Below, in pieces: positions 1 through 64,000 of a DNA stretch of 64,000 bases (within the stretch, counting starts at the first letter, position 1; each line of letters begins with the position of its first letter). This DNA is from Protonemura montana. Its lineage: Eukaryota; Arthropoda; Insecta; Plecoptera; Nemouridae. The notes below the pieces were generated by a model, which worked only from the letters and a program-made list of their open reading frames with translations, was not told the DNA's origin and searched no databases. Both the position numbers and the translations under genes were made by a program. Location of the stretch: assembly GCA_947568835.1 (NCBI GenBank), contig OX387605.1:21518418-21582417 (forward strand). The letters are read 5' to 3'.

Positions 1-3000
1 ACGGAGGGCGGTTTTGCATAGTTAAGTGGAGCACTCAAGTTTTCGCACGCCTGCAATCGCCACCTTCATATCTCGTCGTCGTCGTCGTCCCCTTCCCCCC
101 GCGGCCCTTAATGAAAGCTAGGTGCCATCATGAACTAGAAAATGGCCCACGGAGGCTTGCCAACGACCAAATCTTCCCCACTCTGCATTAATATCTGATG
201 AGTGCATTATCAGGACTAGATGAGGGTCTAGCTAGCTTTAGTCGGCAGGATAATTGGCTCCACGTGGAAGTGCGTGTTGGGTCCTGCCAGCGGCAAAGTG
301 TCCTTTGCTGAAATAACCAAAAGAGCGATTTTTAAACGTAGATTGACGTAATTCAGCCGGAAGGGATGCTGTAATATTCGTCTCCCGTATGAAGCCAAAG
401 GTCAAAATGATAATGTCACAGTAATCCAATTCCTTTCGGGATGCGTTGTCATGGAATTCTGCTATCTCTTTCGCGGGGCTTTGAAGAGCGTCACGCTTGG
501 GACGGGTACGTCATGTCTGACGTACTCCAGCTGAATAGAAATGTAAGGGTTGCGATCGAGGACTAGGGATCTTCTCGGGATTACGTTTGGGTCTGGATCA
601 AGAGACAGGACATGCAGGTACAGTCAGACCCAGGAGCATGAAAACAGAATGTCAAAAGGAATTCAATTCGTTTGTGTTCCGCCAGGTTGATTACATAGAT
701 AACCTAGTTGATTACTCCCAAAATAAAAGGATGAATAAAGCGGAGAATTCGTTTAAAATTGAGATACTGACGAGATGTGCTCTCGCTTGAGAGCAGCGAG
801 CACGTGCCTTAATTTGGTTTGTTAGCTGTTCGGGAGGAAAATGTCGTCTGCAGAGAAATCACTACAGTAATGGGACAGGCTCGACTCGAATCACGCGCTC
901 CTAGTTCGCTCTGCAACCCTTCAGATGGCTCGCTCGTATTGCTAACTTTTCAATTTTTCGCAAAGATTAAGGTCAACCCACGACTTGGTATTCTGCGATA
1001 ATAATAATACGAAGCCCCATGCCGAACACGTCCTATATAAAAGTAGCATTTTCTCGTCACGTAAGGCGTTTATGATGAAGTAAATCGAGTCAAGTAGGAA
1101 GTATGCAAAATGTTCAAGTAATAAGCCTGGTGATGGGAACAGCAATGTGGATTGGCTCAAATTGAATGCACAAGGGTGGTTGGCAACGCAGTACGCTGCG
1201 GGCGATGCCGGGAAAAATGACATGGGAAAATTAGCTTCTCGTTCATGAGGAAGTGGAATGGCTTGGTTTAGTGCGAAACGAAGATTGCAACCGGAAATGA
1301 TGCTCTCAAAGTTGGCGAAATATTTTTCCTCTATACAAGGGGGGTCTCGGTTCGACGAGTATCTCCCACACGCCGGATACTCTGTGATAATCGCATTTAA
1401 ATTATGCTCAACAGGTTCCTTACGCAATGTTTACTAAGAACTATGTCAAACAATTATATTGGAGACTTCGATTTTTATTGCTAGTAGTACGCCCTCAAAT
1501 TATATTTAAAATGGGTGGTTAGTATCAGTGAATAGGCAAACTTCTCTGAAGTCAAGTTGTAATTTTTCCACGGCAAAGATTCGCCTATTTTTGAGCAGAG
1601 AATTTCAAAACTCTCGTCACGGTTCGGTAACGCTTGCAAAGTGGCCAAGCCGAACGCCTAGCCCAATGTCAGGGTCAACGCTTAAAAGTGCGTAGAACAA
1701 TCTTCTAGAAGTAATTTTCTCTCACGTAGGACACGAAGACTCATTCTGCCTTGCTCATCAGCAGTAGAAGCACGGTTATCGAAATTTTAATTAGATGAAA
1801 TCAAACACAGATGGCGTGCTTTCACAGCGTTGAAAGCAAATTAAACCCTCCAAGATCTTCCGCGGGAAATTGTCTTCTATAATTTTATACATGGCAAATT
1901 TAATTTACCTTTGATAAAATTTTCTATGAGCGTGGAATCTCTATTTATTACGTGTAACCAAGGACTGCAAGGACGAGCTGGATGCAAAGGGTTGGCATTT
2001 TCCTGGCGCTTTGAATTCCCATAGCCCACATGGGTCATGGGAGGCACTCTGAGGTTGAGACGTCAGGGCTGCTATTTCCCTCTCGGTGGACGTTGAGAGG
2101 GAAGGGGCCAAGTTGGCGTGACCGGTGCTAATTCTAAAAACAACCCCGGCGTGGACTTGGGGAAACATTGCCCCCGGGGCACAGCACGATTTCAAAACAA
2201 CTCCGAGGAACCAGGAAGTTAATTAAGAATGAGAAATAATCGACAATTATAAGCGATCGTTAAAAACTGGGTGGCTCATGAGATTTCTTTTTCTCTCAAG
2301 ACGGTACCAGATTTCTTGGACAGGAACGATATGTTGCGGCTGTTTTTTAGCCGCATGTCCTGTTAGATACCGCAAAAGTGACATCATGGAAACAAACAAC
2401 TTTGCGGTGACGTCTTCGAGAAAAACTTGGGTAAACCGCGAAGCAATCCGGAAAATGGAAATGTTTTTTTGTGGTCTGTTTTTCGAACTTTCAAGACACA
2501 TTCATTTGTCACTGCGACTTTTTGCAAGCTACATTTTTTTTAAATAGAATTCAGCTTTCAGCTAATATGCTTTCTCTGCACTGCTTGAAATTCGCATGCC
2601 AATGTCCTAATTTAACTTCTCTCTGACTTAGTTCAATGATTAGTAATTGACACACCACAACTTAACATCAATTTGTAACCTGCTAACTCGAATGGCAGCA
2701 CCGTGCTTGCGCTCCCTAAATCGACTCGGTTTGTTCCTATTTCTACACCACCTGAAATTAAGCGGCATATGCCTCCGCCACATCCATGCATATTTATGAC
2801 CGCCGCCCCCATGTTTTCCGCTTTCCCTGGAGAGACCACCGCGGGAATCGCTAGCCGGGAACGAAATTGAGATGAACGAAGGACACTCTTTGAAAAGAAA
2901 CGTGGAATGAGGCGAAATGGAAGCTGGAAATGTACCTATGCAGAAATAAAAATGCTTAGAAAAGCGGGAAAACTCAAGGGTACGTTATGGAAATGGATGT

Positions 3001-6000
3001 GATGTTCAAAGGTATGACGTACCTAGGTTCGCGATGACATAAACGCTGTGACTGCGTTGCATTTGCTATAGGTAATGGCCTTCTCGTGATGTTTGCTTCT
3101 GCGGAAACGGAAAACCCAGAGCAACCAAAGCAACCAAAGACAGTATATGAGAGATCGAAAATATAAAAATGTGGCTGCAGGATGCATAAAATACTTAAAT
3201 GTACACCATGTTTGAAGATGATAAGGTTACGACTCGATGTGTTCCACGATCGCGGAACGGTTCCTCGCTTTAATAACAGTTCCTGTTCTCGGTGTGTCTA
3301 CAAAATCTCAAGTGTACTGAAATCTGTATGCTCCGTTCGTTACTCCTCGCATCAACAAAGCGAAGGAGAGGCAATGAAATTTGGCGACAAAAGAATTTGA
3401 TTATGTCGGAAGCGTAGCACTCGTGTTTGTCAGACGAAGATCGGAGCATGCCCATGACGCCGTGTCTACCCATTTTGTTTTGAATTAACAAAGATTAGCG
3501 TTAAGTAAACACATGTTCGTTAAGTCGCTCAGGCAGTCTTCGCAGTCCTGGATGACGACGACGCCGACGACGCCGACGACAGGGACGACGCTCATTAATT
3601 CAGGGATAAGCGTCTCGACGCCCGACGTTTAGCGCTTGTACGACGACGTGATTAAAACTTATGTAACGGCGTCGGCGAGCGATCTCCGTTCAGACTCTGT
3701 AATTAGATACAAGAGAAAAAATACCGCCTCTGAAGAGATTATTTATTTTTGAATAATTTTTAAGTGTCGAGTGCAAATTTTAATTAAAGATTTTTTTCCA
3801 AGATCCTCAAATTGCATCTACATTAAAAAATATATAATAATCGTGGCATTTCAAAGCGCACGGAATTAGCATAAGTAGCGACAGCGTGGCAAATGGAAAC
3901 AGTAAACGAAGCAAAACGTTCCGTTATTTTCCTCGTGTTCAGTAACTCTGTGCTTCAATAAATCTCAGCAAAATTACAAAATGTTTCGGACCAATTTTTG
4001 CCGTTCCACGTTCTGACGCGTCGAGCCACCGACGTGAAAAGCGCACACGAATGCACTTCTCCACACCCTCTCACTCTGTGTCACGCTTGCAATAATCACG
4101 AGCGATCTCGAAATATCACTCGCCTCTATTTCAAAATCCCGTCACGTCCTAATCCAACGTTTGGTCGATCTTCCTAGCGAAACGATCCGGCTATTGTTAT
4201 CCCAGCGCCGGTCAAGAAGGTTGGAGATCTTATTAGAGAAACGAGGTCTGTTCAGGAACGCGAACACAGACCGGTGAGACCCCTATCTGGATGTATTTCC
4301 ATCGAGCTTTTTTACCAGCGTTGAGTCGCCCTTTTGGGAGCTGTCTTATTGTCCAGATGCGATCCAGGCTTTGAGAGAGGGTTGAAGCAAGCACTAATTG
4401 CTTCACTCAATTAACAAGGAAGAAACAGTGCGATCGCCTTTGTCCTTGCGTGTGACACGAAACTAATCCTATTATACGCTTGCTTTCTTGTCTCGGTGCC
4501 GTCTCGCACCCCCACTACGCCATTCCGGCGCGTTTCTTTCATAAACCCCTTTCCTGTAAGACTCTCAGGACAATCTCTTGTCTTGGGAACAACCTGCTCT
4601 CTCCCCCCCCCCCCTTCTCACTCTCCATCTGTCTCTAATAAGCTTTAATCAAGGCTGGGAGTTGTGTGTGTCCCACGTCGTTCTATCTGGCCTCGTGATC
4701 TGCTCTCGTTGAATGCTATCAACCTACCATCTTGTGAGATTGAGGCTTTATTCGTGCGACATTGGCTTTGTGGGATCATCCCTTAAGACCATGTTGTTTC
4801 CGTAAAATGGTGTCATAGCTGCGTGCGGGGCATGAGCACAGAACGTTTACCTTTGAAAAATGACTTCCATTCCCTTAGAGTCACTCTTGAAGAAGATATT
4901 GTGGTTTTTACCTCGAGTATTTCACTAATTATACAGTGAAAAGCCTTGAAAAGCTTTTCTGAAAAGCATCAAACAAAGATTAATCTTCAAGGATGAGTTG
5001 TTGTTCTCCCATTCGCGTTGTTATTCAACCAAAAGGCCCGTTGGAATCGGGCAGTAACAACAGCCCATTTCGGTAATTAGGCTAGATTAAAGTTTTTAGG
5101 CTTTCATGAGACGTTAATGAGGCACGTAAATTATCTGAAAATTGTGCGGTTTTAGTGCCTACGAGTTTGGCGATGAAAATATGTGGGCGTATTTTCTCGT
5201 TTTAATGCCGGGCGATGGGTAAAAAAGCGAGTCGAATTGGATAAACGATTCGTGCAGTTAAAGTGTCTGTTGCTTTTCCAGCAGCACAACATTTTCCCAG
5301 CTCGTTTTGAGCGAATCTCGTCCCTTGGAACGCACAAGTTGATTTCGTTATTTTGGATGTGGGCCAGACCAGCCCCCCCCCCCCCCCCCCCCCATTGAAG
5401 CACTGAACTAAACGGGCAAAAAGCATGCGATTGTGGAATTATACTAATCTGTAAACGTGATGGCTTTATTTATGGACAAGGCCTTACATCGGTATATGGA
5501 GGGAAATTTCGAGTATGGGTTTCGTACGCAGGCCTATAGGCTGTAAAATAAGCTCCTAATCTATTATCGTGTGTAGCATGCGACAATAAAAACATTTTTC
5601 CTGGTTTAGGACAATCACCAGCTTTTCGTGGACGGAAAATGCCGGTTTTCCACGCTCTCGTGACAGCATTATGTAACAGAAGTACGTGAAAATGCACACC
5701 GCAAGGCATGTTGTCACGGGGACGGGGTTAAATCATACTTCCGGCTACCTAGGGTGTTCACCCCACAAACCTGCATAGGTTACGCTGTTTCCATGTCTAT
5801 ATAAATTAATTAATTTTAATATTCTTGAGACTAAGAGCTTGGGCGGAGTACGGGGGTTGGCGTAAACGTGATGGAGTAAACCCCAGATACAAGTTATTTC
5901 AATCCGAAGTCTTGTCGTCTCACGAATCCCCTGCCAACTAGACTACCCACTTATCACGGGTGCGAGAATAAGAGCGGTTCTCTAACCTCAAGGGAAACAT

Positions 6001-9000
6001 TCTTGGTTCGCTTATACCCCAAAAGCCCGGCGCGTGGCGTCGGCGTCAGTCGTGGCTTTTCGACTCCTTCACAGACCAGAGCAAAACATCGGCATAAGTT
6101 GACAGAGGCACACACCCTTCCACGTGGCTCACAGAGTCATTGTTTATAATCTACTATTATTTCACGCATGACAAGTTGACGTGAATGTAATTTCGTCGCG
6201 TGCGTTCCGAAAAGGTAAACGCGTTTCGACGAAGAGCTGCGTCGCGATGTCGAGTCAGATTTTCAAACTGTCACTTTTCCTCGTGAATCGCTCTCGCGAA
6301 ATCTTGCTAGTCGTTTACCCTTTGCACAGCAAATAAATGGAATTAAGGCGCGTTCGATGCTTGTCGCAAGGGAAATCAAATTTCTCGTAATGCGTAGCCC
6401 ACACTCATCGCTAATACTGTTAATATATTGATCCTGGAGCTCAGTGTGTTCCTCTGTTATCATACCCGGCGTGGTCGTTCAATTTAAATATAATGCGTTC
6501 CAACGCACGACACAACACGACGCACACATCCACGCATTGGTGTGCTCACCCTCCCATTTTCACACCTACTAAACTTCCATTTAAGTGAGGTGTCCACGCT
6601 TGTTACGCACATCCCTCCCCTTCCCTTTTATAGCAATATGCTGTTATGGTGGCTCTCTGCAGTTATGAGGATTTCTCATATATGTCACGACTGCGATACG
6701 TTCTGAATACTAATGTTTAGCTTAGTTCTATCGCTCCCCCGCTCGATCGCTGCCATCGACCCATTGTTTGTTTATTTCTACAATTTATTCACCCTGTCTG
6801 CCTATCCATTGCTTCTCTTTTGCGCGGTGCTCTGTGCCATCATTCCGCCCTACGCAGTGTGTGATGGCATTTCGCTGGGGGAGGGCTAGGCGATCGGGAA
6901 TACGGTTCTGTCTGTGGGGAAGAATGCAGATTTAGGGGATGTGACTCATCCTGGGCGGAATCTCAGGGAATGAGGGTGGATTTCCCTTGTTTGCACGTCA
7001 CTGTGTAGTTTTTTTTTTCGGGAAAAGCGTAGGACTTTCCTATTATAGTGTCACCACTCTCCATTCTCAAATATGTCAACATGAATTCATTAATACTAAA
7101 AAAATGCATTAGAATCAATCAATTTGGAAAATATAATAGACAGTAAGTGAGTACCATGAAAGTACCCTTAATGTGAATCTGTTGTTCAACTATCTTAAAA
7201 CGACGCATTTTTTTAAATATCATTGGCGTTTGTAGGTGTCGTAATATAGGGTGCACACAATGTTGCGTCACCGTTTGGACCTCTCATTCGTCCTTTTGTT
7301 TCACATTTTAATATGTCTTCACATTTCTAATAAAGCCCGATAAATGAATTTAAACCCATTTTAATATCCCCCTTTTCAATTTTGCCCGCCCCTGCAGTGG
7401 CAAGCTTTGATTCGTCCCCGCGCGTCACGACGTGATTGCGAACATTGTTCTCCTTCTGACGCTCGTCACATGTCACACGCTTGTTTCGTGTACTGGAATC
7501 CCGGAGGCGGCGTCGCGACGCCGGGCGTCGTGCTAGATTAAGCATTGGTTTCACTTGCTGGATAATTGGACCGCCAGAATGTCAAACAATTTCATCAAAG
7601 GCTCATCCATCACCAAAATCCGGATGCAGTCGGACCGTCCTATGCCCGAGCGACGACAGAATCTCAATTGTTTCAGGGAACTGAAATGAACAGCGAACTA
7701 ACGCTGAATGTGGATATTTGGTTTAACTTTCAGATCGATGAAATTAATAACAAATTTCAAGTGATCTACATACGCCAGTTATGGTAACATGTATAACTAA
7801 ATAGCCAAGTCCACCAACGCGAAATATCATTATGTTTCAAAGTAAGAAAGCCAGGGGCGGTGAATTGATGATTCATACCGACAGGGTTGTTTACATCAGC
7901 ATGGGCAAAATTTAACCGACAGAGCCTGAAGTGCACCGCGTCCGCACTTCGAAATACGATGCCACTAATTGATTTCTTCGATACATTTACCCAATCAAAA
8001 CAAAGACCAAGAGAACCCTCTCTTCGGGTCGCTGTTTATTTGTTTTTGCCGTTTCGTCCGTCTTCAATATCCTTCAGGACATTTCGGACCACCTATTCGA
8101 AGAGAATCGATTTTCTGGACTTTAAACAATGGCATTATCTTCTGTCCATAGCGACCTAGAAGAGTTTTTCTCTCATCGTTTTTATTGTGTCAACATCATT
8201 TCCTCTCCACATGTCGAGTTATTGTTTCGGTTCACTTCCCATATAATACTGCAAGGAAATTGCAACGTTTTAGTATATGCATTCCCTTTGCTAGATCTTA
8301 GATAGTATTTTCATATGGCAGAACGCCGCTTGCAAGAAGATTTACTGCTCGTGTCAATGTAGCCTTTATATATTTCTCTGTGAGCTGGGTGATGTAGTGT
8401 TAAGTCAGAGCCGAGATGGAACTCAATGCTAACTGCGGGGGAGTATCAGAGAATGGGCCCGAATAGGCAGAATACATTACTCTCTCATTGCAGAACCCCC
8501 CTTCTATTTGCCCACCCACCCACCCAGGCATACCTCCACCCACCCAGTCGTGGGGTATGTATGCAATAATTCAAGCGGACAAGACACAATACTACAGAAA
8601 CCACTGCTCCGAAACGAGCACACGAATATGGGCACCTACTCTGCAAAATATGTCTAATATCCTCCGGCTAGAGATGGGTTTAGAAATACAAATTAGATTC
8701 CATGGAGTTGTAGCGTGCTAAGTGTACGCTAGGAGTCGAGCAATTTTCGCGAGCCGGTTTAATTTTCTGCACAAATCTCTGAAAAGATAGTGGAATTTCT
8801 CTCTGATTCGTTTTTCTTTTTTTCTTTTTTTATTGGCTTAAAGCAAAGAGAGTTTCGCGGCTCATGTTCATTCCACTCGATTTTCGTTGCAAAAGTGCGA
8901 AGCGCGCGGCGGGGCCCAAACTCGGTCCTTCCGGAGGGTAATATGCCATACCAATCTCGAGTGTAAAATCGCAGCACCCTGGGGAATGAGTCCAGGCATT

Positions 9001-12000
9001 AGCTTAATCACTTTTCTCTACGGCCAAGTTCACGTCTCTTCGGAATGTTTTACCCGCGCGTTTGCAAACTTTTCGCTCCCACTTTGCAAACGCGCTCGGC
9101 TCGGAGGCTCATTTCACGTAATTTGAGATATGAGATATTTGCAAAGTATTGAAAAGTAGACATCGTATGTATACGTTTTCTAAAACTTATCAAGAATATG
9201 GAACGCATTTCTCTACTCATACGGATGAAGCAAACCCATTCCTTAAATTATATTTTGTGAAGTGGGTAGGTACTTTTTTCAGTCATGTACGCGCACTTTG
9301 CTGATTAACCTTGCAAAAGATTCTGATCCCAACTCTCACTTCACGTCTTGAGTTATGCAATCTTCTCCATCAATGTCATTTCCTATATAATCGTGAACCA
9401 TCACTCAGTGATTCTGATTTTCCATCCCCTTCAACTTTCTTCGACGCAATTTTCCTCGCGCCTTTCGAAAGACGACTCATTAGCCGCGTCGATATGGATT
9501 TTGCTATCGATTTTCCTGGGAAAACGTTCAAGGCGTCGAAATCGACGGTGATTTATTTACCTTATATCTTACACCATTGAACCTAAGTACGATACACAAA
9601 ACATGTTCGCTACATTTGCTCGGTGAATGGGTTTACTTTTTAGTCCCGCGATGTATACGCCGTGCGAGCGTTAAATGGTGCCTGCTCTTACAAATTGCAT
9701 TCTTATAGAATGTGGATGGACTCTTTGAGAGCCCTCGCTCCGTCGATAGATCCTGGCACACAAGACAAGCACAACGAGCACAAAATAATAAATTTTCATT
9801 CATGGAAGTAATACCTTCAATTTGAAGTTAGCTCAGTTAAATTGGCAATGAAAAGTAAATTATTCAGCTGAAGAAAGTATATTAACATAATTCCTTGCGT
9901 TTTATATTAGGCTATAAATTTAAAAAATGTATCTGCATACAGGAAACGATATAGAAAATTAATTACTTTTCACCTGGGATGAAAGTATATGTACGCGAGC
10001 AGCACAAATTGAATTTCAAAACATTTTGATTGTCGTTGTAAATTAAAAAACTCCAGCTCGAGAGCGATATCATTTCCACGACCACAAGTTTTCATGTCAA
10101 ACCACAAGCTTGTGATTTCGTCGCACGTTCGACTCGTATCTCTCATCTCGTATCGGAAAAACACTTTCCCGGGCATTCGAAATAATTGTCCGACTTTCAT
10201 GAAGCGTGCGTTTGGCCGCTCACTTCCTCGTTCCTGCATTGAACAAAAACGCACGCAGCCGCACGCATATATCGCAAATATCGGCCGCGGCCGAGAACGT
10301 TTCAACTATCAAAACCAGTGGGGCGCACACCTTAGATAAATTTTCAGATTTTAGAACAGTTAACAAGTACGAAAACATGGGGGCAAATTGAAACGCATAA
10401 ATTGCAGCCATTGCACGTTGGAAAAAGCGAATCTTTGCGAGATCGGCAAAGATTCCTGCACCCCTAGTACTGCAACGTGATGGATATGGAGAACGCACGA
10501 AAGGAAAGTGGCATAACACCGCTCGGGGCGGAGGCAAGATTAACAGCATTATATATTATAATGATCTTTGTGCTGGGAGAGAACCGAGTGTCCCTTTTTG
10601 TACCTTGGCTTCGAACTGTTTTGCTCGCGCTATGGTGGTCGTCAGAGCACGTATGAGGAAGGCAAAGACATGCTTTTTTCTTGAAGCGAAGAGGATGTGA
10701 AAGAATAAACATGCAGAAGCAAGGGGAAGAAGAAGAGGAAGAATAAGAATAGGAAGGGGGAGAAGTGAATTAAAGGCGAAGGGAAGACGAGGGTGGGCGA
10801 AGTACCATGACGATATTTGCAAGACCCCCCCTCCCCTCATCACCCCTTTGCCATCAGCGTCGTTTCCTCAGCGACACGATGCGTGCGAATTGCTTGAGAT
10901 GGCCAATTTTGCCTGACTGAAATTCAAAGATCTATTAAGATTATTATCTTCGTATAAATAATTGTTAACGATGTGAAAAAGTCATCGTGGTAGAAATCCC
11001 ATCAATGTAGCAATTAAAACGGGACTAACCATTAACAGGCAAATCGCTGTGGACACTGCGGATGGAACTTGAAGTCACGGCTTTAAACTTGCGCGTTTTT
11101 TTGTTGCCTGGTGTGTGGTACCCTGGATAGATTTTTGGGGCGCTACAATATGATATTGGAAACCAATATCTTTAGAAATTTATGGTCCAAGCCACAGTAC
11201 TCTCGCTTGCAAAGTGTTCCATTACGTAAAGGTACCACCTACCACACTTACACTCCCTTGAGAAAATGCTGGAATTATAGTCACCATTAATAGCTAATTC
11301 GCCCCTAGAGTAAACTCAACACCGTTACTTTGGGATTTATTATGCTGGTCAGGTGGAAGTATACCCCTGCGGTGCTGTGGGTACCTACTCTAAGTGCCGC
11401 AGAGATGGCTAATTCTGAGCGTGTAAACAATTTGTCAATGTTTATGAAGAAAAATATTGTGCAATCCAATGCGGGTGAATTATTGGCTGTCCAGCTGACA
11501 GAAGCTATCATTATATCTCGGGTATAGCATGGAAATGTGCAATTGCATAACACTTGACACGTTGTCGCGTTGGGATCAGCTTATCAAACTGAGAGGTGTC
11601 GGTTGCTTTGATGTCAACTTACTGAAGTTTGCATTAACAAAAGGACAATCATGAAATATTACGAATTATTGCGCTTATACTCTGAACTACATTGCTCCCA
11701 TGCCGTGCCATCAAAATACTTGGGCAAGTCGCAACACACGTTATGACATTAAAGTTGATTATATTGCTATAATTTAGTTTCACAAAACTTTATACTTAGT
11801 TCCATGAACACCCCTGAGTCGTCGAGAGTCTCGCAAGTCGGGTGTATTTGATTTGCTAAGAAATTGCATCTGCTTCGCAAAGGAATCAAGAAGTCCATTA
11901 TTATTAAGACTAGTGCCGTGAAGAAGTGCGAGGGTGAACGAAATTAGATGCCGTGGAATATTTACTCGAGACTCGAGATGAAAGGTCATGATAACCATCG

Positions 12001-13207
12001 AATCGATCTCGTTCGTCGAATGAAACGTGTAAACTTGCGAAACTGATTGCGTCTTGATTTCCAATTTATTTCCCTGTGCCAGTGGCATGCTTTGTTGTCT
12101 GCCTAATTTAAATCTGCGCACACTTTTGTGTGTCGATGCCGAGTTATTGGAGTCTTCAGTACGAGATTGGATTGGAAAAAAATGATATAAAGTGAGCATC
12201 TGCATGAAATTTATATAAAAAAGAAAAAACTGAGTGCTTTTAAAAGGCATTGAGACGAATATAAAGTCGCAAATAGCCTCGTCATTCCCCAATTTAATCA
12301 GGATTAATTACAGTTTTCTACGTTTTTTTAAATAAAGTTTCTTATATTATTTCAAACTTTAGGCCGGGGAATTCTCAGAAGTGATAACTAATACGGTGCC
12401 ATTACGTAATTAAACTGTTCGTGCTGTTTGTGTGCTGTTTCCCAACACTTGCCCCTAAGTTGGCCCGCGTTTTCTTTGCACAGCTTTCCAGCGCCGAAAT
12501 TGCACCCAAAGAAAATGTTCGATTCCGCAGCCGCACTGATAAAATAACGAATTACAATCAATTTAATTCGTTCCTTCATTGTTTCACGCAGCGAGCGAAC
12601 CCGATCAGACAGAAAACGTGAGACCGCCCGAAAGAGAGCTTTAAGAAACCCCTCGCCATTTTACGGAAAATGATTATTTTTCTTTGATAGGATTTTTTCC
12701 TCGTTTCTTATATAGCAAACGTCTCCTGAATAGACTCGACTTGAGTTGAATTGAGTCCCGACAGACATGCCGCGAACCGTGCCCCAGCCCGCGCCTCTTT
12801 GACAGACGCAATTACGAACGCTTTTGTCATCCGAATTGCTCCAAACAACGCGCACACATTGCTGAAGTTTCACGTGCAGAAGCTCCACACGCGACGCTAG
12901 CGCTGCATTTTCTGGCACGGGGAGCAAACAAACCAGACGCTCGTTCGCAAACGCACTCTATCGGAATAACAGCTCACGTGGCCCTACGATTCCAACAAAG
13001 GGCAGATTAGTATAACACTCTCCAAACTCGTTATCAAAATTCAGGCGAGTTTTCCCTTGGAGGCATTACGAACCCTCCCGGAATCCACCTGTTTTCCCTA
13101 AGCCCTGTAAACAGTCGAGTTTTTAATCCCGTTCTTGGGTAAACATATTAAAAGAACACCTTCATGCGTGCCATCATAAAATAATTTACAATTTTCTTTA
13201 TTTGCAG
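1..13207. other. No recognisable gene; probable 5' region or intron of tincar
   Basis: I see no exon here that I can defend on either strand. Open frames reach at most about 160 codons and resemble nothing I know. The stretch holds homopolymer C tracts (4603-4614 and 5373-5393), CGT/GAC trinucleotide clusters (about 77-95 and 3550-3660) and ordinary AT-rich sequence. The first visible tincar exon starts mid-codon at 13208 and carries only the later membrane segments, so at least one further 5' exon exists, either hidden here or beyond the left edge. Confidence 0.5.
5373..5393. repeat. Poly-C tract, 21 bases
   Basis: An uninterrupted run of 21 C. It is one of seven C or G runs of 12 or more in the window; the others are at 4603, 14193, 15702 (G), 25473, 32692 and 37908. 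Confidence 0.95.
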
Positions 13208-16200
13208 AAAACATTTGGAGGACAGACCTCGACTTCTTAGTCGTCCACCACGACCGCCTCGTGGTCCTCAGCTTCATGACGTCTTCCCCTACCACTGCTA
13301 ACTCCAGCATCCCGTTCTTACCAACACCGTTGCCGTTCCTGACGTCGTCTATTGACGTCGCCAACGGCTCGCTGACGACGGCTTCGACTCTGACCACGAC
13401 GCCGAACGCCTCGGGAACGCACCCGGAGGCGGCGCGTCTCAGCCTACCCAAACCTCTGCACGAAATGCTGGGCTCGGAGCTGGACAACACCGACTGGGGC
13501 CCGATATCGGCCGAGTTCCTCAACTATGCCCTGGCGTTGTTGGTGTACGCTGTGCGCTACCCTGCAGTCTTCTGGAACACAAACAAGGCGTTCGGGACGC
13601 TGTTCTCGTTCCAGTTGCTTGCCAACGGAGCCCAAAGCCTGCTTGCGTACGCCGGCATTTGCGTGCTTTATAAGGTGAGACTTTTTTCTGTGCTGCGCGT
13701 GCTCTTCATTGCTTGGTAGACTTGGAATCGGTTGGCGGCGTGATTGGAACGCACTAATCCGAAGCACTTTGATTTTCTTTGTAGGGGAATCGGAATTATC
13801 TTTAATCTGAAAAAAGAATCTGGCGCGTTTTCTGCTTTTCACAAGTATTTTTCAATTAATTTTGGACACGCGCCGTTGTATGCCTTACAGATAGGAGCAC
13901 TTTCATGGGAACACTGACGCTTTCTTCCAGAGTGAAAGAGTAGGGGGATTTTGGGGAAGTATACCGCGTGTCCGGGCTGTTAACGTCTTGTCAAGACCAG
14001 GCACGGTTGGAAGAGCTAAACCAGTTTAGAGTAGCATTCCATAAAATTCCTGGAATTCCCGGGGGAAATCACGGAAACTCACAAACATGGACATCGAGTC
14101 AGAACTCAACCTGGCTCGACCCCCGCCGATTGAAAGACAAACGCGTGGTCGTATAAAATGTGATCGCTCCAGGCAGTGGTGCAGTTTCGGCACCCCCCCC
14201 CCCCCCCCTCCCCCTTCGACGACGACGTCTGACACCACCCTCTCCCTCTTTTTTTGTAGGTGCAAGTCGTCGGCGTGTGGACGTCCCTGCCGCACCGCGT
14301 GACCAAGGGTATCATCGAGATGCCGTCTCCTTTCTTGTTAAACGCCCACATCACGCTCGCGCTCTTCGTGCTTTCCAACGTCCTCATACTCGCCTCCAGC
14401 CTCGTACTTTATCTCTACGGATATGGCAGGCAAGTACCGAACTACGCTGATCGAAAATATTTGGGTTGAAAGATAGGTTTTAGTGCCGGTTTTTTAATGG
14501 CACGTTAAGTGATTAACAGATCGTTAACAAACAAAAACATCTTCTTTATGATGGTTTTTAGACTCATGTCTACTTGATTTATCCTTAGCACTACTTTTAA
14601 GAAAAACAATTTCAAATGGGTTTTGAGGAAAACTAAATTTCCTTATTTTAGTTTCGGCGTGAGGAAATTTAGTTGTCCTTTACTTAGCATTCAAAACCAA
14701 TTTCAAATAGTTTTTCTTAAAAAACATCTTCTGATTGGTTGTTGCTTACCAAATAATAAATTAACAGACTGTTAAGTTCTAAATGGACCACTGGAAAACT
14801 GGCTCTGAATCATATTGAGTACTTGGATTTTGTTAAAATAAAATAATTAAGAAAATTTCTGTAGTGATCAAATTTACTTATGCTTTTGACTAAAAGGCAA
14901 AATCTGATTCTCTCGTGTGTTCAAAAGAGTAAAATGACAACTCAGCCTTTTGTGTATGGACACATATTTATCATCTTCTTACATTCAGTGTCTAGTAAAT
15001 CAGCATTTAAATTACGTCTTCCTTTTCTGCCAAGAACTTTATTCCAAATTTTCACAAAGAAAACTCACATCTCCATCCCTCAAAGCACTGCTAACCACCG
15101 CATCCCTCCACAGATTCAACGCGTTCCTGAACGCAGAGCGCGCTCGCCGCGTGATAATCTTGCGCGACGGCCGCGCTGGCGGCAGCTGGGGCTACTTCAC
15201 ACACTGCGCGGCACTGTGTGTCCTGCTATCCATCGCCGTGTGCAACGCACCGTTGCTCTATGACTGCACGATGCTTTACCGGCATAGTCTTGATGGGGCC
15301 ATTCTTGCATGCGTTGTCGGCGGTATCCTCCATCTCTTCCTATGGGTGCTGCTCTGGCTGGTGCTGACCATCAAGCGTCGCTGGGTGAGTTGGTTGTGCA
15401 AGACTCCGTGGAAATACAAGAAATAGTAACGACTAGGAGAATCTTAATCAGTTTTTGCAGGGTCAACAGAACACTTTAAATTCTACAATTCTTTATAACT
15501 TCCAATTATCTCCTCTGATGTCCATCATTTTCCATTTTCCTACTGCAGTAAGCTTTTTTTCTGCTATTTTCTTTTGTATTTTATCTGTTATTAACTTTTC
15601 TTGCCCGTTATGACAATCTTGGGAATAATTTTTTAAATCCAAAGAGTATTTTCAATTTCCCACCACTGAAATCATAACTGAAATTAGTTAGTAGCAATGC
15701 TGGGGGGGGGGGGGGGGAGGGGAGGGTCAATGCTTGGGCTGGAATAGACAGTGGCTAGACTGTACAAAGCTATTTTCCATAAAGGCTTGTCCTGTTCACT
15801 CCTTACTACGCCTTCCTTAAAATCGTTCATGAATCGATCATCTGGCTCTAAGTACTTGCTACTGACCACTAGTTCTGTAATGTTTGATCTGAGACATTAT
15901 TCCTAACAATCCCTTTGATTCCAGGTGTTCAAGCTGCGCGTGACAGTTGGGAGAGCGGCGGTGAGGTCAGCACGGTCAGTCAAGCTTGTGACGGAGGTGG
16001 ACTTGATTTCATCGTCTCGGATACGAGGGGACGAAAGCTCGGCGCCGCTGCTGGTTATCGGAAATGGTCGTACTTACACAGTTCACGACACGTCTCCCAA
16101 GAAGTCGATAATGAGCGTCATCCAGAAGGCTGCGTTGGACCGCAAAGCTCGAGCCGAGCAAGGTGAGAGTTTTTACTTAAAGTCAGAGATAGCAGAGATG

Positions 16201-19200
16201 GTGTTTGGTAGTAATATTATTTAAATTTGTGCAAGAATATCGCTAGACGAGGTTGTTTGCTGTAAAGATTACTGGAGAGTAAAACATAGGTACCTAATAG
16301 ATGTAATTTTATTATTAGGAACACTTCTACCCTCTCAAAATTGATGCCCAAACGGGAACTTGAACCCCAGTCTCCACCTATCGCTGGTGATGCTCTAACT
16401 CATTGAGCTACTTGGACACATAATTTTTGAGAGGATTTTAGTGCATTTGATGAGAAATAATATAAGGAATGGTATAAGGTATACTGATATATAAAATAAT
16501 ATAAGAAACAAAATAATAAAAATACTCTGCACATTGCAAGTGTTTGCAATTTAAATCAGATTTCACCTAATAGAAGTAATTTTGTCAAATTATCTTAACT
16601 TTGTGTTGATGGAAGATCATCTATCATTAATTGCTCATACTCAGCCCCAAAAATTTAAACAGGTATTTAATAGCTGTTAAAACCTTTTCAAATTTGAGTA
16701 ATTTTTGTGTGTGTACCCGTTTGAGAATCGTTTCCTAACGCAGAAACTCTTTGTTTGTAGCCGGTGACAAGTCTCTCGAGGAGGGCGAGGAGCAAATCTA
16801 CTGGCTACGCCCCAAGACACCGTCCCTGGCCACAACTTCGCCCGGTTCTTCCACCGATCGACTCGCGTGGCTCAACCGCAAACTGAGCCCCAGCCCATCG
16901 GGCACAAAGCCAAAGGTCACCTTCGACGAGTCCGCAAAGTGAGTAGCTACGAAGTTGCTCTCTCTCTTTCTAGTCACACATCTCGGTGGTTGGGGAATAT
17001 CTTCGGTACGCTGGTCTGTCCCTTATCACACTCACAACCATCTGTTACTCTAACAAACTTTCGATGCAGTAATACCTTGTATCCCCGTGTGCTGTAGGCT
17101 TACCCCGTTTGACGCCACTGACAGGGATTACCTTCTGTCAATTGCTTATATCCCGTTGAGTAACGTTTGGCCCCTTAAAAGAAGGACAAAGTGTGACGCA
17201 AAGATGTCTCGAATGTTGCCAGGAAAGGCAAGTCTCCGAAGTACGGTAAAGTGAAGATAAAAGGGCAACATGGCATGGAACGACCAATGTCCGAATCAGA
17301 GGATGACGGCGATTACGCAACCCTGCGAGAGATCCCGCTCATGTCTTCGATAGCCGAGCCCAGCGATGATTCAGTGTCCGAAGACAATAAGGTTGGTCAG
17401 GAAAGAATTGACATCTTACAACATGAGAGAGACAAGTTTTTAAGATATCATTGAGCACACACGGAACGTGACTCGAAACTTAAGATTTCCACCACTAATT
17501 TGGCATGAACCTGCAACTAACAATGCATCTGCTTAAATTCTGGGACTTGAGCTCGTAGTATATATTGTGGTATGGAAAAGAGCCTATGGTATTTTACTAT
17601 TGTCCATCAGCACCTAAATTTCCTTCTGCGCTTTGTTAAGCACAGATTACGGGAAGTTGCCAAGCTCAGGTTTTCAATCATGATCAAAGTTTTTTTTACT
17701 CAAAATTTCAACTCCCTGTCAACTATAATGAGATGCTTGATAGACAATGGATAGAAACTGAGCTCTTCTATTGCCACCACGTATGCAAAGGTCTCGGTGC
17801 CGCTCAGACTAACAAACACTAACGCCCGGGTGGTTTTGCTCGACGCAGCTATTGGACTACGCGCTGCACGATGACACCGTGACCTACGCACGCACTAACC
17901 GCGACCTGACTCCCGGAGACTACGGCGATCCCAGCCCCTTGCTCACTCCCGAGCCTCCCGAAAGCCCTGAGCGAAATCCCGTCATCGTCACTGTGCACTC
18001 CGTCTCGGACGAGGACTCTTCCTCACTGCAGGTGAGTGGGCACCGCCGCCTTCGCACGCACTTTTCGTGCACTATTCAGTCTGTTTTCTTCTTTTTTGAT
18101 CATCTTCTTTCTTTCTTATACTCATGGGCTAAGTTTCTTGTAAACAACTAATCATAAAACAACCAACTTCATAACATTTTATTATTCTATTATTAATTGT
18201 TATTACCTGTTGATAGACTTCACCGTATCTCAGATTCACATTACTGTCCCTAACATTCTTGAAATGAGAAATGATTGAATACAAGAATATGTTGTACATT
18301 CACAGGTAAATGCAAAATGATCTAACGATTGATGCGCCTCAAAACCCCACTATTTTTTATTTATTTACTTATTTATTTATTGATCTTATTTACACGAGGC
18401 GAAGTTCGGTTACCCTGCTCTACCATCTACAATCTTGCACATTAGACATAGAGTGAAGAATAAAACAACAAAACAATAGCTATAATATGTATATTATAAT
18501 ATGTAGTAAATAAGAAAAAAAAAAGTTAAAATATATATATTTTATAACTAGGAAATAGGTAGTAAGTAATAACATCGCAGTTTTACATTAATATAGACAT
18601 TATATAATGATCTTACTTAGTAACTTACACAAGGTTTAGAATAAAAACAAGAAAAACAATTATACAACTCTTTTATAAGAATAAGTTCTAGTTACTGTTG
18701 GCTTGGAAACTTAAAAGATGCAACTTATAGAGTGTTTTAAGAGATGAAACTGATTTTGTTGTTTTAATAGCGGAGGGCGAACTATGTGATTCGGACGAAG
18801 AGATAAGTTTCTCGAAATAAGTATTTGGGGGACTGGTCGTGCAGAATTTTGAAAGTTGTTGTCAAAAGATGCAGAATGCGTCTGTTTTCCATAGTGAGGA
18901 TTCGGAGGCGATTTAATGCATTCAAGCAATTAAAAGCAAAGGTGAAATGGAGGTATTTCTGGATCAATGAGTACTTTATCTTTTATACAACAATAAGAGA
19001 GATGAATTGGTCTCGTTCAAGATGCTCAATTACTAACTACCCCCGTTTCCGCAGGCTCCAGTAACACCGCATTGCCTGCGTCGCGCAGACTCGGGTGTTC
19101 CCCTCGAGGAGCCACCTCGGCGTTCTGGTTCCGTGAGCACAGAGAGTTCTGGCGGCTCCCCTCCTTGCGGCAACCACAGCGAGACTTCGAGCGGAGTGAG

Positions 19201-19990
19201 CTCGGGCCGGGATCAGGAACCACGTCGAGCAACCAGCGTAGACGACCTGGCACTAGAAGCTGAGCATCGTGTCGCTCCGCCGCCTTGGCGCAGCTTTTCA
19301 CTGCAACGCAACGTGGCTCCTCCGACCGCCTCGTCCCCGCAGCCAGTCTACGGCTTCCATGCTGCCGGCAGACCCGCGGTCCTTGTTGAGGCCTCTGACG
19401 AGAGTACCGTTGTAATCCGCCGCAAGCAGCTGCGCCCGAAGACGACCGAGGGTGTGGTCGTGCCACCGGCTATCAAAGAGGAGCCGTTTGGCCGGGCCAC
19501 CAACATGAGAATGACGTCATTCACAGACAACCCAGACAGTTCGCGACCTGCCGAGTGCTACCCGGCTTCGTCGTCTACCCTGCCGCACTACCCGACGCAG
19601 GCGGCGTCGCCAGCAGCGCAGTACCCGCACTGCTCGACAATGCCGCTGCCTAACAGCGCGCCACCCAACATTGCACCACCTAATGGAGGCAGCTGCCACC
19701 TGTTTCCTCGCCATCACACCACTATTCCGACACACCACAATGGAGTGCGGCTGTTTGGCGGGCCAAATCCATTCGTCAAGAGGTTCCCGCCATTCCACCA
19801 CCAGGCGAGCAACGGCCGGCCGCATCCAACTATGCCGCCGCCAACGTATGTCAACGCTGAAATGGCCCACCATTCGTTCGCGCAGATCGTACAGTATTCG
19901 GCCAACGATCGACGGGACTCCGCAAACTTCTCGATGGCCTCGAGCGGCGGGTCGGATCAATATTTGCCGCACGAAGGACAACACACTTAG
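13208..19990 (+). CDS. tinc: Tincar-like multi-pass membrane protein, 5' incomplete, eight exons
   Basis: Eight exons join in one frame: 13208-13674, 14260-14429, 15114-15384, 15925-16162, 16761-16938, 17223-17391, 17849-18031, 19055-19990 (stop TAG). Every acceptor is AG after a pyrimidine tract and all donors are GT except one GC. The first exon begins with two bases of a split codon, so the N-terminus is missing; 869 codons are visible. Five hydrophobic segments are seen: two in exon 1 (around NYALALLVYAV and QSLLAYAGICVLY), one in exon 2, two in exon 3. The rest is a cytoplasmic tail rich in Ser/Pro/His, with IYWLRPKTPS in exon 5. Tincar is known in Drosophila as an eight-pass membrane protein expressed in heart precursors and eye; five visible passes fit a missing N-terminal three. 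The assignment rests on recalled family resemblance in exons 3-5, without alignment. The splicing model is strong; the name is less certain. Confidence 0.8.
14193..14208. repeat. Poly-C tract next to a splice acceptor
   Basis: A run of 16 C followed by a C/T-rich stretch lies about 50 bases before the acceptor of tincar exon 14260-14429. It may serve as part of an extended pyrimidine tract. Confidence 0.9.
14430..14435 (+). other. tinc: GC-AG intron donor in tincar
   Basis: The exon ends CAG and the intron starts GCAAGT, the classic consensus of a GC donor. Splicing here to the AG at 15112-15113 restores an AGA codon and keeps the frame open. The nearest GT, four bases downstream, would shift the next exon into a frame with an early stop. 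Confidence 0.8.
14595..14722. repeat. Foldback (inverted repeat) in tincar intron
   Basis: Two arms of about 48 and 60 bases, running from TTTTAAGAAAAAC to AACTAAATTTCC and back from GGAAATTTAG to GTTTTTCTTAAAA, flank a 20-base loop at 14643-14662. The arms are imperfect, with a few mismatches and one extra block in the right arm. It looks like an old MITE or foldback element. No protein is encoded. Confidence 0.7.
15702..15717. repeat. Poly-G tract, 16 bases
   Basis: A run of 16 G followed by AGGGGAGGG in the tincar intron 15385-15924. On the transcript strand it has G-quadruplex potential. Confidence 0.9.
16331..16434 (-). repeat. tRNA-like sequence inside a palindromic element
   Basis: On the minus strand 16417-16345 forms a 73-nt cloverleaf: seven-pair acceptor stem with wobbles, D-arm GCTC/GAGC, anticodon stem TCACC/GGTGG and T-arm with TTCAAGT loop. 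A-box (TAGCTCAATGAG) and B-box (GGTTCAAGTTCC) are both present. The anticodon loop reads AGCGATA and lacks T33, so a working tRNA is unlikely. The acceptor stem is extended outward by an inverted repeat, CCTCTCAAAA on the left and TTTTTGAGAGG on the right, making one long helix. It is best called a tRNA-derived SINE or MITE in a tincar intron. Confidence 0.6.
18350..19015 (-). mobile_element. LINE remnant (reverse transcriptase C-terminal region and 3' tail)
   Basis: Minus-strand translation from 18967 gives NRLRILTMENRRILHLL then FKILHDQSPKYL, which resembles the region after the reverse transcriptase domain in CR1/Jockey-type LINEs. The frame breaks near 18782 and resumes in another frame to 18711. 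Toward 18350 the minus strand ends in AATAAATAAATAAG-type repeats, a typical LINE 3' tail. It is a dead, 5'-truncated copy within the last tincar intron, opposite in direction to the gene. Boundaries are approximate. Confidence 0.6.
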
Positions 19991-20900
19991 CTGCGGCGGG
20001 CAAGCGATTGTAGATAGGTACTATTTCTAATTTTAACTAAAAGCTCCACCAAAAATTGTGTACATATATATATCTATTAACAATTTTAATTATTGTAATA
20101 TTAAACTTTTTTGAAACGTTAGGTTAACTTATCGTTAGCATATTTATTTTCATTCCCTGGGGATGCTTTTATTGTAAAAAGACTGATTAGTGATGTACAC
20201 AAAACTTTCATTTATAATTTTGTATTGTATGCAGAGATTGCTCAATGCAATCGCATTAATGAGAGCTTAGACAGTTTTCAGATTGTCAGATTATCCAAAT
20301 ACTGGTCGTAAAAACTGTTGAAGGTTGGTAGGTGTACTATTAGACGTACTAAACTATGACCCTAAGATCCCTGAGACCGCTTCAATTTAAGAAAACTGTT
20401 TACACTTTCCTCCAATAATAGATACAACAAATTAACATGAAATACATTTATTATACATTTATAGCAGTGTACTAAAGCGATCTTTTTGAACGAGGATGAA
20501 CCAAGAGAAATCTTAAGATTGATAATGTGGCTGGTGCTCTGTATAGCAAGGACTGGTAAAGAACTGTTTTGTTGCTCACTGTAACAAAAACTATGTTCAT
20601 TCTCTAACACAGCAAAGAAAATCGTTGCGATTATATTTTACCTAAAAATATATCTCGTAGAAGATGACTGTCGTGACTTGCATGGCAAACATATTGTTCA
20701 ACTTGTAAACATGATGTGCTAATTTGTAATTCAGTTCACAGACTTGCAAAAAATTATTCCATAAGAAAATTTTACTTCTTTTGACAAAATAGTATTTGTA
20801 CTTTATCAAAAAAAATTGTATATCTTTTTAAGCAACTAGATATGTGTGTAAAATAGTGTGTAATTATTGTGCAGTAATTAGGAACCCAAATAAAAATACA
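19991..20900 (+). other. tinc: tincar 3' untranslated region
   Basis: AT-rich sequence after the TAG stop, without open frames of note, leading to the AATAAA at 20889. The extent is inferred from that signal; earlier ATTAAA-like sites near 20099 could give a shorter form. Confidence 0.55.
20889..20894 (+). terminator. Likely poly(A) signal of tincar
   Basis: AATAAA about 900 bases after the stop codon, followed by A-rich sequence. Confidence 0.5.
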
Positions 20901-21110
20901 AAACCCTTAAAAAAATGTTCATGCATTAGTTAATTTTCTCTGAATTCCAGAAGTCCAGGGTTTCCAAATGAATCTTTTCACAACATTGAGTTAGTGCGCA
21001 CATTAGAGGCGGTATCTTTGTATTTTTTGAGTTGCATTGATATAAGACGACCCATCTACGGTTTTTTTAATAGGGCCGTATTCTGTGGTATGACCATTAT
21101 AGAAGGGGTC

Positions 21111-21166
21111 ATGGGTGTCCGGAGGGGGTTGCAAGGGGGTGCGCTTGCACCCCCCTGGAAAAAACA
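21111..21166. repeat. G/C-rich hairpin repeat, copy 1
   Basis: The sequence begins CATGGGTGTCCGGAGG, continues as a GGGGGTGC-GCTT-GCACCCCC hairpin and ends CTGGAAAAAA. Related copies lie at 24625-24672 and 25546-25592. Such GGCGTCC...TTTTTTCCAGGGGGG sequences look like ends of a dispersed mobile element that I cannot name. Confidence 0.6.
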
Positions 21167-21777
21167 TTCGCCGTCGCCTCTGTGCAGGACATTCCGTAAC
21201 AGGGTGCTTGTTTCGCTCCACGCAACGAAATCAATTTTTAATTTTTCCTGGCAGCGAACAAAGTTTTGGCCCAGGTTCCTTATTTCAAAAGAATCGGTAA
21301 GCTCACACCTTGCTTTTGACGGCTATCTTGCAGACACGAAACTCCGCGCCCATCCAGAGCCGAATTACTCATTTCGCTATAGTGCTGGTCGCCGTGAAAC
21401 AAGCCCACTGGTTAAAATTTAACTCGGCAGTCAAAAAAGCAGAAAAATCTCTCTCCGTGTTTGATGTTCCAGGACTGCAAGAGAGGCTCTAGCAGACTGG
21501 AGTTCACTGATCTGGCTGATCTCTGAAATATGATCTCTGCTCCGGCGCCTCTGATCGCTGATATCATAAGGGAGCATACATGTAATGCAAAATATCTCCT
21601 GCAACTTAATTTGACCTTTAAATTGTGGTTATTGAAGTTATTTTTCCCGTATCGACATTGAAATGGTATGTGTTTGATGAGCGTAGCGAGCGAAACAATC
21701 CAACCCCATTTGTAATTTAAATCTATGCTTTAAATCATTTCATATGGTTGTCAGCTTTTGGATTTGACTTCTGAAAT

Positions 21778-22100
21778 ATGGGTGACCTGATGGTCACCCA
21801 CACATGACCAGTTCTGTTCGGGGGAGAGGTTAGAAGGTTGAAAGTTAGTTCAGCAACTTAACTCGCCTTGCTTATCAACCTCTCGACAGCATGGATTTGT
21901 GGGGGAATCCTATGGTTCGAGTTGTACCGTCCTTCAATTTTTTCAATTGCTGTCAATCGTTAAATTGTTCAATTGCGGAGGGGACGTTAAGCTAGTGGTC
22001 CTATTGGTGCTCGTCGACAGGAGTAGGCCACGTGCACCGGGTTTCCCCTCCTCCCTTCTTAATTAGGAAGGTAAATCATCATTATCATCATCACTCACTA
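21778..22100 (+). mobile_element. SINE of the 5S-related family, copy 1 (head mostly lost)
   Basis: It shares a body with the copies at 22895, 33966 (minus) and 57570: GGGTGACC, TTCGGG.GAGAGGTT, then GCATGGATTTGTGG.GGAATC and GTTGTACCGTCCTTC. It extends further 3' than copy 2, through GACAGGAGTAGGCCACGT to an ATCATCATTATCATCATC-like tail. Only the last bases of the 5S-like head are recognisable. Confidence 0.65.
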
Positions 22101-22894
22101 TTTTAACGGCACTATTAGACCAGTGCTACATTGTCCGTTGTCAAAACAGTGCGTCGTTAAACGTCACTAATCAATCAATCTGTGAGATCTGTAAGATCAC
22201 ACTACAACGCAGAAAATATCGTATCTTGTCAAGGTTTGCAACAAGTTTTGCAACAAAAGTCAGAATATCACATATTTTTCTCTCCCGATCGGTCCTATTT
22301 TGAAGCGTTGCCTATGCCTAAAATTCAAAGCTATATTTCATAAAATTGTGTCAAGTAGCTGCGAACAAATGACGTTGTCAGGAAATTTAGTTTGCCTGTG
22401 AAAACTTTTAAGCAACTCGTGGTACGCGTGAGTGCCACGGGACTGCCTATACGTACGGTTAATGCAACCATGACAAGTTTCAACTGAAATAATCGTCTAA
22501 AACGAGGCGAAAATTTGTCTCTTCGTACCAGGCGAGTAGCCGACAGAAGAGTATCGGCTGAAACCTACTGCATCGCTGTTCAAGTGACGTCACAACACGT
22601 GTTCGATCGACCCCGCCTCGTACTTTCGATCGACTGAAGCTCGGCTCCATTGGCTGACCGGTTTTCGAAGTGGATTGAGGTGATAACAGCAATGGCGGCC
22701 ATGGCTGCTATCACAGACCAAATGTTTTGCATGCATGCAGATGCTAAAGAACTGCAAATTCTCGTACTTTAATTGCAGATGTTTAATTAGATTCATTTTA
22801 ACTATGTTAGCATTTGTTAGATGTGAGTGTTCTTGACCAAATCAAGTCACACAGCGAGTCCAATTGCTTACGAGCCCTCCTCGAATCGTCACAC

Positions 22895-23125
22895 AGAACG
22901 GTTTGACGTGCTGAAAACACCGGTTCTCGTGATATCACCGACATTAAGTAACACTGCGCTGGGTCAGGTATTGGATGGGTGACCATCATACACATGATCA
23001 GTTATGTTCGGGAGAGAGGTTGGAGGAATGAAAGTTAGTACAGCAACTTTATTAGCCTTGCTTATCAAACACTCGACTGCATGGATTTGTGGAGGAATCC
23101 TGCTGTTCGAGTTGCACCTTCCTGA
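22895..23125 (+). mobile_element. 5S rRNA-derived SINE (SINE3-type), copy 2
   Basis: About 90 bases at 22896-22985 follow the order of animal 5S rRNA: a GCTGAA.ACA block, CGGTTCTCGT, GATATCACCGA, ATTAAGTAACACTG, GGTCAGGTATTGG and ATGGGTGACC. These contain the internal RNA polymerase III promoter elements of 5S genes. Downstream it continues into the body shared with three other copies. A 5S gene would end soon after GGGTGACC with a closing stem and T-run; instead the conserved SINE body follows, so this is a retroposon and not a 5S gene. The comparison is with recalled 5S sequence. Confidence 0.75.
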
Positions 23126-24624
23126 AAGCCTTCCCGAAAAATACCTAAATTTCAGCCGAACTTCTCCATTTCTATTCGCACCGTTTTCACAATGCTAAAT
23201 GCCAGTTAAATAAGCAGTTTTAGATGAAAACAGAAGTATCTGATTAGGTGTAACCATGGGGATGAGTCTCATAAATTAAGTTGGACATATTAAAACTGCC
23301 CGTTGGAAGAAATGTTGCCCAAAGTTGTATATGCACTCCCAAGTAAATGTCATAAAGGAAAGAAATTAGATTCACAGTTTTGTCAAAGGTTGACAAACAA
23401 ACCGTTATCAAACTTTTAACTCTTGTTTATTTTTATCTTTTTAAAGTTGATGGGTTTAATGCTTATTGGATGGCAAACACTATAATACGTGTACCTACCT
23501 AATTTTTATCACCAACTCTCCCATCCCTATGGGATGGTAATTCAATACTACCATGTAGCAAGCGTGTTTACCTTATTCAGTGCGAAAAGATAAGATATGC
23601 TTCAAAAATCATTAATGACGGAAAAATATAAGATTAAATAATTTAAAATCAATATGAACATAATATAAAACTCTTATAGACATAAATAAACAAAATAAAA
23701 TAACGACGGGTTGTCTTCTGGACGCTACGTCGTTATCATTGCGCGATTAAAGTGCTCGTTTACACTAGTTTACCCCGAAGTTCTTAATTCACTGAGGTCT
23801 GCCACCCATTTATCTTGTATTTATAGAAAAGTTAAATTGTTTCATTATCAAATTCACTGCCATCCAAAAATGAACCGTCGTCCGAAGGAATTTCTGTTCA
23901 TTTGGTTTTATCAAGTGTGGCGTTAGCACCTGGTCACTGACAGTCCCATTGGGAAATACATCTCAGTCACAAAGATCAAAATAATCCTCATGATGCTTTA
24001 CTTTTTAAAACAACTTTCAACCCTCGTACTAGACCATGCATTACTCATAGTGCATGGTGGTATAAGGGCAAATTACCATCCTTTTTTATGACTAGAACTC
24101 GTAATAATTATGAAAATACTGTTTGAAAGCTCAGAAATGGTAGTAGATATATCAGCTTAGCTAAAAAAGCATTTGTATTCAAAAATTAAAGCGCACATGC
24201 ATCGGTATGCCCTCAAAGGCAGCGAGCGAGCGAACTGATTATTGTGGTGTAATAATATGTAGCTTCTTTTACCGCCAATCCACAAATCTAAGGGCGAGCG
24301 ATTTGAGGTATGCGTAAGTTTTACCGCCCTTGGAATCGGCAGAAAAAAATTCAGAAATAGTTGTAATGGTGTCTTTCCACGTTTTCTTATTGGCCGTTGC
24401 CGAGCAAAAAAAAACACACAATTTAAATGACTGTTAGGTTTGTAACGGAACACTGAAAAATCGGCTCTTATATTAAAGAGTCATATGATATATTCATAAA
24501 GTAGATTCATATGATAGTATACTTCTGCAGAGTCAGAGCCTTACTGTTAAACTATCTGCTGAGCAAACGAGCCGGCAACACGTGGTAACGGCAGGTGCCA
24601 CACGATTACACTTGCTGCTATGAT
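23126..24624. other. No recognisable gene; AT-rich, probably repeat-derived
   Basis: Nothing coding is recognised. The sequence is AT-rich between two repeat-dense stretches and is probably old transposon debris. Confidence 0.4.
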
Positions 24625-24672
24625 CGTCCGGAAGGGGGTGCAAGGGGGGTACGCTTGCACCCCCCTGGACAT
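24625..24672. repeat. G/C-rich hairpin repeat, copy 2
   Basis: CGTCCGGAAGGGGGTGCAA is followed by an AGGGGGGT...ACCCCCCT hairpin and TGGA, nearly the same layout as 21111-21166. Confidence 0.65.
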
Positions 24673-25092
24673 TTTCAAATATTAAAAAATAAACACTCTA
24701 TAAAGGCTTTGTTATTTTATCATTTAAATGGCAAGTTCAACATATTCTCTCATTTAATTGATCTAAATAGTGCCATTTAAACGGAAAACGCTAAATTTGT
24801 ATTGCATTCGTAGAGAGGAAAGGTGAGTGACCATCAAATCTTTCCAGCGAAAAAATCGCGGCGTCATTCTATGAAACTAGGATCCTACAAGAAATGAACT
24901 TTGCAGGGACCTACTTCCCCAAAATTCTCCCTCGTGACTCCGATTCCGCGAACTGAATTTTACACTTAAAGAAGTTTTAGTTTTCCTACCGGTCGAACCC
25001 AACTTTACGTAAGTCAGTTATGTGTCGGGAGCGACTCCAGTAGGGTGGTTTGTTAGCCCGAGCGTTTTAGTTAAGTTTGTTGATTGTGGGAG

Positions 25093-25408
25093 GATGGATT
25101 TACGCACATTTTTTAGTGCGAGTGTGAAGAGAAAGGCGAACGATGACGCGCGTGAAATTTCGGACAGCCATGGCAACAGCGATCGCAGCATTGAAAGTGC
25201 ATGTGCATCTACATCGACGACGGCGTATTCCGAAAATCCAAGACCAGCCTTTGAAACTAAATGTGATCTAGGTCCTCAAGCTGCTTTGGATATTGGCCAC
25301 TTCATAAATCAGGACTCAACCTCATCCCTAAGCGACGAACTGAGACACACGCTGGTGACAAAACCATTGTCTCCGAGTGCATATGATTACAAAGCTGGTC
25401 CACAGTGA
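25093..25408 (+). pseudogene. Truncated N-terminus of a hAT/ZMYM-type transposase
   Basis: An open frame reads MDLRTFFSASVKRKANDD, then a Ser/Thr-rich linker and DLGPQAALDIGHFINQD, with SDELRHTLVTKPLSP before the frame stops at 25408; an upstream in-frame ATG exists at 25022. Many hAT elements and ZMYM1-like genes start with a short basic leader followed by an 'xDIGxxx...L.d..k..lv' segment just before a TTF-type zinc finger. The zinc finger, catalytic and dimerisation domains that should follow are absent; a poly-C tract and a repeat copy follow instead. So this is a 5' remnant. Family placement is by pattern recognition only. Confidence 0.55.
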
Positions 25409-25472
25409 CGGTAGGCGAGTGTTTCACCCAGACTAGTTTTCATTCGACATATTTAAAACGTGCGATTCTTCT

Positions 25473-25514
25473 CCCCCCCCCCCCCCCCCCCCCCCCCACC
25501 ACCACCACCACCAC
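25473..25514. repeat. Poly-C tract (25 C) followed by (CCA)n
   Basis: The longest homopolymer in the window, 25 C at 25473-25497, passes directly into about five CCA repeats. It lies between the hAT remnant and the third copy of the G/C-rich repeat. Confidence 0.95.
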
Positions 25515-25545
25515 AGTTGAAGCCCTTTTGTCGATATCCTTGGAA

Positions 25546-25592
25546 GCATTTGCACCCCCCTGGAAAAAATCCTGCGGACGCCCATGGAAGGG
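25546..25592 (-). repeat. G/C-rich repeat, copy 3
   Basis: On the minus strand it reads CCATGGGCGTCCGCAGG, then TTTTTTCCAGGGGGG and TGCAA. Its left half matches the left half of copy 1 and its right half is the complement of copy 1's right half, so copy 1 seems to be a folded-over version. Confidence 0.6.
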
Positions 25593-25733
25593 GTATGCAT
25601 ATGTCGAAAGTTAAGGAATGGGGCATGGCTGATTGGACATTTCAATTGTATTTCCTTGCTATTTTTGGTTAGTTGAGAATTTTTATTGGTCAGCTAGTTG
25701 ATAACAATCTGTTTATTAATTTTATTCCGTATA

Positions 25734-25766
25734 TGAGGCGTATAGATGCAATGCCGGCAATCTCCA
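25734..25766 (+). repeat. Left terminal inverted repeat
   Basis: It starts TGAGGC, has TAGATGCAA at positions 10-18 and ends GGCAATCTCCA. It pairs with 28388-28420. Confidence 0.8.
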
Positions 25767-25890
25767 AAATATGACAAAATGAGTTAGATACTTCATTCGA
25801 TAGAGAATTGTTTTACCTAACAAGTTTTTAAAAGTTTATGTTGCAAAAACGGCATTCTCTGCTTCAATTAAATGAGAGAAGTTCAGAGTT

Positions 25891-25913
25891 GGATGCAAAA
25901 GCAGATTTCTCCA
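25891..25913 (+). repeat. Left subterminal repeat
   Basis: A 23-bp sequence from GGATGCAAAAG to ATTTCTCCA, identical and in the same orientation at 28200-28222. It resembles the inner part of the TIR (GATGCAA...CTCCA), as expected for a transposase-binding site. Confidence 0.75.
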
Positions 25914-26025
25914 GTGGTCTGTACTAAGCAAACCCGGCATTCTCCCTGCAACCAATCGCTGCACTCCGTTTAGTCACGTGATGGCGAACTTTGACAACCG
26001 GCTGATGAAGAGCTGATCTGGTTAA

Positions 26026-26201
26026 TCTGATTCATTTGACTGTTCTGTCGGTGTCGGCTGTATTTTCTTTAAAAATTATTTCAAGAGTTGTTTGTTTCAC
26101 AAATACGATGGATGTTTTGGTTTCACCTGTGATGGCAGTGTCGCTCGAAAGCGTAAACGGAACCCCACAAAGTGGAAAAGGGCCGAAGCTAAGAAACTAA
26201 G
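26026..26201 (+). other. Probable first exon of the transposon gene, without in-frame ATG
   Basis: After a TAA at 26023 the frame stays open to a donor at 26202 (AAG|GTTAAT). Its end encodes ARKRKRNPTKWKRAEAKKLR, a basic stretch of the kind found at the N-terminus of related arthropod proteins. Splicing to the AG at 26312-26313 rebuilds an AGA codon and reads on in frame into the long second exon. No ATG exists in this frame; the ATGs at 26108 and 26132 are in another frame, so the start may have been lost by mutation or lie in another exon. Confidence 0.55.
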
Positions 26202-26389
26202 GTTAATACAGATCTCTAGCCTATAATCTTAAACATAGTTATTTCGCTCTTTTTTAATTTCAACAGTCTTCACTTATTTCGGGCAATTATTATTGAAAAT
26301 TATTCCACAACAGATATACGGCAAAAGAACTTCCTGACTACCCATCCTGTGGGCACAGTACGAAGGCTTTTCGTTGTGCCTCGCTCACC

Positions 26390-28042
26390 ATGAGGGAAAT
26401 ACAAGATTTTCACAAGTGTTTCTACACATCTTTTGAGAAGATCACTCAAGACTCGTTTATTTTGAAGTTCTGCGAGGGAACGGCTCCATCTCGTCGGAGA
26501 CCTGGCAACGGTAGATACTCCGGTAAACAATGTCATACCAAGTACTTTGTAAAAAGTACAAGCTGTTGTGCAAGGGTGCCCGTGTGTATGAAAACTTTTA
26601 TCGGTGTGTTAGGAATAACAAAGCATCGTGTACAGCACGTAGTGAAGAATCACCTTGCCACTGGCTTGATTCCGAAAGAAACTAGAGGAGGAGACCATAC
26701 CAGTGCCAAATACCACACACGGAAGGTGGCAGTAATGGGCTTCATTAATAAATTCCGATGCATTGAATCCCATTACTGCCGTGGTAAAACTTCTTGCCGA
26801 ATGTATTTGGCATCAGAGCTGAGCATTAATAAAATGCATCGACTCTACAACGAGCAAGCACCTCAGTTGCTGAAAGTGAAGCAAGGGTATTTCAGATCAA
26901 TTTTCAATGAACATTATAATCTCGGATTTAAAAGCCCACGTACTGATGTTTGCTCTACTTGTACTGGTTTGCTAGAGAGAATTTCCAAAGCCAAGGACAT
27001 TATTGAAAAACAAGCCCTTCAAACAGAGAAACGCGTCCATTCGCTGCGGGCCAAAGCATTTTTTGACATGCTAAAGGAAGAAAGACCAGGGCTGGTTACA
27101 ATGTCATTTGACTGCCAGAAAAACCAAGTTTTGCCGAAGGTTCCCGATCAAGCGGCGTACTACTCTCGGCAGCTCTACATGTATAATTTCACAATCGTAG
27201 AAGGCAGCTCAAAAAGCAAGTTGACAAGGGAGAATGTCCATACATATTACTGGACGGAGGACTCCAGAAACAAAGGCTCGAATGAAATAGCGTCTGCAGT
27301 TTACCATCGACTTAGTAACGTGAACCTGGGTGGAATAGATACTGTTCGTCTGGTGGCTGATGGCTGTGGAGGCCAGAACAAAAATACCACAATGGTTGGT
27401 ATGTGCATGAAGTGGATGAAGACTGCACCACAAAATGTAAAGAAATTAGAAATCATTTTCCCAGTGGCAGGGCACTCCTTTATCCCACCGGATCGTGTCT
27501 TTGGGAACATCGAAAAAGAGCTGAAAAAAATGGAAGTTATCTGCGAGCCAGCAGAATATGTTAAAGTATTCTCCAACCACGGCATTGTAATAAACCTAGG
27601 GTCACCAGAATGTGAGGTGTGTGACTGGAAGTCGCAAATACAAGAAAATCTGAAGCCCCCCGGATCATGGCACTTTAAATTTAAACCATGCAAGCGTTTT
27701 ATTATCACAAAACGAGTGAATGGAAACGTTGTCCTAAGAGGAGAACCGCATTATCGGAGTGATGTTGGGAGTCCGAGAAGCGTTTTTAAACAAGGAAAAC
27801 AAGTTTGTGGAATAGATCCGAAAGTTCTTCCCCTTGGAATAGTTGTGAAGCCTCTCAAGTTAAGAGACGTTCGGAACCTACTTCTGAAACATTTCGGGGA
27901 AAATTGGCAAGAATTGGACCACCTTGCATATTATGCAAACCTAATGCCAAACGACGCCAACGACGACGCTCCAGAAGACGCCGTAGAAGACGACGACCTG
28001 CTATGCGAACCACATGAAGAAGTTGACGATTTGGTGGTCTAG
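26390..28042 (+). CDS. Transposase-like protein (DUF7869-like), 550 codons from first ATG
   Basis: The protein probably catalyses movement of the surrounding TIR element. The ATG at 26390 is the first in frame; the exon itself is open from 26314, adding 25 residues (with a Cys-Gly-His motif) joined to the exon at 26026-26201. Visible parts in ATG numbering: a Cys-rich and helical DNA-binding-like segment (VCMKTFIGVLGITKHRVQHV, 65-84), CSTC at 188-191, then an RNase H-like core with SFD (D241), VADGCGGQNKN (D324) and GHSFIPPDRVFGNIEKEL, where D368 and E375 are candidate third acidic residues. CEVC lies at 408-411 and an acidic tail at 521-547. The same order occurs in a large group of uncharacterised insect proteins carrying the DUF7869 domain, which I recall without a search. 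Transposase function is inferred from the TIRs and the D-D-E/D layout. Confidence 0.7.
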   Translation: MREIQDFHKCFYTSFEKITQDSFILKFCEGTAPSRRRPGNGRYSGKQCHTKYFVKSTSCCARVPVCMKTFIGVLGITKHRVQHVVKNHLATGLIPKETRGGDHTSAKYHTRKVAVMGFINKFRCIESHYCRGKTSCRMYLASELSINKMHRLYNEQAPQLLKVKQGYFRSIFNEHYNLGFKSPRTDVCSTCTGLLERISKAKDIIEKQALQTEKRVHSLRAKAFFDMLKEERPGLVTMSFDCQKNQVLPKVPDQAAYYSRQLYMYNFTIVEGSSKSKLTRENVHTYYWTEDSRNKGSNEIASAVYHRLSNVNLGGIDTVRLVADGCGGQNKNTTMVGMCMKWMKTAPQNVKKLEIIFPVAGHSFIPPDRVFGNIEKELKKMEVICEPAEYVKVFSNHGIVINLGSPECEVCDWKSQIQENLKPPGSWHFKFKPCKRFIITKRVNGNVVLRGEPHYRSDVGSPRSVFKQGKQVCGIDPKVLPLGIVVKPLKLRDVRNLLLKHFGENWQELDHLAYYANLMPNDANDDAPEDAVEDDDLLCEPHEEVDDLVV

Positions 28043-28078
28043 GACCCTGGGCCCAGGAAAGTTTTTTTTTTTGTTGAA

Positions 28079-28084
28079 AATAAA
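28079..28084 (+). terminator. Poly(A) signal of the transposon gene
   Basis: AATAAA 37 bases after the stop codon, followed by A-rich sequence, still inside the element. Confidence 0.5.
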
Positions 28085-28199
28085 ACAACAAAAAAAACAA
28101 CAAAAATAAAATAAAATAAGCGGGATCCATGGCGTCTTTTTATATCCACATCCCATCCCCAACATTTTTTCCGTAGCAAAACCAGAATTCTCCAAAATG

Positions 28200-28222
28200 G
28201 GATGCAAAAGCAGATTTCTCCA
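28200..28222 (+). repeat. Right subterminal repeat
   Basis: Identical over 23 bp to 25891-25913 and in direct orientation, 166 bp inside the right TIR. Confidence 0.75.
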
Positions 28223-28387
28223 AGTTTACATGTTACTTTTGTCCGTATCATAGGAATAACACTTTCTTAGGTCGCAAATTTTATAATTAGGATGTGTGCC
28301 CCATTCACATTGCAACTTCATTGTTGGTGAGAATATTACGATTAAATCAGAAACATTGTTTTGTGATTTCCTCAAGAACAAGAAAAA

Positions 28388-28420
28388 TGGAGATTGCCAG
28401 TTTTGCATCTAGGGGCCTCA
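28388..28420 (-). repeat. Right terminal inverted repeat
   Basis: The reverse complement of the left TIR at 27 of 33 positions; the outermost TGAGGC is identical. Confidence 0.8.
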
Positions 28421-31400
28421 TATATCCGGCAATTTTTATTGTTTTTATAATCATTAGTTAGCTTCAAACTAATAATTCGGCACAAATAGCCTAGTAGCTG
28501 ACGTGCCGCTAAAACCTACAATAATAATAATAATTAGTGAAAAATATTGCTTACGTTATATTTTCATCAAACAGGACAATTCAAAACATCTTCAGCTTGA
28601 AACGTCAATATAGTAGACAGAATATTTCAAGCATAACTTTTCCTTTTTGCTTACTTACCTATCGCTGGTGTTTTATACTTATCTAGGACGCAAAGGCAGT
28701 TAGGTTCACGGAGCTTGAAAATCGGACCCCGTTTCGACTGTTCAAACAATCTGACAAAACTTCAGCACTACTAGCGACCTCTACTCTGGCTCACTTTTCT
28801 TCTTAACTACGTAGCTATATTGTTAGCTACTAGGTGGCGTTCAAAGCATTTTAATACATTTTAGTTGGTCTTTTAGCTACTAGATGACGTACAATGTGTT
28901 ATATTTTTAAACTGTTTTACGAAGGGTTCAATCGCTTGTCAAATAGATAACATGATGACAATAATTTTGAATATGAGATAGTAAAAAAAATCTGCACAAT
29001 TTTTAAGGTCCCTCAACCATAGCCCTTGTTGCCTCGACAAATTGAGTAGCAATCCAGTATCTTTAAATGCGATTAAATTAGATGATGTCCTTCGTAAATT
29101 TGTTTGTGAAACCATCATCACACCTATACTTATTTTTTTCTATACTCCAAACAATGGGCCATAGATATTTTTAAAAAATCTTTACATATGGGGTGATAAA
29201 GTATTCAAGTCTTTTGCTTCTCAACTCCCAGACCCGGCACCTCCATCGATGAGTTATTCAGGGTCTTCTTTCAGGAAAAGTTGGTTTTTTTAGGTTTTTG
29301 GAAAAAATTGGGACCATAGGTGACCAAGATATCGAGTCAAGGAGAAAATAGACAAGTGTAATACGCGTACATGTAATACGGTAATAAGTACCAGTAATCG
29401 CAATAGCACTAGAAGGTGTCAACCTCAGCGAAGTAAAAATGTATCGTTATTACTGATTACATTTGCGATGGTGATTTTTTACGAGTACCTTATCAATAAT
29501 AAATAAAATAATAAGTTGAAAAGAATCATTCTTAGCGCAAGGCCAAGTAAAACGATGTTCTCTTTATTTTTTAGAGGCAAAAGAGAGAAACAAACTTGAA
29601 GCTCTCCCCATGTTTTTCTTTTGGAAATTGAAGAGATTTATGCATTGCTTTTTTCAAGTACATTCCGCATGTGTTTCGCCAAGTTCGGCTTGGACTATGT
29701 CCATCCGTTTCCCACAAAACACAAACCATTAACAACCGTCACAGTACATATTCAGATTTCACCAACAGCATTGTTTTTCAATACTTGCCACCACTAGTGA
29801 AACTCGAGAGTAGAAATTAATATTGAAAAATGATAAATGCCATTCGCGAGAGAAGCATGCTTTGGCCAGTTTAATTGTTTCTAGAGCGACAGTTTTTTGT
29901 TTGTTATGATCGCAGGACGGCAATAATTGTCTCGATCCACTCGACGTGTCCTCGCGGCAGCTTGGACAACGGCGCTTGTTTGGCGACCCCAGAACCACGT
30001 CACGGGGAGCAGGAAACACCATTAATTACCTAAAAAGCAATTCAGTCAAGTTGAAAAATATGCACCGCGTCTATTCTACAAACAAGAGGAATTATTGTTG
30101 TAATGAAATTTCAAGCTGTTGTGATTTCATTTGATAAAGCGTGCGTTGCGGGCAGAATCAAACGTTGCTTATTGTGGCAGGTAGCGGCATGTCATGCTTT
30201 TGGGTCTGCGTTCATGTTGCATGGGGCAGTGGGGATGATTGATATTACATAGTACGTCGAGTGGAGGTATGTCGCCTTTCACACCAATTGGACACTGCTT
30301 AGATTTGCCAAAATCGTGGCATTTATTAGTGTTTACTGCGTACAAAAACGAATGGGAGTCGGATATTTCCGTTGTATTTAGATGGACGCTTTTTAGAATT
30401 CAATCGTTTTTCGGGTGACGAAAGCAGTACATCAAAAAGCATGTGTTTTACAGTTTTTTGAGAGAAAGTTTTCGGTTCTTAAAAGAACACGGTTCGTTTC
30501 GTGTAAGTAATAGAATGGGAGTTGGCCATGGAGGTGTTTATACCATATAGCAAACAAAATTCAATATACAAGCATAACTTTTTCTGTGCTTTTTATTACT
30601 CTGTCCAGCGTTTGACTCGGAGATTACGAAGTGCATGCAGTATTCGTTTTAATTGCTATGCTAAAAGTATCTTGAACCATCTCCGCAACAAGGATATTTA
30701 ATTAAATTTATGGCTTGAAACTGAATTGTTCCGCCTGTAGATTACCAACACGATCATTATAATGCAACTGCAAGCGAGCCGAGTCAAATAGACTGAACTC
30801 TAATTGATTGTGGCATTCGGTTTAAAGTAATTGATCAATTAACACACCAATCGGTGTCTGCTAGGTTAACGTGCGGTCTGGCGTTTGACTTGTTCTTACA
30901 GCAGCATATCTCTACGTATACTATAGTTATTTATTTTATGGGTTTCATAAAAATAAATATTTTCTGGTCAAGAATTTTGCAAAGTGTGACAAGATATGAA
31001 CAGTTCTTAGACATTCTAAGCATTCCTATTGGAAACCAATACTCAATATGAACAGTGAATTATGTAACATATTTCCAAATATAGAATGGACTATGGTTGA
31101 ATATACCCAATAAAAGATCTGCGATGTCAACAGAGCTCACCCAATAAACTAGAAACTATATTTGATAGTTTAACCCACTGCATTGGTCTGCATTGGTTTT
31201 GAGACGAACGAGACTGCCCAATTGCAAAACTGGTCGCTCTCGAAGCACAAACAAATCTCTCTCCCTTGTCGTAAGACGAGGTTAAGAGATAGGTACTGAC
31301 TAGGTAAAGTAAATTCGAGTTAAAGTACTTAGTAACCGCTACTTGCACGTGCTGACTCGCATTTTGTACTTTGGTAATTTATGAGAACTTGGTAAAACTG

Positions 31401-31598
31401 GTTATGTGCTGATTCCAAATTCACACAAATCCAAACGAAAACTGGGAGCGTATGTAGAATATATCACAAACCCAATCCATTTTAGTGCATCCAATAAATA
31501 TCAGTTTAAACATTTAATTAATATTCAGGTATATCTATAATGATTGTGTATTATATACCTCAAAGAGATTTAACAACATTAATTAGATTATACCCAGA

Positions 31599-31650
31599 CA
31601 CAAAAAGGTATGACCAACACAAACACAAAAAGGTATGACCAACACAAACA
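31599..31650. repeat. Tandem duplication, two units of 25 bp
   Basis: CACAAAAAGGTATGACCAAC is repeated at a spacing of exactly 25 bases. Confidence 0.9.
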
Positions 31651-31974
31651 TCAGATCTCTGAGGGTTGTTTCATTTGTGCATTTATCCATTACAAAAATA
31701 GATGAAAAAAAAACATGCGAGCCACAGCAATTTCAATGGGCCTCCATTTATGAATATGGCCATCATCATGCGGTGTATAGATATAGAGTACTGCATCACA
31801 GTGCTTATGGAAATTCCTGTAGGTTTACCTCCACTAACTCTGCGGGACAGGCTTGCTCGTGCTCCCCGCTTGCTTGGGTGGCTCACAGATTATTAAATTA
31901 GTTTTCCGTATGGTTGGCGCACGAAGAGATGGCAATAGAGCTGAATATATTGCGGTTTTTTATTGAGGTAAAAG

Positions 31975-32150
31975 TGAACAGAGCAAAGCGGAGCGAGAGA
32001 GAGAGCATGAAGTGCGCGCCGCGGTAGCAAACTAATAAAACACCCTCCTCCTGGTGGGGAGTCGGGCCCCAGATTCAAGGGGGCGGCTGGGGGTGGCTAG
32101 GGGGCGGCAGCCATGCCCATGCCGCCGCCGCCGCCATGCTCAAACGGAAC
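31975..32150. other. GC-rich island with GCC/GGC repeats
   Basis: It stands out from AT-rich surroundings: GAGAGAGAG, a CGCGCCGCGG block, G-rich runs and a (CCG)n stretch ending at about 32133. No convincing reading frame crosses it. It could be a promoter or a 5' UTR of an unseen gene. Confidence 0.4.
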
Positions 32151-32691
32151 GCAAGGATAGAGAGATCGGAAATTTTATATGAAATGAAAACAGATTTTTG
32201 TATATATGTATCATACAGTCATGAAAGCGGAGGCATTTTGCATTCCGTACTCGAAACAAGTAGTATTGTATACATTGCTGTATGGCTTGTCGTTGGAATA
32301 TATCTATTGAACTTTTCTTAGCTGTTTTAATTTAATTTCAAAGTTTTTTCGCATCGCTTGGTTGCGAAATACAGGCGTATTTTTTCAATTATTGTTTCGT
32401 AAAATTCTCTACTCTGAAAGTGATGAATTGTTGATGAAAAATAGTCCACCATCCTCGCAAAGAATTCTAATACCTACCTACCTTTTTACAAAATCGACCG
32501 CTCAATTGTGTACCATCATTAATTCGAGAGAGATCGTGTGCACCTCGATCTTAGTAATCAATTCGCAATTGACAAAAAGATCAAACGCTTTTGGACCATT
32601 ACAAATCGCAGATACCCGCGCTAAGCTCTTGTTGAACAAGTCAACTTTTTAAGAGGATTATCTGCTCCATACTTCCGATCGAGTGCGTCCG

Positions 32692-32711
32692 CCCCCCCCC
32701 CCCCCCCCCCC
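32692..32711. repeat. Poly-C tract, 20 bases
   Basis: An uninterrupted run of 20 C in AT-rich intergenic sequence. Confidence 0.95.
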
Positions 32712-33965
32712 TCCACCCGTCACGGGGTTTTTAATTACATGCCCGGCAATGATAAATCATTAGCGATCGTCACTCGTTAGCGCACTTGCTTTGTCCGCGA
32801 GGGGGAAGAGTCGGATACTAATTGTTTCTTTTCGTAGATTAGCGGATTTTTAAATCTGTATTAAGGGAAGATAATCAGCAACGACGAGCAGTTTAAAATG
32901 CCAGGTACCTACTGGTTTTATACTGAACCATATGCTGAACCATATTCTTACGTGTTTTGCTATGGTGTGTTGCAAAATCTTAGGTGCATCGATTCTTAAA
33001 ACTGGACTTTGTTCAGGCCTCTGAATCATGTCTAGCTGTCAGAAGTGATTGGGTGAGCTTCGTTGTCGAATGCACAACGTTGTTTTGAAATTATATTTCT
33101 GGTACTTACTGTTGGGATGGGACAAGGGTAGTTTTGTGAGTTGGCAACACAGCTGAGATGGTCAAGTCAAGGCGAGTTGAAATGTTAACATCTGATAAGA
33201 TATGATACGACCCAACAAAGATCCTCCTATTTTCCACGTGCAAACTTTAAAAATCTTTCACCTGAGTTTTAGGGTCGTACCATACCTTCTCTTAAACGTT
33301 ACGTCGTTTGAATAAGTATACTTTTTACTTTTTAGCGTGAAATATTCGTCAATCCAGTTAAAATTAAGCGTCTCATTAAAAAACCTAACATTTTTCGCCA
33401 ATTTCCATTCTCATCTAACCATAAAGTAAAAGTAATCAATTTCCTTCGCAACTTATTCAATAGCTATTCTAAACAAATCCAAAAAGACCTCCATTATCGG
33501 ATATTAGATGACATCATTTATAATTGCAACTCTTTTATGAGGAAACTCATAACCGAGCACGGGTTCGCTGGAAAAAAGTTCATTGATGTTTCCTTGTGTG
33601 CCATTCAAGTAATGAAAGGCACCTCCGATATTTTTCATTTTCAAACATGAACGCGTCACCATACAAAGTAGATTACAGGGTAACTAAAAAAACACATTAT
33701 ATTAAAGTTGTACTCTCACGCTAGTCGTAATGCAGACCTCCCCTTTCGCTGTCACGAAAGAGTCTCATTCTTGGGACGTTCGCGAAATTTTTCCCTAATT
33801 AGCTATTTAGCTAAAAACAGAAGAAAAAAAATTATTATCATTATCCGTAAATTACAGCTGTCTTTCTCGTACTTCGTTGATTACTGGGGCTGACCGACGC
33901 ACTGTTTTTACAACTAGCCCTGTATAGTAGCTCTGGTCTAATGGCGTCGGTAAATTTTGATCATG

Positions 33966-34225
33966 AGCCTAACAAAGCCTAGAAGGTAGGAGGCTATGGT
34001 CTTTGGTAGGAGGGTAAGTCCGTTGCCTGGACGTGGCCATACTCCTGTCAAAATCCACCAAAGGCACCACCGGCCTAACGTCAAATCCGAAGGACGGTAC
34101 AACGCGAACAGTAGAATCGTAGAATTCCTCCACAAATCCATGCTGTCGATATGGTGGTAAGCAAAGCCCGTGCAGTTTTTAATTTCACTTTCATCCCTCC
34201 AACCTCTCTCCAGAACCGAACACTT
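33966..34225 (-). mobile_element. SINE of the 5S-related family, copy 3
   Basis: Read on the minus strand it follows copy 1 closely: GGAGAGAGGTTGGAGGGATG, CGACAGCATGGATTTGTGG, GTTGTACCGTCCTTC, then GACAGGAGTATGGCCACGT. The 5S-like head is absent or unrecognisable at its 5' end (near 34225). Confidence 0.65.
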
Positions 34226-35263
34226 ATATTTCGTGACACGTGGATTGGTAGTTACTTTTCTAATAAACCTTGAAGCTTACACCCATTTGTAAAGAAATAG
34301 TATATGTACAATAATTATTACATATATACAACTCTCGCGCAACATAGCCTAGTTAACCAATAGGTTAACTGATCTTGAAATAATAAAAATCACTGTTACA
34401 CGTTGTATGATGCCATACCTTCATAGTTCATACAGTAACGATATTATTCACTCATCATAAACAGCATGATTTTAACGTTAAATTTAATATTTCCCACAAA
34501 ACATAACTCCCACATATTCGAGTCTAACAGCGTCAAGCAAATCCACCGAGGTCTCTTACCAGTCCACCCTGAGCGTACATGGTGCATAATATCTGGCATA
34601 CTTTAGACCACAATCCGCGGGTCCTACCCGCACCCCGCGTCCCGCCCCTGCCACCCACCAAGTAGCAAACGAGGGGTGCTGGCTGGCCACCATAGTGTAC
34701 AGATTCAGTTTCGGTCCAACAATACGCTGGACCTTATTACGACCATCATGATATGCCGATAAAGTGCAGAGATCAGCAATGTCGGCTAAATCCCGTATCG
34801 TCGCACAAACATGGGACATTTTGGGTCCAAATTTTCAAACATCTTTATAAACCCAGTAATAGATAAGTACCTAAGTGACATATTTTGTTTCAACCACATT
34901 TTAAGCTAAAATTTTAATCTTAGTCAGACAACTGACAAGTTAAAATCAAACTTCCAACTAACTTCAGGAAAACTTTCGGAAAACTGTTTTAAGTGATTAG
35001 AACACTTTTCTTTAAGATCACTCCAGTTTGATAGTTTATTTGCGCGAAAATGAAGGAGGGGAGCCTCATTGAATTTTTCACAAAATTTAACAATTTCCGT
35101 GTGCTTAAAATGGCCGGCAGAAATTATCCTCGTTGAGAGAATACTTTCAGCTAATTCAAGATAATGTTTTTATTACAATAATTCCGGCTAATACTTGTAC
35201 ATCTAGTTTACGATGGGGCCGTCCTTTGCTATTCAAGTATTTGTTATTTCTCTTCAGTTGTCG

Positions 35264-35341
35264 ACTGAACTCGATGGCAGGTTGAATAAGTCACTTCTCG
35301 ATCATCTCCCCCCGACCGTACCGCGTTCGAATCCCAGCTAG
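35264..35341 (+). repeat. tRNA-derived sequence (A-box- and B-box-like)
   Basis: TCGATGGCAGG at 35271 could be an A-box and GTTCGAATCCC at 35325 is a good B-box. A T-run follows at once, as a polymerase III stop would. The stems do not fold into a clean cloverleaf. Confidence 0.4.
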
Positions 35342-35983
35342 TTTTTATTTTGAATTTCATAAATTGGCGACTTGACTGAATTATTATCGACAATTTTCAT
35401 CAGGTGTTCAGTAATAAATCCTCTTACATGCAGTTGTCCACGTAGATCTGTTATATGGTCATCGTCTGGGGTGCCGGACGACGATTCCTGACTCCTGCAA
35501 CTTTTGTCTGGAACAAATTTCTGTTGAAGGGATGGCGATAAAATAATCAAAAGAATACTTTTGAAATATTTTCTATCAAGTTATTTGTAGAATATATATA
35601 CCTCTCCATTTACAAGTTAACTGCTTGGCTTCAAAACCTATCAGATTTTGTTCTGTGGACAGGATGGTAGTGAGGGGTTTCCTGATATTTCGAGTAAAAC
35701 AATGGCCGGGGTCTGTGTCAGCATAGCAGTACTCGGATCAGCCGAGCCAGTGCGATGACGAGCATCTGGCGGCGGCGTTTTTTTTCAACTACACGTGGTC
35801 ATGTTGGTACTGGTCATAACTCTTATGAGTCGACCAATTTCAAGACACCATATTCGTAACCCGGCGCCACCACTAGGTGGCAGTTGTTCTGCTAGGTGAA
35901 CGATCTGGGAGCTTTGAGTAATCGAAAATAAAAAACTCTGAAAATATATTTAATGCTGCTGATTCGGATTCTACTTTCGAAGT

Positions 35984-36050
35984 AGGTAACTCGAGCTGTG
36001 AAGCCGCCCGGTCGATGTGGTGAAAGGTCTACGATCGGATCCCGGCCAAG
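35984..36050 (+). repeat. Weak tRNA-like sequence
   Basis: GATCGGATCCCGGCC at the 3' end resembles a B-box with one wrong base; the 5' half is not a clear A-box. It is listed because it lies among better examples. Confidence 0.25.
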
Positions 36051-36727
36051 GAATGGTAGTATTAAATATTTTTTACAGGCGTATCAATATCCGGGTTACC
36101 GACCGAAGTCCAGCATTGATTGATCGAGTACATTTGCATTGAGAACAGATTGCGCTGGGAGTCACCGTGCGTCTTAACACGACTGCGTGTTCGGTGAAAC
36201 TATATAGATAAGAGTATATGGGAGCTCCATGGAAACGCATCGGGCTAAGACTGGCTTTGAGCTGCAGTTAGGCTGTAAAGCTTGCATTCACGTTAGCTTG
36301 TTGCAAACGGTGGAAGTCTATATTTTTGAGTTGTCGAGCGCTTCTGCACTGCTAGGTGTGGCGATCTAGTACCTCTGCACAGGTTGATATGGTGACCAGG
36401 TCTAGCTCTTGCTTGCGAGGACGAATATTAATTGTCCGTGATTTTTTAATATGCTTTCACATTACCAGAGAGTGTGGTCAACGTCATGTAGAATGTAGTC
36501 AGCGGGTTTTCAAAAATGAAATTCAAATACGTTCATCTTCCTCACCGATGCATGGCCGTCTGCGTGGCGTGTCGGTACTGTCGCTGCTTCGGTAAAGTCA
36601 ATGGTATCCGCTACGTGGATCGAACCCACTCGATGGAGGAAGCTTTTGACTGTTGGAATAAAATATCCACCCGTGGTAGCTGTAGTCAGGAGACTTATAC
36701 ATCTCAAAAATGCAGCTGAAACCGTGC

Positions 36728-36818
36728 ATCAGCGTGGTCGTGCGGTTTAAGGCATTGAATTCGTCGATCACATGGTCATGCGATTGCTGAATGAGCGAGT
36801 TCGAATCACGTTCGTTCC
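36728..36818 (+). repeat. tRNA-derived sequence, Ser/Leu-like spacing
   Basis: A-box TGGTCGTGCGG at 36735 and B-box GTTCGAATC at 36799 are 64 bases apart, as in tRNAs with a long variable arm. It is related to the copy at 37352 through the ending CGTTCCAA. T-arm pairing is broken, so it is not a working tRNA. Confidence 0.5.
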
Positions 36819-36870
36819 AAGGCGAAGTCTCGCAATACATTTTTTTTTTGGGCGTATAGTTTAGACAGTA

Positions 36871-36925
36871 GCAAAATTGGCGGGCGCTCCTGGCGCTTCG
36901 CGCCAGTCGCGCCCGCCAATTTTGC
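36871..36925. repeat. 55-nt near-perfect hairpin
   Basis: A 17-bp stem (GCAAAATTGGCGGGCGC against its exact complement) surrounds a TC/TC mismatch, then a 7-bp stem CTGGCGC/GCGCCAG and a TTC loop. All 48 stem bases pair. It is much more GC-rich than its neighbourhood. Confidence 0.9.
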
Positions 36926-37145
36926 GGGCCGTTCCCACGACCCCAAACCCCACCTATACCCCGTGCGCAGCTCCTAAGTCTAGCATCAAGTATATAGGAA
37001 CATGGGAACTAGAGTTAAGTACAAAACTAGCACCAGAGCCACCTGTTGGCAGAAATAGGTACTACACTCTGGACTTATAATAATTTTTCATATTTGGTCA
37101 AGTATTATCTAGTTCGATGATAAGAAACCAAAAGCAAGATATGCC

Positions 37146-37212
37146 GGTAATCGAACGCATTACCCCCACGACAAGAGGCACAGCGCTTACCACAGAGCTA
37201 CGCTCTACGGGA
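37146..37212 (-). repeat. tRNA-derived sequence, Asp-like anticodon loop
   Basis: The minus strand reads TAGCTCTGTGGTAAGCGC (A-box and D-arm) and later GCGTTCGATTACCGG (B-box). An anticodon stem CCTC/GGGG with loop TTGTCGT would place GTC at 34-36. The acceptor stem and T-stem are broken. Confidence 0.45.
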
Positions 37213-37351
37213 CATACTTACGGGAAATAAACCAACTAAACGCCAACGATATAATTCTCGATCGAAGGAACCAATATCTCTTCCAATTGCCAACATGCTT
37301 CTCTTCTTCATAGTTTAGCAATTTAAAATTACAAAAAAAAACATGTAGTTA

Positions 37352-37431
37352 CTTCAGTCTTCGTGGTCGAGCGGTGAACGTATCCGAATGCTGAGTGGAG
37401 TGATGCTCCTGTTCGATTCCCATCGTTCCAA
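37352..37431 (+). repeat. tRNA-derived sequence followed by T21
   Basis: A-box TGGTCGAGCGG at 37364, B-box GTTCGATTCC at 37411, then a run of 21 T at 37432-37452. It is the same family as 36728-36818. Confidence 0.5.
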
Positions 37432-37452
37432 TTTTTTTTTTTTTTTTTTTTC

Positions 37453-40400
37453 TTCGTAATAAGTTGTATGGTCAAATGGCTGAACGACATCAATCGTTTA
37501 GAAAATTCCAGTGACAGCGCCGAGAAAGAGGGAATTGCCCCTGCATAGTTGCTACTTGCTAGGGTAACCGTTTAGCAAGATCAAGCGCGATGATTACAGC
37601 CCGACTGGAGGAACGCCAGTCGAACTCCGTTGCTTACCGATAGGTCCTCCTGGTTCTCTCATTTGAAAATGGTTCACCGAACATGCAGTCGTGTTAAGTC
37701 TCATCGTGACCCCCAGCGCAATCTGTTGGATATTAAGTTGGAAATATTGAATATTAAGATATTTATGGATATTTTATTAGATATGAGTATTTTATATTGG
37801 ATATTTGTAATGAGCATACGAAAATATAAAACTCGGAAAATATCGTAGTACATTTATCTTCTATCTATTTACTTTACTCTTTTCTCTGTGAAAAATTCAA
37901 GGAGGTACCCCCCCCCCCCCTTCATTTTCGAGCAAATAATAAAAAAAAAAAAATTTTTAATGTTAGCCTTTTTTGTTCGGGGCTGGGCGTTTTGTTTGTA
38001 GTGGCACAATAGACCTACGGCATGAGTGGTGATGGCAATAGCAAAAAGGTCTTTTTATGCCTTAGATTGCCATTATACCTTTATTTTAATCAGCATTTTT
38101 AACGTCAAAATTATTGATTTGAAAACCACGATTGTCCGCCAGATTTTCCCTGCCCTGTCGCTTCGATAAGTCAGTTGGGTAAGTAACACTGGTTCGCGTC
38201 GAGTACCTTGTGAGAGGAACAAAAGGAATTCCTCTTTCACCGTTGCCTCGGGGACACTTTATGTTTCCTATGCATAGAGAAACTAATTCGCCCTAATTTG
38301 TGACAGCAACTGAAGGGATGACATTATTGCTGTTGATTATATGCTATCACGATTTTTTAACATAAAACTGAAAAAAGCCGTCATCCAGAAAACCACCTAT
38401 TTTTCGATGTATTTTTTTTTTTTTTTTTTAGAAAATGCAGAAAAAAAACATCTCAAAGATTAAAATTGAAGTTTATAGCATAAAATTAAAGAACCTGAGT
38501 GAGCCTGATTTTAAATGTCTCTTCAAATTAAAAGGAACCATCTTCCTCGTTTCTTTAAAACAGTCGATACCTAACACTAAACATTAGAATCGATTTGGTA
38601 TCGTCTCACACAAGTAGTTTTGTCAAGCCAGCTTGAAACTGATGAAGATAACGGTTGCTCCCCGTTTCTAAAAATAGCACACCGTTTTCGCTTCCTGGCA
38701 ATCGTTAGTCCGTTGACAGGCTCACAAATACTGCATTTTCCGATACGCACCTCATGTAGTTGCTTGGTGTGCCACTAAATCCTATGCTAATGCTACCCGC
38801 CAGTACCCCAAACGACTGCTGCGATCATGTCCAGAAAACCGGCAGAAAACATAACATAGACTATACGGCTCTACCCTACCCATTCATTTCTCTAAGGTAA
38901 AACTGGGATGGAAATATTTTGATAAGCGTCGAAGAGCGCCTGCCCAAACCCCGGGCTCGTACGGTACCAGTAGGTATATACCCACCACACAAGCGTGGGG
39001 GAATGAAGACCAATCATTTTCATTAGCTCATTTCGTAGAACACTTTGACAACAAAGTGGGAGGGAGTATAACCGAAGATGAAGAGAGCCATGGAGCACGA
39101 GGATAATAATATGAAGGAGCTGCATACTAGGGGATGGTTATATAGCTCTTACAGGACATTTGGGCTCGCTCAATGGGATAGCGGAGCAGGGCAGGGTGCA
39201 AGCCAGCAGGGGAGAAACATTTGGCGGAACGACAAGCAATTTTTCTTCTCGACTTTCATAAACCTTGCTCCGCAAGCTTTTATCCCCGTGTATTAAGGGT
39301 GGTATGTGTGCACTGGAAGATCTAGAGGGGTTGATTGTTGTCTCAGGTTTTGTAATATGGTGCTTCATTGCTGGGTGGTACTCAATCTTTTGATTCGTTA
39401 TATTATTATTATAGCATGAGGCAATTTCGAGGAATGCTCTACGAGTAATGCAAGTCATAAATTACGCTCGGCTTGAGTTATTAATTTTTTATGACAACGC
39501 GAGGGTGAATCCACGCGCTCAGCCACAATTAAAAGCGGAAGTATTTTATAGACGAACTGCGATTTGTGAAAATAATGTGGAGTGATGCATTCAGAGATGG
39601 AAATCTCTGCCATAATGAAAAGAGTGATTTGAATGCACGAAAAAAAAAACTACATCAACAACAACTAGAGTAGAATCATTAAACAATCTCTTTTACACAA
39701 TATATTTAAATTAGAATGCGAGCTCCCCACCCACGCGTCGTTTTCATAACTCAGCGAAACAATTTACGATTCTAATAAAACGACTCAAAGTTGAATAATT
39801 AATTAATTAAATCATCCGTAATTATCTATTCTCATTGTGTAAATGAGAGACGCCTCGTCTAAGATGTGTCTATTATAGTGTTTTCTCCCTTCCTCAGGAG
39901 CACAGAGAATGCTTCTCAGCACGCTCATAAACACTGTACTCACCCCATTATCATCCCAGTCTCTTTGTCTCTCCAAGGGTCTTGTTTTAACGCTGGCATG
40001 TGGCCCGTTTCAAAGGGTTTCCTTGAGGAATACCATCGCAGTACCTTGCGCTGGGTTCCTCTGCGTCGAGCCAAGCTAAGGGTAGAGGGTATCCATTATA
40101 TTACAACATTGTTTGAATATAGCGCCTCGAGCTTTCTTGCCGCTCTAACCTTACTAATTAGCAGCATTACACTGACGTCACGCGCATTTCGCGAAGTTAA
40201 TTACAAATTACTTTAATAGAGCAAGGATTTAATGAGGCTAGGACCTTCAATTACTTAACTTCTTCCTCCTTCGCTACCCCGGAGCCACGTTCGCGGGGTT
40301 TGCGATATCTTTAGCTCGCTTCTTGCTGATAAAGTCGGGGCACACTCAACTTGTGCCGGTACGGATCGTGATTGGAATCCGAGATCGAGGTGTGTTGACA

Positions 40401-41749
40401 GTGAAAGATTTGCGTTCGTGTAATGGGGTTTCAAAGCAGCTGGATAGGTCTCGGGGCTTCGTCGGTGATGGGGAAACTAAAATGGCTATGATTGTACGAA
40501 ACGTTCAGAATCAATTGGTATTATAAATTTATTTTCTGGGTTGTTTCATTCCCCAAAAATTCTTTAGCTCGAGTAAGTAGCTATCTAATATCCAGCGTAT
40601 TTTTGGTAAACTCTTGTGACACATTCGACTGCTTAATCGGTTTTAATTCTGACTCAGTGTCTTAGTTGTAGACGTATGATTAAGCATGAAATAAGCACGG
40701 ACTGAAAACGATAGTCGAATGTTTCCACGCATTGCACAAACAATGCCAATGTACCTTGGCAGAAATGTGGAGATTTTGCTAATCAAGCCAGCACGTTGAC
40801 TTACCCTAGGTTGATATAAATTATAAGAGCATAGATAGCATTGTTCTTTCTCTGTCTGGGTTCCCGCGTTCCGGGTCCGGAAACAAAAGATGTTCGGAAT
40901 TGCCAGTCGTTTTCAATCGTATATAAAGCTGGAGGAACTTGGTGCACTCATATAAGAAGGAGCTCGTCGTGTTCCTTGCAGGAGCCGAGGAACGGGAACA
41001 GCCCCATCCCTTTCATTTGTAGAATGCAATTTAAAAGTTTTACTACGGATAGAGCGTCCCGTTTTTCCCAATGCTTCCTTTTGGGGTTAATTCAAACCTT
41101 CGTCTCTTGGAAGATTCTTGTAGAGATATATACCTTTGTCTCTGTCTTGCTCTTCCTAATAACGAATCTTGTTCTTTGTTTCGCAAGCAAAGGCCATTCA
41201 TATGAAACGTCCGTTCACATGGCCTAAGATGGTCTTTTAGAAAAGTCAATTTTCTCTGGCATTTTATTCTATCCTTTTCTGTACTATGCTTACTAAATTT
41301 CGTACCATAGATTTGTCTCGTCTCTATGTCCATTCAATAAGAAAGAGTCACAGTAACAGAATCAAAATTGAAAAGATCTCTTGAAATAAATCTTGGCGAG
41401 TCAACGTTGCCAATGACATTTTATTTCGCACAAAAAAAACACAAAAAAAAAGTGTTCGTTTTTAATTTAACCCCGTTTAACGTACGACACACCTTTGTAT
41501 GATAGCATTTCACATGCATCACCATTCGCGTTCATTTTCTATTACATACTCCTGCGACTCGAACAAATTTGACGCAAAATTTGATTAAAAATAAACGTCT
41601 AAACCTTTTGGAATCATCAATTAATCACCAAGAGTGGCACATTTAGCTCGAAAAGTAACCCTGCCAACGCAAAGAAACCCAAGGCAATGATTAGTTCAAA
41701 GTCACAGACAGCCCTACCTCAGTAAACCATTCCTACGTCACCCGTCGCC
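37453..41749. other. Intergenic, no recognisable gene
   Basis: AT-rich, with a C13 run at 37908 and T-runs near 38410. Open frames here (up to 116 codons at 39866-40216) resemble nothing known and lack a coding look. Confidence 0.4.
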
Positions 41750-42130
41750 CGCGTCTGAGCGTCGCTAGTCGTGCGCGCGTCGGTGTCGGCGTCGGCGTCG
41801 GCGTCGTCGTATTAAACAGCGTCCCCGTCGCCGCCGCCGGCGCCGCCACGTAAAATCGCGTCCATGTATACGTGGAATGTGAAGCATTTCAATTAATCCA
41901 GCGAATCAAAAGATGTGCCGCCCGGCCCGGTAGCTGGCTGCGCTGCGTCCATGTTGGCTACACCGATGGGGCTGCCATTGCAGCAGGGGACGCCGTCCGT
42001 ACCCGACTCCGATACAAGCGACGCATCCAGGCGCGGTTATACCAGGGATGCACGGACATTTATCACTGTCAACGGACATTCAGTCGCCTGGACCTGGCAA
42101 ATTACCGCGGTGGCTCAATTGAACTAATTT
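41750..42130. other. CpG-rich island with a 70-codon open frame
   Basis: GGCGTC hexamer repeats (41783-41806) and a GCC/GCCGGC block precede a GC-rich plus-strand frame from 41915 to 42127 containing VPDSDTSDASRR. No family is recognised and the frame has no clear splice sites. It could be a first exon, a promoter or a CpG-rich enhancer. Confidence 0.3.
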
Positions 42131-44914
42131 GCTAGCGTAGTTGGTCAGTAACAGGTGAATAGCTGCCGTGATTCGTACGAACTTGATTGAGTCATGACGT
42201 ATATCATTGGTGTTTGCCAATCTTTTGTGACGGGCCGAGTAATATGTACAAAACTGTGAACTGCTAAACCAACTTCTACCCCACCTATGAGCGGAACCAG
42301 CATGTTTTTTTTTTATCAAATCAATTTCAGAACATTTTTCTTTTTAAACTATTTAAATGGAAAATAACCATCTTTCTGCGTGTTCATTGATTTTATGTAA
42401 TTTGTATGTTTTCTTAACCAACTCGTATGTCATTTTTTTGCCATAACCCGTATAACACATTTTTATGTTTTTTTTTAAAGAAAAAATTATTAAATAAACG
42501 TGAGAAAAGCGTAACACGTAGAAGTTTACACACCTCCGTTAACTGAGACGAATAATAACTCCTTGTAGCCTCACCACGACACCCATCCCCCTTTAAAATG
42601 TCACTAATCCACTAAATTTATATTGCGGACGTCACTCATTGCTTCGATCACATGATAGCCGTGACTCTGTTCTCCACCCCCTGATCCGTGTACACAGAGC
42701 GAAACGGTGCCCAAATTGTCACCCATGTGCAATAAATATCCAGCGTAGTTAGCAACGCTCCACTTGTCCATTCGAGTTGGCCCATAGGGTGGGGGGAGGG
42801 CAGGGTGGCAACTCCGGAAGGGGGAGGGTTCATGATGATATTGGTTTATATTGTTGCGACTTGACTTTTTATTAAGAACAGATAAATTAGAGGGGAATGA
42901 ATCTGAATAGAATCCAAGCGACGCAATTGCCGCGCCGACAGGAGATCGCCTCCCGTTTGGAGCAATTATCTCCCTCGGTTCGAAACTGGGAGGGAAATCG
43001 TTGTTACACGAAATTATAACTTGCAATAAACCACCCGCCAGATGCTATGAAGACGCATTTTTTATTACTTGCAAACACTTGGAGACAATTTCATGTTCTT
43101 CTCAGGATTGGAATCATAAATTATTGTGTAGGTATCATTTCTGCACATGTCTCCTGCATATTTAAGCAGTTTGCAAAACGCTTTTCTTAATTATTTCTTA
43201 TAGTACCTTCTGCCACGACTATGTTTGCCCCGTAAAAAGTATTAGCATCGCTAATAGATTCAAGATTTAATTTCAAGTCATAACGCGTCATAATTGGAAT
43301 GCTTCTTACGTATAGCGATCATTTTTCTTCCAACCTCTTGAAGAATAAATCTGCAAGGGAAGCTTGCAAGTTATGGAGAGCGAACGGTGAAGAGGCAATT
43401 TCCCAGCATCTTTGCACTCTCAATAACTTTGCACGAGATTCTCACGAGATTTTCATTTTCATATTAGTCTCTTACTCTTGTATTATTTAGATTCAAGACG
43501 GTAGCTTTCGGCTTAATAAATTCCCTCAACCCCATGAAAAAATAATATTTCATCTCTCGTTTCCATCATGTATAATATTTTATGATGCCTATCTCGAGTT
43601 TCTATGGCAAAAAGAATAATATTCTTACATAAACCCCGCGGTTATTATAATAAAATTGAATCTTGTAGAAGCGAATATATAGCAGCGTCTTCCGCATAAG
43701 ACATATTGTATGCCCAAAGAATGTTATTACATCGTTTCCGGATCGTAGCGAAATGACGATAGCTTGCTGCAACTGCTTTTTAATAAGAGCCCGAATAGAA
43801 ATTCAGTTTCTTGTTGAGAACGTCGCTAACATATGCAATAATGATCCAATAAAAATAATAACAATAATATTCTTTTAACTCACAGTTAAGTTCTTAACTC
43901 ACAGAAACAGCAGACTTTCACTGCATCAGCATGTGATTGTTTTGCCATGGCATTTAATTTAACTCCCACTTTATCTACGAGTTAAGAAAATTGTAATACT
44001 GGGCCTTAATGACTATTTCCGTGAAACGGGGAGGACTACCCCTATCAGTCGGGCTAAACCGGTGTTGTTTCCTATGTCATCCTTCTTATTCGGATGCTGT
44101 AACCTCTGGGCACTTGAATTAGGAAAATAATACAGATTGAGTTTCAAAGGAACATGGAAAATCTTTCAACAAAAATCTCTCTTGTGTATATACTTTCTTT
44201 AAGATATTTATTTATTTACAAACAAATACTGTTGTACAGGATGACTTAAGTTACATTTGTATTTACATTGCATTATTTGATCAGTCCAATAAAATTTTAA
44301 ATATATTTACACGATATATACATTTAATCCAAAGCATTGTTTTATAACACTTATACTACACCATGGCAAAAAAAGAACACGAGCTGGCACCCATTAAGAT
44401 GCCACCAATTATTTACAAAGATGTTCGATTTGGCAGAAATGTTCACTGTCCATAAAATAGTATAAATCCGCTCGTTATCCAAAGTTTTAGTTTGTAACAA
44501 TAGAAATATTTGCCAACCCCATAAAGAACAACTGAGCTTATACCTGCAGCGTTGTGCGCCATATCATGACCCCATTAAATTTGTCAGCCCCAAACTTTGG
44601 TGTTTCAATTGACTATCTCCCTCGTGCACAGGTATTCAAAGTTCACCATCGTTCCATTGAGCGCGTGTGTAATTCGCTTTGTCGCTAAGAAAGTGGCTTT
44701 TCACAAGTTTCTTCGCGGTTCACCCCGGCTCACACAATGTGTGCCTAGCGTATTCTAAGCGGGCTTAACTCAATTAATATGTTCACCGCGCAATTTACGC
44801 GTCTTCATAGTTTCCAAGTAATAGGTAGTACAAAGGAGAAAACTATTCAAAATTACAGCGCTCTTATACAGACTCAAAGAAGCCAGATAACTAATACACA
44901 ACATAATCGCGCTA
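42131..44914. other. Intergenic, no recognisable gene
   Basis: A 140-codon minus frame at 42604-43026 resembles nothing known. TTTATTTATTTACAAACAAA near 44206 could be the minus-strand 3' tail of a LINE, but no coding remnant is seen beside it. Confidence 0.4.
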
Positions 44915-44920
44915 TTTATT
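44915..44920 (-). terminator. Candidate poly(A) signal of the Not gene
   Basis: AATAAA on the minus strand, 173 bases after the stop codon at 45093. Confidence 0.4.
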
Positions 44921-45092
44921 ATATTAATATCACTTTTGTGGGTTATGTACAACTGTGCTTCATGACACGGCATCGAATTGCGAGCTCATCAAGAGTCGAC
45001 AAAAGGAACGACATCGAACCAAATTTGACGAAAAATTCGTGAACCTTGCGATCCCATATTAAAACTTTCGTTCGGATCAGACGTCGGCCGAA

Positions 45093-48000
45093 CTATGAGG
45101 TGCCGACGCTCGGCGCAAAGCAGATGTCGTCGCCGGAGTTGCTCTCCATGTCGCTGTCCTCAGCCTCGTCACAGACACCACGGTATTGCTGTTGCTGCAG
45201 AGTCTGTTGCTGTTTGATCACTGCCAGCCGCTGTTGCTGCATCTCCAGGTGCTGTTTGCGCCATTTTATGCGTCGGTTTTGGAACCACACTTTCACCTGC
45301 GAACCAGAGGATTTCTTGGTTAGTTTTATTACAACTCAGTGCACTTATTTTGCCTTGGACATTTAACATGGTTTTCGGGATTTTTATTTCATGGTTTTCA
45401 GGAAATTTATTACTTAAAAGCACAAATTTCGAAGTACAAATTTGCTCTAAGTTTTTCGAAAATTTCGACGTTTCAAAAATGTATTGGCTAACTTCCAATA
45501 CTTTATTTAACCCAAAGTACTTAATATGGCACCAACAAACTTTGAATTTGCAACCCGACAGGTATTCACAAATATAGTCTTTGCTTTATTAGAACCCTGA
45601 TTAGAACCACCACATAAAGGTAATCTGTATGAATTTGGTTCCAGCAGCTCTTATACAAAAATTGGTCTCGATGTTTTGAAAGTGATGGTTTTAATAAAAC
45701 ATCGAAGATCCTTATCAATCCATTTTTTTTTCGTAGTATTCAAGTGTGTATTCTTGCTTTTTGGCCGCATAAGAAGATTGGTTTATTTTCTACCTAATTG
45801 TTAAGAAATAAGTAATTAATGTACGTAGCACTATAATAATAATAATAATAATAATAATCCGCCTGTCGTCTCTCTGCACACACAACCCTCGACAGCTCGG
45901 GGTGTTGCTGAACACCCATTCAAAAACCGCACAAGCTCATTAACCAATTCGCGCACACTGAAATAAAATGAACGTCTTCCGAGCACCCACGCTAAGAGCT
46001 AAACGCAATAGATAATAAAATGCTCATTGCACTTAATCTTTTCCTTACCGCCCTACTCGGCTGATCAAAGCGAACACGCTTCTACTTTATAGACCCAATA
46101 AACGGTACTAGCTAACGCCGCGGCTTGACCCGAAAGGTTCCATAGGAGTCGATTGTACGCTGATACAGGTTAACCTGTATCTCAGTAAGTTGTTGCGCGT
46201 GGGCTTAGTATAGTCTCTCTGGTTCAACGTTGTTTGACCCTAAAGGTTGATTACGTCATAGGAGGCGAATAATAATAATAATAATAATAATAATATATTT
46301 ATTGTCTCGGAGATCGCAGGATATAAGACAGTCAACGAAATAGCAAATTACAAAATTACACCAGTACACCAGTATGTGCCAGTGAGTTGAAGCGGGTTGA
46401 TCAAGTTGAGTCTGTGTGGTCCAACGCTGCTTGACCCTAAGGTAGATTACGTCCTAGGAGTCGATTGTAAACTAACCTGTGTCTCAGTGAGTTGTTGCGA
46501 GAGTATAGTCTCTTGTGCCTCTGTGAGTTGGGTCAAGTGGCTTGACCCTAAAGGTTGACTACGTCATAGGAGGCGATTGTACTAACCTGTGCCTCTGTGA
46601 GTTGCAGCGCATGGGCTAAGTAGAGTCTCTCTGGTCCAACCATATATTGTTGCCGCTCAAATTCAGCTTCCAACCGTTCCAGTTGCTCGGGTGTGAATAT
46701 GGTACGCACTCGCTTTGACTTGCCGCTCTTTTTGCTCGCGGAATTCGTTAGGACGTCTACTGATTTGTCTGAAAGAGAGAAATAATATTAGTTAGAATGA
46801 CAAAAAAGTTGGTTTAGCCATGGAGATGTAGTACAAAAATCGAGTTTGAATATCTTCATGATAGTTTTATGTCTATGACCTTTTTACTTGTGTGCAATCG
46901 ACTACAACAATGAGAACTGGTGCACAACCACAACTACAACTCAATTGCTTTTCATGTACGTTGGACCAGATTTAAAAAAAAATTATAATATACCTACATC
47001 ATAAACAATAAAATAGGTAAATAAATACTCCAGTTAAATACAACCTATCATTATTGAAACCAGAAACCTTTCGTGTAAAATAATTGTCAAATTGTTTAGA
47101 ATTATTCGACTGGCACGCGCCACGAGAGGCAAATGTGCGGAGAGGCAGCTGCCGAAAGCCTCCCCAAAGATGAAGGGGTTGATGAAACACAAAGAACATG
47201 TTTCAAATTATGCTAATTATCGCTGGTGGCATCAGCTAGAAAGCTCAGTGGCCTGAACACAGTCGCATTCAACGGGTGATGCTTCGACACCTCGCTACAT
47301 ACGCGATTATTGTTGTCACGCACAAATGCAATTATTGCGTTATATGCAATTGATGTTTAATTTAGATTAATTTCCAATGATCCATTCGATTGACACAAAG
47401 GCAACAACGTCCACGTTCAACCACAAGCCCAATGCAGTCACAATGCAAATATTATTGATGTCTTCGTACCAATTAATAATAATCTAATTATCACACCTCA
47501 ATAAACTCAAATGATCTCTGTGATATATTTCAAGTTATGAATAATAATTAATTGGTTTAATATTTATTATCTGGCGCAGGCATTTTGAAAATATAGTTAT
47601 AGTATCGCATGCAACAACTTCTATAAAATAGGGTGACCAGTGAACATTTTCCACGGTTTAAAAAGTCTGTTTTGTTCGCCTAGCGTGATTTATTTGCAAT
47701 GGCATTGTATACTGCTCGATTCAAATCGAACTGAAGCACATTACTTTCATTATAAACTCACATGAAGAAGGTAGCAGAGTATCGAACCTAAATTGGAAAA
47801 TCAGCGTACTAAGTCTCTGTTCCAAAAACCCCATAAAATCAACCGGTGTGCCTGCAAATCGACACCATCATTAATCTGGGCTCTTATTGCACCTAGGAAA
47901 GCTTCTTCATTCGAAAAGGAGCCAGCGTTTTTGTATCGAATTATGCCCCAAATTCGACCTCAATTAGAAACTTGACCACGTAGATATACAGCTTTATGGC

Positions 48001-51000
48001 TGTTATGAGCTCGTCCATTCTCTCGCCGTAATTTTATTATGCAGCGTTTATGGCCAGCCTAAATAAGTCTGTTCGCTACAATTACTTCTGAAAGGGTTAT
48101 TATGGCTTCCATCTCATGAAGAACGGCAAGCAGCTTCACTCGGTAGTTTCATCATCATTCATAAGAAACTTGAAATAATAAAGCGACGTAGAACCATTAA
48201 GGGAATAAAATTAAATAAGTGCTGGGAGAGTTTTATCTCGCTACGTGCGCTGAATTGATTTGTTCTTGAAGAAAAAGAAACGGCAAGTTTGAAAGCATTT
48301 TTTTTTTTTTTTTGGAAATGATTGTAGAACATCGATAAATTTGATGTAATGAAATGCCATTTAGCTTGGACCATGCCTATAACATCTCGATGAAAACATT
48401 GCATTCCGGACTGGGGCATGTTTTGCATAGAGGCTGGTTAAAACACCGGCTGCTATTGTCGTTTTTCACTAACCATTCCGCGAGCGCGATGGCAAAAATA
48501 ATGGATTTGGATCGAAAAAGTTTTCCGAATCGCTTGTGGAGCACGAGTGGGCATGACCAGTAGTGTGATTTGTTGCTGTATATATAGTAACAAAATTATG
48601 CGTGAAGTTATTGGAAAACAATCCCCTGAAATTGCATACCGATTTGCGTGCCAATTTTTTTTTAGCAAGTTTATAATGCCTCCTAAACTCTCTAACCTTT
48701 GGTGTTACACCGAAAATGTTGGGTTCAGAACTTCAGATGCACGGCTGTCGAAAGAATGCAGAGACTGGTACCCAAAAAAATGTTATATACTTCAAATTTT
48801 CGATAAGTATTTTCGTTGCCAACTTTCAAAACAGGTGTAGATGTGCGATGCAATTGTAGATTCAACTTAAGGTAGCCATGGAGATGCTGAATTCGCTGAC
48901 AGAGCTTCTAAAATCTGTTTTCTGATGTTACCGCTGTCATACCTTGGTTCTGCCAAGGATCAAGTCAATTCGATGATTCAAGTTACGATCCACGGGTTTA
49001 TCATTTTAATACCTGTACTAATGTATTATCTAAATTAATTACAAACAACCCCGTGAATCAATATGCTTCATACTACGATACCACCAACCTAGACAAACTA
49101 ATTCACAAGATGTTATTTTTGATTGAAAACTCAGCACAGCCTGTAGGATGTCAATAAAAAATAACCTTTCCACTGCCCATGTGAATTGCTGCTAAGTTGT
49201 AAAGAATCGAGTTGCGCATATCAATTCAAAATGCTCTGTAAGTAAGTAGGTTCTAAAACGCAATCGCGTTATCATATATTGAATTGCTCCTTAATTTTAA
49301 CCCTGTCTGTTTCAGCAGTTAATTGCGTAATAAACGTGGACCATTATTTTAAGTGTTCGCGGCATGCCCAATCAAAAGTTGCAGTCTTGTCACTCTTTTA
49401 CAGGGTTTTAGAATGAAATTCCTTGCACTTGTCTCGTCTTGTCTGGGATCCACGGGTACACTTTCAAAGATAAAAGAATGCCGCATTCTAACACCGTTCT
49501 TAAATACCAGACGGTCCAGATTTGCCCCCTCATAGAGATATTTTATGAGATATTGAAACCATCGGATATGAAAACGTTTGGTAGTACCTGAAGAATGCAT
49601 GTGCATTGGGCGCCCAGTAGGGGTAAATATGTCGCTATCATTGAATTATAACAGTAATTGTGATGTATGGTGCAGAAATGCATAGCTGTCTTGGCTATGC
49701 AGGTATTAATGTACTTGTTTCTGTTAATTTATAATAATATCCCCTCCCCCCGCCCAACCCGAATTATTCTCATAAGCACACCATTACTATAATTACCCAA
49801 ATATATATTATTGCACATTTTTGTTCAACCAGTTTCAGAATTAGCGACCATGCAACCAGCATTGGAATCGAATGGCAGCAGGCTGCTTATGACAACGGCA
49901 GGATGAGAGAGTTTCCCACGGGAAACTCTCTCATGACCGTTATAGCTGCACCGTAGCTAACAATGGAGTTAACTGAAATGTGTAGCTGGTGCAGCTGGTG
50001 CAGTTAACATAGCTAACAGCCGATTTGAAAAAAAACTCCCCGTGAATTTTTAGCGTTTATGCTGATCGAGAGCGTGCACGGACGTAATAAACCAAAAAAT
50101 AACAAAAATGTAAATATGTTTTTGATTTATATTTATGTTTATGTACATTGATTTGTGGCATATTACGTCCTGAGCGGGGAATCTCTGTTGAAGAGAGTGG
50201 CATGCCGAATCTGCACGTGCCAACTATTTGGGAAATATTCGAGGATTTGGACTGTAAGCCACGTGTCGAAAGTCTGGTTTCTAACCTCACAATATACAGA
50301 TTTTATCAGTGTACAATATACAGCTTATATAGAGAATCATGTAATAAATTTTCCCTTCAGTATTGCATGTGTCCAGTATTGCATAAAATTCCTTTTTCAG
50401 CCGCTACCAGCATAATCCACCCCTAAGATAACAGACCTCGGCCACCTTCCAGATATTACCAGCCTAGTACACTGGTAAACGAAAACAGGTAGATTTTGAA
50501 TTTAAGTTGCATAACCGATTATCATTTTTCAAACTTACCGTGTGTTCTTCGAACGCAATTGCCGTTAAAACTTTGGTTCAAGGTCGACGCCACCAACTGT
50601 CTTTCCGATTGCTGTTGCTGCTGTTGCCCACTGCTGTTCCTCTTATTATTCACACACCGCGAACTGTTGATACTCAAATCAGTGGCCGTGTGAGAGTGCT
50701 TGGCCTGCACCGAGTTGGGGCAATCTAATCTTCCACCACTCTGTCCATCTCGCAGCCCCAGGATGGCGTCTATCGTGAACGATTTCGCGTTGTTGGGGCT
50801 CGGACTCCCACTCAACGTGCTGTCATTGTTGATCGGTGTCATTGACGGTTGTCGAAACGTGTTGTGGTTGTACATGAAGAGTGGAGGCGGTGATATGGAG
50901 TTAGATGTGGCCGTTGTGGCTGACGTTGGAGGTCTTGTAGACAAATATTGTTGATTGCGAAGGTCGAGGAAGTGGGAAAACGACGAGTAACCAAGCAAAG

Positions 51001-51013
51001 GATTTTGCATCAT
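45093..51013 (-). CDS. Not: Not/Noto-family homeobox transcription factor, three exons
   Basis: A sequence-specific DNA-binding protein of the ANTP-class Not family (vertebrate Not/Noto in notochord; fly CG18599). Exons on the minus strand: 51013-50539, 46768-46587, 45296-45093, giving 286 residues. The ATG at 51013 is the first after an in-frame TAA at 51076-51074. All junctions are GT-AG and the frame is kept: a GAC codon is rebuilt at the first, phase 0 at the second. The homeodomain is residues 176-235: [17 protein letters not shown] in helix 1, QQYMVGPER before helix 2, [15 protein letters not shown] in helix 3, with Q50 and N51 present. The second intron falls between homeodomain positions 44 and 45. 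FTIDAILG (79-86) is an eh1/Hep-like motif that in such factors recruits Groucho. Two Gln-rich runs are present (residues 130-135 and after the homeodomain), then an acidic Glu/Asp stretch near the end. Confidence 0.93.
45833..45858. repeat. (AAT)n microsatellite in Not intron 2
   Basis: About eight ATA/AAT repeats. Confidence 0.9.
46126..46641. repeat. Tandem array of about 105-bp units overlapping Not exon 2
   Basis: Four units in plus orientation start at about 46126, 46231, 46431 and 46540. Each begins TTGACCC.AAAGGTTGA, continues ACGTCATAGGAGGCGA and TTGTACTAACCTGTG, and ends with GTATAGTCTCTCTGGT. The unit at 46540-46641 contains the genuine end of exon 2 (46587 onward) with its donor. 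The others are degenerate copies in intron 2. The third unit is split by an (AAT)n microsatellite and about 100 bp of foreign sequence. Confidence 0.8.
46268..46294. repeat. (AAT)n microsatellite inside the tandem array
   Basis: Nine AAT repeats interrupting the third unit of the array. Confidence 0.9.
47280..47570. promoter_or_regulatory. Candidate enhancer in Not intron 1
   Basis: A dense cluster of TAAT/ATTA homeodomain cores (CAATTATTG, TTTAATTTAG, CAATTAATAATAATC, TCTAATTATC). A T-box half-site TCACACCT lies at 47491-47498 and ACAAAGG, a Tcf-type core, near 47395. Base composition alone gives some such hits, so this is a suggestion only. Confidence 0.25.
49894..49941. repeat. Hairpin with perfect 15-bp stem in Not intron 1
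   Basis: ATGAGAGAGTTTCCC at 49903-49917 is followed by AC and its exact complement at 49920-49934. AACGG (49894) and CCGTT (49937) extend the pairing after a short mismatch. Confidence 0.9.
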
Positions 51014-51076
51014 TGTTACGTTCTTTTCAAATGTCTGTCGTAAGAGAGAAATTAAGAGAAGCTTTTCAGCTGATTA

Positions 51077-51760
51077 ACTGAATCCAAGTTAATTATAGAG
51101 TGATGTAGTCACTAAACGTCAAATGTCACACATTTCAAACTTTTCTCGTCTCTGTCACAAGTAAAAAACAACTAAAACTCGCCACACGTTCGAAACGGAT
51201 CAAAACTCTTAGATCACTCGGCAGTAAACAGTTAAGTTGGTATGTACTAATTAAGACCGTGATTCAACTTCTTCGGCAGAGACCGCCTGTAACTTTTCAA
51301 ACTCCCTCTTGGCGGCAACCCCACGTCCTCTCGTTCTAAGCGGTCGCTGGTCAATGAAGACCGCAGCGTCCACAGGCAGCCGCCAACTCTGATGGACATA
51401 CACCTGAGTCTATCTCTTCGCCTGGCTCCTGATTGGTCACCGGTACGCTACTCACACCTCGCGCCCACCTACACAACCTTAATTACCCGCTGGCGACTGT
51501 ACCCACGGGATCGAGACCCACGGGGTTGAAAGCAGCACTAGGTTTTCCACCGTTCTGATCAACTATAGCGCGGGTAGCTCTCATCCCCCTTCGGAAAGCT
51601 AATCTCACTCACCGTGGATTCCAGCTTCTGAAAATCAATCCGCAACGCCGATTGGCTGGCCGCGGCTGGCGGCTAGACGGGGATTGGTCCTCTGAGGATC
51701 ATTATAACGAAACGTGGGTCGGAAGGGAGTCGAGGCGGGCCCAGCTCGCCAGATCCAAAC
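51077..51760 (-). promoter_or_regulatory. Likely promoter region of the Not gene
   Basis: The 700 bases before the first Not exon are clearly richer in G+C and CpG than the surroundings, especially 51240-51740, as is common at developmental gene promoters. No TATA box is obvious at a sensible distance and the transcription start cannot be fixed. Confidence 0.4.
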
Positions 51761-54700
51761 AGATGAAATCGTCAAGAGAATAATATGGAAATATTGACTC
51801 AGATATTTTAGTCACGCCCAAAAAAAAAGAATGTGATCTGATTAAAGACTTTGTAAACTTATTTGATTGGAACTCGATGGCTCTGAATGCGGGATTTTAA
51901 TTCCCAGCAAACCAACACTCAATCCAAGTAACTTGAAAGTGAACATTACTTAGATGGGAATTTCTATGCCTAAAACTGAGAATTTTCTTCAAGGCCACGC
52001 CACCTTTTAGAGCGGACTGGCAGCACATTTCCCGTGGGACTGCACAGCGAGTTTCCACGATTTTTGAACTCTCAAGTCTCCCGTTTTCTTGCATTGTATC
52101 CTGGGGGATAGTCTCTGCCTCAAAGAACACGGCCGAGACTTTGAGTGCGAATTCAAATTCCAAGATAAGCTCATAACTAATAATAAATCATTTTCGTCCA
52201 AAATTACGGTTTATTAGGAAATCGCTGCTTTAACGGGAATGAAAAAGAAATATACAAAAAAGATTTAATTCTCTATAAGCGCAAGAAGTCAAAGGAAAAT
52301 TGTTAATCATGCATACTACATTTAGCAATTACGCAACATGTATAAACGTAGCAAGCTGATAACGACAAAGTTATTATTGCTTCAGATGGCCAAAGTTAGT
52401 GGTTTCGACCCCTCGTTCAAAAGATATAATACACATTTTATCTCCCATAGCGCGAAGCACGGCGAGTCCGTTTGATTCAAGATGCCATCAATCTCTATCA
52501 TCTCATTTCGGTCTCTTTCAAAGCATTCCTGGCGCATGTAATTGGTAAACGCACATATGACTGATACTCGCAGGGTGCTCGTCGAGGGTGGGCTAGCAAT
52601 ATAACGACAATGACATGGGACGGGGTAACCACCATGTGCACAGGGTGGGGGGAGTGTGTTAGTCCATGAGTGGGGAGGGCTTCTACATGCAGTTTAATGT
52701 TAATAATGATCTAAGGTTGTCATCATACGCTTTTGTCAAGTGGCCCTCCAACCGCTTTGACAAATTCGGATCAAACATTTACGTTGCGCGAGAATGCATT
52801 GCTTTTTTATATGGCGATTGAAATTAAAATGTTGAAAGATTAATTATGTTTCATATTGGATTTATCATAACACCGGATGTCATGGGTTCACAACAGCACA
52901 AATTTAATCGGTACCATTCGGGAACATCATAGGAATATGTGAAGTGGTTTCATTTAAGGGAGGGCTTTTAAATCGGGTGTTCCATAAATACTTAAGTACA
53001 GTTTGAGTGATGAAAAATCGGTTTTTAATTTCATAAAGCGTACGTTGTTTTGGTACACAAGTAGATCAATTTTGTTCACGGTATCATGGTTGGATAATAA
53101 AAAATATGTGTTTATTGGGATTATAGTTTCCTAATTCCGACATTGTTTCCACGGGTGTGTCCGACATTGCAGTTCTATCTAAAATGAAACCTTTCTCTTC
53201 GCCATCAGTTCATTCTACTAAATCCTAATCATGGTGTTCATTTCGAATCACAAAGGTCTTGAAATAAGCATAGCGTTCATTGCTACGCAGGGTCGCTACT
53301 CCGAGCCCACCCTCTCTGGCATGTAATCGCAGCGATTTTTCATTAAATCTCATTATCTGCATTTGAATTCCCTGCTGTACTGACAGGGACGCTTGCCTGT
53401 TACTAGCACGGATCCTGTATGTTCCGAAGTCACGACTGTATCAAAGGTAGCCTGATTTAAGCCCGATAATGAAGTTGATCTCCAATGTTACAGATAGGTG
53501 TACCTATTTGTGAAGTATTCATTTTATAACGAACAAACGGATTACATGTCTGGCAGCCTCATCCGCATTAAGCGCATTAAATGACATCGGTTTTTGCACG
53601 ACATGTCCGTTTGTCCTTTGCAGTTGCTCTACGAGTTGAAGATGAAGAGTCATTATTGTCCGTCTGCAAATAATTGTTGGTGGTTTTTAAAACAATTACC
53701 AATTAGTGGACATTCTATACTGAACCGGAACCTGCAAAGGGTATGATCTCCTTACAACTATTTTTGTCAATGCTTTGTATTGATAAAAATGAAATTTATA
53801 AATATTATGTGATAGACTATGCAGGTACATTTATCTGTGGTGAGCTTACTATTCCTTCACTATGCGATGGTTTTTGTTTTAGCAAGGTACTTACATTTTT
53901 CAATTGAATTGAGATAAAAAAATATATAATTATTAATTGAGCCTATTAAACCCCGATCATTTTTGGTAACGGAACAAAAATTCAAAAGTGCAATTGGCAA
54001 TGATTGCTTGATTTTATTATTTGACATAGGAAGGTTTCCATTCCTCGTCAAAGAACGCATTGCGATCTCTTTTACCCTGAAATTGTAGATAATTCCTCTC
54101 ACAGTCATGGGTAAAAAATTGCTTCGCATCTTTGCCCTGATCCCATTTTTATACTTTGAAAAATGATACAGAAGGTTGCACAGAAAAAACGCATTGAAAC
54201 CCTTTGAATCAAACGCCAAACACCCTTCCCTACTATGAACCAAAATAGAGATACTTTTTGATTCTGTTTGCCCTGCTATAAAGAACGGTCCCACGCACAA
54301 ATGATATCCTTGCTGCCGGAAACGCGATGGAAAACAAGCGACGTGTATTCCAGCTTTGCTCGGAGTTTCCATCCCGCAGTTTCCTGATCGTGTCCAGTCG
54401 GGGGCACAAAGCAAAAGGGGCACCCAATCCCCTACTTCCCGTCGACCACGCTTGGCAGAGCGTTACGCTGCGACCAAGTAGCGTACCGCTTTAGCTCTGG
54501 TCACAAAGATCACGGGTCACCTGACACCTTTACGGAGACAAGATCGGATTTCTTTACAGGCATTGTGATGAATAACCAGTCGTTTGTGCTATATTTATTT
54601 TATATTTATTTATTTTCTGTAAATTATGTATGCAAGCAAACTTCAACGTGTCCTGGATTATTTTTGTGTTTTACACAGATTATAGACCAATGGTCTATCA

Positions 54701-57569
54701 TAACGTGTGCTTTTATAAACTGGCTTACACGTTTTTGTGTTTTAATGGTATGTATGCAAATTGTAAAAAAAGAAATAATATTAAATTAAAAATTATAAAC
54801 GCATTGTTTTCTCTCATTTCATTTCTTCTCATTTCTCTGGGTATAGAAGATATAAACTAATGGCTGCTCATGAGTAATTAAAATGCATTGTTCAGACACA
54901 GATATAAAATCAGATAAGTTATGATACCTGACTTGCCAAGTTTCAGCTCTGATGTCGAAACTCTGCAAATAAGAATGGATTTGGCTTCGTGCCCCTGTTT
55001 TCGGAATGGCCCAAGTGAGACCGGTGGTTACAGGAACAAACAAAAAAGCGAACACGTTAATTGCACGTCATTATTATTTTACCCTTTTGACCTGCAATCA
55101 AGGCGAGGCAAAATGAAAGCATTATTTTACAAACAGCACGTTGAAAAACAGAATTAGATGCAAGGTATCACCATATCCCAGACGACATGAACAAGAAAAT
55201 AACTATCTCTTAGCTGCCATTCTCTAGTTTCAAATTTCAACACCCAGTTTATGGTTTTCCTTGCAACATGTTAAGAGCGTCATTACTGAATCTTGATACG
55301 CGCGCTGGCCATTATGCAAGTTAAATGGCGTGACGATTGAAATCTAGCCGCTTACGAGAGAAGAAAATGATCTAATTTTTTTCACCAAGACATTGTCGGG
55401 TCGGGGTGTATAGTGTTTCGCGGGAAAGTATCAGAAGACATGGCTTATTGGCTTATTCTCATTGCTACAAATGCGTGCAGGTAATAAGATATTTAATTAA
55501 TCAGCTGGAAAATTATTATCCTCGATTAGTGCTTTCTTGTTCGATCCTGAATAAAGTCGCAGGAGATTTTTAACATCAGCTTCTTCATAAAGCGTTTTAT
55601 TTCCAGAGCTTAATTTAAGAGATCTGCAGTTTATAAAATGTGTATTTTACTAATGATGGAAATAATTGAATTAAATATGTTTGATTGTCAATCGATCGTT
55701 CACTTTAGGTTCTTGAAAGGAACCTTAAAAAAAACCAAAACCTTGAAGAAAACGGAGAAATTAACTATTGTTAAAGGACATAATTTCCATGTATAACGGT
55801 AATATATGTCTGGAAACCCTTAGCGCAGAAGCCCTTAGCGCAAATGATGCTCGTTCAATATAGTGTGTTGGCTTGCAAAAAAAAGCAACAGACATGAAGT
55901 TATCGCCTCGGTAAGTACTTAGCTTTTCGGCTTCTTCGACACATGTTAAAAGAAGACAAAAATCACAAGTCCGTATGACACATATAACACAGTTGATTGA
56001 CGACTCTTTGAAAGCGGCGATTGCGTTACAGACAAAGGGTTAAATTTTAAGTGAATTTACTCCATGCTCTCCGATGTCTGTGTACCTGCAAGCGGGTATA
56101 ACGTTATTTCCGCTAAGAAGGTCCATTTGCGCTCAGTGGTCATCCTTTCATGCTTCGAATACATCCTGCCGCGGCATTTTTGTCCGCGTTCATTTTGCTG
56201 ACACATGCCAACTTGCTGACCAGGGGAGCTTTTTGGCCCAAAAATGCTTCAACGATTCAGGCAAAATCTTACAGGGGTTAATGGACCCCAGGTGTGGCCG
56301 AAAGGGCATTGACCATTATTTTTAGCGAACACAATGAAGCGACTTCCGACAAAGAAGTGACGTCTGTGATATCCGTGAGTAGCCGGGCACATCCGAGCAG
56401 CTACGTAAAAAATCGTGAGTACTTCGACGATCAATCTTTATTTTATTCTTAAATTATCCGCACTTATTTTATCAGGATCAACAAATATACTGGGCAAAAC
56501 GACCTCCCACATTTTACTATCGTAAAAATGACCTTTGCCTGATCAGTTTATGAGGGTAGCAATAGAATGCCACCCAAAACACACCAATCAAGTTCTCATA
56601 ATAATAAGAAATAAATCATGAAACGTGTTCCTTTTGTACTCCTATGACAGACCATGCTTTTGTGTCAGCCGCATACAGATCCACCCAATGGCGATTTCGA
56701 CCACTGTCAAATCAGGGGTCCTCCACATCAACCCGCCGAGAGACAAGCGTGGGAGAGAATTCTCCGGCGCACGGAAGTCAGTTTAGAAAAATAGTAAATA
56801 GAAGCTTATCGACTTCGTCCTAACTGTTTTATTGTCTTCGAGCAGTCCAGTCACTTAGAGTGGAAAAACCACAAGAGTTTGACCACTTGGACAATGAGGG
56901 GGCAAATATGGGTCTTCTGGTTTCTTCTGTTCATTACCAGCCTCTCGACAAGCATGGCATTCAACCCCCAGAAGGATTTATTGCAAGCTCCGAGGAGATT
57001 GAAGACCTCCACTAAGGTGTGACTAACACAAGGGAATGTACACAACAATACGATGTGTTTCTTAATTATTAAAACGACCCCTGAACGCTCTCGTGGTATT
57101 TCCACAAGCAAATAAGTACTGTGACTATTGTGTTCTTTCTGTCTCCAGATAAGTTAAATTCTCGACATTCTTTCAGATCGCTTTCGCATCTAAGCTAGCC
57201 TAGCCAATTTTTTGATATCAAATTTGTCACTTTTTTGGTTTTTGTAATATTAAGCTTAGGGTATTTCGGTGGTTTATTTTTTAAGTTTGTGAAGTTTGTG
57301 AATTGCTGTAAGTCAGTCGTTAGCGAAATGCGAAATGTATATGTATACAATAGCGAAATGTATACAATTCTTCCAGAGTAACGCTGATTCCCACAAGGAC
57401 TGGTCATCGACATTTTTTGGGGATTTCAAAATTATGTGCCAAATTACATGCTGAATTTCCATTTGTCTTACTGTGGAGGAGCAACTAAAGCTGCTTCCTC
57501 GAATGATTTTTATTTTGACACACTTAGACTATAGATTGTCGTAATATTACCAAAGTTTACCAACATTCC
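51761..57569. other. Intergenic, no recognisable gene
   Basis: AT-rich. The longest frame is 187 codons on the minus strand (53860-54423); it resembles nothing known. No repeat family with clear ends is seen. Confidence 0.4.
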
Positions 57570-57845
57570 GCCAGGTCAAGTAATGGATTGATGACCATGT
57601 CAGCCCTGTTCGGGAGAGATGATGTAGGGGTTGAAGTTTACAACATCTTCATTCGCTTCGCATATAATTACCTCTTGACAGGATGGCATTGTTAATGGAT
57701 TTGTGGAGGAAGCCTGTTGATTTTTGAGATCCATCCTTCGAATCGTCAGAGGTATATTTGCTCGTACCGGCACCGAATTTCCATTCCTCCCTTATACGCT
57801 AGGTTATCCTCATCACCATCCTCTCATAAATCGACGCTATACGAC
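57570..57845 (+). mobile_element. SINE of the 5S-related family, copy 4
   Basis: GGTCAAGTAATGGATTGATG followed by ACC is the end of the 5S-like head. It continues CTGTTCGGGAGAGATGATG, GACAGGATGGCATTG and GGATTTGTGGAGGAAGCCTG. A CCTCATCACCATCCTC tail resembles the ATC-rich tail of copy 1. Confidence 0.6.
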
Positions 57846-60800
57846 CAATGTCACGAGACTCATTATCTAAACAATGCATCTGCACAATCAATCAATTAAT
57901 TTAGATGGTTAATTCATAGTTTTGCCTTGGATCTTTTTCATATCAACACATGCATACAAGACCATGCATCTATACCTCTGTCCTCAGTATCTAAAGCAAG
58001 CTGCTTGCACCAGAGAACCCGCAGTATGGTGAGCCACGCCATTTAAATAAATACCTGAACTCCCACTACGACTTAATTTAATAACTTGAAATGTTGATGC
58101 CGCGGCTCCTGCTGACCTGTCAGAGCGGCCTTTTTGTTTTCGCTCCAGCTGACGTTGACTTTTGACGTGTAGTGGCCGAGTGGGCTGCAAGACATGCAAC
58201 AACCTGTGCCGGCACCCAGTATATAGAACGGCACCTATATCTCTGTTTATCCTTGTCGCTTGACTGAGAATTAATAAAGACCTCTTATGCCACTTGGAAA
58301 TCAGATCATATTTGATAGATTTTTTCTTCGGCATTATGAAGATATTTGAATGAAGTTGCACCAAGGCAACTTTAATAATTTGTCGTCGAGACAATTAGCA
58401 ACTGATGCGAGTCTGAACCGTTGAATAGAACGAAATGTTATATAATTGCAGAATAATGTAATCGTTTCTGAAAGAGGGTTTTGGTACGATTTGGATTTGT
58501 ACATGAAGGGAGGTAGGTACAGGTAAAATTTTCTTTGATTTAGCTATCGTCCTCGTTTTCGCCTCTTCATTATCCTTATGGAGGCCAAAGGCCAACTATT
58601 TTTCAAATTTCCAATATTTTATTGTTTGCTCGCTCTGATGTTAAAAAATGTATCGATTAACCGTTGGGATTATTTTGGTTTAAGACCTAGATTTCCACAC
58701 GCGGTTGAGCACGCAGTATTCCGAGCCAGGTCACCTTTCGGTATCTTGCGGCGTTCGAGCTCGAGGCTTTTTTCCAGCACCCATTAAAGACTAATCATAT
58801 TGCTCTGTGGTATCAACTAATGGAAGAAACACATATTGCAACCATACTTCATTACCGAAACCGGTAAGGCATCGGTTAGTTAGATTAGCGATTTGTAGCT
58901 AAAAAAAATAGCGATGTAATGCGTTCTGGGAGAAAATTTAAAACACTTCGTGTTGAAAAATAAACTCGAACAAATAGATGAATGTATTTAAAAACTGGAT
59001 AGAGACACTGCATCATACCCTTTACTGCACGCCCCTGGTATAATTTAAAATATGTTATATATATTATAATTTCTTGAAGCCTCAAAGATGGCTTCACGTC
59101 ACTCTTGCAATTTTACACGATACACCGCAGATCTGTCTGTTCATGCATCATCGCCGTTTTGCGTTTTGGTAATTTAAATATAGTATTCATTTCATAATAA
59201 AATTGGCGTTGAATTAATAAAGCCTCCTTTCTTCCGCCACCTGCAGACCTGTTCATGCGCACGTAATGTACACTTAATTGAAATGTCGTTCAATTTGTGG
59301 TTGATTAGCCGTCCATCCAGCGTTCTCCGCAAAGCTCTCGACTTGGCACGACGGCGCATGGCTTCCTACGCAAATGTCGCAATCCTTATTCATGGTCACC
59401 TTCCACATCAGTGTCAGGACGTTTTATTTTGACATCTCCATAAAGATCTAGCAGGTGGAAAAAATTTCAAGAAAATTTTTGTTTGATATTGATATGATGT
59501 TCATGATACATGTTGACTGTTTGCTTTGAAACCTCGACTTTATGGTAAAAAAAAATTAGATATCTGTGACCACTAGTTCCATCAAAACGCTCGTTAATTA
59601 TTATTGTCGGATACACATTGTTTTACAATTTGCTAATTTTCCAATAATTGAGGGGGGTAATTTCGAATTGCAATAACGTAAAGCAGTGAGCTGGACAGAT
59701 ATCCTTGTTCAGTTAGAGCATACTTGATGACTGTAAAGGATTTGATTACATTTTTAATTATCAATTTCGAATTGAAAAATAACATCTCAATACAATTATC
59801 TGTTTGAACTTTGAGCATCACGATGGACAACCAAATTTTAGCAAATTCTTTGAAAAGAAATATTTGAAATTCCTCTGCGGTGTTTTTCTATTGGGGCACC
59901 ACACTTTAACGCAAGGTATTATAATGATAACACTGAAATAGCAGATGGTTAATCTTGCGCATAAAGTAGCTATCCTACGTCAGTTCAGGGTGTTCTGAAA
60001 GGTAGCAATTTCAAATTTTGTTAAATGCATTAGTAAGGTCTGAAGTGTATTTTTACAATCGGCCAATATAACCAAGAGTTAATTGGCGATCTCTTTGAAA
60101 GGGAGCAGGTATCTCGAGCCAAACGAGGCTTGAAATCGAGTTATAAAAGAGTCGGGACTCGCGTCCATGTAACAGATACCCGAAGAGAAGTGTCCCGCCG
60201 AGATGCGCTTTCTTATTGAAATTATTCACTTACGGTTGAGCATATTTAAAGCCTCAAAACTTGTTTTCCATTGCTGTTATCGTGTCATGTGGAAGGTCGG
60301 CCGATGGATCCTTTTCAGCCCGCATAGCGTATAGGAGAAGATGTTTATCCATATGCGGCCGCGGCACTCATAATATAGCATACACACGAATTTATTTAAT
60401 GACTTTTCAATCTTAAAAATGTTACGCTCATCACTGAATTAGATTTTTTTGTTGGTTCCATTTTCATGAAGCAAGTCTGTCACGAGTGTTTAGGCAACAC
60501 GTGAAGAGGTTTCGTGAGGCAGTTGCGCTGGCAAGTTAATTGGTGTCACCCCAGGAGGCTATCTTGCCGCGTTTCACACAAAGTCATGGACCCTCAACAA
60601 CCACCGAGGGGCTGGACGAGGATAAATAAATTATAAATTCATTAAACGGCGGAGTGAACAAATTCGACCAGCTGAACTAAGGATCTACAAGAGCCTAGTA
60701 AGCATTTTACCGACACGACAGCTTACATTGGATTATTTGTGTACAAAAGCGGCTTGATTTCGGTATCGATAACAAAATTTTGTCAAACAAGTTTCATTTA

Positions 60801-63575
60801 ACCCTCCGGCCCCGCGTAGAGACACACTATGTTGATGATATTGATAATAGACGTCGACTTTTACCATCTTTTGACACGGCCCTCAACTGGAAGCAACAGT
60901 GTGAAATCAATATCCACGGTTCCTTTTGAGGACATGGCGCGTGATGCTAGTGACAAAGCGACCGACCGTCATTGTTTGATGGTGCTTGCTGTAACTGGAT
61001 GAGAGGGAATAACAAACAGGACTAATCCTGACTGACAGAGCTTGAATTTCTGATACGAGTCAGCTCATCTGGCAAATAAGTTAAGCTAACTTCATAGTGT
61101 GTGTGATTGGCTATAGTATTGTGGCGATAAACCCCCTGGTTCTTATAATAACTCCGCACCCAAGTCTATTGTGTAGAGAGGCGACTTGTGCTGTGTACCA
61201 AAACGTGGTAAAAATTATTGGAAGTCGAGGGCCCGCATGTGTGCATGCCAAATTGTAAATGTAAACAGTAAACATAAGCGGAGCCGACACGATATAGTTC
61301 CCACTTTATTATATCACTGTACATTATATGGTGGATACAAATCAGAAAAGGGAGCCGTGAGCCAAAAAGTGCGGTTGTTATTGTGATTATTTCTATTAAC
61401 TATGCGATTGCTAGTCAAACTCTAGGTGATAGATTCTTCAATCATCTTCAATCACAGCGAACGCAAAGTTCCTCTCTCCGGTAGCTTCGAATACCCAAAG
61501 CCTAATCTTAAAACTGGGGGAAAGAGGATGACCAATACGAACACTTTGTAGGCTATATATCGCTATAATCTTGGTCTCACTACTCCTTTCTGTACTTTGT
61601 AGTAAGTTTCGAAGAAAAATCCCCCTCGCCCACACATACCCAATAGAGGTACCATTTTCCGAATTCAAATCAAACGAATAAGAAATCAAATCATTGATAT
61701 TAAAAATGAAAGAGAAAGGTCACAAACTATAAGTTTCAACAAACAAAGCAGGATTTTTCCATGTGGTGAAAAGAATTTGTCAATTACATTTCCTTTCTAT
61801 ATTTTAGCTTCATAAACACTATTTAAAACTCGGCAAATAAGAACCTTTCTGCTTTCACATATTGGATGGGTATCAAGTGAAGGAAATAAGCTCCTCGGTA
61901 TCTACTTATTTGTTTTCATAAAAATGGATAGCTAAAGGTACAGACAGGTAGGTAAATACTATGAAGATGCAAGTGTAATCACATTTCATTTTATTTTTAT
62001 CGATTCCTGTAAGTAAAATGCAATTGTTATAACGTGGCACTTGAAACTCAGTTTGGTTCATTGCTTTGCATATGTAAAATTGAAGCATACAGTCATTATA
62101 CAATGCATCAAATTAAAACTGCTTGGATAGCTTTGACTGCTCCTGTATTCTGGAGCCTTGTTTGCCACCTCGAGTCGCTGAGGTTTTGGAAACGCATTTG
62201 TAATTAATTTCTCCCTACGAATGTAATCTATGCATACACTTTTATGGTGTTCTGGTAAAATGCACCCATAGACCACAAATAAACTAGGTACAACTAAAAT
62301 TCTTAAGTTTTGTAAAAATTGCTAATTGCATTTGCAGAAACCGTTCATAACACTATGAAAATTACTGTCTCTGCCTGTTACATTCCTTTGTTCAAGTCTT
62401 TTAAATAAAGTTCTATATTAACTTGTTTATCACAGAGATGTAATTATGAGTAAATTTTAAAGTCATGCTTATTCCTATAATATGCTTACTGGTCACCTTC
62501 CGGAACTTACAGGATCATTAGGCCAGTAAACGAGTCTAATGAAATCCTATCAACCAAAACAAAAGTTTAGAAGAAGTTAAGCTTTCTGGCAACTATTGTG
62601 ACACCAAAACAGCCAACTGAATGTTGAAAGTAGCTGGTCTAATTCGTACAGAACAAAATACTGGAAGCCTACTGCAGCCAGTAAATCTATTAAGATTTGA
62701 AATTCAACATGTTTTTACTTTGGCCAGCAATTTCCTAACAAATCCACAACTTCATTTTGAATCATAACTTTGAAATATGAAATGTTTTTTATGATAACCA
62801 ATCTCTTTATGTCTGAGCGTTCACAAGATGAGACCAGCAGTTCAGTGATGAGCTAAGGTTAGAAAATGGTCGAACAGGGTCAAAATACTGGCATGACAGA
62901 TTTGTATTTGAATTTGGGCCGCTGCTGAACTGACAAAATTAGTAATTACCCAGCAGTTGGTTTTGTTATTTCCAGAGGCTGATTATGTGGGTAAAAAAAT
63001 CTGCCAGCAAATTAAAAATACTAACTGCCTGGGAAAAATTAAAACACATCATTGTCTATTTAAAGTAGAAACTAAAATTTACGAGCAAATAGGTAGATAC
63101 CTCACTTACTTATTATAATATTTTTTGTATTTTGTATACACATGTATGATTAATTCTATCTGCAGCAATTGCTTCATATCAATAGTCTTGTATAATGATT
63201 AGCATATTATATAAGACTTAGGACTGATATGGCAGTTCATTCTAGGCAATTTGGTTCAAGAAAGAATGCGATTGGTCAATATGTGATAAAATATTAATAT
63301 ACCTTGGAACACATTATTAACTATTAAAATATTATGTAACGAGATTGATATGTAATGTCCTAACGATCATTAAAATCACAGTTTATATAAAGAGATGATG
63401 TGATATTTGGCATTTGAAGGCAAGCAAAGCATTGTAGTGCTCTAAGGGCCAGTATTACAACTTGGTTTGTAATATAAACCCCAAATCAACAGTCAAATAC
63501 TCTTCAGATAGCTTCGTATGGCATGATAATGAATAAATGATGATCAGTTTCATCAGTGATTAAATTCTTTGACTA
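57846..63575. other. Intergenic, no recognisable gene
   Basis: AT-rich. A TATAAAAG at 60142 with GC-rich sequence just downstream looks promoter-like, but no reading frame follows. A 136-codon minus frame at 57984-58394 is unrecognised. Confidence 0.4.
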
Positions 63576-64000
63576 TTAGCAATGCGACCCCCCTCCATTG
63601 CTGGTCAATTGAACAACTTCAAGATTCTCCCTTCGCCTGTTGTTGTTCTCCAACGAGCGTCTCGCCGTTCCAAAAACATCCACGTCTTGCTTATATCTAA
63701 CAAGCCGCTTCTTCATCTTAACAAATGAATAATAATATGCCTCCAACTGAACGTCAAGCTTCTCGCAAACAATATAACACAATGCCTGGGAGGCCTGCTC
63801 TCGTACAAAGGGTCCGCAGATGCTGAGCTCTCTCAGCGACTTTTTCCCGCAATGCATGAGAAACTCGGTGACAGTTTCTGCGGTGATATTGCAGTAGTCC
63901 AGCTCCAGCCGCCGTAGCCTGGGGAATGCGCTTGTCGAGGAGAACGCCCTTGCGAAGAGATCTTGCGTAAGCAAAGGAGATCCAGAAAGTGAAAGCTCTT
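63576..64000 (-). CDS. Leucine-rich-repeat protein, C-terminal part (runs off the edge)
   Basis: The minus-strand frame is open from the window edge to a stop at 63576, giving 140 residues. LRRLELDYCNITAETVTEFL and LRELSICGPFV fit the LxxLxLxxCxxIT pattern of cysteine-containing repeats seen in F-box/LRR (FBXL) and AMN1-like proteins; ELSLSGSPL before them is the end of another repeat. After the repeats comes a mixed segment (VKMKKRLVRYKQDVDVF) and a basic tail ending GGGSHC. Such proteins often select substrates for SCF ubiquitin ligases, but no F-box is in view, so the role is open. The 5' part lies beyond 64000. Confidence 0.65.
   Translation of the reverse strand, partial: ELSLSGSPLLTQDLFARAFSSTSAFPRLRRLELDYCNITAETVTEFLMHCGKKSLRELSICGPFVREQASQALCYIVCEKLDVQLEAYYYSFVKMKKRLVRYKQDVDVFGTARRSLENNNRRRENLEVVQLTSNGGGSHC

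Follow-up and report, generated by a model that had tools for sequence, protein, structure and literature searches.

A long reading frame enclosed by inverted repeats, in a stretch of 64,000 nucleotides of Protonemura montana contig OX387605.1 (the window), raises the question of whether the two form a transposon and, if so, of which kind. A preliminary description had placed a 550-codon frame within 33-bp inverted repeats with 27 matches. This was borne out: the arms at 25730-25766 and 28388-28424, the top-ranked pair in the region, agree at 31 of 37 positions with the flanking TATA and at 27 of 33 without it. The same description gave TGAGGC as the outer sequence. GAGGC is indeed the terminus, but the outer T belongs to the target duplication, which is AAAT in a copy on another contig, C13. 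With the ends set from near-identical copies, the element extends from GAGGC to GCCTC and comprises:

25735..28419, + strand: whole transposon, 2,685 bp, delimited by the near-identical full C13 copy and, at its 5' end, also by the C1 copy
25735..25766, + strand: 5' terminal inverted repeat (TIR), 32 bp, 26/32 matches to the 3' TIR
28388..28419, - strand: 3' TIR, from the inverted-repeat comparison
25731..25734, no strand: left copy of the 4-bp target-site duplication, ATAT (AAAT on both sides of the C13 copy)
28420..28423, no strand: right copy of the duplication, ATAT, on the same basis

Since ATAT is self-complementary, the window copy alone cannot place the end, whereas the C13 copy, with AAAT on both sides, does. 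The duplications are 4 bp long, and not the TATA or TA that had been anticipated. The full copy (C13:885335-888029) is 99.5% identical to the window element. A third near-identical copy (C1) retains only the 5' part, its 3' end having been replaced, so the expectation of finding the same ends elsewhere holds entirely for the C13 copy and at the 5' end for the C1 copy. The 32-base pattern of the 5' TIR (at most 3 mismatches) matches once in the window and in none of 100 shuffles. Across the genome, also with 3 mismatches allowed, a TIR pattern matches at five places, which are the five intact ends of the three copies, and the reversed control pattern has no match in the whole genome. The TIR pair, for which a genome search had been suggested, is hence not unique. 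One could have supposed that an inverted repeat surrounds a host gene by chance. Dispersed near-identical copies that share these ends but are flanked by different duplications refute this reading, in favour of which no point remained once they were found, and we give it practically no weight.

The protein had been called DUF7869-like, rightly so, since its Pfam score of 28.2 bits exceeds the cut-off of 26. The ATG frame is probably not the entire gene, as sequence comparison points to a conserved N-terminal exon upstream:

26108..26201, + strand: predicted exon 1, with a basic RKRKRN..W..KKLR N-terminus, frame-shifted here compared with those on C13 and C1
26202..26313, + strand: predicted intron, 112 bp, GT-AG, phase-compatible
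26314..28042, + strand: predicted exon 2, including the 550-codon ATG frame 26390-28042
27233..27550, + strand: DUF7869 match (PF25273, Pfam), residues 282-387

A motif like the N-terminus of exon 1 is also found in relatives with long frames, which reach 721 residues from stop to stop. The third base of the predicted intron differs in the window copy. Given the shifted frame of its predicted exon 1, the window copy does not deserve the label "self-contained" that it had received. Comparisons of coding sequences gave no signal of selection either way: the window and C13 frames differ at five codons (three synonymous, two not), and the three pairs among L021-L023 have 1-3 differences, all nonsynonymous.

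The assembly contains 39 protein matches to the DUF7869 protein, and the PF25273 profile has 15 matches in this genome and none in 14 control genomes. We examined 23 loci, leaving out nine further regions. Both TIRs were found in 12 of them, and these fall into seven TIR types, those of L027 and L030 being the only two that resemble each other. The others lack one or both ends in the examined sequence (L017-L020, L022, L025, L026, L031, L033, L034, L040); at L040, no TIRs with equal 4-mers occur within its 4.4 kb. Among the 12 family members of a first alignment (A1), DUF7869 was matched in 10 (Pfam, E<=0.1), 6 above the cut-off and 4 below, L021 and L031 being unmatched. The L021 type, with 4 of the 12 elements, owes its place in the family to BLAST alone (E 1e-33 to 1e-35). 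All nine genomic matches of its TIR lie at the ends of that family's five copies. Compared in pairs, four of these (L021-L024) agree at 99.8-99.9%, and the fifth, L032, at 99.4-99.9% in pieces. Such sequence similarity points to recent movement.

An exact, AT-rich 4-bp duplication flanks 10 of the 12 elements with both TIRs, the exceptions being L023 and L027; as the search that yielded L029 and L030 required equal 4-mers, the unbiased count is 8 of the other 10. When left and right flanks of different elements were paired as a control, 16 of 132 pairings agreed, and none of 20,000 permutations reached 10/12. Five of the ten duplications are not self-complementary (AAAT twice, ACAT, ATTT, and ATAA) and hence cannot be an extension of the TIR. 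We also identified uninterrupted copies of the target for three insertions, all outside the window's family. The target of L029 is the TIR of another element with a protein of the same family (L030, L033), that of L028 is located in L033, and the joined flanks of L024 match across the junction at 29 places (88-99%). The window site, the window's family as a whole, and L021 yielded no complete uninterrupted target. A candidate empty site for the C13 copy was rejected: its right flank occurs at three places beside AAAT, the left is homologous over about 8 bases (7/8), and this makes half a site at best.

These results tie the protein type to a defined mobile element, as had been proposed, with TIRs, further copies, and target duplications. 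The DUF7869 protein could nevertheless be a passenger or a domesticated gene, the element being moved by another transposase. Its role as transposase is deduced from sequence rather than biochemistry, and captured passengers are known, such as Fanzor in Sola2 (available excerpts of PMC3627910). However, no ATG frame longer than 118 residues was found in the 12 elements apart from the DUF7869 gene and pieces that, from their position, are remnants of it, and this one protein family accompanies all seven TIR types. We thus find the passenger reading improbable.

A transposase of the DDD/E type should have conserved acidic residues, and those named in the preliminary description are at the positions it gave and conserved in 11 aligned proteins. 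This second alignment (A5, 11 rows) is A1 (12 rows) without the fragments L031 and L034 and with L040 added.

27110..27112, + strand: D241, invariant in the alignment, candidate first catalytic Asp
27359..27361, + strand: D324 in D-G-C-G-G-Q-N-K-N, candidate second catalytic Asp, from the alignment
27491..27493, + strand: D368 in G-H-S-F-I-P-P-D, invariant in the alignment, candidate third catalytic Asp
27512..27514, + strand: E375, alternative third residue, acidic in 11/11 (10 E, 1 D)

D241, E290, D324, and D368 are invariant in all 11 proteins, and the candidate triad has spacings of 83 and 44 residues. In A1, D241 alone of the triad is the same in every row; D324 and D368 reach >=90%, since L031 stops short of both, and L034 has D at the position of E375. 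The predicted structure, of low confidence, has strands at 235-241, 266-272, and 283-287, a helix at 297-309, a strand at 318-323, a helix at 329-345, a strand at 352-358, and a helix at 367-380, an order which we take to match that of the RNase H core. The models are too weak to show or refute an RNase H fold (single sequence, mean pLDDT 35.9 and 60.6) and include short extra elements (strand 246-248, helix 290-294); in that of the core, an additional strand is longer. Secondary structure from alignment propensities agrees roughly with the model order, and is weak evidence. Searches with these low-confidence models by Foldseek gave 268, 316, and 279 matches with E<=10, none at E<=0.001; non-significant ones include UvrC (E 1.9), RuvC (E 3.4), and a RuvC-like viral protein (E 1.6). 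Two relatives have sub-threshold Pfam RNase_H matches (E 0.001 and 0.02). The match in L036 aligns residues 494-561 with profile positions 3-67, the equivalent of D324 being residue 500. In these weak matches, D324 seems to take the place of the first aspartate of RNase H, contrary to the order assumed here.

Inward of the TIRs, a motif scan revealed copies of the inner TIR motif that may be transposase-binding sites:

25842..25860, + strand: inner TIR motif (TGCAAAAACGGCATTCTC-like) in subterminal position, where the transposase may bind
25894..25912, + strand: subterminal motif copy, overlapping a repeated 23-bp stretch
25927..25945, + strand: subterminal motif copy
28175..28193, + strand: subterminal motif copy
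28203..28221, + strand: subterminal motif copy

The 23-bp stretch at 25891-25913 is identical to 28200-28222. The gapped motif has 13 matches in the window (shuffle mean 3.5; 0/100 shuffles reach 13), an enrichment that is partly circular as the motif was derived from the element itself. Seven of the 13 are within the element, two of them in the TIRs. Subterminal recurrence of the inner TIR 14-mer exceeds the maximum of 100 shuffles in six of the seven TIR types. In this test, the window element does not exceed its shuffles (1 copy; shuffle maximum 2).

We therefore regard the locus as a class II cut-and-paste DNA transposon whose DUF7869 protein would be a transposase of the DDD/E type, with a probability of about 0.87. 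The basic, Cys-rich N-terminal part, and perhaps also a C188-C191-H217 finger, would bind both the TIRs and the motif copies next to them. The core with D241, D324, and D368 (or E375) would cut at GAGGC/GCCTC, and the ends would be joined to an AT-rich target with a 4-bp stagger, whose repair would leave the 4-bp duplication. A protein family without annotation thereby becomes a probable transposase for which element ends, target duplications, and candidates for the catalytic residues can be named, and genes now called "uncharacterised" become recognisable as mobile DNA. The near-identical copies of the L021 family make an excision and integration assay practical.

No relatives were found in viruses, phages, plasmids, or prokaryote genomes, where the pattern scans reach close relatives only and entries from this genome, or from one very near to it, may be missing. 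Against the PDB, the single protein had two insignificant matches (E 0.23 and 1.1) and the profile none up to E 10. There was no match to NCBIfam for the window protein, nor to PHROGs for 11 members. Five spellings of the Q-N-K/R-N motif, and DUF7869 itself, are absent from the literature searched, whose coverage is partial. Pfam lists DUF7869 as a domain of unknown function, and we know of no superfamily with such a protein. DUF7869 transposons may thus be a superfamily of their own, without a name in Repbase. Tentatively, DUF7869 would then be the catalytic core of an unnamed eukaryotic DDD superfamily, characterised by AT-rich duplications of 4 bp, by a Cys/His finger that precedes the first Asp, and by subterminal repeats derived from the TIRs. 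Several of its lineages, which differ in their TIRs, would share one genome, at least one of them recently active. Against this possibility, the insertion behaviour matches that of Sola.

Among named groups, piggyBac and Kolobok also have 4-bp duplications and DDD/E transposases, but insert at TTAA, which is none of our ten duplications. Ginger, Chapaev, and Academ have duplications of similar length (3 to 5 bp), whereas the Pfam scans detected neither an integrase nor an EnSpm-type domain, nor that of any other named transposase; the gypsy-type integrase core (Ginger) had no match in the scanned members. Tc1/mariner elements are likewise small, with a single gene, short TIRs, and a DDD/E transposase. 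However, no Pfam match to their domains was found, and their duplication, always TA (PMC10741241, in part), is not seen here.

The preliminary description knew of no named superfamily with these ends. Yet Sola is named and has 4-bp duplications (excerpts of PMC10741241 and PMC3627910), which leaves novelty at the superfamily level unproven. We lean slightly towards a new family of Sola (Sola1/2/3), likeliest Sola2, with DUF7869 as part of the Sola DDD transposase. This likeness rests on insertion mode and published descriptions rather than on a comparison of transposase sequences; the Sola2 transposase motif is not described in the available parts of PMC3627910 and PMC10294476, and the one Sola2 transposase length printed there, 888 aa (PMC3627910), exceeds the longest frame of the present elements (721 residues). 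According to the available excerpts, Sola elements have a DDD transposase, TIRs of 11-1124 bp, and a length of mostly 2-9 kb (PMC10741241), and have been placed in one clade with RNases H1 (PMC3985635), in line with the weak RNase_H matches in two relatives. Sola2 of amoebozoa has AT-rich AWWT duplications, e.g., ATAT, AAAT, and ATTT (PMC3627910). The elements described here differ in that two of ten duplications, ACAT and ATAA, do not fit AWWT, and in that their protein is known only as DUF7869. They resemble Sola2 in being TIR elements of a few kb, with DDD-type acidic residues and 4-bp, mostly AT-rich duplications, eight of ten fitting AWWT. By mode of insertion, the nearest named group would be Sola, in a Sola2-like form.

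The frame of 550 codons, the inverted repeat around it and the acidic residues (D241, D324, D368 and E375, numbered along its protein) that the preliminary description had attributed to a DUF7869 transposon were all found in the window sequence. The terminal inverted repeat (TIR) is part of the top-ranked inverted repeat of the region, with 31 of 37 bases matching when the flanking TATA is counted in. When the 258-Mb assembly was searched with the TIR pattern (up to 3 mismatches), we identified 5 matches, all of them ends of the three copies of the element, and the reversed control pattern gave 0 matches in the same search. These copies and their surroundings are:

Window 25735-28419: the element, with termini GAGGC...GCCTC as defined by comparing copies; ATAT on both sides
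C13:885335-888029: full, near-identical copy (L010); AAAT on both sides
C1:18671464-18673574: 5' part of a third copy (L017); ATAT at left
Window 26108-26201: predicted exon upstream of the 550-codon frame
Window 25472-25513: (CAC)n preceded by a run of C, upstream of the element
Window 13261-15426 (+): two frames containing several transmembrane-like segments, which we take to be reminiscent of the insect tincar protein

Since AAAT is not self-complementary, it cannot belong to the inverted repeat. The target duplication of this element is 4 bp, and the boundary proposed earlier, with 33-bp TIRs and TATA outside, was one base off. The third copy (G000:C1) diverges past element base 2107, where its 3' end is swapped for other, partly coding-looking sequence.

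A six-frame search revealed at least 39 protein matches in the assembly. We examined 23 loci (window, L010, L017-L036 and L040), and both TIRs are present in 12 of them. From the remaining 11, at least one end is missing in the region examined, through truncation, decay or the shortness of that region.

TIR types of the elements with both ends
Window, L010: GAGGC
L021, L023, L024, L032: GGACCCCTCAG (L021-type ends from alignment of copies)
L028, L029: CGTCACCTTAG
L030: CGTCGGCTGAG
L027: CGTCGCATTGG (found by a search without the equal-4-mer condition)
L035: GAAGGGTCC
L036: CGATACCC

The TIRs of L027 and L030 are alike, and there is no obvious likeness among the remaining types. L032 (G000:C3:21440500-21450400), an L021-type copy, shares a contig with the window element at a distance of about 96 kb; about 1.07 kb inserted in its interior brings it to 3914 bp. 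L040 (G000:C11:18538800-18543200) represents a further lineage with a 587-residue open frame; TIRs were not found within its 4.4 kb, and it might be a settled host gene or else an element of greater length.

Identical 4-mers flank 10 of the 12 elements with both TIRs (ATAT four times, AAAT twice, and ACAT, ATTT, ATAA and AATT), and five identical bases flank none; the flanking 4-mers of L023 and L027 are unequal. Mismatched left/right pairings were equal in 16 of 132 cases, and 10 matches were reached in 0 of 20,000 permutations. The ends of L028, L029, L030, L035 and L036 were first located by a search conditioned on equal 4-mers. A search free of this condition, which did not cover L029 and L030, recovered identical TIRs for L021, L028, L035 and L036, and added L027. 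Leaving out L029 and L030, the 4-mers match in 8 of 10 elements. The AATT of L035 might be element sequence rather than a duplication, because the related copy L020 has AATT there too.

Uninterrupted target sites were found for several elements. The joined flanks of L028 align with L033 along 193 columns (89%), with a single ATAT and one 17-base gap off the junction. Those of L029 match L030 and L033 unbroken, at 97% and with a single ATTT, the left-side homology spanning only about 25 bases; this insertion interrupts an L030-type element at its left TIR. At this locus (G000:C16:27322200-27332100), a CGTCACCTTAG-type element is thus nested in the left TIR of a CGTCGGCTGAG-type one, both with a DUF7869-family protein. 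For L024 (G000:C11:18276379-18279219), inserted inside a repeat, 29 places match across the junction at 88-99% (40 of 94 candidates scored). Judged by coordinates, about 24 of these 29 lie less than about 1 Mb from a contig end (less certain on C7 and C8), which suggests a subterminal repeat. The same genome search with joined flanks gave no uninterrupted site for the window insertion or L021; for the C13 insertion the right flank alone recurs, at 3 places, with AAAT adjoining.

Beyond the two TIRs, copies of an inner TIR motif derived from the window element itself occur at 25842, 25894, 25927, 28175 and 28203. In a stricter test, subterminal recurrence of the inner TIR 14-mer exceeded all 100 shuffles in 6 of 7 TIR types (8 copies in L028 against at most 1 in shuffles), whereas the window element has 1 copy against a shuffle maximum of 2. 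Subterminal motif arrays are common as transposase-binding sites, and we infer that these copies are putative sites of this kind. Besides the gene or its broken parts, as judged by position, no ATG frame longer than 118 residues was found in the 12 elements.

The window protein matches DUF7869 with 28.2 bits, above the Pfam cut-off of 26. When read in the C13 and C1 copies, the predicted exon encodes a basic N-terminus; it would join the frame in phase across a predicted 112-bp GT-AG intron. A similar basic stretch (RKRK...W...KK.R-like) starts several long-frame relatives. Compared with those two copies, this exon has lost one base by deletion in the window copy, whose third intron base also differs. 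Hence, the full gene probably exceeds 550 codons, and the window copy may be unable to make the full protein; copies free of both changes exist.

DUF7869 is matched at E<=0.1 by 10 of the 12 members of a first protein alignment, and 6 of these 10 exceed the cut-off. L021 and L031 had no DUF7869 match in the Pfam scan, and L021-type proteins are tied to the family by BLAST (E ~1e-35). In 11 aligned members (without the fragments L031 and L034, and with L040), the invariant residues include D241, E290, D324, D368, W288, H217, C191, C326, Q329, N330, N332, G361 and H362; position 375 carries E in 10 members and D in one. The spacings, 83 from D241 to D324 and 44 from D324 to D368, fall within the range of DDE/D cores lacking an insertion domain. 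In a low-confidence single-sequence model, the main strands and helices follow the order of an RNase H core, with D241 ending a strand, D324 just past another, and D368/E375 in the helix following the last strand. The core-only model (mean pLDDT 60.6, pTM 0.57) has an extra strand at about 246-252, and Foldseek found no significant match to the models in PDB or BFVD, leaving the RNase H fold a prediction. Two relatives have RNase_H Pfam matches below threshold (19.7 and 15.5 bits, cut-off 25.8); going by coordinates only, these matches seem to place the D324 equivalent at the beginning of the profile, which conflicts with the D241/D324/D368 assignment.

The partial literature collection searched does not mention DUF7869. 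That these transposons constitute an unnamed superfamily is a tentative reading that we find somewhat doubtful. We call the DUF7869 element a new TIR transposon family, Sola-like by insertion. Sola is among the named groups with 4-bp duplications (PMC10741241), and those of amoebozoan Sola2 include ATAT, AAAT and ATTT (PMC3627910). Membership in Sola would turn on transposase similarity; what the DUF7869 elements share with Sola is the mode of insertion, with its 4-bp duplication.
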